A stretch of 64,000 nt of DNA from a virus. The notes beneath the pieces were generated by a model. It did no database searches. It worked only from the letters and a program-made list of their open reading frames with translations, and was not told the origin of the DNA. Of the stretch, positions 1 to 64,000 are shown in pieces (position 1 is the first letter of the stretch; each line of letters starts with the position of its first letter). The stretch covers positions 1 through 64,000 of the IMG/VR virus record IMGVR_UViG_3300042503_001396; one strand, given 5' to 3'. Both the position numbers and the translations under genes were made by a program.

Positions 1-173
1 TATTTGTCGTGAAACCAATTGTAAGCAATCATCCACAATACTCCCCAAGCAGTTCCAAACATAAACCACAAAACATACTGTGGAAAGAACAAAGCAACTA
101 ACAAAACACCAAACCAAAGTGAAGGAAAATAAATTGTTTTTAGAGATTTGATTTTTTGTAGTAGGTTAGTCAT
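1..173 (-). CDS. Small membrane protein, 3' end cut by window
   Basis: The frame opens at an ATG at 171-173 with MTNLLQKIKSLKTIYF and runs off the window edge after 57 codons, so the C-terminus is missing. The visible part has a short basic N-terminus and two hydrophobic stretches rich in Trp and Phe, which suggests a small inner-membrane protein with two segments. Its start overlaps the end of the upstream gene by 8 bp, as in the coupled chain of small genes that precedes it. I do not recognise a family. Confidence 0.6.
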   Translation of the reverse strand, partial: MTNLLQKIKSLKTIYFPSLWFGVLLVALFFPQYVLWFMFGTAWGVLWMIAYNWFHDK

Positions 174-381
174 AGTTATAATCAGTAGGATAAGAGGAGT
201 TCAGGTATACACTTTCTTGGTGACTTTCCCAACCATTCTCATTGCCAATTTCATAGATTGCTAGGGCAAACTCAATAAAATTTTCAGGAGTTCCAAAATA
301 TTCAGAACAACTACCATCGTCCCTAATTCCACCTTCTTGAAAGTAAAATCTTACAAGTTCAAGGATTTCGTCTTTAGTCAT
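166..381 (-). CDS. Hypothetical 71-aa protein
   Basis: I start this gene at the ATG at 379-381 (MTKDEILELVRFYFQEGG). A longer frame is open upstream, but that part is antisense-free overlap with the neighbouring gene, and the chosen ATG gives the short overlap seen throughout this cluster. The product is acidic, soluble-looking and carries a conserved-looking glycine pair after a helical N-terminus. Function unknown. Confidence 0.6.
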   Translation of the reverse strand: MTKDEILELVRFYFQEGGIRDDGSCSEYFGTPENFIEFALAIYEIGNENGWESHQESVYLNSSYPTDYNYD

Positions 382-550
382 AATACATCTCCTGTTCATA
401 ACGGACATAATCACTTTGAAGATAGTTAAAGAATTCTCCATCTTCACTTCTCATAGTATAGCACCACTCATCAAAGATTTCCCAAATCCAATACCACCCG
501 ACTTGGATTTTTTCAAAGAAGTTCATAGGACGATTGTAGAGTTTAGTCAT
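374..550 (-). CDS. Hypothetical 58-aa Trp/Tyr-rich protein
   Basis: ATG at 548-550, stop TAA at 374-376. The product begins MTKLYNRPMNFFEKIQVGWY and is unusually rich in aromatic residues, including Trp pairs (WYWIWEIFDEWCY). Its ATG overlaps the stop of the upstream gene (ATGA) and its own end overlaps the next ATG by 8 bp, so it is tightly coupled. No known family recognised. Confidence 0.55.
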   Translation of the reverse strand: MTKLYNRPMNFFEKIQVGWYWIWEIFDEWCYTMRSEDGEFFNYLQSDYVRYEQEMYYD

Positions 551-786
551 TTGTAATCTTCTATGTAAGTTTGATAATCAAAGTCTTCCTTATCAAATGC
601 TTTCTCTTTCCAATCCTCTATATCATACTTTCCCTCAAATCTACCAGGATAAAGTTTTTGAACTCCACCCCGTCCATACTTGATTTCACATTCTAACTGA
701 ATAACATAAACATAAACTGATTTAGGAACTTTGAAGTGTTCCAGTTCTCTGGTTTTATTATTATAGCAGGAAATATGACAAGTCAT
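547..786 (-). CDS. Hypothetical 79-aa protein
   Basis: Begins MTCHISCYNNKTRELEHFKV. The N-terminal third looks like a short beta-strand module; the C-terminal half is rich in Asp, Glu, Lys and Tyr. It overlaps both neighbours by 4 bp. Function unknown. Confidence 0.6.
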   Translation of the reverse strand: MTCHISCYNNKTRELEHFKVPKSVYVYVIQLECEIKYGRGGVQKLYPGRFEGKYDIEDWKEKAFDKEDFDYQTYIEDYK

Positions 787-1013
787 TTTTTAATTCCCCC
801 ACCTTTTTCAGTTACTTTTTTTATCCATTCTCTTTCTTTTTCAACCCTGTCTTTTGTCAAAATTTCATATTGTTCGTCGGTAGGAATAGGAGGAAGTTTT
901 ACCCATCCAGAAGGTGTTCCACACATAAAATCTCCATCACTCCACATCCACAGAGTTCCATCGGCACATAATGCTCTATTTCCAGAGATTTGTATAGGTG
1001 TTCTTTCAGTCAT
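783..1013 (-). CDS. Hypothetical 76-aa protein
   Basis: Begins MTERTPIQISGNRALCADGT. A segment of the form ALCADGTLWMWSDGDF around residues 14-29 resembles a single beta-hairpin of the kind seen in beta-propeller or tail-spike repeats, but one copy is too little to assign a fold. The C-terminus is a charged Lys/Glu helix. It overlaps both neighbours by 4 bp. Confidence 0.6.
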   Translation of the reverse strand: MTERTPIQISGNRALCADGTLWMWSDGDFMCGTPSGWVKLPPIPTDEQYEILTKDRVEKEREWIKKVTEKGGGIKK

Positions 1014-1201
1014 TCTTCCATCTCCATTTCAATAACATAAATGATGTCAAAAGACTGTTGAAAAGATTGCCACTCATACTCATCAAGCATTTTCTTTGCC
1101 ATTTCTTCTGCTTTTTCTTTTGATTTGAATGCCTTATGAATTTTCCCTAGATTATAATCTGGACCATAATCGTAGTCTTCAGCAACCAGATAGATTTTCA
1201 T
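1010..1201 (-). CDS. Hypothetical 63-aa protein
   Basis: Begins MKIYLVAEDYDYGPDYNLGK. A short beta strand is followed by a charged helix with EEMAKKML and ends in an acidic MEMEE tail. The layout (strand, then KAFKSKEKAEEMAKKM helix) is common among small phage accessory proteins. Coupled to both neighbours by ATGA overlaps. Function unknown. Confidence 0.6.
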   Translation of the reverse strand: MKIYLVAEDYDYGPDYNLGKIHKAFKSKEKAEEMAKKMLDEYEWQSFQQSFDIIYVIEMEMEE

Positions 1202-1380
1202 TCTTCTATCCTTTCATAATCAGCAAAACCATCTGGATTTAGATGTCCTACTGTGAGTTTGATACTTGTTCCAGTAAGTTCGTGTTGAAGAACAACTCTA
1301 TGAGAATACTGCTCCATTACAACATAAACATCATTAAAGTTCTTATGTTTCCATTTAGAACCTATTGGTATTTCAGTCAT
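1198..1380 (-). CDS. Hypothetical 60-aa protein
   Basis: Begins MTEIPIGSKWKHKNFNDVYV. The pattern of short strands (GSKWKHKN, DVYVVMEQ, RVVLQHELTG, SIKLTVGHL) suggests a small all-beta domain, perhaps SH3- or Tudor-like. This is inference from pattern only. ATGA overlaps on both sides. Confidence 0.6.
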   Translation of the reverse strand: MTEIPIGSKWKHKNFNDVYVVMEQYSHRVVLQHELTGTSIKLTVGHLNPDGFADYERIEE

Positions 1381-1559
1381 TCTTCTTCATTTAAAATAGT
1401 AACAACAAGTCCATTATCCGTATCACATTTGATTGCTTCCTCACAATAATAGAACTCTCCCCAATCATATCCTGTTCTGGGGTCTTTTACATTTACATAT
1501 TGAATTTTTCCAATGTGTTCTTCACAACTACCAAAACATTCTTCGGTCATTTTTCCCAC
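1377..1559 (-). CDS. Hypothetical 60-aa protein
   Basis: Begins MGKMTEECFGSCEEHIGKIQ. It contains three cysteines (positions 8, 12 and 38), followed by beta-strand-like stretches and an acidic C-terminus. An alternative start is the second Met (MTEECFG), which would reduce the 13-bp overlap with the upstream gene. Function unknown. Confidence 0.55.
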   Translation of the reverse strand: MGKMTEECFGSCEEHIGKIQYVNVKDPRTGYDWGEFYYCEEAIKCDTDNGLVVTILNEEE

Positions 1560-1807
1560 CCATCAAAGTATTCTGTGAAAAAGTTAAAACTTAAACCAAT
1601 CTTACCAACTTGAAAATCTACTCCAAGAAAAGAAGAAGAAGTAAGAAATGAGAGTAAGATGTGTAATCCACCATTACTATGAACTAACCTACTGGGGTTC
1701 TCATAATTCACCCAAAGTAATGAACAATTGTTGATGATGCCAAACTGCCAAGTGTAGTCGGCATCACCATCGTCCCAAACTTTTTTGTCATATTGAAAAA
1801 ATTTCAC
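1547..1807 (-). CDS. Hypothetical 86-aa protein, paralogue of 7514-7786
   Basis: Begins MKFFQYDKKVWDDGDADYTW. The C-terminal half (residues about 46-80, with GVDFQVGKIGLSFNF) matches the pattern of the 90-aa protein at 7514-7786 (CLFSIGRVGFTFDI). The two therefore look like diverged paralogues of a small beta-rich protein. Function unknown. Confidence 0.6.
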   Translation of the reverse strand: MKFFQYDKKVWDDGDADYTWQFGIINNCSLLWVNYENPSRLVHSNGGLHILLSFLTSSSFLGVDFQVGKIGLSFNFFTEYFDGWEK

Positions 1808-2037
1808 TGTGGGTCTCCAATAAGTCCAGTAGTTCCAAAAGTATCAAATGTAGTATCTTCCATCCACTTTCTCAAATCAACGATTTCATACCAGTCATAT
1901 CTATACTTTGATTTTGATGATATTTCCTCCCATTTTTCTTGTGCTTCCTCTTTAGTTTCATAACAAGCAATCCAATCACCAGTATAAGCAGAAGGGTAAT
2001 AGTTGTCCCCAGCAATCAAAAGATAAGGTTTAGTCAT
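1804..2037 (-). CDS. Hypothetical 77-aa protein
   Basis: Begins MTKPYLLIAGDNYYPSAYTG. A short strand is followed by a helix with ETKEEAQEKWEEI, the same strand-plus-acidic-helix plan seen in the 63-aa and 80-aa neighbours at 1010-1201 and 4966-5208. This hints at a family of small related proteins. ATGA overlaps on both sides. Function unknown. Confidence 0.6.
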   Translation of the reverse strand: MTKPYLLIAGDNYYPSAYTGDWIACYETKEEAQEKWEEISSKSKYRYDWYEIVDLRKWMEDTTFDTFGTTGLIGDPQ

Positions 2038-2210
2038 CGGTCAAAGTATCCAGAAGGTTTGTAATCACTAATGTATTGAGTTTTTAGTTGAACCTCAAAG
2101 GGGTCAATATCAGGGTATTTTTCCTTGATGAAGGTTTTACAATCTTCACGGGTAGAAAAGGCACAGAGAATGTTTCCATGATAAAGTGCGACTTCAATTG
2201 CTTCAATCAT
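2034..2210 (-). CDS. Hypothetical 58-aa protein
   Basis: ATG at 2208-2210 (MIEAIEVALYHGNILCAF), stop TGA at 2034-2036. It overlaps the upstream stop and the downstream ATG by 4 bp each, which fills an apparent gap in the chain and supports it being real. The product has a strand, then a helix with REDCKTFIKEKYPDIDPFEV. Function unknown. Confidence 0.6.
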   Translation of the reverse strand: MIEAIEVALYHGNILCAFSTREDCKTFIKEKYPDIDPFEVQLKTQYISDYKPSGYFDR

Positions 2211-2464
2211 TCTTCATCCTCCTCTTCATCACCCTCCCAGTCAATCTCAACGGTTTCAAACTGTTCTACATTAGTATAAGGCATAGGGTTTGCAGGTCCT
2301 CCCATCTCATAATGGATTTTATCAAACAATTCATTAAGCACTAAACTCTCAAATCCTTCTTGGTCTGGATAATCCTCCCAGTCTTCAAACATTTCAGTTG
2401 TGGGAGAAACTGTGAGAGTTCGGGTGTATGTAACTGTGATTGCTTTGAGTTGGATTTTAGTCAT
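2207..2464 (-). CDS. Hypothetical 85-aa acidic protein
   Basis: Begins MTKIQLKAITVTYTRTLTVS. The N-terminal 20 residues form an alternating beta pattern; the rest is strongly acidic and ends in EGDEEEDEE. Small acidic phage proteins are sometimes DNA mimics or host-enzyme inhibitors, but nothing here shows that directly. ATGA overlaps on both sides. Confidence 0.6.
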   Translation of the reverse strand: MTKIQLKAITVTYTRTLTVSPTTEMFEDWEDYPDQEGFESLVLNELFDKIHYEMGGPANPMPYTNVEQFETVEIDWEGDEEEDEE

Positions 2465-2634
2465 TTTCCACCCCTCCGAATATTTTCACCAGCATCATAC
2501 ATCACATTAAGAACGAAAGCAATAGAAACACACCACCAGATACTCAACCCTGTGAGGGAATGAACTCCAAACACAAGGGCAAACAAAAGTGGAAATTGAA
2601 GTGGAATGGCAAGTAGAAGATTTTTGAGTTTCAT
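2461..2634 (-). CDS. Small membrane protein, 57 aa
   Basis: ATG at 2632-2634 (MKLKNLLLAIPLQFPLLF), stop TGA at 2461-2463. Two hydrophobic segments (about residues 5-25 and 31-46) with a basic N-terminus predict a two-pass membrane protein. Both ends overlap the neighbours by 4 bp. Function unknown. Confidence 0.6.
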   Translation of the reverse strand: MKLKNLLLAIPLQFPLLFALVFGVHSLTGLSIWWCVSIAFVLNVMYDAGENIRRGGK

Positions 2635-2816
2635 TTCAGTTCATAATAAGTGTTTGTGTTGCCGTAGTTTAGATAATACCAGAACAAGTTTCTCATTCTT
2701 TCTTCATTAGGATATCCATCAAGATGGTTCCACATATGATTTCTCCAAGAATACACACAATATTCAAAGAGATGAATTGAAGTATAGATGTTCCACTTCT
2801 TCCAGGTGTCAGTCAT
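2631..2816 (-). CDS. Hypothetical 61-aa aromatic-rich protein
   Basis: Begins MTDTWKKWNIYTSIHLFEYC. It has five Trp and many Tyr and Asn residues but no hydrophobic run long enough for a membrane segment. It is coupled by ATGA overlaps to a membrane protein downstream and a 57-aa protein upstream. Function unknown. Confidence 0.55.
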   Translation of the reverse strand: MTDTWKKWNIYTSIHLFEYCVYSWRNHMWNHLDGYPNEERMRNLFWYYLNYGNTNTYYELK

Positions 2817-2986
2817 TCTTCATCCTCAAAAGGGAATAGTTCATTGTATGCTTCATCAGTCAGTGTGAGATACTGAACATCAGCATCTTGGTGTTCTTCG
2901 GCATACACCATACGGTAATGATTGAATTGGTTGAGGTCTGTACTGCCGTATTCTACAACACCATCAACAAGGCAGAGATAGTTCAT
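2813..2986 (-). CDS. Hypothetical 57-aa protein
   Basis: ATG at 2984-2986 (MNYLCLVDGVVEYGSTDLNQ), stop TGA at 2813-2815. The frame fits exactly between its neighbours with 4-bp overlaps. The product is acidic with a strand-turn-helix look and ends in PFEDEE. Function unknown. Confidence 0.6.
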   Translation of the reverse strand: MNYLCLVDGVVEYGSTDLNQFNHYRMVYAEEHQDADVQYLTLTDEAYNELFPFEDEE

Positions 2987-3243
2987 TCTTTTACATCATA
3001 AAGTTCAAGAATACGACGAGCAACTACGATCGCAAGTTGTTTGTTCCCAATAGACACACATTCGGTGATACTTTTAGTTGTTGAATCGTGGTTCTTTTCA
3101 GTGTATTCAATATACACTCCACCATTATCTGCTTGAAGTTTTGCAGTATGAGTTACACCTTCTGCTTCATCAGTGAGTTCATAAACATCAGTGGTGCTAT
3201 GAAGAATTTCAGTTCCAGGAATAAGTCTGTAGAAGTCGGTCAT
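2983..3243 (-). CDS. Hypothetical 86-aa protein, first gene of a coupled chain
   Basis: Begins MTDFYRLIPGTEILHSTTDV. Alternating strands in the first 60 residues are followed by a helix (KQLAIVVARRILELYDVKE). It follows directly after a TATAAT box at 3265-3270 and heads a chain of 16 tightly packed genes that runs to the left edge, nearly all coupled by ATGA overlaps. Function unknown. Confidence 0.6.
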   Translation of the reverse strand: MTDFYRLIPGTEILHSTTDVYELTDEAEGVTHTAKLQADNGGVYIEYTEKNHDSTTKSITECVSIGNKQLAIVVARRILELYDVKE

Positions 3244-3264
3244 CGGTTTGTTGTCTATGAGAGT

Positions 3265-3270
3265 ATTATA
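3265..3270 (-). promoter_or_regulatory. -10 box of a promoter for the leftmost gene chain
   Basis: The minus strand reads TATAATACTCTCATA from here, identical to the -10/start region of the repeated module found at 3581, 4480 and 4745. No clear -35 hexamer or upstream box is seen in this copy. Confidence 0.55.
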
Positions 3271-3555
3271 TTAAATAGAATGAGGAAAACTCACTTCAGT
3301 CCAAGGAAGAGTTTTCAGTTCTTCATCGGTAAATTGAATACCATCATCAAGTCGTGCTTCATTTTTATAGAGATAGAACTGCTTGAAATTCACAACAGTT
3401 CCTCTCAAATCACCATCTTCATCTACTTGATAAACAAGAACATCACAATACTTATTTCTATCATAAGTCAGGATTGTTGCCTTACGAATAGGTGCTTTTT
3501 CTCCCGCAACATCACCATAAGATGGAATGGGATAATCAGTAAAGGCATCAAGCAT
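3271..3555 (-). CDS. Hypothetical 94-aa protein
   Basis: Begins MLDAFTDYPIPSYGDVAGEK. It is mostly beta-like with an acidic character, containing RKATILTYDRNKYCDVLVYQ in the middle. It lies alone between two promoter boxes (upstream at 3581-3586, downstream at 3265-3270), so it is probably a single-gene transcript with read-through. Function unknown. Confidence 0.6.
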   Translation of the reverse strand: MLDAFTDYPIPSYGDVAGEKAPIRKATILTYDRNKYCDVLVYQVDEDGDLRGTVVNFKQFYLYKNEARLDDGIQFTDEELKTLPWTEVSFPHSI

Positions 3556-3580
3556 TTGGAGTTCCTTTGTGTATGAGAGT

Positions 3581-3633
3581 ATTATAAGGCATCCACAGGG
3601 GGATTGGTGGGGTCTTGTACCAGTTCGTCAAGT
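3581..3633 (-). promoter_or_regulatory. Repeated terminator/promoter module, copy 1
   Basis: TATAAT (3581-3586) is preceded 27 bp upstream by the conserved box ACTTGACGAACTGGTACAAG (3614-3633). The same box and spacing recur at 4066, 4513, 4779, 5541 and 7026. A good -35 hexamer is missing, so an activator or a phage-modified polymerase may be involved (inference). Confidence 0.55.
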
Positions 3634-3637
3634 GTCA

Positions 3638-4009
3638 TCACCCATAATGAACAACAGGAAATAAGGAATCGAGATAATCCACAAATTGTCTTTCTATTTC
3701 GTGTTTAATATCAACTGTTACTTGTTTTTCTGGTGGAAGTGAACGATGATATCTATAAAATTGATTTTGTTTATTGTAATATTCTTCCCACAAATGTCTA
3801 AAGTGTTCCACATCTTCTTTATTTACAGAAATCTTAAACTCAAGATTTGGAATAAAAGTATCCGAATTTACACAGGAAGTATGTTCAATTTGAATTGATT
3901 TGTGTAGATGAAAATTGGGTTCTTTTATTTTTATATTTTGAATATAATCATTAATATCATTTCGATGTTGAAGTAACTCTTCGTCTGTAAGTTTTGTAAA
4001 GTCAATCAT
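3638..4009 (-). CDS. Hypothetical 123-aa protein
   Basis: Begins MIDFTKLTDEELLQHRNDIN. The helical N-terminus (TDEELLQHRNDINDYIQNI) is followed by a beta-rich middle and a helical C-terminus. It ends GTGA immediately beside the conserved box of the downstream promoter. Function unknown; no motif of known enzymes seen. Confidence 0.6.
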   Translation of the reverse strand: MIDFTKLTDEELLQHRNDINDYIQNIKIKEPNFHLHKSIQIEHTSCVNSDTFIPNLEFKISVNKEDVEHFRHLWEEYYNKQNQFYRYHRSLPPEKQVTVDIKHEIERQFVDYLDSLFPVVHYG

Positions 4010-4032
4010 AAGGTTTCTATGTGTATGAAGTC

Positions 4033-4085
4033 ATTATAGACCAAAAAGGGCACCTGTGGAGATGCCCTGTGCCAGTTCTTCAAGT
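4033..4085 (-). promoter_or_regulatory. Repeated terminator/promoter module, copy 2
   Basis: TATAAT at 4033-4038, 27-bp spacer, conserved box at 4066-4085. In the spacer the minus strand can fold GGGCA...TGCCC followed by TTTTT, a short intrinsic terminator placed between the upstream stop codon and the -10 box. Confidence 0.55.
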
Positions 4086-4089
4086 GGTC

Positions 4090-4455
4090 TCAAACAAGAC
4101 CACTTATCACATCATCAAGTGGATATGTTTTATCATTAGTCAAATCAACAACAACAAATTTACTAAATTTACCCAAAGAATTTCCCTGCACCAAAACCTC
4201 AAAGTTAAGCAAAACTGGAGAAGCAGGAAGGATTTTAACAACGGTTTCTTTGTTACAACATCTAAGAGAACGACGAATTTCATCAGTGGATGAAAATACT
4301 CTCCGTCGTTTTTCAGAAACTCCCATCCTTAATACACATTCCATAGTTTCTTTTTCTGGTTTAAGTGTGAAACGAGCATCGTCTGTTATAAAGTAAGAAA
4401 GATTTTTTTTACCCAACCACAAATCAAAATCTTTCAGTTTGATGGCAAAAAACAT
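4090..4455 (-). CDS. Hypothetical 121-aa protein
   Basis: The open frame extends to 4530, but a -10 box lies at 4480-4485, so transcription would begin after the longer start. I therefore start at the ATG at 4453-4455 (MFFAIKLKDFDLWLGKKN). The product is beta-rich with a basic middle (SEKRRRVF, EIRRSLRCC). The last codons and stop form a hairpin arm with the downstream module. Function unknown. Confidence 0.6.
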   Translation of the reverse strand: MFFAIKLKDFDLWLGKKNLSYFITDDARFTLKPEKETMECVLRMGVSEKRRRVFSSTDEIRRSLRCCNKETVVKILPASPVLLNFEVLVQGNSLGKFSKFVVVDLTNDKTYPLDDVISGLV

Positions 4456-4479
4456 AATGTGTTTGTTGTGTATGAGAGT

Positions 4480-4532
4480 ATTATAGGGCAAAAAGGGCAC
4501 CTGTGGAATGCTCTTGTGCCAGTTCTTCAAGT
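4480..4532 (-). promoter_or_regulatory. Repeated terminator/promoter module, copy 3
   Basis: TATAAT 4480-4485, 27-bp spacer, box ACTTGAAGAACTGGCACAAG at 4513-4532. The spacer can fold GGCAC...GTGCC followed by CTTTTT. The TGA inside ACTTGA is the stop codon of the upstream gene. Confidence 0.6.
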
Positions 4533-4721
4533 GTCCTCCGAAAATTCTGTAATAATAACCACATTTTCCATAGAACCTAGGTCATAAGCAATAAGAGCAA
4601 TTCGGTGAGCAAAAGCGATTAGTTGTTCTTTAGTTGCAGTATAATCATCTGGAAACACATCCATATACTGTTCAGCAAGTTCAAGGATTTCTTCATCTGC
4701 AATAATGTCCTGTTCAGTCAT
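4527..4721 (-). CDS. Hypothetical 64-aa protein
   Basis: Begins MTEQDIIADEEILELAEQYM. It is a mostly helical acidic protein (DEEILELAEQYMDVF, ATKEQLIAFAHRIALIAYDL). The pattern resembles the 71-aa protein at 166-381 and the 52-aa protein at 5555-5713 (a helix running into a gate of small hydrophobic residues). The stop lies inside the promoter box of copy 3. Function unknown. Confidence 0.6.
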   Translation of the reverse strand: MTEQDIIADEEILELAEQYMDVFPDDYTATKEQLIAFAHRIALIAYDLGSMENVVIITEFSEDT

Positions 4722-4744
4722 CAGTCCTTTGTGTGTATGAGAGT

Positions 4745-4798
4745 ATTATAGGGCATCAGGAGGCATCTGTGGAATGCTCTTGTGCCGGTTCTTCAAGT
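4745..4798 (-). promoter_or_regulatory. Repeated terminator/promoter module, copy 4
   Basis: TATAAT 4745-4750, 28-bp spacer, box ACTTGAAGAACCGGCACAAG at 4779-4798. The spacer contains GATGCCC directly before the -10, as in copies 5 and 6. The upstream gene's stop TGA is within the box. Confidence 0.6.
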
Positions 4799-4969
4799 GT
4801 CCTTCTTTATACAAGTAATAAATCCACAACCTTCCTCAGCACACCCACACACAACATAAGCAGTATGCGCTGGTGCTTCAATCTCTCCTCGTTTTACTCT
4901 TGAGTTGAGAATATTCTGTGCTCTTATGGCAGCAGAAAGGTCTTTAGGTGTCATCCAACGAAAACTCAT
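4793..4969 (-). CDS. Hypothetical 58-aa Cys-rich protein
   Basis: ATG 4967-4969 (MSFRWMTPKDLSAAIRAQNI), stop TGA 4793-4795. The C-terminal third carries four cysteines in the pattern C-x-C-x4-C-x5-C (about residues 40-52), which could bind a metal. It overlaps the upstream gene by 4 bp and ends inside the promoter box. Function unknown. Confidence 0.6.
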   Translation of the reverse strand: MSFRWMTPKDLSAAIRAQNILNSRVKRGEIEAPAHTAYVVCGCAEEGCGFITCIKKDT

Positions 4970-5208
4970 TTTACTACCTCACATAGGGGGAACACTCTTA
5001 CTTTTGAAATAAATCCCGGTTTTGTGTATTTGTCTCTATAATCTGCTGCGAATACCCGTGCTTCATTTTGAGTTTCAAAAACTCCAAAGTATCGGTGAAG
5101 TGCTTCTACACCTTCATATTTGTTATAAAGTCCCACTATCCACTTATGGTTGTGCGTTGGATAAGTATCGTTTTCAGCAATCCAGTCGTAGTATGCGTCC
5201 TTATTCAT
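4966..5208 (-). CDS. Hypothetical 80-aa protein
   Basis: Begins MNKDAYYDWIAENDTYPTHN. A strand-plus-helix module follows (HRYFGVFETQNEARVFAADYRDKY), with the same plan as small neighbours at 1010-1201 and 1804-2037. It ends in hydrophobic strands (KVRVFPLCEVV). Function unknown. Confidence 0.6.
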   Translation of the reverse strand: MNKDAYYDWIAENDTYPTHNHKWIVGLYNKYEGVEALHRYFGVFETQNEARVFAADYRDKYTKPGFISKVRVFPLCEVVK

Positions 5209-5479
5209 ACTTCTCTTCTATTTCTTTGACACGTTCCATGAAACTATCCTCACCATGATCACCCGAATAAAGGTAATCAATATGCCTCATAATCTCTGCC
5301 ATCTTACGCATCTTAGTAACCTGCTCTAACAGATATTCACAAACTTCTGGTGAATATTCGTGAGCAAAACCATACTCATCTTCCTCAAAGTTGTTACTAA
5401 CTTCTGCTTCAAGTTCATCAGCAAATTGTGCTACATTGTAGTATTCGTAACCGCAGTCGTTGAAGTGTCCTCCCGAAAT
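5201..5479 (-). CDS. Hypothetical ~92-aa protein, possible ATT start
   Basis: The frame is open up to an ATG at 5522-5524, but a good promoter -10 box (5507-5512) lies inside that extension, so the ATG would not be on the message. The only well-placed start afterwards is an ATT codon (5477-5479) seven bases after a strong GGAGG. The conserved-looking part begins FNDCGYEYYNVAQFADELEA and is acidic and helical. ATT starts are rare, so this choice is tentative; the coding frame itself is secure. Confidence 0.55.
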   Translation of the reverse strand: MSGGHFNDCGYEYYNVAQFADELEAEVSNNFEEDEYGFAHEYSPEVCEYLLEQVTKMRKMAEIMRHIDYLYSGDHGEDSFMERVKEIEEKYE

Positions 5480-5506
5480 GGTTCTTCCTCCTTTCTTTAT
5501 AAGACT

Positions 5507-5560
5507 ATAATACCATAAACACAAAACAAAATCAAGTCCGTATGTGCCAGTTGTTCAAGA
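5507..5560 (-). promoter_or_regulatory. Sigma70-like promoter with module box
   Basis: TTGATT (5530-5535), 17-bp spacer, TATTAT (5507-5512). The conserved box of the module is also present at 5541-5560, 28 bp before the -10, so this copy has both a -35 and the box. Confidence 0.6.
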
Positions 5561-5713
5561 TTCTTCTCCATATTCAGTAATAATACTATCAATCACATAA
5601 TCTCCGTAAGCAATCAGAAGATTAGCAGTTGCGATTGCCATTGGCATAGTTTTATGCCTTTGATATCGTTTCTCTAAATCATTCTTGTAGTAGAAGGTAA
5701 TAAGATAGGTCAT
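5555..5713 (-). CDS. Hypothetical 52-aa protein
   Basis: ATG 5711-5713 (MTYLITFYYKNDLEKRYQRH), stop TGA 5555-5557. One strand is followed by a long amphipathic helix. It overlaps the upstream gene by 4 bp and its stop lies inside the promoter box. Function unknown. Confidence 0.6.
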   Translation of the reverse strand: MTYLITFYYKNDLEKRYQRHKTMPMAIATANLLIAYGDYVIDSIITEYGEES

Positions 5714-5907
5714 TTTTCTGCTCCAATTTCATCAAGTTTTTCATTCATAAAACCAGTCATATCAAGTGTTCGTGGATCTACACCTTCATCAAGACAATCA
5801 AGGTTAAATTCCATCACAGCACCAAGGATTAGACATGCTTTACGCTTATCATCCAGTGGTTGAGCAACATAACCAAGAATGTGCTCGTAGAGTTGGTCGT
5901 AGGTCAT
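5710..5907 (-). CDS. Hypothetical 65-aa protein
   Basis: Begins MTYDQLYEHILGYVAQPLDD. It looks all-helical and acidic with a C-terminal FMNEKLDEIGAEK. Coupled by ATGA to both neighbours. Function unknown. Confidence 0.6.
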   Translation of the reverse strand: MTYDQLYEHILGYVAQPLDDKRKACLILGAVMEFNLDCLDEGVDPRTLDMTGFMNEKLDEIGAEK

Positions 5908-6098
5908 TGTTGTGCCTCAATAATGGATTTGATTTGTTTAAGGTCTTCTATTCGTTGTTTTGCTTCATCATACTGTTCACAATACCAATCAATGTCATTG
6001 TTCTCATAATTGGTTTCTTCCCTAATGTCCCATTCAAGGCATTGTAGGTGCCCTTCTTGGTCTTGTATGAAGTAGTTGAGAGTATCAAGGAGTGACAT
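5904..6098 (-). CDS. Hypothetical 64-aa coiled-coil protein
   Basis: Begins MSLLDTLNYFIQDQEGHLQC. From residue 15 onward it is a charged helix (EWDIREETNYENN, YDEAKQRIEDLKQIKSII) likely to form a coiled coil. It overlaps the membrane-anchored protein upstream by 14 bp. Function unknown. Confidence 0.6.
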   Translation of the reverse strand: MSLLDTLNYFIQDQEGHLQCLEWDIREETNYENNDIDWYCEQYDEAKQRIEDLKQIKSIIEAQQ

Positions 6099-6366
6099 CT
6101 GGAACAGGAGGAGGGGGTGTTGGAGCAGGAAGTACGTTAGGTTGTGGTGCTACTGTTTGAACTGTAGGTTGTGGGAGATTTACAGGTTCTGGAGCAACTT
6201 GAGGTTGTTGTGCTTGATCCAGTTTCTTTTCCAGTTCCATTACCTTTTGATCCAGTGGACTCAAAGGAACTTCTTTCTGAGAATCTGCCAGTTTCCAACC
6301 AGTTGCTCCCGCAGCAAAGATACTTGCAAGAGCAGCAAAAACAGAAACAGTTTTAGAGAAACTCAT
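6085..6366 (-). CDS. Membrane-anchored Pro-rich protein, 93 aa
   Basis: Begins MSFSKTVSVFAALASIFAAG. An N-terminal hydrophobic segment (residues 6-24) is followed by a short coiled coil (LDQKVMELEKKLDQAQ) and a long Pro/Gln/Val-rich tail ending APTPPPPVPDVTP. This is the shape of a signal-anchored periplasmic protein with an extended linker, as in some spanin-like or TonB-like proteins, but no specific match is claimed. Confidence 0.65.
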   Translation of the reverse strand: MSFSKTVSVFAALASIFAAGATGWKLADSQKEVPLSPLDQKVMELEKKLDQAQQPQVAPEPVNLPQPTVQTVAPQPNVLPAPTPPPPVPDVTP

Positions 6367-6578
6367 TCAATAACCTCCCAATGTGCGTCAGATTTGTCAC
6401 CAAAACGGTTAGTACCAGTACGAGTACTAACCCAGAAGAAGTACTTGCGATTTTCAGAAGCAAGGAACAATTCACCACCAGTGTCCTGTTCTACAATACA
6501 AACAGGATTGTTGTCCATAGTATTAGCAAGACGGTTCTTCGCTTTGCTGGACTTGGGTTTTACGATTACTCGTCGCAT
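6363..6578 (-). CDS. Hypothetical 71-aa protein
   Basis: Begins MRRVIVKPKSSKAKNRLANT. The N-terminus is strongly basic, then a beta-rich part follows (NPVCIVEQDTGGELFLASEN). A basic tail plus small beta domain could bind nucleic acid (inference). It overlaps the downstream gene by 4 bp and the upstream one by 13 bp. Confidence 0.6.
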   Translation of the reverse strand: MRRVIVKPKSSKAKNRLANTMDNNPVCIVEQDTGGELFLASENRKYFFWVSTRTGTNRFGDKSDAHWEVIE

Positions 6579-6970
6579 TGGTCTTTCTCATCAGTCAGAA
6601 CAGTTCCCATAGGACCTTTTTTAAGTCGTGCCCACTCTTCTTCTGCTTCTCGCATATCATCAAACTTCTTCTTCAGGTCTTCACCCAAAGTCAGTTCAAA
6701 CTCATCAGCAACCTTACGCATATTTTCTACACTTTTCTCTTCACCAAATGCAAGACCACAACTACCTTTCATAATGCTGATTTCACTGTGACCCATTGCA
6801 CGAGCAACAGTCTCAAAGAAGCGAAACAGTTGATAAATGTTAAGGTCTTCGGCAGGAACCTGAAAAGTATAATGCTCTTCAGGGAGCACCGTATCATCAA
6901 AACCACTACTATAATTGGTGGAAGTCCATTCAGAATCAAACTGAACTTTCAGGGTTGCTTTGTAAGTCAT
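6566..6970 (-). CDS. Hypothetical 134-aa protein
   Basis: Begins MTYKATLKVQFDSEWTSTNY. The first half is beta-like, the second half a long acidic helix (residues about 80-120, with DLKKKFDDMREAEEEWARL). It heads the operon 6970 to 5555 under the promoter at 6993-6998. I recall similar proteins in other cyanophages but cannot name a function. Confidence 0.65.
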   Translation of the reverse strand: MTYKATLKVQFDSEWTSTNYSSGFDDTVLPEEHYTFQVPAEDLNIYQLFRFFETVARAMGHSEISIMKGSCGLAFGEEKSVENMRKVADEFELTLGEDLKKKFDDMREAEEEWARLKKGPMGTVLTDEKDQCDE

Positions 6971-6992
6971 TGGTCTGTTGTTGTACGAGAGT

Positions 6993-7045
6993 ATTATAGG
7001 GCATCATAGGAAACTTTGAAGTGTCCTTGTGCCAGTTCTTCAAGT
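6993..7045 (-). promoter_or_regulatory. Repeated terminator/promoter module, copy 5
   Basis: TATAAT 6993-6998, 27-bp spacer ending GATGCCC, box ACTTGAAGAACTGGCACAAG at 7026-7045 (perfectly matching copy 3 although the spacers differ). Confidence 0.6.
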
Positions 7046-7049
7046 GTCC

Positions 7050-7211
7050 TCACTTATCCCCCAACTTTACACCTATGTCTTTATCAGTTAGGTCATTATA
7101 TAAAAGTCTAGCAAAAATAAGGTGTGGTTTTTCTCTTGTTTCTATTGCGGAACTAGTTGCCACTGCCCAAATTATATCCAGTTCTCTTTTATCAGGTAAA
7201 GTCTTCATCAT
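7050..7211 (-). CDS. Hypothetical 53-aa protein
   Basis: ATG 7209-7211 (MMKTLPDKRELDIIWAVATS), stop TGA 7050-7052. It is a small helical protein with a C-terminal segment resembling a helix-turn (YNDLTDKDIGVKLG). It lies between the 111-aa gene and the module box. Function unknown. Confidence 0.55.
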   Translation of the reverse strand: MMKTLPDKRELDIIWAVATSSAIETREKPHLIFARLLYNDLTDKDIGVKLGDK

Positions 7212-7527
7212 TTAACTCCACATCATCAGTAAGTTCTTTAATTCTATCAAAGAAATCTTCATCAAGAGGATATACTTTTTCTTCACCACGATCGATTCTG
7301 TCGCACATTTCCATCAGGTACTCAAGAAACTCTTTGGGAAGGGTTTCATCAAGGTTGATAGAAGTCCAGAACCAATTATAACATTCTTCATATGGGTCAT
7401 CATTTTTTAAAAGAGCATAGTCCTTATAGTTTCCACTGATGAGATCTCGCCACATCTTGAAATTGTTTCCAATCTCACGCCAACCAGTTTGCAGGCAGTG
7501 ACCGAAATAATACTCAAACCAATTCAT
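7192..7527 (-). CDS. Hypothetical 111-aa protein
   Basis: The frame is open to 7578, but I prefer the ATG at 7525-7527 (MNWFEYYFGHCLQTGWREIG), which limits the overlap with the upstream gene to 14 bp. Its N-terminus has the same aromatic helix character as the 58-aa protein at 374-550. The C-terminus is acidic (ELTDDVELNDEDFT). Function unknown. Confidence 0.6.
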   Translation of the reverse strand: MNWFEYYFGHCLQTGWREIGNNFKMWRDLISGNYKDYALLKNDDPYEECYNWFWTSINLDETLPKEFLEYLMEMCDRIDRGEEKVYPLDEDFFDRIKELTDDVELNDEDFT

Positions 7528-7786
7528 TTTTTTGACCATAAAATAACTCATCACGCCAGTTACGACCAGCAATATCAAAAGTAAATCCTACTCTACCAAT
7601 AGAGAACAGGCAGGAGAACAGTTTACCATATCCCATAGAGATTTGCAAATAAGGAAACTCAATCCATTTTCCATATTCACCACAATCAATTGCAAATTGA
7701 AGAAGCGAATAATGTTTTGTGGTACAGAGAGTAAAATAATACTCTTTACCATAATCATCTCTCACTCCATAGTTAAAAAGTTTCAT
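7514..7786 (-). CDS. Hypothetical 90-aa protein, paralogue of 1547-1807
   Basis: Begins MKLFNYGVRDDYGKEYYFTL. It is beta-rich with a C-terminal CLFSIGRVGFTFDIAGRNW that parallels the 86-aa protein at 1547-1807. It shares one base with the upstream gene's end. Function unknown. Confidence 0.6.
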   Translation of the reverse strand: MKLFNYGVRDDYGKEYYFTLCTTKHYSLLQFAIDCGEYGKWIEFPYLQISMGYGKLFSCLFSIGRVGFTFDIAGRNWRDELFYGQKNELV

Positions 7787-8094
7787 CAGTCTCTCCTCAT
7801 ATCATCATCAGTTCTAAAAAAATCTGCAATATCATCCGGACCATCAAACCTTGTACGGTGCTCTGATGGGTCAGGATGCCCCAAATCCATAATATTTAAA
7901 AATTCATCCAGACTTCCTTCTTTCATATTGGGATTTGATGCCTTTCGTCTTGCCTGACGGAGTATTGTAGCGGCAGAACGATTTGCTTTTGCAAGTTTTT
8001 CTGCCCAGATCATATCTTCCAGAGTTACTTCCCCACCATTTACAATTCTGTCACAAATAAATTCAAGGCGAAAACGATATTTTGTAGAAAGCAT
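7786..8094 (-). CDS. Hypothetical 102-aa protein
   Basis: Begins MLSTKYRFRLEFICDRIVNG. It is helical and charged: an N-terminal 60 residues rich in Arg and Ala (LAKANRSAATILRQARRKA), then an Asp-rich C-terminus. The basic helical part could contact nucleic acid (inference). No family recognised. Confidence 0.6.
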   Translation of the reverse strand: MLSTKYRFRLEFICDRIVNGGEVTLEDMIWAEKLAKANRSAATILRQARRKASNPNMKEGSLDEFLNIMDLGHPDPSEHRTRFDGPDDIADFFRTDDDMRRD

Positions 8095-8113
8095 AAGTTT
8101 TTTTAGATTTGAG

Positions 8114-8353
8114 TTATTTATTTTTAAATTCTATCTCTTTTTGCATCTCTTTTGCAAGTTTATATGCTCGTCTCCACATTAAATACTTCACAATCGGATT
8201 TGCAGGATTGTGAAGTATCCACCACTTTGTTTTTTCGTATTGAACTCTAGCAAGTTGAGTCAGCATATAAAATGCTCTCGCTACTGATTGGTCTGTAACA
8301 ATCAAATATCCAATACAAAAGAATATAATGAAGTAAATGTATAGAGGAGTCAT
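8114..8353 (-). CDS. Membrane protein, 79 aa
   Basis: Begins MTPLYIYFIIFFCIGYLIVT. The first 18 residues are a membrane segment. The rest is a basic, Tyr/Trp-rich cytoplasmic-type tail ending in a charged helix (AKEMQKEIEFKNK). Function unknown. Confidence 0.6.
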   Translation of the reverse strand: MTPLYIYFIIFFCIGYLIVTDQSVARAFYMLTQLARVQYEKTKWWILHNPANPIVKYLMWRRAYKLAKEMQKEIEFKNK

Positions 8354-8354
8354 T

Positions 8355-8519
8355 TTAATCTTTTTTAATCTTCACGGGACAGGTTGGAATTACTTTTTTT
8401 ATTTCTTCAATAAGTTCAGTTTTAATATAATTTGGCAAATTTCTTTGAGATTGAATGCGACTCAAAATGTTTTGTGCTTGACTACAAGTAATCGTTGTAG
8501 TAAGAAATAGAGCAATCAT
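8355..8519 (-). CDS. Small exported protein, 54 aa
   Basis: ATG 8517-8519 (MIALFLTTTITCSQAQNILS), stop TAA 8355-8357. A short hydrophobic leader ends in TITCSQA, which could be a signal or lipoprotein-type sequence, followed by a charged helix and a second Cys (VIPTCPVKIKKD). A late-type promoter motif lies just upstream at 8543-8550. The pattern of leader, Cys, helix, Cys is one I associate with small cyanophage proteins; function unknown. Confidence 0.6.
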   Translation of the reverse strand: MIALFLTTTITCSQAQNILSRIQSQRNLPNYIKTELIEEIKKVIPTCPVKIKKD

Positions 8520-8542
8520 CGATCTCTTTGATTCTTAAAGAT

Positions 8543-8550
8543 TATTTATT
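8543..8550 (-). promoter_or_regulatory. Late-type promoter motif AATAAATA
   Basis: AATAAATA on the minus strand, one mismatch from the T4 late consensus, 24 bp before the ATG of the 54-aa gene. It overlaps the TAA stop of the upstream gene. Confidence 0.4.
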
Positions 8551-8752
8551 GGGCAAATCCCTTACTCTTAACTTTTTGTTTATCTTTGACGATTATAACA
8601 TCTAAAAAATCTGGAATCTGACTGTTTTGATACCAATACACCTGAGTGTCCTCCCAATTGTCGAAAAATACCTTTTTGCTATTTTTCAGCACAACTTCAT
8701 AGTCGTGCTTATCATAAGGAGCATCAGAGGTGCAAGTGAATAGTTGAGTCAT
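8546..8752 (-). CDS. Hypothetical 68-aa protein
   Basis: Begins MTQLFTCTSDAPYDKHDYEV. It looks like a small alpha/beta protein containing VVLKNSKKVFFDNWEDTQVYW. I recall this sequence type as conserved in T4-like cyanophages, without a known role. It overlaps the upstream gene by 4 bp. Confidence 0.6.
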   Translation of the reverse strand: MTQLFTCTSDAPYDKHDYEVVLKNSKKVFFDNWEDTQVYWYQNSQIPDFLDVIIVKDKQKVKSKGFAQ

Positions 8753-8973
8753 AGAAACTTATCCAGTGAAGAAAGCGATGCACCTTTTGCGGACTTTTGA
8801 ATGTAGGTTTTTGCGGACTTATAATTGTTGCAAGTGTGAACTTGTTGCCCTTCGTGAAGAATTACAAACTTCTTTCCACAGGGAACTGCTACCCATTCAC
8901 CATTTTTGGTTACATATCCATTAGGATCTCCTGGTGTTGGATTTAGAAGAGTTTCATTTTGTACATTATTCAT
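8749..8973 (-). CDS. Hypothetical 74-aa protein
   Basis: The frame is open further upstream to 9246 but there overlaps the 46-aa gene and the helicase. The ATG at 8971-8973 (MNNVQNETLLNPTPGDPNGY) overlaps the upstream TAA as TAATG, which fits this operon. The product carries a beta pattern (EWVAVPCGKKFVILHEGQQV) and a basic C-terminus. Function unknown. Confidence 0.6.
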   Translation of the reverse strand: MNNVQNETLLNPTPGDPNGYVTKNGEWVAVPCGKKFVILHEGQQVHTCNNYKSAKTYIQKSAKGASLSSLDKFL

Positions 8974-9113
8974 TAAAACACAATTGTAGAGGACATTACA
9001 CGGGCATTTGGATATTGAGAAAGAGCAACCTGAATTGCTTCTTGACGATTGCGAGCATAACATTCCACATAGAATGTTTGACCACTGACCATACAGGTGA
9101 CACGATGTTTCAT
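8973..9113 (-). CDS. Hypothetical 46-aa protein
   Basis: ATG 9111-9113 (MKHRVTCMVSGQTFYVECYA), stop TAA 8973-8975, preceded by a GAGG ribosome site. The pattern strand-strand-helix with ARNRQEAIQVALSQYPNARV resembles small DUF-type domains in cyanophages. It is the first small gene after the helicase. Function unknown. Confidence 0.55.
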   Translation of the reverse strand: MKHRVTCMVSGQTFYVECYARNRQEAIQVALSQYPNARVMSSTIVF

Positions 9114-9124
9114 AATTAAATACC

Positions 9125-10363
9125 TCAGCGTTTGATGGTGGAGATTGCAGGTTCGCCTTGAACAAAAATTGTCTCAGCGACACTCTGCAATCGTTTGGCG
9201 GTTGCAATACCAGTATTACTATACACGGGAACATGAATGAAACCATAGGACTTCACATAATCTTCCGTTTTACCAGGAGTCAAAGTCCCTTCTGAGAGGC
9301 GCTTAGAATCGTCTGGATGGAGGCGAATCACCCTACCGATGGTCTGTGCCATAGCAATGTAATCCATGTTCCTCATGAGGACACAGGAGGTCAATCCTGG
9401 GCAGTTGATACCTTCAGAAAGAATACTATAGTGAAGAATGATGAACTTCTTTGCAGGATCCTTACCCCATGCAGTCAAAGTGTCAAAGAATACTTCACGG
9501 GAAACCTTTTGATTGTTGATGAATGCACCATACTTAGCAGTCACCCACAGTACATCATAACCATAAGACTGAACCTCTGACATAAAATCAGTTTCTGCAA
9601 GCATACGAATCAATACTTTGGTATTCGGTGCTGCCACCAGAACCTTCTGCATGTTATCTTCATTAAGAATCGTGTCCAGAAGAGTCATGCAATCACGTTC
9701 TGCTGCATCATCTTTGTCACGAATCGAATCAATCTTCTGAACATTGATTTGAGGTTGAACAATAAATCCACCCTCTACAAGTTCAGGAGCAGGAACATTG
9801 CAGATCACCTGACCATACACTGATCCATCATTCATACCAGGTTTGGAAATCGTAGCAGAATGCTTAGGAGTAGCAGTGAAGAAATAGCAACGATCAGCAG
9901 TAGCAGAGAAGTGTTTTGTAGCAGGGAAAAAGTGATTCTTAACGCTGTTGTGTGCTTCATCAAAGTAAATAGTATCAACGTGAATATCTGCTTGCTGAAG
10001 ACGTTGCAGAGAGTTGTAGGTAGTGAAGATCAGTTTGTGACCTTTGACCTGATAATTCCAAGCAAAGATCTTACTGGGATTAGTCGTGCTAAAGTGATGT
10101 GTCTCACCAGAGTGTACATGCATCACAGAAGCATTGGTGATGTGCTCCAAGAATTCTGCAGACAACTGCTCTGCAAGCATGATACGTGGAGCAACCACTA
10201 CAATTGTTTGAGGATCGCTATTGGAAAACTCTCTGATAGCATCAGCAATCATGGTCAGAGTTTTACCAGAACCGGTTGGCATGATTAGTTGACCAATGCA
10301 ATACTTGATCATGGCATCAAGACCACGTTGCTGGTGAGGTCGGAGTTGGATCACTGGTTTCAT
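9125..10363 (-). CDS. SF2 DEAH-box helicase
   Basis: A 412-aa superfamily 2 helicase. It has a Q-motif-like RPHQQRGLDAM (8-18), Walker A MPTGSGKT (28-35), DEAH (135-138), FTATP (162-166) and a C-terminal motif VI QTIGRVIRLHP. This is the core of restriction-type (Res subunit) and UvsW-like helicases. It is shorter than T4 UvsW and lacks the N-terminal domain I would expect there, so I do not call it uvsW. Likely role: remodelling branched or recombination DNA in the infected cell. It has its own promoter behind a strong terminator. Confidence 0.85.
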   Translation of the reverse strand: MKPVIQLRPHQQRGLDAMIKYCIGQLIMPTGSGKTLTMIADAIREFSNSDPQTIVVVAPRIMLAEQLSAEFLEHITNASVMHVHSGETHHFSTTNPSKIFAWNYQVKGHKLIFTTYNSLQRLQQADIHVDTIYFDEAHNSVKNHFFPATKHFSATADRCYFFTATPKHSATISKPGMNDGSVYGQVICNVPAPELVEGGFIVQPQINVQKIDSIRDKDDAAERDCMTLLDTILNEDNMQKVLVAAPNTKVLIRMLAETDFMSEVQSYGYDVLWVTAKYGAFINNQKVSREVFFDTLTAWGKDPAKKFIILHYSILSEGINCPGLTSCVLMRNMDYIAMAQTIGRVIRLHPDDSKRLSEGTLTPGKTEDYVKSYGFIHVPVYSNTGIATAKRLQSVAETIFVQGEPAISTIKR

Positions 10364-10376
10364 TGCGTATGAGGAT

Positions 10377-10382
10377 ATTATA
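10377..10382 (-). promoter_or_regulatory. -10 box for the helicase operon (module copy 6)
   Basis: TATAAT preceded by GATGC as in the other modules. A variant of the conserved box (ending GGACACTTAAG) lies at about 10412-10431, 29 bp upstream. Here the spacer is filled by the strong terminator at 10388-10409. Confidence 0.55.
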
Positions 10383-10387
10383 GCATC

Positions 10388-10409
10388 AAAAAACCCCCTA
10401 TGCAGGGGG
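10388..10409 (-). terminator. Rho-independent terminator of the fibre operon
   Basis: On the minus strand CCCCCT-GCAT-AGGGGG is followed directly by TTTTTT: a 6-bp GC-rich stem with a 4-base loop and U-tract. It ends transcripts coming from the fibre gene at 10490-12289. Confidence 0.9.
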
Positions 10410-10489
10410 TGGAGTGGACGGTCTCTTAAGTGTCCTATGAAGCTTTAGATTCTCATCTTCAACCGGGACAAAGGTAGTCTATATGGTTT

Positions 10490-12289
10490 TTAGTAGAGTG
10501 TCAAGCTTGTAGATCCAACACCAACAACTGTGAATGTTAGAGTGTTTCCAGATACTGTAATTTTTACTGGATTTGTAACTCCAATACCACTTGTAAATCC
10601 ATTTTGTGATGTAGTTACACCAGTAACATTCAGTTGTGTTAGAGATCCTGTACCACCATTTACATTTGTTGCTGTTGTTGCAGTTCCTGTTAGGTTTCCA
10701 ACAAAAGTTGTTGCTGTTACAATACCAGTGCTATTGATATTAGTAATGTTGGCATTTGTAGCAATGAGATTTGATCCTTGAATAGTTCCAGATGCTCTTA
10801 GTCCACTTGCGGTGATAGCAACACCTGGACCAAATACAGGATCTCCACCAACAAAGAATTCATATGAGTTGCTGGAAATTGTACTTGTGGATATTCCTAA
10901 TCTTGATAAAGTTGTGATTCCAAGGTTTCCTGTGAGAGATCCATTGAATGTAATATCTCCAGTTACATTCAAATTGTTTGAAACAATTAGATTACTACTA
11001 ATCGTTGTAATTCCAGTAATATAAGAAGTTCCTACTACATATAATTTACTCGTTGGGTTAGTGATACCTAGTCCCAGATTTCCATTATAAGTAAGAGACA
11101 TTACTGGACTTGAAGGATTTTGTCCATAAATCCAATGGAAAGCACCAGTTCCTAATCCTGCAGTTCCATAGTCAAGATAATAGTTGACATTTCCAGCAGT
11201 TGAGTTTATAATATCTAAAGATGTTGGAGTACTATACAAATAGAATGTATCTGTATTTCCAGTTCTTACTTCTGCACTTCTACCTATACCAATTGTAGCA
11301 ATATTATTTCTACTGATTACACGGATTGAAGAAATGCCTAATTTATTAACTTCAATATCTGCTTCTGGTTCTGAGGTGGTTCCTACCCCAACTTTTGCAG
11401 GGAAACCAACAACATAAAGTGCTTGTGTTACTGTTGCAATTCCAGTTGATGTAAATCCACTATTTACCGATCCAACTGAAACAGTACCTCCAGAAGTTAA
11501 AGTTGTTGCTGTCGTTGCGGTTCCTGTTAGGTTTCCTTCAAATGTAGTGGCGGTTATAACTCCAACAGAGATATTAGAAGGAAGTCTAGAATTACTTAAT
11601 GTTCCAGATGTAATGTTATCTGCACTAATAGCGGTTAGACCTGCACCAGATCCAACAAAAGATGATGCTGTAATGATACCTGATAATCTAATACTTGATG
11701 GGAAGAATGAAGTGCTTAAAGTTCCCGATGTTATATTAGAAGCATTAAGTGCTGATAAATTAACACCACTTCCAGAAAAAGATGTTGCAGTAACTATTCC
11801 ATTACTATAAACATCACCTGTAGAATTGATACCAATACCCGAAGAATATACAAGAGGATTTGCTCCGACTTGTAAAGAAAATGCAGGGTTTGTGGTTGCT
11901 ATTCCCACATTTCCTACAGCGTAAATTCTAGAAAAACCTGCTCCTGGATTTGCATCTACCCACTGTGATGTTGGTAGGTTTGATAATTTAGAACCGTCTC
12001 CATAATAAGTTACAACTCCAGAAGTGGCAGTTATAATTCCTGAAGTTATTGATGTTATACCAATGTTTATTGTTGTAAATGAGGAAATTCCAGATAGATT
12101 GAAAATTTGAGTTTTTATTTCTGTAGCACTCAAAATTCCAACTACTCTTGCGTCTCCGTAGACATTTAACAAGTAGTCTTTTGGTATAGTTGTTCCAATA
12201 CCAACTAGACCATTTTCATTGACAATAAAATTATCATTATCAACTTGAACTCCATTCCTAAAATTAAATGATTTGTTATAATTTGCCAT
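10490..12289 (-). CDS. Tail-fibre-like repeat protein, 599 aa
   Basis: Begins MANYNKSFNFRNGVQVDNDN. It is built from repeats rich in Gly, Thr, Ser and Ile, such as NITSGTLSNSRLPSN and TATTFVGNLTGTATTAT, typical of phage fibres and adhesins with beta-helical or trimeric folds. A segment VGIGTTIPKDYLLNVYGDA resembles the repeat seen in the other fibre proteins here. It is the last gene of the operon before the terminator at 10388-10409 and has a late promoter at 12307-12314. Role: probably part of the receptor-binding apparatus. Confidence 0.75.
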   Translation of the reverse strand: MANYNKSFNFRNGVQVDNDNFIVNENGLVGIGTTIPKDYLLNVYGDARVVGILSATEIKTQIFNLSGISSFTTINIGITSITSGIITATSGVVTYYGDGSKLSNLPTSQWVDANPGAGFSRIYAVGNVGIATTNPAFSLQVGANPLVYSSGIGINSTGDVYSNGIVTATSFSGSGVNLSALNASNITSGTLSTSFFPSSIRLSGIITASSFVGSGAGLTAISADNITSGTLSNSRLPSNISVGVITATTFEGNLTGTATTATTLTSGGTVSVGSVNSGFTSTGIATVTQALYVVGFPAKVGVGTTSEPEADIEVNKLGISSIRVISRNNIATIGIGRSAEVRTGNTDTFYLYSTPTSLDIINSTAGNVNYYLDYGTAGLGTGAFHWIYGQNPSSPVMSLTYNGNLGLGITNPTSKLYVVGTSYITGITTISSNLIVSNNLNVTGDITFNGSLTGNLGITTLSRLGISTSTISSNSYEFFVGGDPVFGPGVAITASGLRASGTIQGSNLIATNANITNINSTGIVTATTFVGNLTGTATTATNVNGGTGSLTQLNVTGVTTSQNGFTSGIGVTNPVKITVSGNTLTFTVVGVGSTSLTLY

Positions 12290-12306
12290 CTTGGAGACTT
12301 TTTAAG

Positions 12307-12314
12307 TATTTATG
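12307..12314 (-). promoter_or_regulatory. Late promoter CATAAATA
   Basis: CATAAATA followed by C, 18 bp before the ATG at 12289. It overlaps the TAA stop of the upstream collar protein (TCA TAA ATA). Confidence 0.6.
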
Positions 12315-12804
12315 AAACTCTCATAATGAAAGCAAGAGCATAGTATGGAGGTCTGTTTTCGTGTGCTTCTCCTCCACCTTGTGCATTAAATGTTATTCCT
12401 GTAGTGTTAGGTCCGCTCTGCGAATCAGACGTATTGCTACCACCACCTCCAACAGAATTTCCAGGACCTCCGATCTGGTTATAAAGTTGGTGAGAGTGTC
12501 CAGGATCATTAAAATTGTGATTGTGAGAAGGAATTTGTGCTATTGTAAGACCAACACTATTAGCACCACCATTATCTCCTGGACTATATCCTGTTGTTCC
12601 TGCTACAGTGGGATTATCTCCACCAGCACCAACGATAAATCTTTCTCTTAAATCTGGAGTTCCTCCAGAACCATTGCAAAGTGCCCATCCAGTTGGAATG
12701 GTTGCAATGGATCCAGACCACATAATAATTCCACCAATTGGAATTGTTCCTGATGCCTCGTTTCCAAAAGTATCGCCTAATAAAGTTGCTTGTGTAACTG
12801 ACAT
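12310..12804 (-). CDS. Tail-collar domain protein, 164 aa
   Basis: Begins MSVTQATLLGDTFGNEASGT. It contains the phage tail-collar / microcystin-dependent protein motif: GGIIMWSGSIATIPTGWALC (25-44), LRERFIVGAGG, and a His-rich IPSHNHNFNDPGHSHQL. The family forms the receptor-facing tip of short or long fibres. The same C-terminal module ends the 2016-aa and 1353-aa proteins nearby, so it may act as an extra tip or a chaperone-like partner. A good AAGGAGAT ribosome site precedes the start. Confidence 0.85.
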   Translation of the reverse strand: MSVTQATLLGDTFGNEASGTIPIGGIIMWSGSIATIPTGWALCNGSGGTPDLRERFIVGAGGDNPTVAGTTGYSPGDNGGANSVGLTIAQIPSHNHNFNDPGHSHQLYNQIGGPGNSVGGGGSNTSDSQSGPNTTGITFNAQGGGEAHENRPPYYALAFIMRVS

Positions 12805-12822
12805 AATTCTTATCTCCTTATA

Positions 12823-15800
12823 TTAGTATTTAATCACTGGAAGCATTCCAACATATGGTGGAAGGTTTGCATTTGTTGTATTACCTGCAGTTCCTTCGTA
12901 ATTAACTGTGATGTTTGCATATCCAGTACTTGTATTTCTCGTAAACTCAAAATTTGTTCGATCATCTGGGCTTCCACTTTGATTCTGTTCTGGACCACTA
13001 CCTGATGGCCATTGCGATCCAACAAAATTGTGTGTATGTCCTGAATCACTAGCAGTATGATTGTGATAAGGAATAATCGCGTCCTTATTACCACCAGTAA
13101 CACCAGGAACTGCAGAATAACCGGCAAAATTATTAACTAGATTTGGAAGTCTTCCTGCAGCACCATAAGTTGAACCTAAGAAACTGCGAAGAGATTGTAA
13201 AAGAGAAGCATTGACTCCTTGGAATGTGCCACTTGTAGGGATATCTGCACCGTTACAGATTAGATACCCTTCTGGAGCATGATATGTTGTTGCTCCAATT
13301 GTTGCGCTACCTCCTGTTGCAGTGTCTGCAGAAGACGCTGCCATATAGAAGAAAGAACCAATTGGAGTACCAGGTGCCCATTTAACACCAGTTGCTTGAG
13401 TATCATCTGCAGTTAATACTGTACCATTTGCACCAACCGTAAGTCTTGCAGCAGTGTTATTTTCAGTTGCAACAAGAATCTGACCCTTTGTATCCCAATC
13501 AATATTAGAAACCAGAGATCCTTGTCCACCAAGAGCAACAATAAAGCAATTGACACCAGATGCGGGAGGAGTTGTGAATCTAATTGTACTTGTATTTGCA
13601 CCAGCAGAAGTTACAATTAAGAAGTCTGCACCAGGTTTTTGGATAACACCTCCTACAGATACAATTAAGTTTGCAGAACTTCCAGCAGGAATATATGCTG
13701 TTCCAGCAATACGAAGAGTGAAGTCTGTTGTAGACCCATTAAAAGATCCGGAAATATCATCACAAATCAGAGAGTTTCCAAGTGGAAAATCTCCAGTAAC
13801 TGATGCAGAGTCTGCAGGAATATATCCTAGAGCATTCTGAACTTCACGGAAAGTAATAAAGTCCTGTTCCCCATCAGCACGAAGCATTTTAAATGTTGGT
13901 GTTCCATTTAAAGAAACACTTTGGGGAGTAGTTGCCTTAAACTTGGGAGATGTGATTCCTTCAGAACCCAATACAGTAAGGGTACTTCCAATACTTGCAT
14001 TTCCAGTTACAGTCAAACCAAGAGAAGTAACAGTCTTAGCAACTCCAACTCCACCTAATACTCTTAATGCACCTGTTGAAGTTGAAGTTGAATCTGTGAG
14101 ATTTGATAGTAAAACACTTCCAGTAAATGCAGTGTTGCCAGCAACATTTAAGTTTTCACCAACTCCAACTCCACCCTTAACAGTCAGAGCACCTTTACCA
14201 GTTGAGTCTGATGAGGTAGTGTTTGTAACTCTGACTTGCCCACTAAAAGTGGAAGTATCTTTGCTTCTGATTTGTCTGTTAAATGTAACCGGACCATCAA
14301 ACTGAGAGAGTACAGTACCAGAATCTCCACCTTCAACGAGAAGTCTTTCCTTAACAGTTACTTCGTCATAAACAACGCTTGACTTAGAAGGATCTTCACC
14401 AGTGACAGTTGGTGATGGAATATCATAAGAAGTAACCTCACCAGATGATGAAGAAGTCTTTGTATTTCCACTAAAGAAGTCACCACTGTTATTCATTCCA
14501 GTGTATACAACAATACCACCCGATCTTTCTTGAGACTGAACTAAGAAATCTTCTCTTTCTGTGAGCGACTTGACTTGAACTTGTGGTAAACCTGTGGAGT
14601 AGTTGCCTGGGCCATATCCAAGATATTCAAAAGTATGTCCCGAAGCACGAAGAATCGAAGGTCTGCGGAATTCAACTGCAATTGGATTGATTTTACGAAT
14701 CAAAGATCCTGCGTCGTGAGACTCTTTACGAGTTCCAAGAGAACCACGAATCACTGTAAATTGAGAATTATTACTTGAAGAGGTAATTCTCATAATTTCA
14801 TTATCAACCTGAATATAAGATCCTAATGGGAATCTTGCATCAGTGCCAATTCCAGAGTTAATTGATGAAACTACTAAAGTATTTGCAGAGGAGTCATCTG
14901 AAATTGCCGTGGTCAGTCTTATAAATTCATTGCCATAGAATGAAACTTGACGAATACCAAAGTTTTCTTCTCTTACATCGGAAATCGCATCATTTGAAGA
15001 GAATCCGTGCTTGAGAATATAACCATCTACAGCACTCAAGGACTTATTAGTAATAGCAGTAAATGTGGTTACACCTACTCTTTCCTTTACTACGTAATCG
15101 CCAAGATTATTATTTGTAGAATTGATAACTCTAAACTTATTACCTTTCAACAATCCGTGAGGAGTTGCTGTTGTAAAGGTAGTAATACCTGTTGCAGAAA
15201 TATAAGGTGAAGTACTAATTTTAGACGATGATCCAACTACAAATGCATATTGCCCTGCGGTTGGTGTTGGGTCTCCAGAAGTCTTAGCAACTGAAATTTG
15301 TGTTTGGGAGTTAATTGCACTAATTCTATAATATCCATCAGTTACTGTACCAACACCAGTAACTTGAACTACGTCACCAATATTTGTGGAGATTCCTGCT
15401 GTTGCAATTGTATATGTTGCATTTCCATTTCCAGCACCAACTCTTGAAGAATCCAGATAGAGAACTTCACCATTTGTGTATCCAGAACCACCAGAAATAA
15501 CTACTACAGAACTTACATTTCCTCCAGATTCTACAACTACTTTTGCAGTTGCTCCCTTCCAAGTTCCTACAGAAGGATTTGCATCAGTGTTTAATAGTTT
15601 TACATCATAGTGAGTTCCAGGAATATAGTTTGTGTTGGGAGTATATAAAGTTCCTGTGACGACACTACCAAGTCCATGTCTTCTTCCAAATGTAAGAGTT
15701 GCACTTGTTGATGATACTGAAGAAACAGAAGAAATTGTTTGTCCAATTCCAAGAGCAATTGAAAGTTTATCTACAGTTTCTCTAGTAATACTTTTCTTCA

Positions 15801-18800
15801 AGTCACTTGTATTTGTGTCACCAATTGGAGCACGAAGAGAAAATGTCTTTGCAGATTGTGGATTTGCTTCAACATTATCTCTATCCAACTGAGGATAAAG
15901 ATCTACAGGACTTTGAGAATACTCAAGGTTTGTAAATTCATTTGTAATTTTATTACTTGCATTTAAGACATAAAGATGATAGATTCCATCTTGAGATCCT
16001 TGCACATAAGGAGAGATGACTTCATTACGATAAACATATAGATTTGATTGCCAATCATTTCTTTCAAATCTTGGCAGATCTCTAATTTGATCTGGTGTGG
16101 TTCTGGAATTAATATTGTTTGTGCTTGATGCTCCAGGAGTATGTGCTTTTCCATTTACATCTGTTGTCGAATGTGTAAATGACATATCATTTACAATTGA
16201 TGCAACTGCAAACTTACCGTTATATCCACGATCATATAAACCACTTGGGTTGCTACTGTCAGTTACATTGCGAATGATTACTAGATCACCAACATTTAAA
16301 TTATGTGGTAATGAAGTTAATACTGTAACAGTAGTAGACGCTAATGTGCAAGTAGTAATAAATCTTGGATTCTTATTATACTCAAAGTCAGTACTTGCAA
16401 TACTTGTTCTAGTAAAATCATCTGATCTTGCGCCGGTTGTACTAGACTCCTGAATAATGAATCCATCTTCTGGATCCTTTGCACCATTAAGTTCTTTTGG
16501 AATGACGACTCTTACTTTATAAATCTTTTCATCCAAACTTCTATCATCAACAATTCTCTTAACATAAGTAAGATCAGTTGTTTCAGATAGTCCTGCAACA
16601 CCAAGAGTATTAATTTGACCATAGATTTGGTTTGTAGAATTGACAGTAATATACCAGTTTCCTGCTGTAGTATCAAACTGAATTGGAGATCCAATATCTC
16701 CTGCAGATTTATCAGAAACTCTACTATAAACTTTGAGTTGCTCTCCTCCATAAATTGTTAATGCTTCATTATTGAGAGCATTGGTAGATGAGGTTGCTAA
16801 CTTGATTTGATTTGCAGATAAACCAGAAGTGATCGCATATCCAACAGTATGTGGAGTTACATTTTCTGGCAAATCTCCAGTTTCACTGTTGATAATGATT
16901 TTTTCACCAGTTTGTAGTGTATGATTACTTGTAAAAGTTAGAGTAGAACTTGCTACAGTTGAAACATCATAAACTTTATAAGCACTTGTCACACCATCCT
17001 GCATATAAATGTCTGCAGAATATTCGGTGTTGTTGATTGAAAGATAGAGTTTATCTCCGTTACGAGCACCAACACGATAACCCTGAGTGACACTGACTGG
17101 TAAACTATCTGTAGCGTTTAATCCATAAAGATATAACTTATTTCCACTTGGATTGTATGTTGAATTAGTGGTTAGACCAACATCAATTGATAACCATTCA
17201 ATATCCTCTTCTGTCGTTGTGTCAATATCTCTTGGTGGAATGATGGAAGTAATAAAGGCATTGTTGTCCTTATCAAATGCCTCTGCTTTGAATCCATCAG
17301 AGTTAAGTGATATCTGACCAAAGTTTGAGTTTGAGTTGGTAATAGAGGCGTCTGCACCCGACTCAAGATCAAAATGCTTATTAAAACCAATTGCAAAGAC
17401 CGATACTATCTGAATAAAGGAGTCATTCGAAACCTTAATATGACTGGTTTCCCATCCTTGTCTATAAATTGCATCAGGATCCAGGTGATAGACTTTTGTA
17501 GTATCTGTCTGCGATGCTCCTGTTGGTAGATCTCCACCAATGACTGTTGTGTAATTTACACCATTATACTCTCTAGTGGAAGGATTATATTTTACAAAAG
17601 CACGATCGTCTTTTTGTAGAGACACAGCAGTAAACTGTGCAACAACCATTGAGCGGAAACCTGATGCTTTGCTACCATCAGCGTGCATTCCATTCATACC
17701 CCAGACGGATCTGAGAGAGCAGTTAAAGATATAAGGAGATGCTCCAGATACTGTATCTGTTTCTACCGTCACAGTTGCTCCAGTCACTAGTGGAGTTGGA
17801 TCCATCGTGATTGGGAAAGATTCGAGTAAATATGTAAATCTAGTTGCACTCAGAACATTTTGTACTTTTGTTGAAACATTATATGTTGATGTACTTACTC
17901 CTTTGATTTTAATTGGTGTTCCTGAAGTTAGATTATGATCTTCTGTTGTTGTAACTGTAACTAAAGTAGTTGCAGTGGTACCATTTCCAGAAATAACTGA
18001 TTGAATCTCAATTGGGTCAGAAGCAAACGCACCAACAATTTCCCATTCTGGTGCCATTTTTGCAAAGTCTTCGTCACTTGCAGGAAACTTTGCGTCTACT
18101 GGAATTGGGCGATATGAATTGAAAGCATTTGAGAGTTTGCTGTAATACATATCAAGGTCAGTGAGACCATATGTACCAACTTCATTTACACCATCAGCAT
18201 ACTCAAAACAAGTCAGTTTATGGTGAGAAAATCTTGGAGTTGACTGATAATTACTTGTGAAGAATGATGGGTGAGTATAGACTAAACCAGACTCATCAGC
18301 ATCAAAGAATGAAAACTGCCAGAAGTAACAAGCGCCAGTAACTCTAAAAATTGCAGATTTTTGTATTAGAGGATCTGTTGGATTTGGAACATACTTTGGT
18401 CTGACTTTTGTTTTTCTTAAATCGAGACCAACAATCGAAGTGCCTCTAGGTATAATGACACCACCATTGACACTATTAAACTTATAGAGAATATTATCGT
18501 CTTGTGTTAGATCAAAGTTAGAATCTAATTCTAATGATAATGTAGTAAGTGCTGGATCTCCTGTACCACCAGATGGAGGAACAGCATATGCAACACCACT
18601 ATTATTATAAATTGCATATCCAGGTCTATTATCAATTAAGTGCTCACCTGGCCAAACTAAAATTGTTGTTTTTTCGACTAAATCATTACCCTTTCCATTC
18701 ACAAAAGAGAATCTTGCCGCTTCTAAAAGTGCTCTCTGAATGGTTTTAAAAGGTTGTGCAAGAGAATTACCAGTATTAGTAATCGAATCTGTAGCGTCTA

Positions 18801-18873
18801 AATCGTTAGGGTTGACATATAGTGTGCGCCCATCAGTATTCTTAATGAAATTCGATAATTTGTTCAGAGGCAT
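12823..18873 (-). CDS. Giant tail-fibre/adhesin protein, 2016 aa
   Basis: Begins MPLNKLSNFIKNTDGRTLYV, followed by a pectin-lyase-like entry segment (NPNDLDATDSITNTGNSLAQ), many beta-rich repeats in the middle, a region with LTVKGGVGVGENLNVAGNTA and LRVLGGVGVAKTV, and a collar-type C-terminus (PIGSFFYMAASS, GYLICNGADIPTSG, IIPYHNHTASDSGHTHNF). It is the largest gene in the window, with a late promoter at 18907. Probable role: long fibre or whisker-like adhesin contacting the host surface. Confidence 0.8.
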   Translation of the reverse strand: MPLNKLSNFIKNTDGRTLYVNPNDLDATDSITNTGNSLAQPFKTIQRALLEAARFSFVNGKGNDLVEKTTILVWPGEHLIDNRPGYAIYNNSGVAYAVPPSGGTGDPALTTLSLELDSNFDLTQDDNILYKFNSVNGGVIIPRGTSIVGLDLRKTKVRPKYVPNPTDPLIQKSAIFRVTGACYFWQFSFFDADESGLVYTHPSFFTSNYQSTPRFSHHKLTCFEYADGVNEVGTYGLTDLDMYYSKLSNAFNSYRPIPVDAKFPASDEDFAKMAPEWEIVGAFASDPIEIQSVISGNGTTATTLVTVTTTEDHNLTSGTPIKIKGVSTSTYNVSTKVQNVLSATRFTYLLESFPITMDPTPLVTGATVTVETDTVSGASPYIFNCSLRSVWGMNGMHADGSKASGFRSMVVAQFTAVSLQKDDRAFVKYNPSTREYNGVNYTTVIGGDLPTGASQTDTTKVYHLDPDAIYRQGWETSHIKVSNDSFIQIVSVFAIGFNKHFDLESGADASITNSNSNFGQISLNSDGFKAEAFDKDNNAFITSIIPPRDIDTTTEEDIEWLSIDVGLTTNSTYNPSGNKLYLYGLNATDSLPVSVTQGYRVGARNGDKLYLSINNTEYSADIYMQDGVTSAYKVYDVSTVASSTLTFTSNHTLQTGEKIIINSETGDLPENVTPHTVGYAITSGLSANQIKLATSSTNALNNEALTIYGGEQLKVYSRVSDKSAGDIGSPIQFDTTAGNWYITVNSTNQIYGQINTLGVAGLSETTDLTYVKRIVDDRSLDEKIYKVRVVIPKELNGAKDPEDGFIIQESSTTGARSDDFTRTSIASTDFEYNKNPRFITTCTLASTTVTVLTSLPHNLNVGDLVIIRNVTDSSNPSGLYDRGYNGKFAVASIVNDMSFTHSTTDVNGKAHTPGASSTNNINSRTTPDQIRDLPRFERNDWQSNLYVYRNEVISPYVQGSQDGIYHLYVLNASNKITNEFTNLEYSQSPVDLYPQLDRDNVEANPQSAKTFSLRAPIGDTNTSDLKKSITRETVDKLSIALGIGQTISSVSSVSSTSATLTFGRRHGLGSVVTGTLYTPNTNYIPGTHYDVKLLNTDANPSVGTWKGATAKVVVESGGNVSSVVVISGGSGYTNGEVLYLDSSRVGAGNGNATYTIATAGISTNIGDVVQVTGVGTVTDGYYRISAINSQTQISVAKTSGDPTPTAGQYAFVVGSSSKISTSPYISATGITTFTTATPHGLLKGNKFRVINSTNNNLGDYVVKERVGVTTFTAITNKSLSAVDGYILKHGFSSNDAISDVREENFGIRQVSFYGNEFIRLTTAISDDSSANTLVVSSINSGIGTDARFPLGSYIQVDNEIMRITSSSNNSQFTVIRGSLGTRKESHDAGSLIRKINPIAVEFRRPSILRASGHTFEYLGYGPGNYSTGLPQVQVKSLTEREDFLVQSQERSGGIVVYTGMNNSGDFFSGNTKTSSSSGEVTSYDIPSPTVTGEDPSKSSVVYDEVTVKERLLVEGGDSGTVLSQFDGPVTFNRQIRSKDTSTFSGQVRVTNTTSSDSTGKGALTVKGGVGVGENLNVAGNTAFTGSVLLSNLTDSTSTSTGALRVLGGVGVAKTVTSLGLTVTGNASIGSTLTVLGSEGITSPKFKATTPQSVSLNGTPTFKMLRADGEQDFITFREVQNALGYIPADSASVTGDFPLGNSLICDDISGSFNGSTTDFTLRIAGTAYIPAGSSANLIVSVGGVIQKPGADFLIVTSAGANTSTIRFTTPPASGVNCFIVALGGQGSLVSNIDWDTKGQILVATENNTAARLTVGANGTVLTADDTQATGVKWAPGTPIGSFFYMAASSADTATGGSATIGATTYHAPEGYLICNGADIPTSGTFQGVNASLLQSLRSFLGSTYGAAGRLPNLVNNFAGYSAVPGVTGGNKDAIIPYHNHTASDSGHTHNFVGSQWPSGSGPEQNQSGSPDDRTNFEFTRNTSTGYANITVNYEGTAGNTTNANLPPYVGMLPVIKY

Positions 18874-18906
18874 CGGATTATAACTTCTTAAGATATTGCT
18901 ATCTTT

Positions 18907-18914
18907 TATTTATG
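18907..18914 (-). promoter_or_regulatory. Late promoter CATAAATA
   Basis: CATAAATA 34 bp before the 2016-aa gene, with the upstream gene's TAA stop inside the motif (TCA TAA ATA), the same arrangement as at 12307 and 53872. Confidence 0.6.
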
Positions 18915-19215
18915 AAGTCAAATCTTCCTCATCATACTGATATTCTACGTCTGGTGGCATATCTTCAGGGTTTTCTAAATCCACCATAAACAAGCAGGGA
19001 TGTACCTCTTCGTCTATCAGATAGAATGAGGATTTATATAAGTCTTCTGGTTCAAAGGTTCTCTCTTTGTCTGCTAACCTACAAAGATCTTGATCGTACA
19101 AATGACCGTCCGGAAGTTCATCGAACGTGAAGGGAATATGATTGATAAAATACATCTTCACAATCATACTGCCATTATTGTACCAGCAGTATGCGTGATC
19201 GATACGATAAGACAT
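18910..19215 (-). CDS. Hypothetical 101-aa protein
   Basis: Begins MSYRIDHAYCWYNNGSMIVK. An aromatic beta-rich first half is followed by an acidic tail (ENPEDMPPDVEYQYDEEDLT). It lies between the fibre gene and the tRNA cluster. Function unknown. Confidence 0.65.
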   Translation of the reverse strand: MSYRIDHAYCWYNNGSMIVKMYFINHIPFTFDELPDGHLYDQDLCRLADKERTFEPEDLYKSSFYLIDEEVHPCLFMVDLENPEDMPPDVEYQYDEEDLTS

Positions 19216-19247
19216 AGGAAATTCCCATATCTTATATTTATTTTTAA

Positions 19248-19320
19248 TAGGCGTGGTCGGATTCGAACCGACCCTGGAGGAGTTTTAAGCTCCCTGTCTC
19301 TGCCGCTGGACTACACGCCC
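19248..19320 (-). tRNA. tRNA-Leu (anticodon UAA), class I shape
   Basis: A 73-nt cloverleaf. Acceptor GGGCGTG/CACGCCT (one G-U), D arm GTC/GAC with GG in the loop, anticodon stem GGGAG/CTCCT with loop CTTAAAA (anticodon TAA), T arm GTCGG-TTCGAAT-CCGAC. The variable loop has only 5 bases, whereas bacterial tRNA-Leu has a long variable arm. CCA is not encoded. It has its own promoter at 19333-19361. Confidence 0.85.
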
Positions 19321-19332
19321 GTGTATGAGACT

Positions 19333-19361
19333 ATTATAACTCAAAGAATCATAATAGTCAA
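19333..19361 (-). promoter_or_regulatory. Sigma70 promoter for the first tRNA
   Basis: TTGACT (19356-19361), 17-bp spacer, TATAAT (19333-19338). The start region TCTCATACAC matches the start region of the repeated early modules. Confidence 0.75.
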
Positions 19362-19362
19362 G

Positions 19363-19435
19363 TGCTCGTTACTGGGATCGAACCAGTCTATCAGGTCTTA
19401 TGAGGACCGCGCTTTCGCCAGAGAGCTAAACGAGC
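19363..19435 (-). tRNA. tRNA with CAU anticodon (Met or Ile2)
   Basis: A 73-nt cloverleaf. Acceptor GCTCGTT/AACGAGC (7 perfect pairs), D loop with GG, anticodon stem GGTC/GACC with loop CTCATAA (anticodon CAT), T arm ACTGG-TTCGATC-CCAGT. A CAU anticodon may be elongator Met, or Ile if the first base is converted to lysidine; the sequence alone does not decide. No CCA is encoded. Confidence 0.8.
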
Positions 19436-19439
19436 ATTC

Positions 19440-19455
19440 GCTATTCGCAAATAGC
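19440..19455 (-). terminator. Hairpin after the HNH gene
   Basis: GCTATT-4-AATAGC, a 6-bp stem between the end of the HNH gene and the CAU tRNA. There is no strong U-tract after it on the minus strand, so it may be a processing or weak termination signal. Confidence 0.35.
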
Positions 19456-19464
19456 AAATAGTTT

Positions 19465-19878
19465 TTATTCATTTAATTGTTTTCTTTTTTTATGATACCC
19501 AATTTTTTTATTTAAAGTTTTGTAAGTATCAGTTAAAGTATGACAATTTGGACATAGTACTCTTAAATTTTCCTTATATCCATTATCTCGGGAACCATTA
19601 ATGTGATCAATTTCAAGATAAACAATTCCATTTATTGGATTTGGTTTTCCCCACCCACATTCTGTACATTTATAATTTGCTTCTTCAAGCAAATATTTTC
19701 TCACAAAATCACTTGGTCTACCATCTCCCTGTTTTCCAGTTATTTTTTTAGATAACCAATCAGTGATATTTTGTTTGTAGTAATCTTCTTGCTGGCATTT
19801 ATTTGAACAATAAAATCCTTTTCCTTGAGATGGGAAAAAATCGAATGATTTACTGCAGTTTTTACATTGTCCTTGCAT
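19465..19878 (-). CDS. HNH homing endonuclease, 137 aa
   Basis: Begins MQGQCKNCSKSFDFFPSQGK. An N-terminal zinc-ribbon-like part (CKNC, CSNKC) is followed by an HNH core: CTECGWG, YLEIDHINGSRDNGY, ENLRVLCPNCHTLTD. The free-standing gene sits inside a tRNA cluster, a common site for such elements. Its late promoter lies in the loop of a hairpin (19894-19922), as in T4 homing endonucleases whose early translation is blocked. Confidence 0.85.
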   Translation of the reverse strand: MQGQCKNCSKSFDFFPSQGKGFYCSNKCQQEDYYKQNITDWLSKKITGKQGDGRPSDFVRKYLLEEANYKCTECGWGKPNPINGIVYLEIDHINGSRDNGYKENLRVLCPNCHTLTDTYKTLNKKIGYHKKRKQLNE

Positions 19879-19893
19879 AATAGTTAGATCACT

Positions 19894-19922
19894 CTACACT
19901 TTTATTTATACTCTAAGTGTAG
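19894..19922 (-). promoter_or_regulatory. Late promoter inside a hairpin loop
   Basis: Arms CTACACTT (19922-19915) and AAGTGTAG (19901-19894) enclose TATAAATA (19910-19903). A late transcript would begin near 19897, within the downstream arm, and so lack the upstream arm. Only read-through RNA can form the full stem. The HNH ATG is 16 bases downstream. Confidence 0.75.
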
Positions 19923-19932
19923 TTTAGAGTAA

Positions 19933-20020
19933 TACGAGTGCCTGGATTCGAACCAGGTCAAAGCCGCTAATCTGGCGGAAAGAGTTTATAAGACTCCTCT
20001 GACTACCAAGTCTCACTCGC
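19933..20020 (-). tRNA. tRNA with long variable arm, identity uncertain
   Basis: An 88-nt candidate. Acceptor GCGAGTG/CACTCGT (one G-U), anticodon stem GGAGT/ACTCT with loop CTTATAA, long variable arm CCGC-loop-GCGG, T arm CCTGG-TTCGAAT-CCAGG. The anticodon position reads UAU (Ile), but a long variable arm belongs to Leu, Ser or Tyr tRNAs, and the D arm is irregular. It could be a degenerate or re-coded tRNA. Confidence 0.65.
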
Positions 20021-20033
20021 TTGAACCAGATCA

Positions 20034-20062
20034 ATTATAGAGGATCTGGAACTCTTTGTCAA
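20034..20062 (-). promoter_or_regulatory. Consensus sigma70 promoter of the tRNA cluster
   Basis: TTGACA (20057-20062), 17-bp spacer, TATAAT (20034-20039): a perfect match. The stop codon TGA of the upstream gene lies inside TTGACA. Confidence 0.85.
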
Positions 20063-20232
20063 GGTGCTTCGTTGTTTAACTCAGTGTGTATTCGTATGAG
20101 TTCTTCATCGGCGGGCATCATCACTGCCGCCTGCCCATTCTCATTGACAATACCTAACTGTTCTCCATTTTCGACTCGTTCCATAAGTTCGTCGAATCTT
20201 TCTTGAAACTCTTCTACTGTAAAAACTTCCAT
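20059..20232 (-). CDS. Phd/YefM-like antitoxin-type protein, 57 aa
   Basis: ATG 20230-20232 (MEVFTVEEFQERFDELMERV), stop TGA 20059-20061. The N-terminus matches the Phd/YefM fold: FTVEEF helix entry, then RVENGEQLGIVNENGQAAVM, where a short strand pair follows. Family members are DNA-binding antitoxins that repress their own operon. No toxin gene is adjacent, so it may be an orphan that neutralises a host toxin or acts only as a repressor (inference). Confidence 0.7.
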   Translation of the reverse strand: MEVFTVEEFQERFDELMERVENGEQLGIVNENGQAAVMMPADEELIRIHTELNNEAP

Positions 20233-20235
20233 TTT

Positions 20236-20421
20236 TCAAAGGGGATCGGTGTAAGCAAGACAATCATCACTTACCTGAGTGCGAACTACTTCCAGCACAT
20301 TCATAAACTGGTCAACACTCTCACATTCTACCATTCGTTCTGAACCTTCGCTAGAATACAGGTAAAATTTACGCGCAAGAGTATCGACAACGCAACGACT
20401 CAGGAACTCTTCGGTTTGCAT
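20236..20421 (-). CDS. Hypothetical 61-aa protein
   Basis: Begins MQTEEFLSRCVVDTLARKFY. It is alpha/beta with a central strand KFYLYSSEG and a helix SVDQFMNVLEVVR. I recall this as a conserved small protein of T4-like cyanophages beside the Phd-like gene. A strong promoter lies just upstream. Function unknown. Confidence 0.65.
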   Translation of the reverse strand: MQTEEFLSRCVVDTLARKFYLYSSEGSERMVECESVDQFMNVLEVVRTQVSDDCLAYTDPL

Positions 20422-20446
20422 TCGGTCTTTGATTGATTACCTAGGT

Positions 20447-20475
20447 ACTATAGGGCATCTGGGGCGGGTTGTCAA
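20447..20475 (-). promoter_or_regulatory. Sigma70 promoter
   Basis: TTGACA (20470-20475), 17-bp spacer, TATAGT (20447-20452). The stop TGA of the oxygenase gene is embedded in TTGACA. Confidence 0.8.
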
Positions 20476-21068
20476 GCACTATGATCTGTTACATAATACC
20501 AAGTAACTGCGACTCTCTTTTTTCCACTCAAAACTTTTTGACCAGAATGCGGAAAACACCAATTTGATGGAAAAAATAATCCATATCCTGTCGGTGGTTT
20601 GAAAGTCTTATGTGGAAATTCAGTTCCTCCACCTTCAAAATCATCATTCAAATAAACAACAACAGATATTTGGCGGTGATATTCTTTTGAGTTTGGATCA
20701 TTTGAAATATCGTGATGAAATTTATATTCTTGATTTGGGTGATATTCCAAAACTTGAATTGCTTCTCTATTTGAAGTAGTTTCATATCCACCAGGAACTG
20801 GATAATATTCAAATATTGAATTAATTTTAGTTATTTCCTCTTTATATGTTAAAAGAGATTCATTGATTCTTTGATGAAGAATTTGAGTTGCTTTATGGTT
20901 TTCGTCCATTGTTGCACCTAAACTCGATCTAATGGAAGTATCAATTCTTGATTTTCCGGCAGAATCAAATACTGTAGTTTTCTGAAAATATAAAGAATCA
21001 AGGTATTCGTTTATTATTTTTGATTCTTCTTCATTAATGACTTTAATGGTTTTGATCAAATCATTCAT
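20472..21068 (-). CDS. 2OG-Fe(II) oxygenase, prolyl-4-hydroxylase type
   Basis: A 198-aa protein with the double-stranded beta-helix signature: Fe ligands H118 and D120 in KFHHDIS, distal H174 in CFPHSGQ, and R185 in KKRVAVTW for 2-oxoglutarate. EGGGTEFPH follows the usual prolyl-hydroxylase layout. The family hydroxylates proline or other residues using O2 and 2-oxoglutarate. It lies downstream of a collagen-like fibre (21837-25898), a plausible substrate (inference). Two more oxygenases occur at 49771 and 50499. Confidence 0.85.
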   Translation of the reverse strand: MNDLIKTIKVINEEESKIINEYLDSLYFQKTTVFDSAGKSRIDTSIRSSLGATMDENHKATQILHQRINESLLTYKEEITKINSIFEYYPVPGGYETTSNREAIQVLEYHPNQEYKFHHDISNDPNSKEYHRQISVVVYLNDDFEGGGTEFPHKTFKPPTGYGLFFPSNWCFPHSGQKVLSGKKRVAVTWYYVTDHSA

Positions 21069-21192
21069 AAAAAATTTGTAAAATATCTGAATATAAAAAT
21101 GCTAATGAATTGGAACTGATCTCAGAAATAAATTCTCCGTTTACAGAAATACTATTATTTGTAGTATCAAAAAAATAAAGAGATATTTTTAC
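21061..21192 (-). pseudogene. Coding-like frame without a start codon
   Basis: From a GTA codon at 21190-21192 the frame reads VKISLYFFDTTNNSISVNGE and continues with protein-like composition to a TGA at 21061-21063 that overlaps the next ATG. No ATG, GTG or TTG is in frame before the upstream stop. Two late-type motifs (AATAAATA, 21209-21220) stand just before it. It may be a small gene that lost its start (GTA for GTG or ATG) or uses a non-canonical start. Confidence 0.35.
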
Positions 21193-21208
21193 TGATTATT
21201 ATCTATGA

Positions 21209-21220
21209 TATTTATTTATT
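21209..21220 (-). promoter_or_regulatory. Late-type promoter, overlapping AATAAATA motifs
   Basis: The minus strand reads AATAAATAAATA, giving two overlapping matches to NATAAATA, upstream of the start-less frame and the oxygenase gene. Confidence 0.45.
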
Positions 21221-21229
21221 AGAAGGTAT

Positions 21230-21499
21230 TTAAATATTTTCTGCAATCACATCTGTTACGATTGGGTCAGTTTCCAAAGACTCATTTTTATGCTCCCATG
21301 CATCAATCAAAGGTTGAATATATGAAATATCTTCAAATTTTTCGTTATTTCTTTCTTGGCGATTGATAAATTCAATTTCTCCCCAAGTTTCATACCATTG
21401 AATAGCATCAACTTCTTGATCAAACGTTGAGTTATCAATATTTAAGAATTTTCCACCAATTCCCACAACCTTATCATCTTTTATATAAGTAAATCTCAT
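21230..21499 (-). CDS. Hypothetical 89-aa protein of the fibre operon
   Basis: Begins MRFTYIKDDKVVGIGGKFLN. A strand pair is followed by an acidic helical body (EVDAIQWYETWGEIEFI). Small proteins with this look near fibre genes sometimes assist fibre assembly, but I see no diagnostic motif. It overlaps the next gene upstream by 4 bp. Confidence 0.6.
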   Translation of the reverse strand: MRFTYIKDDKVVGIGGKFLNIDNSTFDQEVDAIQWYETWGEIEFINRQERNNEKFEDISYIQPLIDAWEHKNESLETDPIVTDVIAENI

Positions 21500-21837
21500 T
21501 GTTCTTCTCCTGGTAATAACGTATTAATTGGTTGATTAAGCGGTGTAACTTGTGTTGGAACAATGCCTTGTTGAAGTGCTTGAACGTACAGTTGTTGATT
21601 TTCTTGATTTGCCTTTATGGTTTCATTTCTGAAAGATTCAATAGCAGCACCGGTTTGCCTTTGTTGTTGTGAGTTTTCGATTGTAAGCATTGGCAACCAA
21701 GTAATTGCACATCCCCATTCATCAACTGGTTCTCCAGTATTTGGATTCATCCCCCGAATTTGAGTAAACCAAGAACACTGAAGTCCTATACAATCTTTTT
21801 TAATCAGGGGACAATATTTTCCTTGTTCAAGTTTCAT
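21496..21837 (-). CDS. Hypothetical 113-aa Cys-containing protein
   Basis: Begins [20 protein letters not shown]. It has four cysteines in the first 43 residues (C9, C16, C21, C43), a segment CSWFTQIRGMNPNTGEPVDE, then a helical Gln/Asn-rich C-terminus. I recall it as common in cyanophages next to tail fibre genes. The cysteines may bind a metal. It shares one base with the fibre gene's stop. Confidence 0.65.
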   Translation of the reverse strand: MKLEQGKYCPLIKKDCIGLQCSWFTQIRGMNPNTGEPVDEWGCAITWLPMLTIENSQQQRQTGAAIESFRNETIKANQENQQLYVQALQQGIVPTQVTPLNQPINTLLPGEEQ

Positions 21838-24800
21838 TAATTTTTACTGCAAAGTATGATATCTATGTATTGGACTGCAAAGTCCATTGCTGTTCCAGTG
21901 AATCCGTGATCGTGAGATCCACCACCTCCTGAAGCATTAGTAGTAAAGGTGTGACTGTGAGCACCCGCACCACCTGTTGTCAAAGAGTAAAAGGGTTCTG
22001 AGATTGTACCATTACCAGGGCCAAGAGTTTCTCCCCCTCCACCATAACTATGAGCGTGATCTCCTACTCCATCAGTAGTTCCACTGTGAGTATGACTCGG
22101 TATCTGAGCAGTAGTCAAAGTGGTAGATCCAACAGTTCCTGAAGGAGTTCTGGAGGCAAATACTGTTGTAAATGCAGTAGAACCACCAGATCCACCACCA
22201 GTTCCACTTACAACTCTAAGTGCTTTATTGTTATGAGTAGTTACTTGTGTCCATCCTGTAGGTGCTGATGCTTGATAGAATAATAAAGTTGTTCCAGTAA
22301 CAAAAGTTTCTGGTGAAGTTCCTGGTGGACCAGGAGGACCAGCTGGTCCTGTGGGTCCAGTAGGTCCAGTAGGTCCAGTAGGTCCAGTAGGTCCAGGAGG
22401 ACCAGTAACACTAGGACCAGGAGGTCCTGTGGGTCCAGTAGGTCCAGTAGGTCCAGTGGGTCCAGTAGGTCCTACTTGCTGAACAAATGTTACATTTGCA
22501 GTTCCACTTGGTCCTGCAGTTGCTGTAACTCCTGGACCAATAAAATTGATCGTTTTAGTTCCTAAAGTTGAACCTACTATTGTACCTTCTTCTTGTACCG
22601 TAACACCATCAATAGCAAAAGATGAAATATTTGATGATGTTACAACTTCAGACCAAGCAGTAGTTCCATTTCCATTTGTGGATCTATAATAAAGATTTTG
22701 TGAGTAAAATGGCGCTGCTAATTGTAGGGCATAATAATTTGCTTCATTAGAATGTGTGGAAGTAATTAAATGATACCAAGTATTAGTCGTTGTTGGCCAA
22801 CCCTCTGCGGTTGTTGCATCATCTGTTTGCCAGAATCCCGAATTAAGTCGAGTAGTTATATCATCTCTATCAGAAGAACTTTGAGCAGTATTTAAGTAGG
22901 TTGCAGTAGTTGCAGAAGTTGCATTACCAGTAATAGTACCAACAAATGTATTTGCGTAGACATTATTCCACTTATTAGAAGTACCACCTAAATTTAATGT
23001 TCCATCAGTAGAAGGTAGTACACTAGAATTAATTCTAGAAGTAAAAGTAACTGTATCTGTACTAGCATTACCTAAAAATACATTACCATTAACAGTAAGA
23101 TTGTTTCCAACAGTAAGATTATTTGAGGTACTTACGTCAGTTGCTTCAAGATAAATGTCATCATCAGCATCATTTTGAATACCTATATGCAATCTTGTGT
23201 TTTCTCCAGATTCCACATAATACCGAATAAATGCCACATCACCCGAACCACCTCCAGGATCGGGTTGCCAATAAATTCCTTTATCTGTACCAGAACCAAA
23301 AGAAGGTCTAAAGAATCCATTAACAGTAGCAATACCAGTAACTAATAAGTTACCAGTTTGAAGATCTGTGGTAGTAATATTATTTAAACCATCAAAAGTC
23401 TTTGCATAAACTGTATCCCAACGATTAGAAGAACCGCCAAGATTTAAAGTTCCATTTGCACCTGGTATTATTGCGGTAGAATTTACGGTTCCAATTTTAG
23501 TGTTAGCAATGTAAAAATCATGAGTAACATTTGAATGATATTGAATGTCACCAACATTGCCAACACCAAATCCATATTTTTCATTATTATCGTTATAAAG
23601 ATAAATTTTTAGTTTATCTCTTGTTGTTCCATTAGAAAAAGTATTTCCAAGATTAATATTATATGGTGTTGCTGTTTGACCAGAAGAATCGGTTCCTAGA
23701 TTTATATTTCCGCCAATACTCAGTAAATTAGTACTTGGATTATAAGAAATTCCAGCATCAGTATATAAACTTTCATATGCAGCAGGACTATTATCAGAAT
23801 CTACAAATGTTGGATAAAATGTATTATCCGTAGAGGTTCTGATTGTTTTTATGTTGTCGGCATTTGTAGCGGTTCCAGAAAATGCTCCATTAAAAGTATT
23901 TGCCCAAACATTATCCCACCTATTATCAGAACTACCTAAGTTTCTGGTTCCAGTAGGAATAACATTTGTATTGATTGATCCATTAACGGATATGGTATCA
24001 GTGCTAGCATCACCTAAAGTTACATTACTCTTAAATGTTACATTAGAATCAAATGTAGCAATTCCAGTGACACTTAATTGATCATCGATTATTGTAAGTC
24101 CACCAGCAGAGTCAATTGTTAAATTTCCTGTTGTGGTATCAATTTCATTGTCGCCCGTAATACCGATTTGAATATTATCAATATAAGCACCACCATTAGC
24201 ATCAATATAACTTGTAAAGGTGCTAATACCAGAAACAAATAACTGAGATATGCTAGTAACACCTAATGTAGCAATACCAGTAACAAGTAAATCTCTTGTA
24301 GATACAATTCCAGTAAAAAACCCATTTCTAGCAAAAATTTCATCTTGATAGATATCTTGACTTAAATATAAATTTCCACCAACATATAAATCCCCACCTG
24401 TTGTTGTAATACCACCTGCGGAGGCAAGAGTTGTAACTCCGACAATAGATACTGAACCTCCAACATTGAGATTTTTTTCAATTCCTACACCACCTTCAGT
24501 GATAATTGACCCAGTATTCTTACTTGTAGATTCGGTTGCATCATTAATATAAACTGCATCATTAATCTGAGTAGTTCCTCCAGAGGAATCTAAAATGAGA
24601 TTACCAGTATTCGTACTAACGGTATTTGTATCAATTTTAATATTATCAAATGTTCCGACACCAGTAACATTTAAATTGTTAATGATAACTTGAGTATCAA
24701 ATGTAGAAATTCCAGATACTTTGAGTCGATTTAATGTTGTAGATTGATAAACTTCAAGATTTTGAGTTGTAGTAAGTCCAGTTACACCTAAATCACTATT

Positions 24801-25898
24801 AATATTAACTTTTTGTAAGAATGTTGAAATACCAGTTACATAAAGTTGAGATACATCAATTGCACCATTAAACTTGGATGCGGTTACGATTCCTGTAAAG
24901 AATGCACTTGTTCCTGTTACAAATCCAATAGTAGTAACACCAGTAACTACAAGATTGCGAGTTGTTGAAGTTCCAGATACTGCAAGAGTTGAAGTTGTCG
25001 TAACACCAGTTACATTGAGATTATCAATAGTTGTGCCACCCTTAAAGGATGATATTCCTAAAACATCAAGTAAAACTTTTGGTTGAGTACTACCAATACC
25101 AACTCTACTATTAACCTCATCAAAAACAAAATTAGGAGCACCATCTACTAATCCCACATTATTATGAAACTGTATGTTCTGATAGGTTCCTCCAGCACCA
25201 GATCTAATTGAACTTTGATTGATCCAAGTTAATCCACCAAAATTATTTTTTACTAAAACTTCATTAGTATTTCCAGGTTGATTATTATAATCATAAATTG
25301 TGCCAGTAAGTCTTAAATTACCTCTAACATCAAGTTTTTGTGTTGGATTTGTGGTTCCAATACCGACAGAACCAATATCAGTCGTAGTAATTACGGTTCC
25401 ACCAGCACCTACAATAATCCTATCACCAGCAGATAAAAGACCTATAGAGGAGTCAAACTTTAATTTTGATGATGTTGAAAATTCATTCGCAGTGTTAAAT
25501 ATTATTTCTTGATTATTTCCTGGAGCAAACACTCTAATTGTAGAAAGATTGCTAGATGCTACTGAAACCGATGCTGTTATTGCCGCACCAACAAAATTAA
25601 GTTGAGTTATACTACTTAATGTTCCTACAAGAACTCCATCATCAAAAACACTAATTGAACCAGGTATAATTCCACCTTGACTAGGAATCCAATATCTTTC
25701 TCCAGAATTACTTCCTTGAACAGAAACAATAATGTATTGTTGCCCTGGAGGAACAGATTTAGCACCAATTGAAGAAGGTCCTACTAGTGGATCTCCAAGA
25801 TTCGGTTCTGCATTTTCAATAGATAAGTACCTATATCTATCTGATTGTAACTTGGACTGTGATGTTACTCTAGTGCGTCCAGAAAGATACTTTGGCAT
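21837..25898 (-). CDS. Collagen-like tail fibre, 1353 aa
   Basis: Begins [20 protein letters not shown]. It has a long body of beta-type repeats ([28 protein letters not shown] and similar), then a collagen-like stretch of G-P-T and G-P-P triplets at about residues 1141-1191, and a collar-type tip ([39 protein letters not shown]). Collagen-like triple helices form stiff fibre shafts. Its N-terminus resembles the 700-aa protein at 53875-55977. Probably a receptor-binding fibre. Confidence 0.8.
22325..22475 (-). repeat. Collagen-like 9-bp tandem repeats
   Basis: Tandem copies of a 9-bp unit (GGTCCAGTA on the plus strand) encode Gly-Pro-Thr and Gly-Pro-Pro triplets in the fibre gene. Such repeats readily gain or lose units. 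Confidence 0.9.
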
Positions 25899-25900
25899 AA

Positions 25901-26575
25901 TTAAGTCGTGCTATTTTCTAGAATACTGCAAATAAATTCCATTTGGAGTGGTCCTACTAAACCTCCACTTACATATGTATGGGCAATTCCAGTGACTGTT
26001 CCCGAATTAGTTACGAAGGTTTTGGAGGTTCCAACAGGATCAACAATTGAAGTAACTGTAAAAGATTGTTGAGGTGATGGAAAAATTGTAGTAGTAATTC
26101 CATAATTTCCTGCCGCACAAGTGAACGCAAGACCACTCATTGTCACTTCATCGCCAACATTAAAGTTATGGGCACTGAAAGTGGTAACTGTTGTGACTCC
26201 AGTAGTATTATCATATAAACAGTTAGTTACTGAAACAATTCCTGATTGAGTTCCTTCAATGACAATAGAATCTGTAATAATAGCAGTTCTTTCTAACACC
26301 AATCTACCGTCAATAATTACAAGAGAATCATTTGGTGGAATTTCAGCACCTTTTATGATTCTATTGTTTCTTGTATTACCAAAAGTTCTCTGGGAAGTAC
26401 TCTTTCTTCGATGTGTAAAAGTAAATTCTGGATAAGTTTCTCCAATTCCAACATTAGATACTTGAGCGTAAAGAACAATAGCAGACACTCCAGTAGGTGC
26501 TGTGTATACAGTCTGCTCCCCTGGAGCAACGGGAACTGCGATTGTTAAAAATTTATTAAGTGGTGCGACTGCCAT
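25901..26575 (-). CDS. Virion structural protein, 224 aa
   Basis: Begins [20 protein letters not shown]. Its N-terminal half ([29 protein letters not shown]) parallels the 113-aa protein at 55987-56328, and a second domain with [20 protein letters not shown] recurs in other fibre proteins here. It sits between two fibre genes, as does its paralogue. Probably a fibre connector or baseplate-attached component. Confidence 0.65.
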
Positions 26576-26578
26576 ATT

Positions 26579-29464
26579 TTACCTCAACGCAAGTATGAGT
26601 GGTGTAACTTCTGCCTGTATTGCTTTACTGAAATCTCTACCTCTAATTGTAGAGGTAGGTTGGTTAATTTGAAATCCTTCGCCAATGTCAAAATTACCTT
26701 TTTGATCTGTACTTGTAAATGGAATTTGTGCTCCATCTAAAGCAACAATTTCATTTGCTTTAATTGGAACACCCCCAGTAAAGGGTGTTGCAGTATTTAT
26801 GTCAGTGCCCGTACCAATATATTCGAATGAGTGCGAACTTGTTAAAATTCTACTTATTCTTCTAAATGAAACTTGTTCTCCACCAAACAATTGATAAGGA
26901 ATAAATTCGGTGAATGTAACAGTTGTAATTCCTGCGGAGGTTTCTGTTGCAGAATCAACTGCATAATAAATTGGTCGTGTAATTACTTCTGCAGTTGCAG
27001 TTCCACCATCAATAACAACCTCCAAATTTTGCGATGCAAGATAATTTCTACCACTATTTACAACATCAATTGCAGTAATTGCACCACTGACTTCATCAAT
27101 GGTTGGACTTAACTCTGCAATAATACCTTGTGGACCTTTTGGTTGTTGGGAGTCATCTGCAGTATCACGGATAAAAACATTTGGTGGAGAAGCAGCACTA
27201 TATCCACTTCCCCCATCAATGATTACTATTTCTTGAATATCGACCATGGGTTCAGTAATTACACCAGATCCAACAGCGTCTGGATAATTACTTAGGTTTA
27301 TTTTAAAGAATAATGTTTGACCGTCATAAGGTCTCCTATTATTTCCAATGCCTGTAAATGTAACAGTATCACTACCAGCATCAACACCTGTTTGTCCTCT
27401 TGTTGGAGGATATGTCCCTACTGTTCCTGTAAATTCCGTAGATCCAATTCCAACTGCTTTTAAACCAATATTACCAAATGAAGAGTTGGAGTTTGTTAAG
27501 TCGCAAGATCCACCAGTATCACAGTAAATTGCGATATCACAATTAATAGTGAAGATAGAAACTAACTGAGCATAACCATTATTTGTAATTGAAACACCAA
27601 TACCATTTTCATTGTACTGAGTGAATGAATCACACACCATACACTTCAAATCATTACCTCGGTTAGCAGCAGTAGCATGATCCCCATTGATTTTCATTCC
27701 AATACTGCCCGTCATAAAGTTGGTACAGTTTCTGATATATGGACTTCTCCACCTACCTGTTGGTCCTTCAGTTGCTGGTCCTGGAGCAATGTATCCAGAG
27801 ACCGCATAATCTGACGGATTGATTGGAGGGAATGCTACAGCACCACAACCAGTATGTGCAATAGAAACACTCGATCCAGCAAAGTTTATATTTTCAATCA
27901 GACATCCTCTTCTGACGTGGAAAACATCTTTAGTAGCATTAAGTGGTCTAATAGTGACAAGTCTTATATCCTGCCCTGTTACTGTAACATCAGTGCGAAG
28001 ACCAATTGGATTATTTTCAGGATAAACACCAGGTCTAATTACAATTGTATCTCCAGGTTCTGCTACTGCTGCAGCACCTCCTACAGTTGCCTTTGCATCA
28101 CCTTCAAGTAAACCAGTGTTTAAGTCATTACCATCTTTTGTAACCCAAATTGTATTTTGAGTCTCAACTCCAGATGGTCTCCAGGATACACCAGTTCCCA
28201 CAGAAGCAAGTCTATAATCAAATTTTCCAGTTGCAGTGCTATTGTTTATATCAATTAGAGATGAATTGAGTTCAACTGTATTGTTAAAAACTGAAGTACC
28301 ATCAACATTCAATGTTGTGTCTAAATCAGTTGCACCTTTTACATTTAAAGTTGTTTGAAGTGTTGTAGCACCGTCAACATTTAAAGTAGAATCTAAATCA
28401 GTTGCACCTTTTACATTTAAAGTTGTTTGAAGTGTTGTAGCACCATCAACATTTAAAGTAGAATCTAAATCAGTTGCACCTTTTACATTTAAAGTTGTTT
28501 GAAGTACTGATGCACCATCTACATTGAGAGTTGAATCAAAATCAACTGCTCCAGTAGCATGGAGAGTACCGTTAATATCTAAAGTTGATGTTGGATTATT
28601 ATTTTGAATACCAACATTTGTCATTCTGTAAATATTTCCACCTGCAGTAAATCCCCAAAAATCAAAAGATTGTATATCAGCAATGAAGTTTGGATTACTT
28701 GGATTTGGTATTGGAATAATTGTATCAGTACCTACTCCAAGACTATTGAGTTGCTTAAAATTAAGTGCAGTAAATGACTGAGCAATACCTGTTGTTGGTA
28801 TATAAACTCCCTCATCCTGTATAAAAATTCCCTCAGTAAAACTTGGTTCAAAGGCAGTCCAACGAATACCTTCTTCATCCATACTCAAATAATAACCATT
28901 TGCACCAGGAGAATTTACTGAATCATAAATAAATTCATCGATTTTAACGCTTCCTATTACGTCAAGTTTTTGTTCTGGTTGCGTACTTCCAATTCCAACC
29001 TTTTCACTAACTATTGTTGTTCCTCTAACATCTAATGTTTGTTGAGGGTTTGTTGTGGCAATACCTACACGAGTTGTTAAACTGCTAGCAGTTAAAGTAG
29101 TTCCTCCACAACCAACATCCAGTTGTTGCCTTGCAGTAACTATTCCAGCAACATTTAAGTTATCATCAATATAAACACCATCATAAAAATCAGCAAATCC
29201 AAAAAAAGTTGAAACTCCAAGTACAACTAAATTTCCAAATACTGCGTTTGGACTTTTGATAAAATTATAATTTAACTCACCATGAATAGTAACATCCTTA
29301 TAAAAAATGACATCATTATTAAAATGAGATTCTAATCCATAAAATTTACTATTTTCGGATGGAGTTTTATATAATGAAGACGTAGATTTTTCTAGACTTT
29401 CTTCAATAGTCTGAAGTAATTCTTTTTCATTATTTTTTTTACAAGTCCCAATACCTTCTGACAT
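26579..29464 (-). CDS. Tail-fibre protein with pectin-lyase-like domain, 961 aa
   Basis: Begins MSEGIGTCKKNNEKELLQTI. The N-terminal part attaches via repeats (VGIATTNPQQTLDVRG), then tandem 24-residue repeats (TTLNVKGATDLDSTLNVDGA), then from about residue 437 a pectin-lyase-like beta-helix (WVTKDGNDLNTG, GDTIVIRPGVYPENNPIGL). The end is KGNFDIGEGFQINQ. The part from 437 to the end is paralogous to the 617-aa protein at 56333-58186. Confidence 0.75.
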   Translation of the reverse strand: MSEGIGTCKKNNEKELLQTIEESLEKSTSSLYKTPSENSKFYGLESHFNNDVIFYKDVTIHGELNYNFIKSPNAVFGNLVVLGVSTFFGFADFYDGVYIDDNLNVAGIVTARQQLDVGCGGTTLTASSLTTRVGIATTNPQQTLDVRGTTIVSEKVGIGSTQPEQKLDVIGSVKIDEFIYDSVNSPGANGYYLSMDEEGIRWTAFEPSFTEGIFIQDEGVYIPTTGIAQSFTALNFKQLNSLGVGTDTIIPIPNPSNPNFIADIQSFDFWGFTAGGNIYRMTNVGIQNNNPTSTLDINGTLHATGAVDFDSTLNVDGASVLQTTLNVKGATDLDSTLNVDGATTLQTTLNVKGATDLDSTLNVDGATTLQTTLNVKGATDLDTTLNVDGTSVFNNTVELNSSLIDINNSTATGKFDYRLASVGTGVSWRPSGVETQNTIWVTKDGNDLNTGLLEGDAKATVGGAAAVAEPGDTIVIRPGVYPENNPIGLRTDVTVTGQDIRLVTIRPLNATKDVFHVRRGCLIENINFAGSSVSIAHTGCGAVAFPPINPSDYAVSGYIAPGPATEGPTGRWRSPYIRNCTNFMTGSIGMKINGDHATAANRGNDLKCMVCDSFTQYNENGIGVSITNNGYAQLVSIFTINCDIAIYCDTGGSCDLTNSNSSFGNIGLKAVGIGSTEFTGTVGTYPPTRGQTGVDAGSDTVTFTGIGNNRRPYDGQTLFFKINLSNYPDAVGSGVITEPMVDIQEIVIIDGGSGYSAASPPNVFIRDTADDSQQPKGPQGIIAELSPTIDEVSGAITAIDVVNSGRNYLASQNLEVVIDGGTATAEVITRPIYYAVDSATETSAGITTVTFTEFIPYQLFGGEQVSFRRISRILTSSHSFEYIGTGTDINTATPFTGGVPIKANEIVALDGAQIPFTSTDQKGNFDIGEGFQINQPTSTIRGRDFSKAIQAEVTPLILALR
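28321..28505 (-). repeat. 72-bp tandem repeat within a fibre gene
   Basis: About two and a half near-identical 72-bp units encode 24-residue repeats (TTLNVKGATDLDSTLNVDGA). The near identity suggests recent duplication or slippage that changes shaft length. Confidence 0.85.
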
Positions 29465-29465
29465 A

Positions 29466-30041
29466 TTAAATTACCGCGTCAATTACAGTATCTATAACAT
29501 TACCAACAATTCCACTAACTGCACTATTAATAAAATCAAGTCCAACAAAACTACCCTCAAAAACTCTACTTGTAAAATCCATATTTAATAAGGATGGAAT
29601 ATTTCCACTAGTTCCTTTTAAATCAACTCTTTGACCTTTGACTACAACACGACCATCACCACCCATCATTGAAATATTTCTTCCTGCCTTAAAGTGAATA
29701 TCTTCCTCTGCTTCAATCATAATATTCGTAGCATACAAACGAATCATTCCATTTGCTGAAATAGAAACATTTCCATTGTTTCCAATAATAACTACATCCT
29801 CTCTTCCTTCCTCGTGATTTGCTCCACCAGAAATTTGTATTGTGCGGTCATTATAAAGACCTAGAAGACCACCACTACTTAAACTAATTGAAGACTGATT
29901 ATCACCACTGTCCGTTACACCATATATTTTATAGACATCAGTTCCAGTCAAACCCATTTGAGGATTTGCAGTATCAATCCTGAAGTTTGGATTGAAACTG
30001 ATTAACTGCCTTTTGTAAATATTTTTGTTTCTTTCTGCCAT
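29466..30041 (-). CDS. Central spike-like beta-helix protein, 191 aa
   Basis: Begins MAERNKNIYKRQLISFNPNF. From about residue 80 it has short repeating strands (VVIIGNNGNVSISANGMIRL, NIMIEAEEDIHFKAGRNISM), the pattern of gp5 C-terminal or VgrG-type needle beta-helices. It lies directly after the gp5 OB-domain hub gene, consistent with a separate spike or needle-tip protein. Inference from pattern and position. Confidence 0.65.
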   Translation of the reverse strand: MAERNKNIYKRQLISFNPNFRIDTANPQMGLTGTDVYKIYGVTDSGDNQSSISLSSGGLLGLYNDRTIQISGGANHEEGREDVVIIGNNGNVSISANGMIRLYATNIMIEAEEDIHFKAGRNISMMGGDGRVVVKGQRVDLKGTSGNIPSLLNMDFTSRVFEGSFVGLDFINSAVSGIVGNVIDTVIDAVI

Positions 30042-30042
30042 T

Positions 30043-32025
30043 TTATGTTGGGCAATCTATGGATACTTGAACTTTTTGTGAGAAGAGATTTGCTGAATTT
30101 GCATCTGGAGAAGCAGGTATATTTCCAGACTCTTTAAGAGCACCTATAACAGGACGCAATATTGCACCAAATCCATTATCAGATTCTATGGTGAGACTGG
30201 GGAGACTATCAACAATATTATTTAGAGGTGTGACCTGATAGATACTTCCATCAACAATCTGATAATCATATTCATTTCCAAGATCATCAGTTACAACAGT
30301 TGTTAAGTCATCATATCCACTTCCACCTTCTTCGACTAATACTTTTAGAACTGAGAATTCTGCAATGTTTCCGATAGAATAATTTTCACCTTCAGATACC
30401 ATATAAATGGATTCAACTTCTCCATCAGAATTAATAAGTGCTCTTGCAACCGCACCATATCCTTGATCATTATCATCTACAATTTCTATAAATGGTGGAA
30501 ATTTATATCCAGATCCTGGATTTGTTAATTGTACCCCAATCACACTTGCTGTTGTATTTCCATCTGGATTTGTAACAATATTTCCAAAAATTGGGATTGC
30601 AGTTGCACCCGATCCTCTTCCACCAAAAATATTTACTACTGGTGGACTTGCAAATTGCAAAGCCCCAGTAAAACATTCCGTTACTGATTCAACGCCAGAG
30701 TTAATAGTGTTTGTGATATCACGAATATTGGCATAATTGCTGACTAGTGAAGTTGCCAGTGTTGATACCGATCCAGATGGTCCTCCTCCAACAGTCCATT
30801 CATTTACAAGACCCTTATAATTATCCAAACTTTGATTACAAGCAAAACCTACACCAAATTCAGAAAGTATTCCGATTGCTTCACGTAGTAAGTTGCCAAC
30901 ATTAAAATCAGAAAAGAATTGTAAAATATTTGCAACTGCACCTAAAGGTCCTTCGAATGATGTTTCTAGTACTCCAATTATTGAATTCATGAGAGTACCT
31001 GCAAATTGATCTGCTGCACAACTTACAAAACGCTCCACATTCCCAATAGTTGAATCTAAAATATCATAAACTAATTTTTTCATAGTTTCAATTGCTTCAC
31101 CTGCAATACACGCAAATTCTTCTTCAAGTGCCTTTACAGGTATAACCATTGCTTCTTGGGCAGCAACTCCTGCCAAATGTGCTATGACTGGATTTCCAGT
31201 TGCTGCCAAAAATTTAGCGTAAACTAATTTATAAAGAAGATTTAATCCATTTTTTAACAAATCAATTAATTTCTCAATTAAAAAACTAAATACACCACCA
31301 ATTAAATCATTACACAAGGTAACAATTTTGTCCGCTGCTTGGCGAATTACTTGATTTATTTTTTCAACACTTCCCTGAAGATTTTTTATTTTACGAATAA
31401 GATTTTTTACTATAGATTGAATCTTATCAATCCTTGTATTTTTGATAGTATTTGCTAAAGGGACTTTATTTCCAATTGCAAAGTTTTCTGAAAAAACTTG
31501 ATATCCTACTTTTTGAGATATTGCTTCTGCTTGTTGTTGAGTAACACTAGGAGGAGATGGATTTGAATCTACTCTAACTTCATTCGTTTGATTTTGAGAT
31601 ACTTTTGTAGGTTGAATTTTTTCAGAGTACCCAGTAAAAGGAACAAAAGGAGATTGATAAGTCGTTGAAGGAACAGAAAAAGTTCTTCCAAATGTTGCTA
31701 GAATAACTGGGATTTGAGCGTTATCACCATCTAAAAAGAATCCAAGAACTGTGTCGCCTGGTTGTAACTGCACACCAGTCATCACATTTGCTGCTCCACT
31801 TCCTGCTGTGGTTGGAATCAAACACTGTGCCCAAGGAAGATCCTCATTTGGAAGTTCTTCTTCACTATAGGGATGATATCCAATAATCCTTACCTTAAAT
31901 CTATTACCCCATCCTTTACCATCTACTTGACCTCCCATATCAGAGATGGGTGGAATCTGTCCAATCCACCATCTAAAACCATCTCTGCCGATAAAATTAC
32001 TTTTAAGAAGTGACTCGTCTATCAT
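30043..32025 (-). CDS. 5: Baseplate hub protein with gp5 OB domain, 660 aa
   Basis: Begins MIDESLLKSNFIGRDGFRWW. Residues about 10-115 match the gp5 N-terminal OB domain (WIGQIPPISD, FKVRIIGYHPYSEEELPNED, PGDTVLGFFLDGDNAQIPVI). Helical stretches and C-terminal beta repeats (QLTNPGSGYKFPPFIEIVDD) follow. The T4 gp5 lysozyme is not seen; a lysozyme domain is instead found in the 33360-35225 product. Role: hub at the centre of the baseplate that bears the spike. Confidence 0.8.
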   Translation of the reverse strand: MIDESLLKSNFIGRDGFRWWIGQIPPISDMGGQVDGKGWGNRFKVRIIGYHPYSEEELPNEDLPWAQCLIPTTAGSGAANVMTGVQLQPGDTVLGFFLDGDNAQIPVILATFGRTFSVPSTTYQSPFVPFTGYSEKIQPTKVSQNQTNEVRVDSNPSPPSVTQQQAEAISQKVGYQVFSENFAIGNKVPLANTIKNTRIDKIQSIVKNLIRKIKNLQGSVEKINQVIRQAADKIVTLCNDLIGGVFSFLIEKLIDLLKNGLNLLYKLVYAKFLAATGNPVIAHLAGVAAQEAMVIPVKALEEEFACIAGEAIETMKKLVYDILDSTIGNVERFVSCAADQFAGTLMNSIIGVLETSFEGPLGAVANILQFFSDFNVGNLLREAIGILSEFGVGFACNQSLDNYKGLVNEWTVGGGPSGSVSTLATSLVSNYANIRDITNTINSGVESVTECFTGALQFASPPVVNIFGGRGSGATAIPIFGNIVTNPDGNTTASVIGVQLTNPGSGYKFPPFIEIVDDNDQGYGAVARALINSDGEVESIYMVSEGENYSIGNIAEFSVLKVLVEEGGSGYDDLTTVVTDDLGNEYDYQIVDGSIYQVTPLNNIVDSLPSLTIESDNGFGAILRPVIGALKESGNIPASPDANSANLFSQKVQVSIDCPT

Positions 32026-32031
32026 TTATTT

Positions 32032-33360
32032 TTACTTTTTAACTCCGAAAGTATCTCTTATCAGTTTCATAGATGTATATGAATTATTTACATCAAAATG
32101 ATGACACAGTTCCTTAATCATATATAGTCCACTAGTTTCGGTGTCATATTCTTTTGCATCAGATTGAGTGATTTTTGGAAATTGGCACTCAATCACATCA
32201 CCTGCTCTTAAGTTCGTATTTGATGGTACGACAACATTTAAAGTTTGAGTGAACAGAATATTATATCTCATTAAGGACTGTGATTGATACAATGATTGAT
32301 CAGAATTAATAGCAGTTGAAACACCAGGATTTATTGTACCAACATCATAAACTGCAGTTATGATTCTTGTTGGCACATCACCTAATGTTAAATCAGATCC
32401 TTCAGATAAGGGTGGTAGTTTAATTTGACTGCCAAGATTATTAGTTTTTCCAGCATAATCTTCAAGTTTAAACTTTCCTTCTTCTGGATTAGAAAAAGAA
32501 AAATCTAATGGATTAAAAAACATCCTATGACTTGCATAAGTGCCAAGTTTTAATTTTTCAAGTAAATTTTGATTTTTTTCAACATGATAATTCAAAATTT
32601 TAAAATCATTGTTTACTTTCAACTCCTTATCATCATACGAATCTTGAGATTGTGTATAAGTATATGTTGCCTTTGGACTTTGTTCCAGCAAATCATCGAT
32701 AGATCTAAATTGAAATCCGTCTTGAGTTTGATAGAATAAAAATCCTGCAGTTCCACTTCCAGATTTTTCTGGAACTGCCTTTGATGCTAACCAAATTAGA
32801 AGAGTAAAAGGTTTTCTTAAATTTCCAATAAATCCATACTTATTTGAAGACTTATCTATCTTTCCTACTTTATTTGTCTTTAAATAATCTTTTAAAATAT
32901 TTTCTACAGAATCACTAATTTTATTTTCAACTTTAAATTTTTTACCTACTCTTACAGTTTCATTTGTGATTGCTTCTCTTGAAACCAAATGAAGTGTAAA
33001 AGTTTCCCTATTTGTTTCTGCAATTACATCAGTAATACTAGAGACATAAAAGTAATCTTCTACTCTTTTGGAAAAATTTAATCCTGGATTTGTTGCAGAA
33101 TTTCCTGCAATTTTTAATGAAAGTCTTTCTCCACCTCTAAGAGGCAATCCATTATATATTGACTGTTTATCTCCATCTTGATTGCTTTCTGGAGCAATAA
33201 CATTTCCATTGTCAACTATTTTGATTTTTGCAGTAATTGTGGGGGAAAATATATCTTCATAATATTCGAAAAGAATTGCACCACCTATGAGACCAATAGA
33301 CCTAGATCTATCATTTGATTCTAAAGTTAACTCATCGTATAAGGACTTTTTAATTGACAT
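32032..33360 (-). CDS. 27: Baseplate hub subunit, gp27-like, 442 aa
   Basis: Begins MSIKKSLYDELTLESNDRSR. The opening (GLIGGAILFEYYEDIFSPTI) and later NLRAGDVIECQFPKI, YMIKELCHHFDV and SYTSMKLIRDTFG have the shape of gp27/GpD-type hub proteins that form a tube adaptor under the tail. Its place between the OB-domain hub and the lysozyme/tape-measure genes matches T4 order. It overlaps the next gene by one base. Confidence 0.7.
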   Translation of the reverse strand: MSIKKSLYDELTLESNDRSRSIGLIGGAILFEYYEDIFSPTITAKIKIVDNGNVIAPESNQDGDKQSIYNGLPLRGGERLSLKIAGNSATNPGLNFSKRVEDYFYVSSITDVIAETNRETFTLHLVSREAITNETVRVGKKFKVENKISDSVENILKDYLKTNKVGKIDKSSNKYGFIGNLRKPFTLLIWLASKAVPEKSGSGTAGFLFYQTQDGFQFRSIDDLLEQSPKATYTYTQSQDSYDDKELKVNNDFKILNYHVEKNQNLLEKLKLGTYASHRMFFNPLDFSFSNPEEGKFKLEDYAGKTNNLGSQIKLPPLSEGSDLTLGDVPTRIITAVYDVGTINPGVSTAINSDQSLYQSQSLMRYNILFTQTLNVVVPSNTNLRAGDVIECQFPKITQSDAKEYDTETSGLYMIKELCHHFDVNNSYTSMKLIRDTFGVKK

Positions 33361-35225
33361 TATAGGTATGCTAAGTCGAGTAGAAGTTTATTCTTAATAA
33401 AATTATTTAACAGTTTAAATTCACTTATTGTTGGTGTGACAGATGGTTGCTGTTGAGATGGGTAAGATGTCTGAGGTGCTTGTGGTTGAGTAGCATCAAT
33501 GAAAAGCATTTGAGATCCTTTTCTCTCAGGTGTAATTGTAGAAGGTTGTGATGATTTTGGTTGTGCTGAGATTTGTGCAGGTGTTTCTTTACTTGCTTGA
33601 GTATTAAATGGTGCAAATTTGCTATATTTTGTAAGTGCATCAAATCTTCCGGATAATTGATACTTATCCCATCCAGTTCCTGCTTCCCAATGAAGATGAG
33701 GTCCTGTTGTTCTTCCAGTCATACCAACTTTTCCTATTACTTCACCTTTCTTGACTGGACCTCCACGCTTATATCCAGATTGCATGTGCCCATATAAATG
33801 ATAAATTCCAAGATTATCTTTCATTACTAAAAAGTTACCCCAACCAGATTGGTAATCAGAATCAACAATAACACCATCAGAAATTGCTTTCAATGGAGTT
33901 CCCATTGCAACTTGCAAATCTACTCCACCATGATTTCTTCCAGCACCAAGACGATCACCAACTTTTGGATTTACAGGAATAGATGGTGTGGGTGGTGGTG
34001 ATGCCTGAGGTTTTGGTGATGATATTATTGTATTAGATGGTTGATTGTTTTTTTCTTTAGTAGGTGATCTAAATGATTTAATAAAAGCATTATGGGTTCT
34101 TCTTCTTTGGCCATAAACTGCTTTATCTGGGTTTTCCCACTGTATCATCCAATTATCTGCTGCTTCTTCTGGACTGCTAAATTGTTTTTTTAGATATAAT
34201 GGGGTATTCTCATCATTTTTTATAGCATAATCTATTTGTGCTTTCCAATTATTTCTCCAATCAGGGACTGCTTGTAAAAATCTTCTTTTTCTTGATGGGT
34301 ATGTATATTGAAATAATCCAATACCTGCAGATCCATTACCACTTTCATCTGCTCCAATTCTAAAACTACTTTCACCTTGAATATTTGCCAAAATTCCCAA
34401 AGCATGTATATGTGAAATTCCCATTTGCCTTAAATGAGAGTAAGCTGCTTGAGGATTAAGAACCCCTGATGATGTTGTTTCTGGTCCAGTAAAAGGAGTG
34501 ATAGGAGATGTACCTCTTTCCTGAGGAATTGGAGGGAACATTGTATCTGGTTGCTTTTCATCGAGTGCTGGTGCCTGCTCACCAGTTTCTAGTGATTCTG
34601 TCAGTGGTGTTGTAAAAAGTTTAAAGGTATCGGTAATATTAGTTCCTAAATCCTTAATAGAAAGATTTAATTCTTCAAAGGACCTTGCAACAGTTCCTTC
34701 TCCAGCAAATTCATCAAAATCTAAACGAACAATTGCATCTAATGAATATCCCAAAGTCTGACCAAAAGATTTAATTATAACTTGCATACTATTCACCATA
34801 CCATACATGGATCTTCCAAAAGAATAAATTCTAGATATAAATTCTTGACCCATAAAAATCCACCTTGGTAGATTTTCTACAATCCAACCAGCAGTAATAA
34901 AACCTAAAAATCCCAACAATCTTCCCAAAGGTCCCTTTTCACTTCTAGATAAAAATGAAAGTCCTGCTTGTGGAGATGTTGATACTCTTGTAGATTCAAT
35001 TCTATCCTCAAGTTCTTGCCTTTTAGATGCTTCTTCTCTTCTAGAACTTAAAATATCAGATCTTGCAAATAACTCTCTCTTAACTCTAGTATTTGTAGCA
35101 ACGATTCTTGAAATATTATCTACAGATTCATTTACTGATGATGTACTTTTCTTAGTGTCAGATAAAGTCTTAGAAATATTTTGAATATTAATAGATGAAT
35201 TTCTAAGAGATTCTAGTAATGCCAT
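33360..35225 (-). CDS. Tail protein with lysozyme and M23 peptidase domains, 621 aa
   Basis: Begins MALLESLRNSSINIQNISKT. An N-terminal coiled coil and a hydrophobic segment (about 106-120, LGFLGFITAGWIVE) are followed by a tail-lysozyme domain (about 258-370: LGILANIQGESSF, GSAGIGLFQYTYPSRK) and an M23 metallopeptidase (about 430-512: NHGGVDLQ, YHLYGHM, GPHLHWEAG with its H/D/H zinc ligands). It would cut glycan and peptide bonds of the host wall during injection. Position suggests a hub or second tape-measure-like protein. Confidence 0.8.
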   Translation of the reverse strand: MALLESLRNSSINIQNISKTLSDTKKSTSSVNESVDNISRIVATNTRVKRELFARSDILSSRREEASKRQELEDRIESTRVSTSPQAGLSFLSRSEKGPLGRLLGFLGFITAGWIVENLPRWIFMGQEFISRIYSFGRSMYGMVNSMQVIIKSFGQTLGYSLDAIVRLDFDEFAGEGTVARSFEELNLSIKDLGTNITDTFKLFTTPLTESLETGEQAPALDEKQPDTMFPPIPQERGTSPITPFTGPETTSSGVLNPQAAYSHLRQMGISHIHALGILANIQGESSFRIGADESGNGSAGIGLFQYTYPSRKRRFLQAVPDWRNNWKAQIDYAIKNDENTPLYLKKQFSSPEEAADNWMIQWENPDKAVYGQRRRTHNAFIKSFRSPTKEKNNQPSNTIISSPKPQASPPPTPSIPVNPKVGDRLGAGRNHGGVDLQVAMGTPLKAISDGVIVDSDYQSGWGNFLVMKDNLGIYHLYGHMQSGYKRGGPVKKGEVIGKVGMTGRTTGPHLHWEAGTGWDKYQLSGRFDALTKYSKFAPFNTQASKETPAQISAQPKSSQPSTITPERKGSQMLFIDATQPQAPQTSYPSQQQPSVTPTISEFKLLNNFIKNKLLLDLAYL

Positions 35226-35226
35226 A

Positions 35227-36825
35227 TCACATCACCACATTATAATTTAACTGAGAATATAAGACATAAAAATTATCAGGATTTGCAGAATTGATTAAAG
35301 GAACATCTGTCAGTGCCCCATTAGTTAAAGGAGGATTGGGTTGTTGTTGAGCACTTGATGTCTTAATCATTGTCAAAGATGGTTTTGGTTCTGGTAACTG
35401 ACCAACTTGCTGAGGTTCTTTAGGTGGCATTGTCACTTGTGCAGAAGTTATTTTTGCCTCCTCAGTTTTTGATGGTTGATTCATACTAGCAGAATCTTTC
35501 AATTTCATTTCATTCCAATCATAACCCTTTGTCTGTGCCCAAGTTTTTGCTTGTTGTTGTTGATCTGGTGTCATTTTGTTCCAAGATTCTTCAATTCTCC
35601 CTCGTGCCATTGGATTATTGCGATATTGCCATGCCTGCTCAAATTTCTTTTCCATATCTTGAGATGGAGCAGGAGTTGATGGTTGTTCACCCATCATGGG
35701 AGTTTGTGGTTGAGCAGGAGGAGGAGGTGCTGGTGGTGTTGGTGAAGGTGTTGGTTTTGTGGAAGCAACAGGTGATTTTTTTAATTGTTCTTTTCTTTTT
35801 GCATCTTCAAATTCTTTTTTCTTCTCCTGTAATAATTTTGGATCTGCTCCAGTAAGATTTGAACCAAATAATTCTGCAATTTGATCTAATGTATAAGTTG
35901 CACCCGCAACTGCCCTAATTCCTCTAAATATTCCACCACCAGGAACAAAAGTTAAAGCTGATAATATAGCATCAACTTTTTCCCCGTTCATCCAGTTCAT
36001 CCATCCAGTTAGACCATTAATTAAACCACCAATTAATCCTGGACCTCCCCCTCTAGGTTTTGGTCCTCCGCTTGGTGGAGCACCACCAGGTTTTGGTCCT
36101 TTAGGTAACAACGCTGCAGCAAGTGCAAGAGGTTTTGCGATTAATAATTTTGTCAATCCTGAAGCAATACCTGCAATCGTTCTTGTAATTAATGAAAATC
36201 CTACTTTAACAGCAATTAATCCACCAACTGCTATTCCAACATTTTTAAGAATGTTAAATCTAATTTCATTAAAAAGTTTTGTATTTCCTTCTTCAGATGC
36301 CTTTATTGCATCTACTGTTTGTTTAGTTAACCAACCACCAAATAAAATTCCAAGGGCTGCTCCTATTCTACCAAAAATATCATTTACTTGTGGAACTAAT
36401 TTTTGTACAGGTTCAGCAACTGCATTTTGAATTTTTTGTTCTATTTCATTCTCTTTTCCAATTCTAATTTGTCTTTCTGCTAATAATCTTTCCTTTTCTT
36501 GATCTACTCTAACTTTATTCCGATCTTCTGTTGCATCTTGTTGGAGAAGAAGAGCAATACCAGAAAGACCAGTTCCTAATTTTACAATATCGGTTCTTAT
36601 CGCTTGGAGAGTCGAATTGAATCCTAAGAGGGCTTGCTCCTGTCCTCTGGATAATTCTGCATTTTGTGCATCAGATTGTGCTCTTCTGTTCTCAATATTT
36701 TGAAAAACTGATGCATCAATAGTAGATTTTTTTAAAAGAGCAGTTCGAACTTCTTGAGACAAAGGAGATCCCGTAACTGGATCAACACCAGATCTACCAA
36801 CTTTTTCGGGATCTAACTCAGCCAT
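35227..36825 (-). CDS. Possible tail tape-measure/hub protein, 532 aa
   Basis: Begins MAELDPEKVGRSGVDPVTGS. It has a helical N-terminus, two hydrophobic segments (about 152-172 and 200-220: GAALGILFGGWLTK, VGIAVGGLIAVKVGFSLI), then Pro/Gln-rich low-complexity parts. Length is near T4 gp29 (590 aa), and hydrophobic segments in a helical protein are typical of tape measures. It directly follows gp26 and its frameshift extension, where tailed phages usually keep the tape measure. No sequence motif proves it. Confidence 0.55.
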   Translation of the reverse strand: MAELDPEKVGRSGVDPVTGSPLSQEVRTALLKKSTIDASVFQNIENRRAQSDAQNAELSRGQEQALLGFNSTLQAIRTDIVKLGTGLSGIALLLQQDATEDRNKVRVDQEKERLLAERQIRIGKENEIEQKIQNAVAEPVQKLVPQVNDIFGRIGAALGILFGGWLTKQTVDAIKASEEGNTKLFNEIRFNILKNVGIAVGGLIAVKVGFSLITRTIAGIASGLTKLLIAKPLALAAALLPKGPKPGGAPPSGGPKPRGGGPGLIGGLINGLTGWMNWMNGEKVDAILSALTFVPGGGIFRGIRAVAGATYTLDQIAELFGSNLTGADPKLLQEKKKEFEDAKRKEQLKKSPVASTKPTPSPTPPAPPPPAQPQTPMMGEQPSTPAPSQDMEKKFEQAWQYRNNPMARGRIEESWNKMTPDQQQQAKTWAQTKGYDWNEMKLKDSASMNQPSKTEEAKITSAQVTMPPKEPQQVGQLPEPKPSLTMIKTSSAQQQPNPPLTNGALTDVPLINSANPDNFYVLYSQLNYNVVM

Positions 36826-36849
36826 TTGATTGGTCTTCTATTATTCTTA

Positions 36850-36857
36850 TTTATTAC
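36850..36857 (-). promoter_or_regulatory. Late-type promoter AATAAATA
   Basis: AATAAATA on the minus strand 25 bp before the ATG of the 532-aa gene. Confidence 0.5.
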
Positions 36858-36859
36858 TA

Positions 36860-36952
36860 TATAAATAAAATTGCCTGAAGTTGACTGCAATCTCTACGGG
36901 TCGGAGAGGAGAAATCCTCTCCTTTGTAATATAAATACAAATGCAGTCAACT
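36860..36952 (+). promoter_or_regulatory. Twin late-promoter cassette with structured spacer
   Basis: In order on the plus strand: TATAAATA (36860-36867), start region GCCTGAA (36873-36879), arm AGTTGACTGCA (36879-36889), hairpin GGAGAGGA-GAAA-TCCTCTCC (36903-36922) with TTT, TATAAATA (36930-36937), and arm TGCAGTCAACT (36942-36952), followed by AAAGAG and an ATG at 36966. The same design occurs on the minus strand at 38737-38829. Confidence 0.7.
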
Positions 36953-36965
36953 AAAGAGTAAATTT

Positions 36966-37049
36966 ATGGTAAATCCTAACAGATTTTATACCTATGTCCC
37001 GGAGAAGGTTGGGATCTTGGGTTTAAAAAATCTAAAAAATCAACGTTGA
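36966..37049 (+). pseudogene. Remnant of a homing endonuclease gene, 27 codons
   Basis: ATG GTA AAT... encodes MVNPNRFYTYVPEK, then stops after NLKNQR. The start resembles GIY-YIG endonuclease N-termini (RFYTY), and the upstream cassette matches that of the endonuclease at 37958-38725. I infer that most of an endonuclease gene was lost here. It could still be expressed as a 27-aa peptide from the late promoter at 36930. Confidence 0.45.
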
Positions 37050-37062
37050 TTTTTTAGATTTT
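37027..37062. terminator. Perfect 36-bp palindrome, bidirectional terminator
   Basis: AATCTAAAAAATCAAC followed by its exact complement, with A/T flanks that give a T run on each strand. It ends the gene 26 frameshift extension (minus) and the remnant ORF (plus). Both frames end NLKNQR because the palindrome encodes the same residues in each direction. Confidence 0.75.
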
Positions 37063-37216
37063 CCTCTTCAATATATTGTTTTAGAAGAGCAATATAAATT
37101 TCTCTTTCCCATGGAATCATTTCATTAATTTCAGTAAGAGACCAACCGTGATGCTGAATCAAAGAAAAGTTTGTCTTATAAAATGATTCAAGATTCTCAT
37201 GTGAAAGAACTAGGCG
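37040..37216 (-). CDS. Gene 26 -1 frameshift extension (T-like domain)
   Basis: The frame is open from a TGA at about 37254 down to the TGA at 37040-37042 but has no ATG, GTG or TTG before its conserved-looking part, SFYKTNFSLIQHHGWSLTEI, then MIPWEREIYIALLKQYIEEE. It lies in the -1 frame relative to gene 26. A slippery T-TTT-TTC (37216-37222) sits two codons before the gene 26 stop. A frameshift would give a gp26 fusion of about 296 aa. The segment has the look of T extensions of tail assembly chaperones. Confidence 0.7.
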   Translation of the reverse strand, partial: RLVLSHENLESFYKTNFSLIQHHGWSLTEINEMIPWEREIYIALLKQYIEEENLKNQR

Positions 37217-37929
37217 AAAAAACTTGATAGTCCTTCCAGCAATACTTCACTTTCTACACCGGTATTAGGATTTTTAATTTTTAGAGTATGAGAAAGTTTA
37301 GGCATTGTTGAAAAGAAACTTTCAAGATGCTTAAATTGTTTTGAACTCAATTGTTCAATAAACTCAGACAATTCTTTTTGAGTACAATCTGATGCAGACC
37401 AAGACTCTTCTTCATTATATACTTGTTCCATGCAAGAAATAATAAGATTGAATGTGTCATCAACACTCATAGTAAACTCATTTCCAAAGTTAGATTTAAT
37501 AAACTCATTCATTGATGGATATTTCATTCTCAAAGATAAATTATCATCAAGTTTAATATCCCTTGAATGATTTTCATCAACACTAATTTGAATATCGTCA
37601 AGATTAACACTTATTGGAACCTGTGTTGTTCCATCATCTGGACAGGTAATTAAAACGTCAACCGTTTCTCCAACAGATTTTCCACGAATGTTAAGAAACA
37701 AATATTCAATATCAAAAGTTGCAAGTTGTTCAACTTTAATTCCTTTAGTTAAAATGCAATTATTAATTACAGTTTTAACAGCGTTTGCAATTTGCTTAGG
37801 ATCTTCACTCTCCATTGCAATGATCAGAATTTTTTCTTCTTTTACAAGAAAAGGGCGATATTTAATTTCTTTTTTAAGAGATGGAATTTCTAAAGAATAC
37901 GAAGGAGTTGCAATTTTTGGAAGAACCAT
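37210..37929 (-). CDS. 26: Baseplate/tail assembly protein gp26
   Basis: A 239-aa protein beginning MVLPKIATPSYSLEIPSLKK. The segments YRPFLVKEEKILIIAMES, FLNIRGKSVGETVDVLITCP and LRMKYPSMNEFIKSNFGNEF match the T4 gp26-type baseplate family as I know it. It lies between gp54 and the possible tape-measure gene. The last codons GLSSFFA contain a slippery site, so gp26 probably also exists as a longer frameshift form, as lambda gpG/gpGT does. Confidence 0.85.
   Translation of the reverse strand: MVLPKIATPSYSLEIPSLKKEIKYRPFLVKEEKILIIAMESEDPKQIANAVKTVINNCILTKGIKVEQLATFDIEYLFLNIRGKSVGETVDVLITCPDDGTTQVPISVNLDDIQISVDENHSRDIKLDDNLSLRMKYPSMNEFIKSNFGNEFTMSVDDTFNLIISCMEQVYNEEESWSASDCTQKELSEFIEQLSSKQFKHLESFFSTMPKLSHTLKIKNPNTGVESEVLLEGLSSFFA
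37216..37222 (-). other. Slippery heptamer T TTT TTC
   Basis: A perfect X-XXY-YYZ -1 slippery heptamer in the gene 26 frame, with GCC TAG following. An SD-like GGAAGGA lies 8 bases upstream (37231-37237). A possible downstream stem is TGAATCA/TGATTCA beginning about 30 bases after. Confidence 0.75.
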
Positions 37930-37957
37930 TTTTTTAATTCAAATCATTTAAACATAT

Positions 37958-38725
37958 TTAGTCTTCAATTTTAATTCGCAATATAGTATCAATATTTCTT
38001 TTTCTTTGATAATTCGAAAGTCCAGGAGCATTTGAAATATAACCAGTAACCAAACACTTCCATTTTTGCTTTCCTATATTTTGCCTCTGTTCCTTTGAAA
38101 ATGCATGAATACCTGTTTTATTTTCATATGCTTTATTTCCACTAATCTTTCCACCTTTACTTCTTGCTTTATATTTTTCTTCCTTACCTATTCCAAACAT
38201 TCCTGCATTATTTTCATACAATAATTTTCCATATTTTTTTCCAAGATTTTGTATATGACCACTTTCAACATTTTTTTGTGCTAATTTTTTACCATTTTTC
38301 TGCCTAATTTCTGTAGATACCCCATATATACCAAGTCCTAATCTTTTTTGAGTTTCTCTACCTTTATTACCATCTTGTACAATTTGTTCTTTTGTTCTTG
38401 AATGTATTCCTAACTTATTTTCAACTAATATTTTTGCTCCCTTTTTACACATTTCTATTGAAATTATTCCTCCACAATTTTCATTCAAACAATTTGGATC
38501 ATTAATTACCTGTTTAATTAATCTGTTTTCTACATTATTTGCATGTTCTCTAGAATCAAATAATTCCAATATTTGTTTTTTTGGTGTATAAAATTCCCAA
38601 CACCATTTATGAGTTACTGCAGAACCCATATAATACTCTTCATACTTTTTTTCAGTATGACTACCATAGTAATAATAAGGGACTTCTTCAAAAGTAATTT
38701 TATATGTGTATATACGAGGTTGCAT
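37958..38725 (-). CDS. GIY-YIG-type homing endonuclease, 255 aa
   Basis: Begins MQPRIYTYKITFEEVPYYYY, which fits a variant GIY-YIG start (YTYKITF ... YYYYGSH), with a later NVENRLIKQV carrying the expected Glu. The C-terminal half has three DNA-binding-type repeats (RTKEQIVQDGNKG, GKEEKYKARSKGG, FSKEQRQNIGKQKW). It is a free-standing gene inserted between gp54 and gp26, with low GC. It is expressed from a late promoter within the structured cassette at 38737-38829. Confidence 0.75.
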   Translation of the reverse strand: MQPRIYTYKITFEEVPYYYYGSHTEKKYEEYYMGSAVTHKWCWEFYTPKKQILELFDSREHANNVENRLIKQVINDPNCLNENCGGIISIEMCKKGAKILVENKLGIHSRTKEQIVQDGNKGRETQKRLGLGIYGVSTEIRQKNGKKLAQKNVESGHIQNLGKKYGKLLYENNAGMFGIGKEEKYKARSKGGKISGNKAYENKTGIHAFSKEQRQNIGKQKWKCLVTGYISNAPGLSNYQRKRNIDTILRIKIED

Positions 38726-38736
38726 AACTGCTCTTA

Positions 38737-38829
38737 AACTGGTGGTTAATATTATTTATATTAGGAAAGGAGCATTTCTGCTCCCATTCTTCCTGAAAAG
38801 AACCACCAGTTCAGGCATTAATATTTATA
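38737..38829 (-). promoter_or_regulatory. Twin late-promoter cassette before the endonuclease
   Basis: On the minus strand: TATAAATA (38829-38822), start region GCCTGAA (38816-38810), arm AACTGGTGGTT (38811-38801), hairpin GGAGCA-GAAA-TGCTCC (38784-38769) with TTT, TATAAATA (38760-38753), arm AACCACCAGTT (38747-38737), TAAGAG, then ATG at 38725. The predicted start of the second promoter is the first base of the downstream arm. Confidence 0.75.
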
Positions 38830-38857
38830 ATAACCATTACAAATATGATAAAATTAT

Positions 38858-39667
38858 TTATCTGTTATTTGTCGATCCATAAAGAGATTCTGTCAAAGTT
38901 TTGTCAAAAGGAAATAGTTCTACTCCATTTGATGGAATAGATCCAGGAGATCTTGGAACTAATCTTGGTCTCGGTTGAGAAACTGGTTGTGGTTGTGGTT
39001 GAGAAGGAAGTTTATTACCATCTTCATTTCTATTAAAGTTCACACTATAAGATTTTCCAATTACATAACGATCAATTTTGAATGTTACTTGCATCTTTAA
39101 TACATCAGATTGTCCATAAGAAACTGGCATGGATGCAATATTATATGGATATAATCCAATAAAAGTATATTCTATTTCTCTTTGATAGTCACGATCAAAT
39201 TTAATAATTCTAGTTTTATTTGACTTATAATATTCTGGATACTGCATCCTTATGAAATAACCTCTATCAACATTACTATTAATTGGTAAATTATTTCCAT
39301 TGATTGGATTTGATGATCCACTCGCAATGAATTCCATCCAATGCTCCAAGAATTTTAATGTATTGTAATTCTTGTCAACATAGAATTCAAGACTTATATC
39401 CTGATAGATTCTTTTATGAGCAAAAGTTTCAGTAATACCAATATAATTTCCAGAAATATCTACAGTTGCAAGTTGAGTTGTTGGAAGAACTGCATTATGG
39501 CACAAAAGTCCAGCATCTTCAGCAATAAATCTTGATGATACTCCCCTAGTTCTCAAATAACTTATTAATTCTCCAGGAAGTCCACCAAACTTAACCTCAT
39601 AATGAGAAGTTTGTGCTAAATTTGTAAATAGTGGTTTGATATCTGATATTCTACGTGGTTTTGCCAC
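38858..39667 (-). CDS. 54: Baseplate-tail tube initiator gp54
   Basis: A 269-aa protein with a GTG start (39665-39667). The pattern SHYEVKFGGLPGELISYLRT, LEFYVDKNYNTLKFLEHWM and YNIASMPVSYGQSDVLKMQV matches gp54 (and the related tube proteins gp48/gp19). gp54 starts tail-tube polymerisation on the baseplate. The C-terminal 50 residues are Pro/Gln-rich. It is divergent from gp4, with a shared 40-bp promoter region. Confidence 0.85.
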   Translation of the reverse strand: MAKPRRISDIKPLFTNLAQTSHYEVKFGGLPGELISYLRTRGVSSRFIAEDAGLLCHNAVLPTTQLATVDISGNYIGITETFAHKRIYQDISLEFYVDKNYNTLKFLEHWMEFIASGSSNPINGNNLPINSNVDRGYFIRMQYPEYYKSNKTRIIKFDRDYQREIEYTFIGLYPYNIASMPVSYGQSDVLKMQVTFKIDRYVIGKSYSVNFNRNEDGNKLPSQPQPQPVSQPRPRLVPRSPGSIPSNGVELFPFDKTLTESLYGSTNNR

Positions 39668-39708
39668 TCTAAATACCTATTATGAGTTTCTTGTTGTAAG
39701 TATTTAGA
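39668..39708. promoter_or_regulatory. Divergent late-type promoters for gp54 and gp4
   Basis: TCTAAATA on the plus strand (39668-39675, one mismatch to the late consensus) faces gp4, and TCTAAATA on the minus strand (39708-39701) faces gp54. The starts are GTATTTAGATG and GTATTTAGAGTG, so the region is nearly symmetrical. Confidence 0.55.
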
Positions 39709-40145
39709 TGTCATATAAAGGAAAATATAAACCATCCTTTCCAGATAAGTATCATGGAGATGTAACTAACATTATATACAGATCTTTATGGGAGAGAAAG
39801 TTTTGTGTTTACTGTGATACAAATGAAAAAATAATTGAATGGTCATCGGAAGAAAAATGTGTCCCCTATCGTTCCCCATTAGACGGAAAGATTCACAGAT
39901 ACTTTCCAGACTTCCTCATCAAAGTCAAAGAGTCCGATGGTAGTATCAAAAAATATATGATTGAGATTAAACCATCCAAGCAAACTGTTCCACCTCCAAA
40001 ACCAAAAAGACAAACTCAGAAGTATATTTCTGAAGTCTATGAGTACGCTAAAAACCAATCAAAATGGGAATCTGCAAGAGAATGGTGTGCTGATAATGGA
40101 TATGAGTTCAAAGTAATCACCGAGCATGAATTAGGTATCAAGTAA
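39708..40145 (+). CDS. 4: Head completion protein gp4
   Basis: A 145-aa protein beginning MSYKGKYKPSFPDKYHGDVT. IIYRSLWERKFCVYCDTNEK, IEWSSEEKCVPYRSPLDGKI and HRYFPDFLIKVKE match gp4 (T4 gp50/65-type), a nuclease-like head-completion protein with a Tn7-endonuclease-type fold (E, D and ExK residues). It closes the packaged head before tail joining. First gene of the plus-strand block; its stop overlaps the next ATG. Confidence 0.9.
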   Translation: MSYKGKYKPSFPDKYHGDVTNIIYRSLWERKFCVYCDTNEKIIEWSSEEKCVPYRSPLDGKIHRYFPDFLIKVKESDGSIKKYMIEIKPSKQTVPPPKPKRQTQKYISEVYEYAKNQSKWESAREWCADNGYEFKVITEHELGIK

Positions 40146-40726
40146 TGGCACTCACAGGATACGAAAAAAGATTAGAAGATTATACTAAAAATGAATTAGT
40201 TGAAATTGCTGAGAAATACAGCATATATTATACGACAGCAACTGGTCAAGGTCGAATTGATGGGTATCAAAGATTAAACAAAACTCAACTGATTAGTTTA
40301 ATCAAAAATGACCATGACTATAAAAGTTCCAATCCAAATTCTCCCAAATTACCAGGAACTAATCGTGGAGGAAATAGATTTTCAAAATTTAAAGAATCTC
40401 TATTTGGAAATGAAACTCCTGAAGAATTAATGGATGAAATTCTAACAATTGCAAGTGATACAAAAAGAAATTTTCCAGTTCCAGGTAAGTATTACACTTA
40501 CGTCTATTATGCTGCAACTCCAAAAATACGCTATGATCGCCACCCATTAATTATTGCTGGAGACATATTACCAAAAGGATTCCGCGCTTTTAATTATCAT
40601 TGGGGAAAAATAAGACAATATAATACTGTAGATGGTGATAGATTAGTAAGTGGTTTGTATGAATTGACACCACAAGAATATAATACTTTAAAATCAGTTC
40701 CTTATGGAAAAATTGTAAGAAATTGA
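40145..40726 (+). CDS. Hypothetical virion-gene-cluster protein, 193 aa
   Basis: Begins MALTGYEKRLEDYTKNELVE. The N-terminal 60 residues look like a SAP/Rho-N-type DNA-binding helix pair (YTKNELVEIAEKYSIYY, LNKTQLISLIKND). The C-terminal part has VPGKYYTYVYYAATPKIRY and HPLIIAGDILPKGFRAFNYH. Its position between gp4 and gp48 makes a DNA-end or head-tail role possible (T4 has gp2 near gp4), but I cannot assign it. Confidence 0.65.
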   Translation: MALTGYEKRLEDYTKNELVEIAEKYSIYYTTATGQGRIDGYQRLNKTQLISLIKNDHDYKSSNPNSPKLPGTNRGGNRFSKFKESLFGNETPEELMDEILTIASDTKRNFPVPGKYYTYVYYAATPKIRYDRHPLIIAGDILPKGFRAFNYHWGKIRQYNTVDGDRLVSGLYELTPQEYNTLKSVPYGKIVRN

Positions 40727-40727
40727 C

Positions 40728-40735
40728 AATAAATA
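40728..40735 (+). promoter_or_regulatory. Late-type promoter AATAAATA
   Basis: AATAAATA followed by G, 13 bp before the ATG of gene 48. Confidence 0.45.
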
Positions 40736-40748
40736 GTTAAAAAAGTAA

Positions 40749-41648
40749 ATGGCAGGAACATTAAGATATCCTCTTAGTAATATTGGGCCACAAGATGATT
40801 ATTTTAAAATTCAAGTCCTAAAATATGAATATCCTAGTTTAAATTTAACTGGAGGATTTGCTTTAAGAACAACAGAAGAAGCATTAAGACAAACTGGAAG
40901 CATTAAAACCTCATTGGCAACTATTATTCTACCAATGCCAGCAACAATTCAAGATAACAATGCTGCTGAATGGCAATCTGGAACTTTGAATCCAATTACT
41001 GCTGGACTTGCTGCCGGAGCAAATGCTGCCGTTTTAAGCAATAATGTCGCAGCATCACTCGGACAATCTATTACTAAGTTACTTCAAAATATAGGATCTG
41101 TTACTGAAACTGGAGAAGGACAATCAGCGATTGCTGCAGGAACTGCTGCGGCTGCAGTTCAAGCAGCAACAGGGCAAGGAAACATTAATCAAATTATTTC
41201 AAGAGCAACAGGACAAGTATTTAATGAAAATGTAGAATTGTTATTTAATGGCGTAACAATGCGTCCAGCATTTAATTTTACATTTGACATGGTTCCAAGG
41301 TATAAAAATGAATCAGATACAGTTAAAACCATAATTCGAACTTTGAAAAAGAACATGACTCCTCAAAAAGGAAGACCAGATGTAAATGGAAGTGGTCTTT
41401 TTGTCTCAGCACCAAATGTTTTTAAATTAGAATATATGAGTGGAGGAAAGCATCATCCATTTTTACATCGTTTTAAACCATGTGCTCTAACGCAAATGAG
41501 CGTTAATTATAATGGTTCTGCACAATATGCAACATATGCAGATGCAACTCCAGTTCATATGCAATTGACTTTACAGTTCCAAGAACTGAGTCCGATTTAT
41601 GCAGAAGATTACGAAACAGAAGAAGGCAAATACGGAGTTGGATACTAA
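40749..41648 (+). CDS. 48: Baseplate tail-tube cap gp48
   Basis: A 299-aa protein beginning MAGTLRYPLSNIGPQDDYFK. IQVLKYEYPSLNLTG, TSLATIILPMPATIQDNNAA, an Ala/Gly-rich helical insert (about 90-150), then NVELLFNGVTMRPAFNFTFD match the gp48 baseplate cap that, with gp54, forms the platform for the tail tube. Its stop overlaps the start of gene 53. Confidence 0.85.
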   Translation: MAGTLRYPLSNIGPQDDYFKIQVLKYEYPSLNLTGGFALRTTEEALRQTGSIKTSLATIILPMPATIQDNNAAEWQSGTLNPITAGLAAGANAAVLSNNVAASLGQSITKLLQNIGSVTETGEGQSAIAAGTAAAAVQAATGQGNINQIISRATGQVFNENVELLFNGVTMRPAFNFTFDMVPRYKNESDTVKTIIRTLKKNMTPQKGRPDVNGSGLFVSAPNVFKLEYMSGGKHHPFLHRFKPCALTQMSVNYNGSAQYATYADATPVHMQLTLQFQELSPIYAEDYETEEGKYGVGY

Positions 41649-42340
41649 TGACTTACTTCAGAGAACTTCCAAACTTAGAATATCAATCATTCTTATCAGA
41701 TTCTAATTCATCGGATCAATATTTGATTGTTAAGAATCTGTTCCGTAGAGTAAAACTTCGTGATGACTTACAAAATGTCTTTACTGTTTTTGATAAGTAT
41801 CAGATTCCAGATGGGTCAAGACCAGAATTAGTGTCTCAAGAACTTTATGGTAGTGTTCAATATGATTGGGTTGTAATTGTATCAGCGGGAATCACAAGAC
41901 TCAGAGATCAATGGCCACTTTCTGATAAACAAGTATACGATTATGCAGAATCAATCTATGGCAATGACTTAAATGCAATTCATCATTATGAGACTAAAGA
42001 AGTTAGAGATTCAGAAGACCGATTAATTCTTCCTGCAGGTCAAATTGTTGATGCTGACTTTAACATTTATTACTATGACAATCAAACTCTGTACACAAAT
42101 GATGCTACAAGACTGGGAGAAGATGTGATTCTTATTGCAGATCCTATTGTAGGAGTAAGTAACTATGAATACGAAGTGCTAAAGAATAATGAAAAAAGAA
42201 GTATCTATGTATTAAAACCGAGATACCTACAGCAAGTTATCAATGATACAAGAAAAGCGATGATTTATGATAAATCATCGCAATATGTAAATGATACATT
42301 AATTAAGACAGAAAATACTAAGGTCTCAATTCCATTTTAA
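41648..42340 (+). CDS. 53: Baseplate wedge protein gp53
   Basis: A 230-aa protein beginning MTYFRELPNLEYQSFLSDSN. LIVKNLFRRVKLRDDLQNVF, YGSVQYDWVVIVSAGITRLR and WPLSDKQVYDYAESIYG match gp53, which locks baseplate wedges together around the hub. Last gene of the plus-strand block, ending at a bidirectional terminator. Confidence 0.9.
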   Translation: MTYFRELPNLEYQSFLSDSNSSDQYLIVKNLFRRVKLRDDLQNVFTVFDKYQIPDGSRPELVSQELYGSVQYDWVVIVSAGITRLRDQWPLSDKQVYDYAESIYGNDLNAIHHYETKEVRDSEDRLILPAGQIVDADFNIYYYDNQTLYTNDATRLGEDVILIADPIVGVSNYEYEVLKNNEKRSIYVLKPRYLQQVINDTRKAMIYDKSSQYVNDTLIKTENTKVSIPF

Positions 42341-42357
42341 GGGAGGAGATTTCCTCC
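42340..42357. terminator. Bidirectional hairpin between gp53 and gp32
   Basis: GGGAGGA-GATT-TCCTCCC, a 7-bp perfect stem between convergent genes. U-tracts are short, so termination may be partial. Confidence 0.6.
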
Positions 42358-42366
42358 CTATACACA

Positions 42367-43287
42367 TCACTCAGCAAGTTTTGCAAAGTAACTTAGAGTA
42401 TCATCTTCATCGTCTTCATCATAAGAAGAAGAACGAGTAGGAGTTAGATTCTTGAGTTCAGAACGAAGATCATCGGTAAGTTCCTTGGTAGAACCACGAG
42501 TGTATTCTTCTTCAGACTCAACTTCCTCATCAAGACGGGCAGACCCTTTAGATCCAAGCACAGAATGAAGACGTGCTTTCAGTTCTTCATAAGTCTTGAA
42601 CTGATCGGGAGAAACAAACTCAGTGAGAGAATACTGCTTCTTCCACAATGCTTCCAGAGCGTCATCATCATCCAGAAGAGCACCCTGAGGAGCAAACTCA
42701 CTGGAATCATAGTTACGATAACCAGCAACGTTCTTTGCCTTCAGTTTGAAATTAGCACCCTGCCAGAAGTCAAACGGATCGATTGCTTCCTCGTCCTCAA
42801 ACTCAGGTTGCATTGCTTCAGTAAGTTTATCAAAGATCTTTTTACCATACTTGAAGAGAAAGACTTTACCTTCGTTCTCAGGATTGGCAGGATCTTTCAC
42901 AACATAGACATTACTCACATAAGTCAGTTTGCGTTTCTGCTTACGAGCAACTTCTTTACCAGCATCAGTACCATTATTCCAGAGACCAGAGTTATGCTCA
43001 CACACTGGGCATTTCTGATTTACAGTAGTCAAGCATTGGTCGATCAACCAACCACCAGGACCTTGGAATGCGTGACTATAAACCTTCACAAATGGTAGAT
43101 CTTCACCATCAGGAGCAGGGAGGAAACGAATTACAGCATAACCATTGTTTGCTTTATCACACTCAAGTTTCCAGAAACGTTCGTCAGAAGAACCTGACCC
43201 ACTTGTATTCATTTTTTCAACTTCTTTCACCAGTTTTGCGGTGAGAGAACCAAGTTTAGACTGTTTTTTAAGATCGGCAAATGCCAT
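42367..43287 (-). CDS. 32: Single-stranded DNA-binding protein gp32
   Basis: A 306-aa protein beginning MAFADLKKQSKLGSLTAKLV. The zinc site has H72, C85, C93 and C96 (HAFQ, QCLTTV, KCPVC). The basic N-terminus serves cooperativity, and the acidic C-terminal tail (YDEDDEDDTLSYFAKLAE) is the docking site for replication partners. It coats ssDNA in replication and recombination. A consensus sigma70 promoter lies just upstream. Confidence 0.92.
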   Translation of the reverse strand: MAFADLKKQSKLGSLTAKLVKEVEKMNTSGSGSSDERFWKLECDKANNGYAVIRFLPAPDGEDLPFVKVYSHAFQGPGGWLIDQCLTTVNQKCPVCEHNSGLWNNGTDAGKEVARKQKRKLTYVSNVYVVKDPANPENEGKVFLFKYGKKIFDKLTEAMQPEFEDEEAIDPFDFWQGANFKLKAKNVAGYRNYDSSEFAPQGALLDDDDALEALWKKQYSLTEFVSPDQFKTYEELKARLHSVLGSKGSARLDEEVESEEEYTRGSTKELTDDLRSELKNLTPTRSSSYDEDDEDDTLSYFAKLAE

Positions 43288-43330
43288 TTGGATACCTCGG
43301 ATAAATTTGGATTTGTTGGATTACTCGGAT

Positions 43331-43359
43331 AGTATAACAGGGATTTCCTCAATTGTCAA
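43331..43359 (-). promoter_or_regulatory. Consensus sigma70 promoter of gene 32
   Basis: TTGACA (43354-43359), 17-bp spacer, TATACT (43331-43336). It overlaps the last codons of the upstream gene. Confidence 0.85.
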
Positions 43360-43681
43360 TGTAATCTTTGAGGGATTGAATCGTTTTGGTCATACTACCA
43401 AATAATATACTCATATCAGTCTCTGGTGGAAATCCCATCAGGGCAACTGACTTGCGTAGGTTCTCTTTCATCTCAACCGCTTTGGGGTCGTCTGAAAGAG
43501 ACAACCTAGTATACATCACTCTTTGCTTTTCTAGCAAGAGTTCAAGTTTTTCAATGTGTTCCAGTTTAGTTTCGCGGGACATCATACCAAAAGTCAAAAT
43601 ACTTCCGTAAATTTGCTCTTGTAACTGATTGATTTCTTTCAGTTCATCTTGAATAATATCAGAATCAAAAAAGTTACTCAT
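43349..43681 (-). CDS. DUF1825 family protein, 110 aa
   Basis: Begins MSNFFDSDIIQDELKEINQL. LQEQIYGSILTFGMMSRETK, RVMYTRLSLSDDPKAVEMKE and LMGFPPETDMSILF match the DUF1825 family as I know it, found in cyanobacteria and their phages. It sits in the block that in T4 carries 32, 33 and 59. All-helical; function unknown. Because gp33 is present separately at 44261, this is not the late co-activator. Confidence 0.75.
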   Translation of the reverse strand: MSNFFDSDIIQDELKEINQLQEQIYGSILTFGMMSRETKLEHIEKLELLLEKQRVMYTRLSLSDDPKAVEMKENLRKSVALMGFPPETDMSILFGSMTKTIQSLKDYIDN

Positions 43682-44264
43682 TTACAATTTCCCGTAAAAT
43701 TTTTTTATAAGAGAACACGTCAATATTTAGAAATGGATTGTACTTGCGAATTTTTAAACTTACGGTTTCCCACACTGGATCCAAAAGTTTTTTATCAAAA
43801 GTTTTTGAGAAACCAAATATTTTGTCGTAAATTACTAAGGTTTCTAGTGATAATTGCCCGCTTAGAAACTTTTTGAGGACTGGTGGATGTCCCTTGGAAC
43901 AATTCAAGGCATCCTCTAATTTGGTCTCCAAGAAGAATTCGTTGCTTTGTTCCTTGAATAAGTAAGTCAAACTCTGTTGTCTTCGCATCCACTCTGTATA
44001 AACTTGCTCTCCGCCATTTATTAAAGAACCAATCCATAAGTTACCAGGGGTGTCTGCTGCTACAAAGTTTGATACAAGAAAATCTACGACTTCTTTATCA
44101 GAATACTTTCTCGAAGTTTTTTCGAACCAGTATTTGTCACGACGTTTGTTGAACGAAGTGATACTAGCACGGGTTTTCGCACCGTATTTAAAGAAGTCGT
44201 ATTTTGGGTTTGTGAAATGATTTTTGAGTGACAAATAATGTTGATAAGTTTCAAATGGACTCAT
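43674..44264 (-). CDS. 59: Helicase loader gp59
   Basis: A 196-aa protein beginning MSPFETYQHYLSLKNHFTNP. SLKNHFTNPKYDFFKYGAKT and KYSDKEVVDFLVSNFVAADT are typical of gp59, which loads the gp41 helicase on gp32-coated forks. It has an all-helical composition with a basic surface. Its neighbourhood with 32 and 33 matches T4. It overlaps gp33 by 4 bp and the DUF1825 gene by 8 bp. Confidence 0.85.
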   Translation of the reverse strand: MSPFETYQHYLSLKNHFTNPKYDFFKYGAKTRASITSFNKRRDKYWFEKTSRKYSDKEVVDFLVSNFVAADTPGNLWIGSLINGGEQVYTEWMRRQQSLTYLFKEQSNEFFLETKLEDALNCSKGHPPVLKKFLSGQLSLETLVIYDKIFGFSKTFDKKLLDPVWETVSLKIRKYNPFLNIDVFSYKKILREIVNE

Positions 44265-44524
44265 AGAATAGGCAAACGAGCGCGAGAAGTGCGTTTCATA
44301 AAATTCAAATTAATCGCATCATTTTTAAGTTTTTCTTTAAGTGGTTTGGAAATGAGTTTCGTTACCGAGTCTACTTCAAGACTATTGATTTCGCAATAGT
44401 GGCAAATAGCATCAATATAGTTAAAGTTTTCAGTTGCGACAATATGTTCAATCTCAAGAGCAAACTTGGAAGGCGTTAAAAACTTATTTTCTATAACTTG
44501 TTCTAATTCTTTATTTTGTTCCAT
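44261..44524 (-). CDS. 33: Late transcription co-activator gp33
   Basis: I start at the ATG at 44522-44524 (MEQNKELEQVIENKFLTPSK), since the longer frame overlaps the exonuclease gene. The core IEHIVATENFNYIDAICHYC, then EINSLEVDSVTKLI, parallels T4 gp33 (a helix pair before KIQSEAIDENLL). The protein bridges RNA polymerase to the sliding clamp and is needed for TATAAATA late promoters. The C-terminus ARLPIL is hydrophobic, as expected of the clamp-binding tail. 87 aa. Confidence 0.8.
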   Translation of the reverse strand: MEQNKELEQVIENKFLTPSKFALEIEHIVATENFNYIDAICHYCEINSLEVDSVTKLISKPLKEKLKNDAINLNFMKRTSRARLPIL

Positions 44525-45251
44525 ATGATTCCAGTTTATCTCTAACAAACTCTCTAATGTATTCGGTGAGTAGTTTGATGTATTTTGTTTTGTCTCTTTC
44601 TTCATAGACGACGCATTCTCCATTTTCGCAAGCCATAATGATTACAAGTTTTTTAACTGGAATACCAGTCAGTTCGTAAAGCATACAACCATATGCCATA
44701 CATTGAACAAAATAGTGTTCGATCCACTCGCGTGGTTTTGGTTTTTTAGAAGTCTTGAAGTCTATGATTGCTAATTCACCATCGAATTCTGCTATACAGT
44801 CAACAGTTCCAGCAATACCTAGTTGTTTACTATATAGAGACCCCTCAAGGGCGTGAATATTATTTATACGATTGAGAGTTGACTTAGAAATCTTGAATAA
44901 GAACTCAGAAAGTGGTTGAACTTCTGGAAGATTCTCATTCTTAAGATGATGTTCAACTAGCGTATGCATGTCAGTGCCACGACTTGTTGATTGGCGTGTA
45001 ATCTTGTCTGCCTTTTCTTCCCCAATCTTTTTTCGCCAGTTAATAAATATCTGGCGATTTTTATGACTGGTTACAGAAGTAATAGAAACAAGTTTAAGCA
45101 GTTCTTCATCATCAGGAACTTTATAATAACGAATACCATCGATAGTTTCCCTTTCAAGTTTTGGAAGATTTACATCTATATGTGTAAATCTTCCTTGCTT
45201 AGTAACTTCAGGATGCAACTCATAATATTTTTCAATTAACGGATTCGACAT
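44511..45251 (-). CDS. PD-(D/E)XK exonuclease, RecB/Cas4-like, 246 aa
   Basis: Begins MSNPLIEKYYELHPEVTKQG. The nuclease core is recognisable: GTDMHTLVEHHL (H of motif I), LGIAGTVDCIAEFDGELAII with D, IDFKTSKKPK (D-x-K), and QCMAYGCMLYEL (Q-x3-Y). The family trims DNA ends in recombination. It lies between phoH and gp33 and is coupled to phoH. Confidence 0.85.
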   Translation of the reverse strand: MSNPLIEKYYELHPEVTKQGRFTHIDVNLPKLERETIDGIRYYKVPDDEELLKLVSITSVTSHKNRQIFINWRKKIGEEKADKITRQSTSRGTDMHTLVEHHLKNENLPEVQPLSEFLFKISKSTLNRINNIHALEGSLYSKQLGIAGTVDCIAEFDGELAIIDFKTSKKPKPREWIEHYFVQCMAYGCMLYELTGIPVKKLVIIMACENGECVVYEERDKTKYIKLLTEYIREFVRDKLESYGTK

Positions 45252-46009
45252 TAAAAACCTGCTTCTAGTTTTGCAATAATATATTCCTTGACAAGTCCAG
45301 AACGAACAATATCATCAACACCAAACTCTATTATATCAATAGATGGCATTTTACGCAAGATGCTCATAAAATCAACAATTCCATTACGGTCATTAGTCTT
45401 CTGTAGGTCTGACTGAGTAGCATCACCACAAAACATAATTTTAGAGTTCTCACCAACACGAGTAATAATAGAATCTAATTCGTGGCTCGTACAGTTTTGG
45501 AACTCATCTACGATAATAATTGAATTATCAAGAGTGGTTCCTCTTAAGAATGAGGTACTCCAGAACTTAATGGTCTCCTGAGACTTAAGATTACCATAGA
45601 GCATCTCAAACTCAGCATCAGAAGGCATCTGGAACATATACTTCACCATATTCTTATAAGGAATCTGGTAGATGTCTGACTTATCCTCATAGGAACCAGG
45701 AAGGAAACCAATCTCTCTGGTTGCAACTAAAGAACGAACCAGATAGATTTTCTCATAGGGAGTTCTTTCATCTAGAACTTCACGAAGAGCATTATAAAGA
45801 GTAATGAAAGTCTTACCAGTTCCTGCACATCCATAGGCAACAAGGTGTTTTCCTTTGGCATATGCATCAAAAAGTTTTCTCTGATTGTCTGTAAGTGGGT
45901 CAATATCTAATAGATATTCACTTCCAAGTGCCTTCTTTCTTTTCATCTGACGGGTTGTAAGACCAACACCGATTGGTTGGTCATTCGTCGTTCTTTTTCT
46001 TCTTGCCAT
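45251..46009 (-). CDS. phoH: PhoH-like ATPase
   Basis: A 252-aa protein with Walker A GCAGTGKT (60-67), Walker B IIIVDEFQN (164-172), and SKIMFCGDATQSD, the P-loop ATPase part of PhoH. PhoH-like genes are widespread in marine phages and often linked to phosphate stress, but their real function (probably an RNA-related ATPase) is unclear. The N-terminus is basic. Confidence 0.9.
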   Translation of the reverse strand: MARRKRTTNDQPIGVGLTTRQMKRKKALGSEYLLDIDPLTDNQRKLFDAYAKGKHLVAYGCAGTGKTFITLYNALREVLDERTPYEKIYLVRSLVATREIGFLPGSYEDKSDIYQIPYKNMVKYMFQMPSDAEFEMLYGNLKSQETIKFWSTSFLRGTTLDNSIIIVDEFQNCTSHELDSIITRVGENSKIMFCGDATQSDLQKTNDRNGIVDFMSILRKMPSIDIIEFGVDDIVRSGLVKEYIIAKLEAGF

Positions 46010-46010
46010 A

Positions 46011-46253
46011 TTAGAGTTTCTTTACGGTTGATTTTGGGGCTTTGCTTGCTTTCTCTAAAACCTCATTCCATCCAGGATTTCTTGCAATTAATTTGTCCCT
46101 CCACTCACCAACCTCTCCTGGTGAAGCACATCCTTGTGACCAATCACGGGACCAAGGTTTATTATTTTCATACCAATCCATAATATCATGGACACTCATT
46201 TCAATAACTTTTTTTTCACCCGTTTCCGGATTATAAACTGGATATATTGCCAT
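46011..46253 (-). CDS. Hypothetical conserved cyanophage protein, 80 aa
   Basis: Starts at the ATG 46251-46253 (MAIYPVYNPETGEKKVIEMS), which overlaps the upstream stop as TAATG. SRDWSQGCASPGEVGEWRDK and LIARNPGWNEVLEKA are conserved in cyanophages as I recall. A longer start at 46268 would lie inside the endonuclease gene. Function unknown. Confidence 0.7.
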   Translation of the reverse strand: MAIYPVYNPETGEKKVIEMSVHDIMDWYENNKPWSRDWSQGCASPGEVGEWRDKLIARNPGWNEVLEKASKAPKSTVKKL

Positions 46254-46804
46254 TAAACCAATCTCCATCCTTTATGTTGTTGTTGTCTTCCTCTACGCAA
46301 ATCATATATGCAAGAGGGTTTTAAATTGTGTAGTTCACAAAATTCATTAATATTGTCACCATTATATATTTCCCCCTTTGGAGACATCAATTTAAACGAT
46401 TTAACATGTAAGGGAGGTTTTATTCCCATATCTTTATTTCGTTTAGAAAGACGATTTTTCGCATCTTCACTCATACCTGGACCCAATACTCTACCCTTGC
46501 AGGAATTTCGTATCTTTTCTTTACTTTTTTCAGTATGTCCAGTAAAGATAGGAGGAGCATCTCCACCATTTGATTTATTGCGAAGAATTCCAGTTCCCAA
46601 ATCTTTTCTACCAAAAACATTAATCATATAAATTTCATGTTTATATGCAGCATCTTCTGTAAGATTATTTTTAAGAATGAGTATTCTGTCTTTTGGTGGA
46701 GGAGAAAAGAAATCATGTTTTTGATATGCTCTTCTACCTTTACCTTTACCAATATACCATGGAGTTTTATCTTCTCGTAAATAAGCGTAAGTATAATACT
46801 CCAT
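46253..46804 (-). CDS. GIY-YIG homing endonuclease, 183 aa
   Basis: Begins MEYYTYAYLREDKTPWYIGK, a clear GIY-YIG start (YTYAYL ... WYIGKG), with Arg in GKGRRAYQKH and Glu in AYKHEIYMI. GRKDLGTGILRNKSNGGDAP is the usual GIY-YIG end. A C-terminal NUMOD-type DNA-binding part follows (NINEFCELHNLKPSCIYDLR, HKGWRLV). It is inserted between thyX and the 80-aa gene, a likely recent mobile insertion. A CCTAAATA motif after thyX may be its late promoter. Confidence 0.9.
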   Translation of the reverse strand: MEYYTYAYLREDKTPWYIGKGKGRRAYQKHDFFSPPPKDRILILKNNLTEDAAYKHEIYMINVFGRKDLGTGILRNKSNGGDAPPIFTGHTEKSKEKIRNSCKGRVLGPGMSEDAKNRLSKRNKDMGIKPPLHVKSFKLMSPKGEIYNGDNINEFCELHNLKPSCIYDLRRGRQQQHKGWRLV

Positions 46805-46831
46805 AAAATTACAAAATCAACACAAAAATAT

Positions 46832-47584
46832 TTAGGGACTCAGACGTGCTTTATGCAGTCTCTTCTCTTCATAGTAGTTCCAAACATTTGGTGCCCATAG
46901 TTTCAGTTCGGGAGCAATTGCATCGCATAGTGCTTGAATTTCAAGTTGAGCATCAAGTTTAGAACGAAGATCCATAAAGTGAAGTACAGAACGTAAATTA
47001 AAAGATACTACAAAGTTCTGACGAATTGCTTGAGGAAGATAATCCCGAATATGCTCTTCACACATACCCTGCTCATAGTAATCAGCATACTCCTCACACT
47101 CACTCAAAATGCGCTCTAACTTGCGTTGTCGGTGCTCTTCGGTCCATTCATACTTCTTACCATTACGGTTAGTGTAGAACCCCTCAGGGCGCACGTAGAA
47201 GACTTCCTCAACATCAAGTTCACGCTTGGCAACTTTAAGAACACGCTTTCCAGTGTAACGTTGAGACTGAACATCCCAACTGGTTCCAATACGGTGAGTT
47301 CTTGCCTGAACGATAACATTATGAACAAATCCAGCACAAGAAAAAGTAATGCCAGGGTGCTCAATTGGACCCCAATGCCCTCTCTCATTAGCAAGCAATT
47401 GTTCAACAATCCACTGACCACATTCGTGATGGTTAGGAACTGGAACGTTATGAATTGGAACTTCAGAATAATCGCCCTTTCCTGCTTGCCAAATAACTTG
47501 TTCTGGGATTGGATAACCCTGAAGTTTTACAACTTCAAGTCTTTTATCCAATTCAAGAAGATCTTTTGCTTTAATTGGTTTCAT
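46832..47584 (-). CDS. thyX: Flavin-dependent thymidylate synthase ThyX
   Basis: A 250-aa protein. The ThyX signature (R/T)HR-x-S...RY appears as ARTHRIGTSWDVQSQRY (94-110), and LRSVLHFMDLRSKLDAQLEI is the second conserved block. It makes dTMP from dUMP with FAD and NADPH, so it would use reducing power raised by the pentose-phosphate genes at 59145-62167. It overlaps the upstream gene by 4 bp. Confidence 0.92.
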   Translation of the reverse strand: MKPIKAKDLLELDKRLEVVKLQGYPIPEQVIWQAGKGDYSEVPIHNVPVPNHHECGQWIVEQLLANERGHWGPIEHPGITFSCAGFVHNVIVQARTHRIGTSWDVQSQRYTGKRVLKVAKRELDVEEVFYVRPEGFYTNRNGKKYEWTEEHRQRKLERILSECEEYADYYEQGMCEEHIRDYLPQAIRQNFVVSFNLRSVLHFMDLRSKLDAQLEIQALCDAIAPELKLWAPNVWNYYEEKRLHKARLSP

Positions 47585-47754
47585 TTCTTTCCAAATCCTT
47601 TTGATGTTTGTACTTCTAGATGTGCAATTTCTTCTTTTACAGCACGAAGTTGTGCTTTCATTTCTTTTATTTTATCATCTGTATAAAGATGATCTTGATT
47701 AATTAACCTCTCAAGAAGTTTTACAAGTTTCTTTGCTCTTGTGGTCTCAGTCAT
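47581..47754 (-). CDS. Hypothetical 57-aa helical protein
   Basis: ATG 47752-47754 (MTETTRAKKLVKLLERLINQ), stop TGA 47581-47583, overlapping thyX by 4 bp. It is a basic coiled-coil-like helix ending TSKGFGKK. I recall relatives in other cyanophages beside thyX. Function unknown. Confidence 0.65.
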   Translation of the reverse strand: MTETTRAKKLVKLLERLINQDHLYTDDKIKEMKAQLRAVKEEIAHLEVQTSKGFGKK

Positions 47755-47917
47755 CTAAATCAGAATCCTCAAATATTTCGTCGTAATCTAAAATTGGTTT
47801 TTTTCTCATTGGTTTCATAGGAGTATAAGCAGAGACATCAGAATAGATTTCTGCCTTTAGAGAATCAACCAACAATTCAAGATTACGGACAATTAGTTTT
47901 AGTTTTTCTCTGTCCAT
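47747..47917 (-). CDS. Hypothetical 56-aa protein
   Basis: ATG 47915-47917 (MDREKLKLIVRNLELLVDSL), stop TGA 47747-47749. An N-terminal amphipathic helix is followed by an acidic C-terminus (YDEIFEDSDLDD). It overlaps the next gene by 8 bp and follows two tandem sigma70 promoters. Function unknown. Confidence 0.65.
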   Translation of the reverse strand: MDREKLKLIVRNLELLVDSLKAEIYSDVSAYTPMKPMRKKPILDYDEIFEDSDLDD

Positions 47918-47938
47918 ATTTTATAGTTCTCTCAACTC

Positions 47939-47967
47939 ATTTTACATAAAAAAAGGGAGGATGTCAA
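47939..47967 (-). promoter_or_regulatory. Sigma70 promoter before the thyX operon
   Basis: TTGACA (47962-47967), 17-bp spacer, TAAAAT (47939-47944). Confidence 0.75.
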
Positions 47968-47990
47968 TCCTTCCTTACAATCAAAAACGT

Positions 47991-48020
47991 ATTATATTTT
48001 ATAAAATCCTATGGAGTCAA
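47991..48020 (-). promoter_or_regulatory. Second, upstream sigma70 promoter
   Basis: TTGACT (48015-48020), 18-bp spacer, TATAAT (47991-47996). The -35 overlaps the U-tract of the terminator at 48019-48043. Confidence 0.6.
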
Positions 48021-48043
48021 AAAAATTGCCGGAATTTTTTTCC
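48019..48043 (-). terminator. Terminator fused to a -35 box
   Basis: Minus strand AAAAAATT-CCGGC-AATTTTTT, an A/T-rich stem whose T run continues directly into TTGACT, the -35 of the next promoter. Confidence 0.45.
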
Positions 48044-48056
48044 AGTATTTTTGAAA

Positions 48057-48425
48057 TCACTTTCTCTTTTTCTTTTCGGGTGCCTTATAACCCCAGAGTT
48101 TTGGATTAATTCGCCCATATCCAAAGTCAATACTCTTTAGGTTCTCACGAAACTTATCCCAATACATATCAAATAGTTTGATTTTACTTCCTCTTGTGAG
48201 GTCAAAACAAATTTTATCGTCGATCATATATTTTACAATATGAGCATCATTAGGACAGTCTTTAGTGCATACCTCAGAATAGGACCCACCCTGAATCATA
48301 ATTTCACATCCGTAGCGTGACTTACAGGTTTCCTTTTCTGCGGGTGTCCAAGAGTCCATATGTTTTTCTGTATTTTGTGCTCTTTCAATTACATCACCAA
48401 GTTTACTCACGAACGACCTCCCCAA
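48057..48425 (-). CDS. Hypothetical conserved cyanophage protein, 122 aa
   Basis: Begins MGRSFVSKLGDVIERAQNTE. It has four cysteines (CKSRYGCEIMIQGGSYSEVC, then KDCPN), possibly a metal site, and a basic C-terminus (YKAPEKKKRK). I recall it as a conserved core-type gene of T4-like cyanophages. It overlaps the upstream gene by 19 bp. Function unknown. Confidence 0.7.
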   Translation of the reverse strand: MGRSFVSKLGDVIERAQNTEKHMDSWTPAEKETCKSRYGCEIMIQGGSYSEVCTKDCPNDAHIVKYMIDDKICFDLTRGSKIKLFDMYWDKFRENLKSIDFGYGRINPKLWGYKAPEKKKRK

Positions 48426-49012
48426 CTAATATCAGGATATGCTTCTGCAACAATTTCCTTTGTAATCTTATACTTTGTTTGAAGTTTTTTATCTTTAGTG
48501 AGAATAAGAATCTCTGCTTCAAGTGGATGAAGTCCTTGAAGAACATTGATAAACATAGTTTCTCTACGAAGAGAACTTAGTCCATCATTTCCACCTTTTA
48601 CAAAATTGTAGAACCTCTCATATTCTTTGCGAATCGAAGATCTTCCTTGATCTTGGGATCCTAATGAATTAGAACCAAGTTCTCCCATTTTTCCTACAGC
48701 ATCAGAAATTTTTTCACTCAGAGTTCCCTTGAATGAATCCATTTCATCTACAGCAGCGTAAGGAACATCACCAGGAGGAAGTGCTGAAATCACCGATTCA
48801 TCAAAATTCCAAATGAATAGTGCTTTAAGTGAGGGATGCTCAAATTTTTTCAACGCTTCAATTTTTTTGGCATTAGTCCTTTGCTTTACGACAATATTCA
48901 GAATCTCAAAAACAAAAGGATTTGCAGGAAGATCGGGAATTGATACTTCTGCTACTTTTGGTTTTTGTACAGTCTTTTTTGTAGTCGTTTTTGCTTTTGT
49001 AGTCGTGGTCAT
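48407..49012 (-). CDS. Hypothetical conserved protein, 201 aa
   Basis: Begins MTTTTKAKTTTKKTVQKPKV (a basic Thr/Lys-rich leader) followed by a globular helical part: NPFVFEILNIVVKQRTNAKK, LKALFIWNFDESVISALPPG, RKEYERFYNFVKGGNDG, LHPLEAEILILTKDKKLQTK. I recall this as a DUF6433-type protein common in cyanophages. Position near replication genes suggests a DNA-related role. A late-type motif lies upstream at 49044. Function unknown. Confidence 0.65.
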   Translation of the reverse strand: MTTTTKAKTTTKKTVQKPKVAEVSIPDLPANPFVFEILNIVVKQRTNAKKIEALKKFEHPSLKALFIWNFDESVISALPPGDVPYAAVDEMDSFKGTLSEKISDAVGKMGELGSNSLGSQDQGRSSIRKEYERFYNFVKGGNDGLSSLRRETMFINVLQGLHPLEAEILILTKDKKLQTKYKITKEIVAEAYPDISWGGRS

Positions 49013-49043
49013 AGTTTTACAAGATATTGAATACTATTAGTGA

Positions 49044-49051
49044 TATTTATT
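49044..49051 (-). promoter_or_regulatory. Late-type promoter AATAAATA
   Basis: AATAAATA on the minus strand, 32 bp before the ATG of the 201-aa gene. Confidence 0.45.
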
Positions 49052-49057
49052 TTGATA

Positions 49058-49303
49058 TTATTCTTCGTCTTCTGCGTCTTCCATTTCATAATCATCAAAG
49101 TATCCTTGCTCAAATCTGACGGATACAATCTCTTCATCAATGAGGTCTCCATCCTTATTATAAAACTCAGGATGATATGCAATTTGCTTTGGACCTTCTT
49201 GATGAGTCATCATATATTCGCGGGCAACCCAACCTGTTATAAGTCCCACTATAAGAAACAATATGGTTAAAAAGGAACCTAAGACTAAACTAACTGCTAA
49301 CAT
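49058..49303 (-). CDS. Membrane-anchored acidic protein, 81 aa
   Basis: Begins MLAVSLVLGSFLTILFLIVG. One membrane segment (residues 3-25) is followed by a cytoplasmic-type tail ending in DYEMEDAEDEE. I recall it as common in cyanophages. Function unknown. Confidence 0.65.
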   Translation of the reverse strand: MLAVSLVLGSFLTILFLIVGLITGWVAREYMMTHQEGPKQIAYHPEFYNKDGDLIDEEIVSVRFEQGYFDDYEMEDAEDEE

Positions 49304-49321
49304 TTCTTTTTCTCCGGGAAA

Positions 49322-49504
49322 CTACTTTTTCTTCCTTGACTTAAAGGAAAATTCAAAATAGATAGTTACTTCCCGATTCAGAAAGCAAACTATCTTCTCA
49401 AATATGAGATGGAATGGTTGAGTCTGCTTTCTTTTTCCCCCATTAAGAATTAAATCAACGCCACGATTCTTGTGGTTGAAGTTATTTATGTTACTATCAG
49501 ACAA
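49322..49504 (-). CDS. Hypothetical ~60-aa protein, TTG start uncertain
   Basis: The frame from a TTG (49502-49504) reads MSDSNINNFNHKNRGVDLIL and ends SFKSRKKK, a basic C-terminus. A late promoter motif (49483-49490) lies inside the first codons, so translation probably starts further in. The stretch IFEKIVCFLNREVTIYFEFS looks protein-like. Function unknown. Confidence 0.4.
   Translation of the reverse strand: MSDSNINNFNHKNRGVDLILNGGKRKQTQPFHLIFEKIVCFLNREVTIYFEFSFKSRKKK
49483..49490 (-). promoter_or_regulatory. Late promoter CATAAATA
   Basis: CATAAATA on the minus strand just after the glutaredoxin gene. Confidence 0.45.
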
Positions 49505-49733
49505 TTTGCTTTTCTTTCAGATATTTAACGGTATCATTACATCCACCTAGTTTTTGATCATCACAAAGAACCTGTGGAAATGTGGATCCTTCACCAAATT
49601 CTGAATAAAATTCATCTTTGGTGAAGTGCTCATCAAGATTATACACCACAAAGTTGCTTCCCGTCAATTCAAGAACTTGTTTGACTTTGTAGCAATATGG
49701 ACAATTTTCTTTACTATACACTGCAAAATTCAT
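49497..49733 (-). CDS. Glutaredoxin, 78 aa
   Basis: The redox motif CPYC is at residues 11-14, cis-proline at TFPQV (51-55) and GGCND at 63-67. It fits a monomeric glutaredoxin. Phage glutaredoxins supply electrons to ribonucleotide reductase, which fits the neighbouring thyX and nucleotide theme. It is near the family's usual length of about 80. Confidence 0.9.
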   Translation of the reverse strand: MNFAVYSKENCPYCYKVKQVLELTGSNFVVYNLDEHFTKDEFYSEFGEGSTFPQVLCDDQKLGGCNDTVKYLKEKQIV

Positions 49734-49770
49734 ATTTCTCCCAAATAAAATTTATATGTCTATATATCAA

Positions 49771-50490
49771 TTATCGTGCCATATCATTTGCATAATGAGA
49801 TCTCTGACCATCGGCAAGAACATAATGAAAGAAAATTTGATGATAATAAAGACCTTCTTTTTCCAATCTTTTACCATATAATGTTCTCTCATATTCAGTA
49901 GGCATTGGATCTCTCCAATGAGGTCTTTCACACCCCTTATAAATCATCCCATCACCGGCAGACAAAATCACAGAATGATTTTCACCTCTTTTTGAGATGG
50001 TTGTTTTGTTTTTATCTACATAAGTATCTGGAGTTTTAATCCAAATTTCCCAGGGTTCTGTGAGATTTGTACTAATATGAACTGTTACAGAAATTTCACA
50101 AGCATCGCGGTCAGCATGACGTGCTAGTGCTTGTCCTGGAAAATAAAAACGATCATAATAATAAGTATTGTAAAGTTGTCTTCCAAGAATTTTTTCTAGT
50201 TTTAAACGAATGCTCGAATGAATTGAGCGATATTGTGGATGCCAATAACACGCAAGAGATCCTTCAACTTGCATTTCAAGTTCAGTATAAGTAAATTGAT
50301 CTATTTTTTTCCCCCAATAATTAATTTGCCCTCTTTCTTCTGGAACGGAACGATAAAGTTCTTGAGAATTCCACAAATCTTTTACAACCAAATATCCATC
50401 TTTCTCAAATTTTTCATTGCGAGTCCAAGAAGTTCCAGTATTCAATCTTTCTTGGTATAAGAGTTGCTCTTCTGTCATTTGCTCTGCCAT
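49771..50490 (-). CDS. 2OG-Fe(II) oxygenase-like protein, 239 aa
   Basis: Begins MAEQMTEEQLLYQERLNTGT. Candidate Fe ligands are H125 and D127 (ARHADRDACEISVTVHIS) with distal H191 (GCERPHWRDP). DRFYFPGQALARHADRDACE is typical of the family fold. It lies directly after a second oxygenase and downstream of the second fibre cassette, so substrates may be fibre proteins (inference). Confidence 0.8.
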   Translation of the reverse strand: MAEQMTEEQLLYQERLNTGTSWTRNEKFEKDGYLVVKDLWNSQELYRSVPEERGQINYWGKKIDQFTYTELEMQVEGSLACYWHPQYRSIHSSIRLKLEKILGRQLYNTYYYDRFYFPGQALARHADRDACEISVTVHISTNLTEPWEIWIKTPDTYVDKNKTTISKRGENHSVILSAGDGMIYKGCERPHWRDPMPTEYERTLYGKRLEKEGLYYHQIFFHYVLADGQRSHYANDMAR

Positions 50491-50498
50491 AATTTACC

Positions 50499-51119
50499 TC
50501 ATTTCCAACGTGGTCCAACAACCCAACCAACAAGACTCTTTCTTACTCCTTTAGTCACCTTAAGAACTCGATGTTGAGTTCGTGAGTCAAATACAATCAC
50601 AGTTCCTCTCTTTCTTGGAGCAAAATAAGACTTACCATCTTCAGCAAGAAGTTGAAGATTTCCTCCCTCATAATCATCAGGATCTGAAAGTTGAATTACA
50701 AATGAAAGTTTTCTTACAAGTTCTAGATTTTCATTTAGATAATCTTGTGCTCTTCCTTCGTGATGATTGCCAACACTTACTGGTTTATAATGACCCGAAA
50801 TACCAGCATCATTATGCCATCCATAAAATTCACCAATACCATATTGAGTGAATTGCATTGATTCACCATCAATATTTCTTATATCATAAAGAAAATTTTC
50901 ACGATTTGCTCTTTCGACATAGTGCCAAACAAATCCTGCTGTCCAATGATTTGTTGGAACCCAAGAATTTTTCGAATTCCTTTTATCACGATTAAGAGAA
51001 TCTCCCATCAATCTGGAGTCACCCATTTGATCTTGAAATTTATCTGTCAAATCTTCTTCAATTGTTTCTACCATTTTTTCTGGGATATCTGAAAAGTACC
51101 AAATTGATTGGAATGCCAA
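50499..51119 (-). CDS. 2OG-Fe(II) oxygenase, PiuC/P4H type, 206 aa
   Basis: TTG start (51117-51119) with a good GGAGA site 7-8 bases before. Fe ligands H102-x-D104 (YGWHNDAG) and H183 (SRTQHRVLKV), with R193 in GVRKSLVGW for 2-oxoglutarate. EGGNLQLL and FAPRKRGTVIVFDS are typical of the prolyl-hydroxylase-type fold. One of three oxygenases in this window. Confidence 0.88.
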   Translation of the reverse strand: MAFQSIWYFSDIPEKMVETIEEDLTDKFQDQMGDSRLMGDSLNRDKRNSKNSWVPTNHWTAGFVWHYVERANRENFLYDIRNIDGESMQFTQYGIGEFYGWHNDAGISGHYKPVSVGNHHEGRAQDYLNENLELVRKLSFVIQLSDPDDYEGGNLQLLAEDGKSYFAPRKRGTVIVFDSRTQHRVLKVTKGVRKSLVGWVVGPRWK

Positions 51120-51150
51120 ATTTCAATCTCCGTATAAATTACTCATCACC

Positions 51151-51179
51151 ATTATATATTAGTTTTATAAAAACCTCAA
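51151..51179 (-). promoter_or_regulatory. Sigma70-like promoter before the oxygenase
   Basis: TTGAGG (51174-51179), 17-bp spacer, TATAAT (51151-51156). The -35 contains the stop codon of the upstream gene. Confidence 0.55.
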
Positions 51180-51568
51180 GTTTCCGTTTTCAATTCCCAT
51201 TCTTGAGTTTCTTCATTCCAGTTATAATAACTTCCAGATTCTTTTTGTTCTTCTGTAAGTTCTGGTTCTGAAACTGGTGGTTGCCATTCATAAGTTTCAG
51301 TATTTAAAGTCCAAGAAGGGTATGGTTGTGGTGCTAAGAATACATCATATTGATTATTATAAACCATTCCAATTCCAGCAAAACGATGTCTAAAGTTGTT
51401 GTTATAAGAAGTTTGTTTCCATTTTGTTGTTTGTCCATGTATTGATTGAAGAAATTGTATTCCTATTTCTTCACTTTCATTTCCATTTTTATCAAGAATA
51501 TCAACATTTCTTACAACAGAAACTCTCAAAACATTATCTTCATAATCAAGTTGAGCAAAATGTGCCAT
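51176..51568 (-). CDS. Hypothetical conserved cyanophage protein, 130 aa
   Basis: Begins MAHFAQLDYEDNVLRVSVVR. WKQTSYNNNFRHRFAGIGMV and YDVFLAPQPYPSWTLN are segments I recall as conserved in cyanophage proteins next to fibre genes. An AAGGAGGT site precedes the start. It is acidic towards the end. Probably structural or a fibre accessory; not proven. Confidence 0.7.
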   Translation of the reverse strand: MAHFAQLDYEDNVLRVSVVRNVDILDKNGNESEEIGIQFLQSIHGQTTKWKQTSYNNNFRHRFAGIGMVYNNQYDVFLAPQPYPSWTLNTETYEWQPPVSEPELTEEQKESGSYYNWNEETQEWELKTET

Positions 51569-51579
51569 ATTTTACCTCC

Positions 51580-53487
51580 TTATTCTGGATATTGAATAAT
51601 GACAATTCCTGAACCGCCATTTCCTCCAGTTGAAGGAGTAGAAGCTCTTGCTCCACCGCCTCCTCCACCTGTATTTGTTGTTCCAGATGTTGCTGGATTT
51701 ATTGATGGTGGAACTGTAGGCATGTTAGATCCAGCACCTCCTCCTCCTGCTCCCCCTGCACCACCAGCTTTTGCGGTTGGTCCAGGAGAAAGACCTCCTC
51801 CACCTCCTCCACCACCAGCAAAATATCTTTGTCCAGAAACAGGACCAGGAGTTCCATATGAAGATGGTGATAATACAGAATACCATCCACTACCACCAGC
51901 AGTTCCTGTTCCTCCAGGAGTACCAGCATCTCCCAAATCACCTGCTCCACCGCCTCCTGCACTACCACCGTTGGCAAGAGGACCCATTGGTCCGCCTGTA
52001 TTTCCTTGAATGAAAGGTGATGGAGTTGCAGTTCCTCCAGAGAAGGTTCCTGGGACTGGAAATCCTTTAGATGCTCCTCCACCAGATCCTCCGTTAGAAC
52101 CATTAGATGCACCACCACCAGCTCCTCCTCCACCACCATAAGCAATAATTTGTGATGCACCTGGAGACCCTATTGTTGTATTATTGCCAGTATTTCCTGT
52201 ATTAATTCCAACTCCACCAGTTCCTCCTGTCCCTATTCCAATAGGATAAGTTCCAGCACTCACTGGATATTGTTCACCAACTTCTACAGAATATCCAGGA
52301 TTCCAAGGATATGCTTCAGGAATAGCAGTTGGAGTTGTTGTTGAAGTATGAATAGATGATACAAAACCTCCTGCCCCTCCTCCACCACCAGCACCAAGGG
52401 TGCCTGTGCCACCTCCACCACCTCCACCACCTCCACCAACAGCAAGATAATCAATCCATTGAAGTGTTGGGTCAGTAACAGTAAAATCTCCAGGAGAAGT
52501 GAAGATATGTCTCCATACACCTGGGTGTTCTGGATGAGTATTGGGTTCTATTGTTCCACCAGTTGCTCTTGAATATGTTACATTTTTCTTATATCTCACG
52601 CAGACAATTCCAGAACCACCACCAGCATAAGTAGTAATACCACTAAATCCATCTCCACCACCATATCCAGAGTTAGATGGAGCAGGTCTTTGTGCTGGTC
52701 CTGGAAAAGGACTACCTACTCCACCAGCAGCATATCCCCCAGAACTAACCAATGGATACCATGTAGAATAAACTGGAGATGAAATTGCTTTTCCAACTAT
52801 GTCTGCAGGAAAATTTGGATCAATTCTACCAGGACCAGTAACACCTCCAGGAGCACCGATGCCGCCTGCACCACCTCCAGATGCACCTCCTCCAGGATAA
52901 CCTTGTCTAGGTATCGTTGCTGGGCTGTTGCCAGTGCCAGCTGGGGCGGATGGACTTCCACCACCAGATCCTCCTGGGACTCCTGTATTACCAGGAGCTG
53001 CACCACCTCCACCACCTGCAGATACAACACCAGATAATCCATCAAAATAAGAATCGGACCCACTTCTAACAGTACCAGGCGGTCCACTCGGAGCACTTGG
53101 TCCTCCAGCTCCAACTCCAATTGGATATACGCCAGGAGCATTACTTACACCATAATTACCAAATCTAAATCCACCTCCACCTCCACCACCTCTTGGCGGA
53201 GCATTAGATGCAGGCATAGCACCACCACCAGCAACAACCAAATAATCAACACTATTAATTGCTGCAGGTGGGCGATTAACTGTAAAGGTTCCATCACCAG
53301 TAAAAATATGATAAATGTAACCGTCACCACCATCTATAATCGTTCCACCAGTTGCATATGCACCTATACCAGGAGCATTTTCAAAGGTATAAAACTCACG
53401 ATTCTTTCCACTTACATTATATCGTGTTGCTGGTGAATTTGGTGCCCAATTTTTTGCACCAAATGAATTTGCACTTTTTCCCGCCAT
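51580..53487 (-). CDS. Gly-rich tail-fibre/adhesin protein, 635 aa
   Basis: Begins MAGKSANSFGAKNWAPNSPA. It has two halves, each with a Gly-rich domain of the phage-adhesin type (IFTGDGTFTVNRPPAAINSV and IFTSPGDFTVTDPTLQWIDY, each followed by VDYLVV/AVGGGGG and long Gly runs), ending SGIVIIQYPE. Such polyglycine sheets act as receptor-binding tips (T4-like gp38-type adhesins are also Gly-rich). The start has a strong AAGGAGGT site. Confidence 0.75.
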   Translation of the reverse strand: MAGKSANSFGAKNWAPNSPATRYNVSGKNREFYTFENAPGIGAYATGGTIIDGGDGYIYHIFTGDGTFTVNRPPAAINSVDYLVVAGGGAMPASNAPPRGGGGGGGFRFGNYGVSNAPGVYPIGVGAGGPSAPSGPPGTVRSGSDSYFDGLSGVVSAGGGGGAAPGNTGVPGGSGGGSPSAPAGTGNSPATIPRQGYPGGGASGGGAGGIGAPGGVTGPGRIDPNFPADIVGKAISSPVYSTWYPLVSSGGYAAGGVGSPFPGPAQRPAPSNSGYGGGDGFSGITTYAGGGSGIVCVRYKKNVTYSRATGGTIEPNTHPEHPGVWRHIFTSPGDFTVTDPTLQWIDYLAVGGGGGGGGGGTGTLGAGGGGGAGGFVSSIHTSTTTPTAIPEAYPWNPGYSVEVGEQYPVSAGTYPIGIGTGGTGGVGINTGNTGNNTTIGSPGASQIIAYGGGGGAGGGASNGSNGGSGGGASKGFPVPGTFSGGTATPSPFIQGNTGGPMGPLANGGSAGGGGAGDLGDAGTPGGTGTAGGSGWYSVLSPSSYGTPGPVSGQRYFAGGGGGGGGLSPGPTAKAGGAGGAGGGGAGSNMPTVPPSINPATSGTTNTGGGGGGARASTPSTGGNGGSGIVIIQYPE

Positions 53488-53490
53488 ATA

Positions 53491-53850
53491 TTATACCTCC
53501 TTATCACCAAGAACTAATACATTAACTGCGTCCGTACTGCTTGAATTATAAACTTGAATCGTGTCATTATTACTTGATAATGTAATGGGATATGCAAGTT
53601 CAAAGAAATAAGTGTCTGTTGGTTGAATTGAAAGTTGTGCAAGTTGATTAATAGAACTTGCAGTTCCAGCAGATCCCCCAGAGTTTGGAACTACATGTAT
53701 TCTTATAGTGCTCGAATTAACCGTATCAATATTATGGACTATTACTGAACGAATATAACAAGTTTTTGTAGAATCCACTGTCAAAACAGGTACAGTAGAC
53801 CCAATTGCAACTCTTGTAACTGTTCCTAATCCTACCTTTTGCAATGCCAT
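53491..53850 (-). CDS. Virion structural protein, 119 aa
   Basis: Begins MALQKVGLGTVTRVAIGSTV. It is mostly beta with Ser/Thr/Val-rich strands (DTVNSSTIRIHVVPNSGGSA, ITLSSNNDTIQVYNSSSTDA). The pattern recalls the 113-aa protein at 55987 and may form a small collar or fibre joint. It has a CATAAATA late promoter at 53872. Confidence 0.65.
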   Translation of the reverse strand: MALQKVGLGTVTRVAIGSTVPVLTVDSTKTCYIRSVIVHNIDTVNSSTIRIHVVPNSGGSAGTASSINQLAQLSIQPTDTYFFELAYPITLSSNNDTIQVYNSSSTDAVNVLVLGDKEV

Positions 53851-53871
53851 AATATGTTTATTGTTTTTAAG

Positions 53872-53879
53872 TATTTATG
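53872..53879 (-). promoter_or_regulatory. Late promoter CATAAATA
   Basis: CATAAATA with the upstream fibre gene's TAA stop inside (GCA TAA ATA), 22 bp before the ATG at 53850. Confidence 0.6.
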
Positions 53880-55977
53880 CAAATAACATAACTTCTAATA
53901 GATCAACTCCAGCAGAAATGCCTGAAAGTTGAGAACCATCCCCACTAAAACTTACTGCAGTTATAGTACCATTAACATCAAGTTTAGATACTGGATTTGT
54001 AGTTCCTATACCAACAGAACCAGAAACATAAGCACCACCAGTGACTTGAAGATCTTGATCCACAGTTCCTGTGGAAGTTCCAGAACCAATTAATACTGGT
54101 CCGTTGGTGAACGTTGAGACACCAGTGACTTGAAGTTGTGTTATAGAACCTATACCACCTATTACATTAGTTGAAACGCCAGCATTGGAAACATAATCCA
54201 GGATTGTAATTGTTGCAATACCAGCAGTAGAAACAATAGATACTATAGGACCAACAAAATTTAATACAGTTATACTATTAGCACCACCAACAATAGTTCC
54301 CTCATCACGAATTGTCAGTCCCGTAATTGCATCAGCAGGTGCAGGTGTAACCCAAGTTGGAACATTACCGATGCCATTAGATTGAAGTATTGTTCCAGGA
54401 GAACCATTTGCTAAAAACGTAGTAGTGTCAAGTGCAGATTGATAAGGAATATTGCCAACAAGACCACCTTTGAGATTTGTTGACACACCAGCATTAGGAG
54501 CATAAGTAGCAACACCAGCATTGGTTGCATAAGTGGCAATACCACTTGTTGTTGCATAAGTAGCAATGCCAGCATTAGTAGCATAAGTTGCTATACCAGC
54601 ACTAGGAGCATAAGTGGCACTTGAAGCATTACCACTAAATCCAGAAGTAGCAGTTATGACACCAGAAGCATTAATATTTCTTACAACTGCTAGGTCTCTT
54701 TCTGTGAATTGAACTGAACCCGCAGCAAGTCTTGTTCCATTAGGGAACTGTGTTGATCCAATACCAACAGCATAATTAATTAACCAAGCATCAGTTCCAA
54801 GTCCAGCAAACTCACCTGCCTTAAACCACATAATTTTCTTATATGTGGGAGGAAGAGTTTCAATACCAGCAATATTAAAATTGACAAGTGGATTTCCTTC
54901 CGTTGAAGCAACAGCAACACCACCATGACTTGCGGTTGTGTCATTTGAAATATCATTACCACTTCCATCTGTTCTAACTCCAAGAATAATATCCGGGTCA
55001 GAAATTTTTAGTTGTTGAGCATTAATAAATGCGGTTGTTCCACCAAGTGTAATATTACCAGTTACATTTAAGTTTCTATTGACTTGCAAATCCCTAGTAA
55101 CTGTTGCATCTTGAGGAATAGTAAATTGAATAGGAAGACTTAATGTGGGTGTTGAACCTTCACCAGAAGTTACACTTACACTAATCTGGTTTGAAGTTCC
55201 AGTAACTGACTGAACATAATCTCCAGTAGTATCACTACCAAGAGCAACAGAATTGGGTTGAATTGTTGCTGCTAATGATACATTACCTGTTCCATTAAAA
55301 CTAATTGGTGAAGCAACAATATCACCAGTGATTTCAAAAGTTCTTGAGTTTTTTAGTTCTGTTGCTATACCAGCATTGGTTGCATAAGTTGCAATACCAC
55401 TTGATGTGGCATAAGTTGCTATACCAGCATTGGTTGCATAAGTTGCAATACCAGCATTAGTAGCATAAGTTGTTATACCAGCATTAGTAGCATAAGTTGC
55501 TATACCAGAATTAGTAGCATAAGTTGCTATACCAGCATTAGTAGCATAAGTTGCTATACCAGAATTAGTAGCATAAGTTGCTATACCAGAATTAGGAGCA
55601 TAAGTAGCAATACCACTTAAAGTAGCATAACCATTTAAAGTTCCATCAAAAGTATTAGCAGTTATAACTCCAACAAAACTTGCTTGAGTACCAAATAAAG
55701 ATGTAGTGTGAGTTGTAATGCCAGCAAAAGTAGAAATACCAGAAACATAAAGTTGTGCAAAAGAACTTCCGCTGCCAATTAAGGAATTTCCGACATAAAA
55801 ATTGGATGCAGTAACCACCCCTGCAAAATATCCATCCCCAACAACATAAAGTTTTGAGGTCGCATTGGTGGTTGCAATACCAACGTTTCCAATAACTTCC
55901 AGTGAAGTAAGATTTTCACTATAAGAAGATACTCCTACCTTCAGATCTTTTTGTCTACCGCTGGTATATTTTGCCAT
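53875..55977 (-). CDS. Repeat tail-fibre protein, 700 aa
   Basis: Begins MAKYTSGRQKDLKVGVSSYS, resembling the 1353-aa fibre start. Two blocks of 9-residue repeats (GIATYATNA / GIATYATNS) are at residues about 119-205 and 453-495, separated by a beta domain. It ends DGSQLSGISAGVDLLEVMLF. The repeats suggest a fibrous coiled or beta-roll shaft. It is part of the second three-gene fibre cassette. Confidence 0.75.
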   Translation of the reverse strand: MAKYTSGRQKDLKVGVSSYSENLTSLEVIGNVGIATTNATSKLYVVGDGYFAGVVTASNFYVGNSLIGSGSSFAQLYVSGISTFAGITTHTTSLFGTQASFVGVITANTFDGTLNGYATLSGIATYAPNSGIATYATNSGIATYATNAGIATYATNSGIATYATNAGITTYATNAGIATYATNAGIATYATSSGIATYATNAGIATELKNSRTFEITGDIVASPISFNGTGNVSLAATIQPNSVALGSDTTGDYVQSVTGTSNQISVSVTSGEGSTPTLSLPIQFTIPQDATVTRDLQVNRNLNVTGNITLGGTTAFINAQQLKISDPDIILGVRTDGSGNDISNDTTASHGGVAVASTEGNPLVNFNIAGIETLPPTYKKIMWFKAGEFAGLGTDAWLINYAVGIGSTQFPNGTRLAAGSVQFTERDLAVVRNINASGVITATSGFSGNASSATYAPSAGIATYATNAGIATYATTSGIATYATNAGVATYAPNAGVSTNLKGGLVGNIPYQSALDTTTFLANGSPGTILQSNGIGNVPTWVTPAPADAITGLTIRDEGTIVGGANSITVLNFVGPIVSIVSTAGIATITILDYVSNAGVSTNVIGGIGSITQLQVTGVSTFTNGPVLIGSGTSTGTVDQDLQVTGGAYVSGSVGIGTTNPVSKLDVNGTITAVSFSGDGSQLSGISAGVDLLEVMLFA
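55368..55620 (-). repeat. 27-bp tandem repeats (GIATYATNx)
   Basis: Nine near-identical 27-bp units encode 9-residue repeats in the 700-aa fibre; a second shorter set lies near 54490-54620. Length variation between relatives would be expected. Confidence 0.85.
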
Positions 55978-55986
55978 TTTTGGATA

Positions 55987-56328
55987 TTAGTTGAGTGTCT
56001 CTAAGATGCTTCCGATAAATTTAATATCAGTTCCACTCGTTGCAGAAAAAACAAGAACATCACCAGACTCAAGAACAAGTTTTCCTGATAAGAGATTTGC
56101 ACTATCACTTGGAGAAATTGGGAAAGTTTTTAAAATTTCTGTAGTAACTGCAATTCCTGTAACTGTTCTTTGATGAGAAAAGGAAACTGTTTGAGTATTA
56201 TTTCCAATATTTGTTGCTTGTGCTAAAAGAACAACGCCAGTATATCCTACAGGAGCAGTATAAATCCCTACAGCATTTGTTGTTGCTACTTTGGTGACTG
56301 TTTTAAATACATTAAGTGCTAGTGCCAT
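55987..56328 (-). CDS. Virion structural protein, 113 aa
   Basis: Begins MALALNVFKTVTKVATTNAV. IYTAPVGYTGVVLLAQATNI parallels [18 protein letters not shown] of the 224-aa protein at 25901, of which it looks like a short paralogue. Its position between the fibre genes at 56333 and 53875 is also the same. Probably a connector. Confidence 0.65.
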   Translation of the reverse strand: MALALNVFKTVTKVATTNAVGIYTAPVGYTGVVLLAQATNIGNNTQTVSFSHQRTVTGIAVTTEILKTFPISPSDSANLLSGKLVLESGDVLVFSATSGTDIKFIGSILETLN

Positions 56329-56332
56329 TCTA

Positions 56333-58186
56333 CTATTCTCCTCCTAGTGCTAAAATGAATGGTGTCATTGCCGAGAATAAACTCTTCGAATAAAATGCTC
56401 CAGAAATTGTTCCTGTAGTTTGATTAACAACTACACCATCACCGATTCTAAAGTTTCCTGATTGATCCGTACTTGTGAAAATAACCAGACCACCATTTCT
56501 CATATCAACTTCATTATCTTGAATTGGAACACCACCTTGAGCAGGAAGAGCACCATTAATGTTTGTACCAGAACCAATGTATTCAAAAGAATGTCCAGAT
56601 GCTAATACTCTACTTTGCTTAAAGAATGGAACAGTCGAACCAACACCAACTGCATAAGGAACATTATCACTAACAGTAATTGTACAAATACCAGAAGAAA
56701 CTGGAGTTGAACTTATGACAGAATAATATGCTGGAAGTAATTCTAAAGTTGCTGTTGATGTATTTATTCCCACATCAGGACCAGCAATTCTAATTGTTGG
56801 TGCTGTCGTATAACCTCTTCCACTTGAGACAATTTCAATTCTAGTTACAGAACCATTTGAAACTTCTGCGACTGCTGTTGCCTGAACTCCCCAATCAGTT
56901 GAAGGTGCAGAAATTGTAACGACCGGACTTGAATTATATCCAGTTCCACCAGAACTTACTTGAATCTTATTAACGTTATAATATAGACTATCAAAGTACA
57001 CAACCTGACCATCAAAAGGTCTTGTCACATTAATTTTTGCAGTACCACCAGAAACATAAGTATGAGGCAACGTTGAAGAACCAACGTTGACCACCAGTTG
57101 ATTTGCTGTAGGAACTGACTGAACTTCAAAAATATAACCATAAGCACCACTTGGATATGTAACAATTCCTGGTCCAGATGGACAAGTAAAACCAAGTCCA
57201 GCAATCGTGACTCCCATACCAACAGAAAAGTTATGATTCGCAGAAGTAGTGATTGTCGTAACGCCACTTACATTGTCATAAACTGCGTTTGATACATTAT
57301 AAGTTGGAACATTCAAATCAAGAATAAAAGTATCACTATTTGCTTCTGATGTTTGAGTTATAATTCCAGTATACTTTCTTGGTCCAACACCATCAGCAAC
57401 AAGACCATAATTACCGAAAGAGGCATTTGAGTTCGTAAGATCACAAGCACCACCAGTTCCACAAAAGACTGCAGTATCTGGGCAAATTGTGAAAAGTGAA
57501 ACCAACTGAGCATATCCTTCGTTGGTAATTGAAACTCCAATACCACCTTGATTGTATTGAGTATATGAGTCAAGAACCATTGACTTGGTTGGTCCAATCG
57601 AATGCTTACCATCAATCTTCATTCCAATACTATTAGGAATGAAGTTGGTACAGTTCTGAATATAAGGTGACTGATTATTAAAAACTGGTTTGTTAGGATT
57701 GAATGCAAAAATAGCACCAGTGTTTGCAGAACCTACAAAAGACATTTCAGCAATATAGTTTCCATTCCCAACATAAAAGAGGTCTCCTTGATTTTGTGGA
57801 GTGATGGAGACCTCTCTTAAACTATCACCAACAATACTAACTTGATTGGGAATATCAATTGGATTATTTTCTACATAAGATCCAGCACTAACTCTAATAA
57901 CGGAACCTGCTGTTGAGATTGCAACTGCTCCTGCGATGGTTGCTTTTGCGTCTCCGAGTTTGAGTCCTGTGTTTGTATCGTTTCCGTCTCTTGTGACATA
58001 GATTACATTTGTAACTGTTGCGCCTGCACCGATGCGAATAATATCTGTGCCGATTCCAAGACGTTCTCTTTTGGCAGTTAACTCACCATCATAAGTGTTG
58101 TATGCTAATTCTGCACTTAATAATTGATCTACTGTAGGTCTCTTGCCAGGAACAGCAGAGCGTTTAATCCTGATCGGAGTTGACAT
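56333..58186 (-). CDS. Pectin-lyase-like fibre protein, 617 aa
   Basis: Begins MSTPIRIKRSAVPGKRPTVD. From about residue 60 it has the beta-helix repeats YVTRDGNDTNTGLKLGDAKA and GSVIRVSAGSYVENNPIDIP, ending SGNFRIGDGVVVNQTTGTIS. It matches residues about 437-961 of the 961-aa fibre. Probably a fibre or spike protein with a polysaccharide-binding or lyase-like fold; no catalytic residues are identified. Confidence 0.75.
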   Translation of the reverse strand: MSTPIRIKRSAVPGKRPTVDQLLSAELAYNTYDGELTAKRERLGIGTDIIRIGAGATVTNVIYVTRDGNDTNTGLKLGDAKATIAGAVAISTAGSVIRVSAGSYVENNPIDIPNQVSIVGDSLREVSITPQNQGDLFYVGNGNYIAEMSFVGSANTGAIFAFNPNKPVFNNQSPYIQNCTNFIPNSIGMKIDGKHSIGPTKSMVLDSYTQYNQGGIGVSITNEGYAQLVSLFTICPDTAVFCGTGGACDLTNSNASFGNYGLVADGVGPRKYTGIITQTSEANSDTFILDLNVPTYNVSNAVYDNVSGVTTITTSANHNFSVGMGVTIAGLGFTCPSGPGIVTYPSGAYGYIFEVQSVPTANQLVVNVGSSTLPHTYVSGGTAKINVTRPFDGQVVYFDSLYYNVNKIQVSSGGTGYNSSPVVTISAPSTDWGVQATAVAEVSNGSVTRIEIVSSGRGYTTAPTIRIAGPDVGINTSTATLELLPAYYSVISSTPVSSGICTITVSDNVPYAVGVGSTVPFFKQSRVLASGHSFEYIGSGTNINGALPAQGGVPIQDNEVDMRNGGLVIFTSTDQSGNFRIGDGVVVNQTTGTISGAFYSKSLFSAMTPFILALGGE

Positions 58187-58198
58187 TTATCGCATTCG

Positions 58199-58243
58199 GT
58201 ATTTACCAAAGAAGCAGTATTTACTGCCTTTCATTTATTTATT
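58199..58243 (-). promoter_or_regulatory. Late promoter with two palindromes
   Basis: AATAAATA (58236-58243) precedes two perfect palindromes, GCAGTATTTACTGC (58213-58226) and GGTATTTACC (58199-58208), both with core TATTTA. They may be variant late promoters (GTAAATAC) or operators for the 617-aa gene. Confidence 0.45.
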
Positions 58244-58614
58244 CAAGATGCATTATTGCGCCTTGGACGATATGCAAATAAGTTTACAGGAGGGTCTGGT
58301 TTCATCCATTCTTCTATTTTATTAAGTTTTTCTTCACTATAAAAATCTTGTTGGACATACCACAGTTTCCAGTGCTCGTGCCCCTTTGACTGATTACAAG
58401 AATGGCAGCAGGCAACTACATTTGTCTTAATATCTAGACCACCTTTGCATTGTGGAATGATGTGATCCAGTGTGATATTTTCTTCTGACTCACAATAGGC
58501 ACATTGGTTTTCCCATTTTTCCTTTATTTCTTTCCTCCATAATCGTTTTGCTTCCGATGAACTTGTAGTTCTTAAATTAAACAAGTATTCTGAAGGCGAA
58601 TGGAGGAGTTCCAT
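58243..58614 (-). CDS. HNH endonuclease, 123 aa
   Basis: Begins MELLHSPSEYLFNLRTTSSS. The core is CAYCESEENITLDHIIPQC, KTNVVACCHSCNQSKGHEHW (HNH/5mC-type with two CxxC pairs). It is free-standing, with its start codon inside a hairpin arm (58612-58632). It may be a homing endonuclease. The end overlaps the late promoter of the 617-aa fibre. Confidence 0.8.
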   Translation of the reverse strand: MELLHSPSEYLFNLRTTSSSEAKRLWRKEIKEKWENQCAYCESEENITLDHIIPQCKGGLDIKTNVVACCHSCNQSKGHEHWKLWYVQQDFYSEEKLNKIEEWMKPDPPVNLFAYRPRRNNAS

Positions 58615-58642
58615 AAGTTAATGCAACTTATGTTTATTTATT
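58612..58642 (-). promoter_or_regulatory. Late promoter next to a start-codon hairpin
   Basis: AATAAATA (58642-58635) stands just before CATAAGTT-GCATT-AACTTATG (58632-58612), in which the ATG start of the HNH gene is the last three bases. A late transcript would begin near 58629 and lose the CAT that pairs with the ATG. Confidence 0.6.
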
Positions 58643-58756
58643 GTGAGTTTTTATAACTTTTACGAGTTCTTTTAGAGTAATATAGATGTAGTGAAACTCT
58701 TCATAATAAGTAATATCAGAGTCTCTTTGTAGAAAATGTTGAAGATTTTTAATCAT
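58634..58756 (-). CDS. Hypothetical 40-aa protein
   Basis: ATG 58754-58756 (MIKNLQHFLQRDSDITYYEE), stop TAA 58634-58636, overlapping the upstream gene by ATGA. Short and helical. It ends in a late-promoter-like AATAAATAA. Function unknown. Confidence 0.5.
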   Translation of the reverse strand: MIKNLQHFLQRDSDITYYEEFHYIYITLKELVKVIKTHNK

Positions 58757-59037
58757 ACTTTTACTGGTTCTTTCTGATCTTCTGGCAACCATACTTGCTG
58801 TTGCAATTCAATTGGTGGCAATTGTTCTTTTGCTGAAGGAAGTCCAATCTGACCAGGTAGTTGTTTATCAGTTGTGGAAGTTACTGTAATTACCTGGTCT
58901 AGAATGAATCTTTGGCGACTATAAGAACGATTTTCAGAATCAAATGCAACCATCATTATTGCATCATTAATGTCTCCACAATGAGCAATAATCCTTCCAG
59001 TCTTATTTTCTGTTACGATCCAGTATTCGTTCATCAT
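58753..59037 (-). CDS. Hypothetical 94-aa protein
   Basis: Begins MMNEYWIVTENKTGRIIAHC. A strand-rich first half (TGRIIAHCGDINDAIMMVAF) is followed by a Gln/Pro-rich end (KEQLPPIELQQQVWLPEDQK). It is driven by a TTTACA-17-TATAAT promoter at 59054. Function unknown. Confidence 0.6.
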   Translation of the reverse strand: MMNEYWIVTENKTGRIIAHCGDINDAIMMVAFDSENRSYSRQRFILDQVITVTSTTDKQLPGQIGLPSAKEQLPPIELQQQVWLPEDQKEPVKV

Positions 59038-59143
59038 TTAATTGCTTTTCTACATTATAAGGCACCTGGGGTGATCTGTAAAGACCAGGCCAGGTGTCTC
59101 TAATAACTTCTGATAGTTTATAAGGTGTTTCTGAACTAATCAT
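59003..59143 (-). CDS. Possible 46-aa protein after gnd
   Basis: ATG 59141-59143, one base after the gnd stop; stop TAA 59003-59005. The product MISSETPYKLSEVIRDTWPG is plausible, but the frame overlaps the next gene by 35 bp and carries that gene's promoter. It may be a small coupled gene or chance. Confidence 0.4.
   Translation of the reverse strand: MISSETPYKLSEVIRDTWPGLYRSPQVPYNVEKQLNDERILDRNRK
59054..59082 (-). promoter_or_regulatory. Sigma70 promoter
   Basis: TTTACA (59077-59082), 17-bp spacer, TATAAT (59054-59059). CAGGTGCC before the -10 resembles the spacer of the early modules. Confidence 0.7.
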
Positions 59144-59144
59144 A

Positions 59145-60167
59145 TTATCTTGTTAAATGACCCCCAAACATATACCGCATTCCGTTTAAGATCTTTGCTC
59201 CGAACGATCCGAGATTGCGTGAGTTAAATCTTTCAAATAGTGCTGTAGTAATAACAGGAGCGGGAACCCCCAAGTCCACAGCGGCAGAAACAGTCCAACG
59301 ACCCTCACCGCTGTCGGATACGCCTCCAGAGAACTGTTTAAGGATACCATCCCTGCGTAGCACATCAGCAGTAAGGTCAAGTAACCAAGACCCAACCACA
59401 CTACCACGACGCCATAACTCAGCAACCTCAGCAACATCAATATCATAACAATAACTTTCGGGATCTGCCATTGGGGCAACCTCTGCATCTCCTTCTCTAA
59501 CATACTGGGCACCTGCATTGGCGTTCTTAATGATGTTAAATCCTTCTGCATATGCCTGCATAATACCATACTCAATACCATTATGCACCATCTTTACAAA
59601 ATGCCCTGCACCTGGACCACCACAATGCAACCAACCGTGTTCTGCAGAAGTTATGTCTGAGTCAAACTGAGTCCTGGGGGCAGCGCCAATTCCTGGGGAG
59701 AGTGCATTAAAAATGCGCGAACAAGTGGCGACTGCAGTATCTCCACCTCCAACCATAAGACAGTATCCACGATCCAGACCGTAAACACCACCACTAGTGC
59801 CGCAATCAATATACTGGATGCCCTGCTTTGCAAGTCGTTCTGCTCTCTTCCGACTGTCTTTAAAATTGCTATTGCCATGATCAATAATAATATCTCCTTC
59901 ACCACAATATCGTAGTAACTCATTAATCGTCTCCTCTACTGTTTCTGCAGGTACAACCATCTGAAAAATACCTGGTTGACCATTCTTTTTAACTACTTTG
60001 ACAAGATTTTCAATAGTAGTCACAACTCCATTCACATATCCTTTTTCATATGCCTCATTTGCCTTCTCATAATTTCTTCTATAACCCCAGACTTCTATTC
60101 CTGCCTTCATCATACGACGAGACATACCTTCGCCCATTCTACCCAATCCAATTAATCCTACTCTCAT
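59145..60167 (-). CDS. gnd: 6-phosphogluconate dehydrogenase
   Basis: A 340-aa protein. The nucleotide-binding start is MRVGLIGLGRMGEG, then IIDHGNSNFKDSRKRAERLA, IDCGTSGGVYGLDRGYCLMV and GGPGAGHFVKMVHNGIEYGI contain the family's substrate and catalytic residues. The length matches the short (about 300-340 aa) class. It oxidises 6-phosphogluconate to ribulose-5-phosphate with NADPH formation. It forms an operon with zwf and talC. Confidence 0.93.
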   Translation of the reverse strand: MRVGLIGLGRMGEGMSRRMMKAGIEVWGYRRNYEKANEAYEKGYVNGVVTTIENLVKVVKKNGQPGIFQMVVPAETVEETINELLRYCGEGDIIIDHGNSNFKDSRKRAERLAKQGIQYIDCGTSGGVYGLDRGYCLMVGGGDTAVATCSRIFNALSPGIGAAPRTQFDSDITSAEHGWLHCGGPGAGHFVKMVHNGIEYGIMQAYAEGFNIIKNANAGAQYVREGDAEVAPMADPESYCYDIDVAEVAELWRRGSVVGSWLLDLTADVLRRDGILKQFSGGVSDSGEGRWTVSAAVDLGVPAPVITTALFERFNSRNLGSFGAKILNGMRYMFGGHLTR

Positions 60168-60176
60168 TTTTTACTC

Positions 60177-61508
60177 CTATTTTAATTTGAGTGGATAGTC
60201 CCACTTAGTAATCAGTTCTGTTTTTTGCCAAGGACCCCAAACACCTTCATTATAAAGATATGGCATTGTCATAATACGACATTGATCTCCAGTACATAAA
60301 AGATCATCAACAATTCTCCAAGATTCCAACACTTCATCTGCGTGAACAAAGTGTGATTGGTCTTCATTGATTGCATCATAAAAAAGTTTTACATAACCAT
60401 CAATTGCTTTTTCTACTGGATAATGATACTGAAGAATTGCCGTTTCTACCTTATCATTTAGTCCAGGAGATTTAATATCAATACTCATATCCAAATGTGG
60501 ATCTGGTTGCAATCTCATTACAATTCTATCATTACAATCGTGCCCATCAAATAATTGTTGTGGTGGTGACTTGAATTTAATCACAACCTCAACACAATTT
60601 ACAGGCATTTTTTTACCCGTCATAAAGTGAAACGGAACTCCTTTCCATCTCCAATTATCAACATACAACTCACCAGCAACAAAGGTTGGAGTTTGTGAAC
60701 CTTGAGTTACTCCTTCCTCATTTTTATAATCATCATATTGTCCAAGAACTACATTATCACCCAGTCTAGTCGCAGCAAGAACCTTAACCTTTTCTCTGCG
60801 AATTTCTTTAGCATCATTTTTACAAGGAGGTTCCATTGCAATTAGTGCAAGCACCTGAAGCATATGGTTTTGAAGCATATCTCTGACGGCACCAGCAGTA
60901 TCATAATACTGGGCACGACCTTCACAACCAATGGTTTCAGTTGCAAAGATCTGAACTTCTTCTACAAAGTTCCTGTTCCAAAGTGGTTCAAGTAAAATAT
61001 TGCTAAAACGGGTGGCAAGGATATTATTAACAGTATCTTTACCGAGATAGTGATCAATGCGATATACTTGTTTCTCGCGTAAATATCCAGCCACCACAGA
61101 TTGTAAATGATTAGCAGATTGAAGATCGGTGCCAAAAGGTTTCTCAATAATGACTCTTGATTTTTCTGCGTCATCTAACTTACCTGCCTCTTTTAGATTG
61201 GTAATTGCATCAACATATCTTTCTGGAGGAACTGATAGAAAATAAGTGGTGTCATCATAAGAATCTATCAGTTTTAAAGATTCTAAATCACTCAGGTCAC
61301 AAGAAACATAATCAAGTCTTTTAATAAACTCTTGAGAATAATGCCCTAAAATCTCAACCCAACTCTCCTTACTATGTTTGGTTCTGGAAGCACCAATAAT
61401 TTTAAATCCTTTTGGTAAAAGATTTTTCTTATGAAGAGAATAAAGTGCTGGTATAAGTTTCCTTTTGCAAAGGTCTCCAGTTGCTCCAAATATAACTATT
61501 GATTTCAT
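60177..61508 (-). CDS. zwf: Glucose-6-phosphate dehydrogenase
   Basis: A 443-aa protein with Rossmann start FGATGDLCKRK (7-17), IIEKPFGTDL (120-129) and the active-site RIDHYLGKD (150-158). It converts glucose-6-phosphate to 6-phosphogluconolactone and makes NADPH. It overlaps talC by 4 bp and lies 9 bp before gnd. It is somewhat shorter than host enzymes (about 500 aa). Confidence 0.93.
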   Translation of the reverse strand: MKSIVIFGATGDLCKRKLIPALYSLHKKNLLPKGFKIIGASRTKHSKESWVEILGHYSQEFIKRLDYVSCDLSDLESLKLIDSYDDTTYFLSVPPERYVDAITNLKEAGKLDDAEKSRVIIEKPFGTDLQSANHLQSVVAGYLREKQVYRIDHYLGKDTVNNILATRFSNILLEPLWNRNFVEEVQIFATETIGCEGRAQYYDTAGAVRDMLQNHMLQVLALIAMEPPCKNDAKEIRREKVKVLAATRLGDNVVLGQYDDYKNEEGVTQGSQTPTFVAGELYVDNWRWKGVPFHFMTGKKMPVNCVEVVIKFKSPPQQLFDGHDCNDRIVMRLQPDPHLDMSIDIKSPGLNDKVETAILQYHYPVEKAIDGYVKLFYDAINEDQSHFVHADEVLESWRIVDDLLCTGDQCRIMTMPYLYNEGVWGPWQKTELITKWDYPLKLK

Positions 61509-62167
61509 TCTTTTTGATTATCAATAACGGTTTCCCAATCCTTCTGAAAGAGTTCTAGACCCTTATCAGTCATAATGTTCTTATACATTGCCCAGAATAC
61601 AACTGGAGGAATTGTAACTACATCAGCACCAGAAAGAGCAGATTGTTCTACCTGTCTTACATCACGAAGAGATGCGGCAAGAATTTGTGTTGATGTTCCC
61701 GAATAATCAAATGCCTTACGAATGTTCTTGATAAGTTCAATTCCATCAATTGAATTATCCATCCAACGACCAACGAAAGGTGAGATGAATGTTGCTCCTG
61801 CTTTAGATGCAAGAATTGCTTGTGCTACTGAGAACACTAGGGTTACATTGACTTGAATTCCTTTATCAGAAAGAAACTTGCAAACCTTAAGTCCTTCTAC
61901 GGTACAAGGAACTTTAATTGTAACTGCTGGTGCAATTGTATAAAATTTTTGTGCTTGTGAAAGCATTTCTTCGGCAGTATCTGCAACAACCTCTGCTGAA
62001 ATGCTTTCTAAATTTGTAAATGTTGTGGAAATTTCTTCAATAACTTCTTGGAGTTGTCTACCACTTTTAAGAATCAAAGTGGGATTTGTAGTAACTCCAT
62101 CTAATAGTCCAGTCTCATATGCTGGACTAATCATTGAAACATCTGCTGTATCTAAAAAGATCTTCAT
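61505..62167 (-). CDS. talC: Transaldolase TalC
   Basis: Starts at MKIFLDTADVSMISPAYETG (ATG 62165-62167). VTTNPTLILKSG, VTIKVPCTVEGLK (catalytic Lys) and FISPFVGRWMDN are typical of the small transaldolase/F6P-aldolase family used by cyanophages. It exchanges sugars in the pentose-phosphate pathway and could inhibit Calvin-cycle flux together with other phage genes. A 6-aa upstream extension (MSSYFF) is possible. Confidence 0.92.
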   Translation of the reverse strand: MKIFLDTADVSMISPAYETGLLDGVTTNPTLILKSGRQLQEVIEEISTTFTNLESISAEVVADTAEEMLSQAQKFYTIAPAVTIKVPCTVEGLKVCKFLSDKGIQVNVTLVFSVAQAILASKAGATFISPFVGRWMDNSIDGIELIKNIRKAFDYSGTSTQILAASLRDVRQVEQSALSGADVVTIPPVVFWAMYKNIMTDKGLELFQKDWETVIDNQKE

Positions 62168-62172
62168 AAAAA

Positions 62173-62219
62173 AGTAAGAACTCATTTGTAATTATAATGA
62201 GTTCTTACTAAGGTGTTAA
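62173..62219 (-). promoter_or_regulatory. talC promoter inside a terminator-like hairpin
   Basis: TTAACA (62214-62219), 17-bp spacer, TATAAT (62191-62196). Flanking 14-bp arms AGTAAGAACTCATT (62209-62196) and AATGAGTTCTTACT (62186-62173) form a strong stem, followed by TTTTTT and the talC ATG. The -10 lies in the loop and the spacer in the upstream arm. Read-through RNA would form a terminator; RNA starting here would not. Confidence 0.75.
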
Positions 62220-62245
62220 ATTTTGTTATGAATTGAAAACATTAT

Positions 62246-62950
62246 TCAATATTTTTCAAGGGCATAGATTCCATTTTTTTCCACAATTGCAGAGCAAGTA
62301 TCACACCAATCACCACAGCACATATACAAAAGTTTATTAAAGTATCTAATGTTGCCGTGATGTATATGCCCACAGATTACACCATCATATTTCTTATCTC
62401 TTTGAATACAATATGATGCAATATCAGTCTCATATTGGTTAATATAATTTTTTCCTCTCACCGTATTCTTTAACGCATAGACTAAAGAAAATTTAAAGAA
62501 CTTCTCTAACCAAAAACTGAGTGGTGTGATGAATTCATACCCTTTATTAAAGATAAGTTGTTTCCAAGACCCAGAAGAATACTCCGAATACTTATCTCCA
62601 TGAATACACAAAAACTTATTACCTTTTGAATCTTTATGAGTATATTCGTCTACCATTCGGAAGTTCTTGTGTTCAAAATTAGTATAACGACGAATTTCTG
62701 CTTCGTGATTTCCAAGAATATAAATGACTTCTGTTCCTTTCTTTGCCAGGTTTAGAATCTGATGAACACATTTTGTATGTTCTTTTGTCCAACGAGTATT
62801 ATATTTTTCCATACAGTGAATATCAATAATATCACCAACCAATACTAACTTTTTGGTTTTTAAGTTTTTAAGAAAATTATAGAATTTTTCCGTATTACAT
62901 CTAGGAGTCCCAAGGTGAACATCAGAAATAAAAACTGTATCGTAAGTCAT
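62246..62950 (-). CDS. Metallophosphoesterase, LpxH-like, 234 aa
   Basis: The calcineurin-like phosphoesterase motifs are all present: D-x-H (SDVHLG, 9-14), GDIID (39-43), GNHE (80-83), IHGD (116-119) and GHIHH. The closest type is UDP-2,3-diacylglucosamine hydrolase (YbbF/LpxH). In phage it may act on nucleotides or the cell envelope. It precedes the talC promoter. Confidence 0.85.
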   Translation of the reverse strand: MTYDTVFISDVHLGTPRCNTEKFYNFLKNLKTKKLVLVGDIIDIHCMEKYNTRWTKEHTKCVHQILNLAKKGTEVIYILGNHEAEIRRYTNFEHKNFRMVDEYTHKDSKGNKFLCIHGDKYSEYSSGSWKQLIFNKGYEFITPLSFWLEKFFKFSLVYALKNTVRGKNYINQYETDIASYCIQRDKKYDGVICGHIHHGNIRYFNKLLYMCCGDWCDTCSAIVEKNGIYALEKY

Positions 62951-62952
62951 AA

Positions 62953-63159
62953 TCAGAATCTTGATGGAGTGTATTCCATATCTTCAAGAATATTATCTAG
63001 TATCTCCCCATATTCTTTGAATCGTTTGTCTCCTGCAATAAAACGACGCTGACGCATCCATACTGCATCAGCAAGAAGTTTGATTTGCTCTTCTGTAAGA
63101 GTTAAGGTTTTCATAAGTAAGAAGTAACTGTTGTATGTATTAGAGATTTTTTTTCTCAT
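62953..63159 (-). CDS. Hypothetical ~68-aa protein
   Basis: Begins MRKKISNTYNSYFLLMKTLT (ATG overlaps the upstream stop, ATGA); the second Met (MKTLTLTEEQIKLLADAVWM) is an alternative start giving 53 aa. It is helical, with WMRQRRFIAGDKRFKEYGEI. I recall similar small proteins in cyanophages. Function unknown. Confidence 0.6.
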   Translation of the reverse strand: MRKKISNTYNSYFLLMKTLTLTEEQIKLLADAVWMRQRRFIAGDKRFKEYGEILDNILEDMEYTPSRF

Positions 63160-63275
63160 TCATAAATCATCCCAACAGTCAGTAAGACAAAGCAAAGTAC
63201 GGTGAATACCATCATACCTACACCTGCCCAGATTATCCAGTTAGGCATAGGTTCGTTTTGGGTATTATGACTCAT
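63156..63275 (-). CDS. Small membrane protein, 39 aa
   Basis: ATG 63273-63275 (MSHNTQNEPMPNWIIWAGVG), stop TGA 63156-63158. A single hydrophobic segment (about 13-37) is preceded by a polar N-terminus. It overlaps the downstream ATG by 4 bp. Function unknown. Confidence 0.6.
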   Translation of the reverse strand: MSHNTQNEPMPNWIIWAGVGMMVFTVLCFVLLTVGMIYE

Positions 63276-63276
63276 A

Positions 63277-63426
63277 TTAAGGAATCCAAATTCCTTTGCC
63301 TTTCAACCACTTCATTGCACTTTCCAAATCACCATTTGTTTTTTGGAGTGCCACACAACAATCCATTCTTCCCACTCCAGTTTCCCACTGAAGTTTTTTT
63401 ACTAGTTTATAAGTAATTGCAGTCAT
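63277..63426 (-). CDS. TS-N (EF-Ts/UBA-like) mini-protein, 49 aa
   Basis: ATG 63424-63426, stop TAA 63277-63279. The product MTAITYKLVKKLQWETGVGR then MDCCVALQKTNGDLESAMKW, LKGKG matches the UBA-like N-terminal domain of elongation factor Ts (VKELRxxTGAGMMDCKKAL ... NGDxEKAxEWLRxKG). Only that domain is present. In EF-Ts it contacts EF-Tu, so this could bind host EF-Tu (inference). It has a consensus sigma70 promoter. Confidence 0.75.
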   Translation of the reverse strand: MTAITYKLVKKLQWETGVGRMDCCVALQKTNGDLESAMKWLKGKGIWIP

Positions 63427-63447
63427 AATTCTTTGCGGTTTATGAGT

Positions 63448-63476
63448 ATTTTAGTGGGGTTGGGGTCTTATGTCAA
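63448..63476 (-). promoter_or_regulatory. Sigma70 promoter of the TS-N gene
   Basis: TTGACA (63471-63476), 17-bp spacer, TAAAAT (63448-63453). The endonuclease stop TGA is inside TTGACA. Confidence 0.8.
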
Positions 63477-64000
63477 GGTGTGTTGGATTTTGTTTTGCCA
63501 GTATTAACTTCCTTAGTTCTCTCTATAATTTTATCTCTACAAATACCTTCACCATAATTTGGATTATTTTCTCCAGACCAAGCACCCCTTTCTTTTGCTT
63601 TTTGAGATACTTTGTCCCTTACTTCTGGATTTTCCATAGGATTTCCATAATCATTCCTATGCCTTATACCAACATTCATTTCATCTAAAGATTTTCTAAT
63701 CCAAACCATTCCACATCCAAGAATTGATTTTATTTCTCTTAGTGTTTTACCCTCAGTATAAAGTAGAGCAATTTTTTCTGGTGGGTATTTTTTTCTCAAC
63801 TCCTTTATTTTATTTTCATTCACTACTTGTAAATGATTTTTCGCTTTCATTATTTTACTATGATTTGGTCTCTTCTTTCCTCTACGCATATCTCCCATTT
63901 TTTTCCTTTGTTCTTCCGTATAAACATATCCAGAGGGACCATCTCCACCATCAGTTAAATTATACAGAATACCAGTTCCCAAATCTTTTCTACCAAAGAC
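63473..64000 (-). CDS. GIY-YIG homing endonuclease, 5' end outside window
   Basis: The visible 175 residues begin FGRKDLGTGILYNLTDGGDG, the end of a GIY-YIG domain (identical in style to 46253-46804), then a linker (EEQRKKMGDMRRGKKRPNHS), a helix-turn-helix-like RKKYPPEKIALLYTEGKTLR and a NUMOD-type NNPNYG motif. The true start lies beyond 64000. It is placed before the TS-N gene promoter, a likely mobile insertion. Confidence 0.85.
   Translation of the reverse strand, partial: VFGRKDLGTGILYNLTDGGDGPSGYVYTEEQRKKMGDMRRGKKRPNHSKIMKAKNHLQVVNENKIKELRKKYPPEKIALLYTEGKTLREIKSILGCGMVWIRKSLDEMNVGIRHRNDYGNPMENPEVRDKVSQKAKERGAWSGENNPNYGEGICRDKIIERTKEVNTGKTKSNTP

Follow-up and report, generated by a model that had tools for sequence, protein, structure and literature searches.

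What is the function of a leader with two predicted late promoters, complementary arms and a GC hairpin, present twice in front of endonuclease-like genes of a cyanophage? The question is raised by the window analysed here, a 64,000-nucleotide stretch of viral DNA that represents a fragment of a T4-like cyanophage, whose nearest cultured relative at the locus is Synechococcus phage S-SRM01 (~87% identical). The same window carries three tRNA genes (Leu, Met and Ile, the latter with anticodon tat) at 19248-20020 on the minus strand.

Two cassettes carried by insertions

Copy A (36860-36968, plus strand) and copy B (38829-38723, minus strand) have in common two late promoters, an 11-bp pairing arm and a GC hairpin. 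When both strands were read, all cassette elements listed in an earlier note on this DNA were found at their positions, and the perfect arm complementarity claimed for each locus was borne out: AGTTGACTGCA/TGCAGTCAACT in copy A and AACTGGTGGTT/AACCACCAGTT in copy B are complementary without mismatch, and in copy B the pairing extends to 13 bp, including one G-U. The elements are listed below; P2 denotes the pairing of the arms, P4 the GC hairpin, and P1 a helix that the earlier note had overlooked.

Copy A, plus strand:
36860..36867, +, first late promoter TATAAATA; predicted +1 at 36873, with the 5-nt spacing of 58/63 relatives
36873..36877, +, 5' strand of helix P1, GCCTG
36879..36889, +, 5' arm of P2, AGTTGACTGCA
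36897..36901, +, 3' strand of helix P1, CGGGT
36903..36922, +, GC hairpin P4 (GGAGAGGA-GAAA-TCCTCTCC), terminator-like
36930..36937, +, second late promoter TATAAATA; predicted +1 at 36943
36942..36952, +, 3' arm of P2, TGCAGTCAACT, predicted mRNA 5' end
36953..36958, +, ribosome site AAAGAG, adjoining the arm (read from the letters)
36966..37049, +, 27-codon remnant of a GIY-YIG-type endonuclease (MVNPNRFYTYVPE...), identified by the intact gene in contig L124
36835..37049 (ends approximate), +, insertion A, composed of leader copy A and the endonuclease remnant; aligned S-SRM01 lacks it

Copy B, minus strand:
38822..38829, -, first late promoter TATAAATA; predicted +1 at 38816
38810..38815, -, 5' strand of helix P1, CCTGAA
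38801..38811, -, 5' arm of P2, AACTGGTGGTT
38792..38797, -, 3' strand of helix P1, TTCAGG
38768..38785, -, GC hairpin P4 (GGGAGCA-GAAA-TGCTCCT)
38753..38760, -, second late promoter TATAAATA; predicted +1 at 38747
38737..38747, -, 3' arm of P2, AACCACCAGTT, predicted mRNA 5' end
38728..38736, -, ribosome site region TAAGAGCAG (read from the letters)
37958..38725, -, 255-aa homing endonuclease gene (PHROG_314, E 5.6e-12)
37930..38840 (ends approximate), -, insertion B, composed of leader copy B and the endonuclease gene; aligned S-SRM01 lacks it

The promoter motif TATAAATA occurs six times in the 64-kb window, four of them inside the two cassettes; followed by GCCTGAA after 5 nt, it is found at two places in the window, as against none in 100 shuffles. 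Folding of both cassette transcripts is far better than that of shuffled sequence (z -6.2 and -5.2).

Alignment with S-SRM01 (L001) identified both cassettes, together with their ORFs, as insertions. Insertion B is flanked by the tail tube gene and the baseplate hub gene. Insertion A has the gene of the baseplate hub assembly catalyst on one side and the next ORF on the other, and is encoded on the strand opposite to that of these genes. The GIY-YIG-like frame that the earlier note had placed after each copy is a full 255-aa gene behind copy B; the PHROG match identifies it as a homing endonuclease, its sequence suggests the GIY-YIG type, and the protein has no Pfam match. Behind copy A only the 27-codon remnant is present, its intact counterpart being the 209-aa gene found behind the same leader in L124. 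An 18-bp perfect inverted repeat at 37027-37062 lies where this remnant meets the neighbouring baseplate gene at its 3' end. The two ORFs terminate within the repeat, which suggests a deletion with inverted duplication.

Distribution and covariation of the module

Using the copy B protein as query, 19 loci were recovered, most of them with the same leader architecture and differing arms, whereas the intact copy A protein led to 80 loci, nearly all preceded by such a leader or by a class II leader (see below). An alignment (A1) of 63 cassettes from these protein-search loci served to build the covariance model R1, whose scores for the two window copies, both members of the training set, were 89.9 and 85.8 bits. 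With R1, whose E-values are rough, six cassettes were detected in S-SRM01, only one of which belonged to the training set, as well as at least three in phage B23 and one each in S-B68 and S-N03. No leader was detected by R1 in ACG-2014f, in RN05-S, or in Acinetobacter, Rhizobium and Pseudoalteromonas phages with related enzymes. A blastn search of the phage collection with the copy A leader found no relatives, since the leader sequence alone is too diverged.

A first pattern scan of viral contigs returned mostly chance matches and few real cassettes. A further pattern contained just the inner promoter and the hairpin's 3' end, so that copies were not chosen by the features under test; it gave 106 distinct cassettes, comprising new as well as already known loci. 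All 106 carried the P2 arm, and all 106 the outer TAAATA, for which the chance expectation is ~1.4% per locus. The cassette is a widespread module. A lack of further copies, or loss of pairing in relatives, had been named in the earlier note as evidence that would speak against the structured cassette; instead, protein, covariance-model and pattern searches yielded more than 100 copies with the pairing kept. No Rfam family matches the cassette, either in the window at gathering level or in one relative, which gave unrelated weak matches only.

The covariation first noticed between the arms was thin with two copies and holds with more than 100. Indeed, among 125 copies aligned to R1, an alignment that was itself fitted to P2 and P4, 93.3% of the cells pair, all eight P2 pairs (8/8) change on both sides, and the covariation score is 0.727 as compared with 0.233 after shuffling (0/500) and at most 0.147 with the partner strand slid. 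A swap test independent of the alignment gave a mean of -21.1 kcal/mol for own arms versus -7.6 for swapped arms, and none of 10000 permutations was as good; near-identical copies were removed, and the contigs are related, so that permutation counts are not strict probabilities. Ten P2 positions in 95 distinct cassettes comprised 890 Watson-Crick pairs, 37 G-U, 1 A-C and 22 other combinations. This preference for G-U over A-C is unexpected from a constraint at the DNA level and therefore indicates that selection acts on RNA of this strand; judged from these comparisons, the arm pairing is selected at the RNA level.

The same counts bear on an alternative at the DNA level, in which the arms would be inverted operator sites flanking the late promoter, and the endonuclease would bind them to repress its own gene in the manner of I-TevI. 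I-TevI does bind an operator over its own late promoter (PMC2988022), and the arms do form an inverted repeat around the inner promoter, but DNA symmetry does not predict 37 G-U against 1 A-C, and identical arms are found before unrelated enzymes while related enzymes have different arms. We rejected the operator on the G-U and A-C counts and consider it very improbable.

A second helix, P1, is formed by the first 5-6 bases of the outer transcript, which pair just past the arm (GUCUGU/ACAGAC, ACCUGA/UCAGGU and GCUUUA/UAAAGC are examples) and so place the arm in a hairpin loop. A complement to the own 5-mer was present in 69 of 95 leaders, as compared with 27 expected from the linkers of other groups, and the P1 swap tests gave 0/10000. 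The same 5' bases can instead lengthen P2 across the ribosome site with one bulged A; thus, P1 and the fully hidden state compete. An HDV-like or other ribozyme, suggested by the similar strand order P1-P2-P1'-P4-P2', was dropped, as there is no P3 and P2 overlaps P1, which results in competition. An RNA-guided nuclease using the arm as a guide was also discarded: visual inspection of the two empty sites showed no match to the arm, and identical arms are present at differing sites.

The outer TAAATA lies 5 nt from the predicted +1 in 58 of 63 cassettes, with a purine at +1 in 63/63; the inner TAAATA lies 5 nt before the start of the second arm in 62/63, and P2 begins at the predicted mRNA +1 or one base earlier in nearly all 63. 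The motif agrees with the late promoter of cyanophages, NATAAATA (PMC2984593), and the start positions proposed earlier (36873, 36943, 38816 and 38747) match the 5-nt spacing found in relatives, as predicted starts. It might be argued that the outer TAAATA lies outside the element and is a leftover of the insertion site, for instance the late promoter of the next phage gene, since in some contigs the preceding gene apparently extends into it. However, both window insertions bring a promoter that is missing from the empty S-SRM01 sites, and its 5-nt spacing to P1 and its presence in 106/106 cassettes make this origin highly unlikely.

Regarding P4, the hairpin of copy A scores as terminator-like in prediction, and in Salmonella phage 7-11 a near-identical hairpin lies on an annotated terminator. 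The TTT tail described earlier is short in copy A (TTTGTAAT) and even shorter in copy B (TTTCC), with TTTT in most relatives. In 54 of 63 copies, five or more of the best 8 nt past the stem are T, the U tract being poor in copy B, L130, L133, L169 and L203; therefore, termination may be partial.

A proposed mechanism of late escape and antisense restraint

We propose that the cassette is an RNA-level control module of mobile cyanophage endonuclease genes, combining hiding of the ribosome site in cis, late escape and a short antisense RNA, and assign to this whole model a probability of about 0.55. Read-through RNA, coming from upstream or from the first late promoter, would hold both arms, so that P2 would pair and the ribosome site would be hidden, with P2 lengthened by the RNA 5' end onto this site and one A bulged. 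The second late promoter, located between the arms, would start RNA exactly at the second arm, giving rise to a late mRNA that lacks the first arm and could be translated. From the first late promoter, an RNA of ~55 nt would be made, consisting of the P1 hairpin with the arm in its loop followed by the GC hairpin as terminator; by pairing with the first nucleotides and the ribosome site of its own endonuclease mRNA, it would cap translation. As each copy has a separate arm, control would for the most part stay within a copy, even where a genome carries several.

The pairing of the arms, its selection at the RNA level, the promoter spacing and the spread of the cassette are established by comparison of the copies. 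The first two steps of the model, read-through hiding and escape through the inner promoter, have strong support from these comparisons, and we infer that RNA starts at both promoters, that the hairpin brings transcription to an end and that the short product acts on its target. In silico, the median openness of the ribosome site is 0.66 in the late mRNA, 0.23 in the read-through RNA and 0.23 in the complex of the short RNA (RNA1) with the mRNA, values that stem from the same complementarity that defines the cassette family. P1 has a probability of 0.98 in RNA1 by in silico folding.

The first two steps recall the leader hairpins of T4 I-TevI, I-TevII, I-TevIII and segB and of Aeh1 mobE, in which the ribosome site is hidden on upstream transcripts (PMC2988022). 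As in these leaders, a homing endonuclease ORF lies directly downstream in T4-like phages (PHROG_314 for copy B; through L124 for copy A), an upstream RNA structure would cover the ribosome site (here the predicted drop in openness from 0.66 to 0.23), and a late promoter within the structure would give a late mRNA without the 5' arm (here predicted from the TAAATA 5 nt before the 3' arm in 62/63). The comparison with I-TevI, and the late promoter inside the hairpin, had been put forward in the earlier note, and both are supported by the 106/106 cassettes, the predicted occlusion and the T4 precedents. Unlike the I-TevI-type leaders, the cassette has an outer late promoter (106/106) and a P1 helix that holds the arm in a loop at the 5' foot, a terminator-like hairpin between the arms, and a single conserved module that serves GIY-YIG and HNH enzymes with changing arms.

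These differences weigh on a simpler explanation, in which the leader, like that of T4 I-TevI, would act solely in cis, and the outer promoter would either yield more silenced read-through RNA or serve downstream phage genes. Such control follows the known T4 pattern, read-through RNA shows the same predicted occlusion, class II leaders operate without a dedicated outer promoter, and copies with weak U tracts exist. Nevertheless, it leaves unexplained an outer promoter present in 106/106 cassettes at near-fixed spacing, as well as a conserved, covarying P1 that competes with the hidden state. Control in cis alone is thus a real possibility, well short of an even chance.

The antisense step of the proposed model is invoked because the outer promoter is constant and P1 covaries, neither being needed by a purely cis-acting leader. 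The short antisense RNA, raised in the earlier note, is plausible and has gained support from comparative data, namely the first promoter in 106/106 cassettes, the covariation of P1 and the terminator-like hairpin, whereas the weak U tract of some copies and the lack of a consistent first promoter in class II leaders speak against it. Copies within one genome have differing arms, and cross-pairing within S-SRM01, L041, B23 and the window is always weaker than own pairing. Some non-cognate pairings in one genome reach about -13 to -18 kcal/mol; thus, the separation of copies is imperfect.

Leader exchange, class II leaders and significance

ORFs downstream of the leader represent four or more GIY-YIG-like groups and several HNH groups, one of them MobE-related. 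Of 66 distinct mRNA 5' ends, 21 precede ORFs of more than one group, the groups being defined by us by motif, which indicates that leaders and enzymes have been shuffled; recombination through the leader is one way in which this could come about. Such exchange is seen in L127, where the leader carries the copy A arm and the enzyme following it is of the copy B type. Contig L041 harbours six cassettes in 14 kb, five of which could be read with their ORFs; the ORFs represent different enzyme groups, and every cassette has a separate arm. In addition, relatives of the copy A endonuclease in L227 (B23 gp45) and L230 (Sf-CH5) are annotated as translation initiation factor 2, which is probably a misannotation.

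Class II leaders (GGGCAGC ... GCGUAAGUCCC) hold an arm in a hairpin loop, followed by TAAATA and then by a complementary arm that runs into the start codon. Their own arms pair at -22.6 kcal/mol versus -12.3 when swapped (0/10000), the pattern has at least 120 matches in the viral-contig scan, and the leader has no Rfam match. An outer TAAATA was present in only 8/37; most class II leaders lack a dedicated first promoter, and therefore the short RNA is not universal to the design. A host-type promoter of their own was considered and not kept, with only 13/37 weak matches. Examples are L189:1760-1890, L200, L230 and L368-L445, located before GIY-YIG, HNH and other ORFs. A bare hairpin GGGCAGC(N)GCGUAAGUCCC, with neither a pairing arm nor an endonuclease-like gene after it, is found in L379, L405, L407, L409, L417, L436, L465 and L483, and may be a separate RNA element.

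Two phage RNAs offer further points of comparison. The C4 antisense RNA of phages P1/P7 is a short RNA whose loops pair with the target leader, partly covering the ribosome site (PMC5320573), and C4 and its targets form one operon (PMC8198154). The putative short RNA of the cassette resembles C4 in being a short phage RNA whose loop would pair with the target leader and ribosome site. C4 differs in being cut from a longer transcript by RNase P, in having three stems and in its role in superinfection immunity, and it shows no sequence or Rfam match to the cassette. CfrI of cyanophage S-PM2, of ~225 nt, is antisense to an endonuclease gene and psbA (PMC2984593); it is likewise a cyanomyovirus RNA regulator that adjoins a homing endonuclease gene, but it is encoded on the opposite strand, whereas the putative RNA described here would be ~55 nt long and arise from the same strand, upstream of the endonuclease. 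No description of twin late promoters with complementary transcript starts was found in the open-licence literature.

Taken in its broadest form, as an interchangeable same-strand antisense unit in which twin late promoters with complementary transcript starts would provide each gene with a private small RNA brake, and leaders would be shuffled among enzymes of unrelated folds, the proposal is tentative, its chances lying slightly below even. If the antisense step is true, the layout is a compact one, in which two tandem promoters on the same strand make a target and its own antisense, and the 66 distinct mRNA 5' ends represent a large natural set of differing arms. The cassette also provides an annotation marker for endonuclease genes that are currently hypothetical or misnamed. 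The copies described here constitute a large, strongly covarying RNA family missing from Rfam and common to mobile endonucleases with unrelated catalytic domains; by implication, the control RNA is passed on as a unit, and not the enzyme alone. The module apparently holds back the enzyme until infection is late; a small RNA made from it may add a further restraint.
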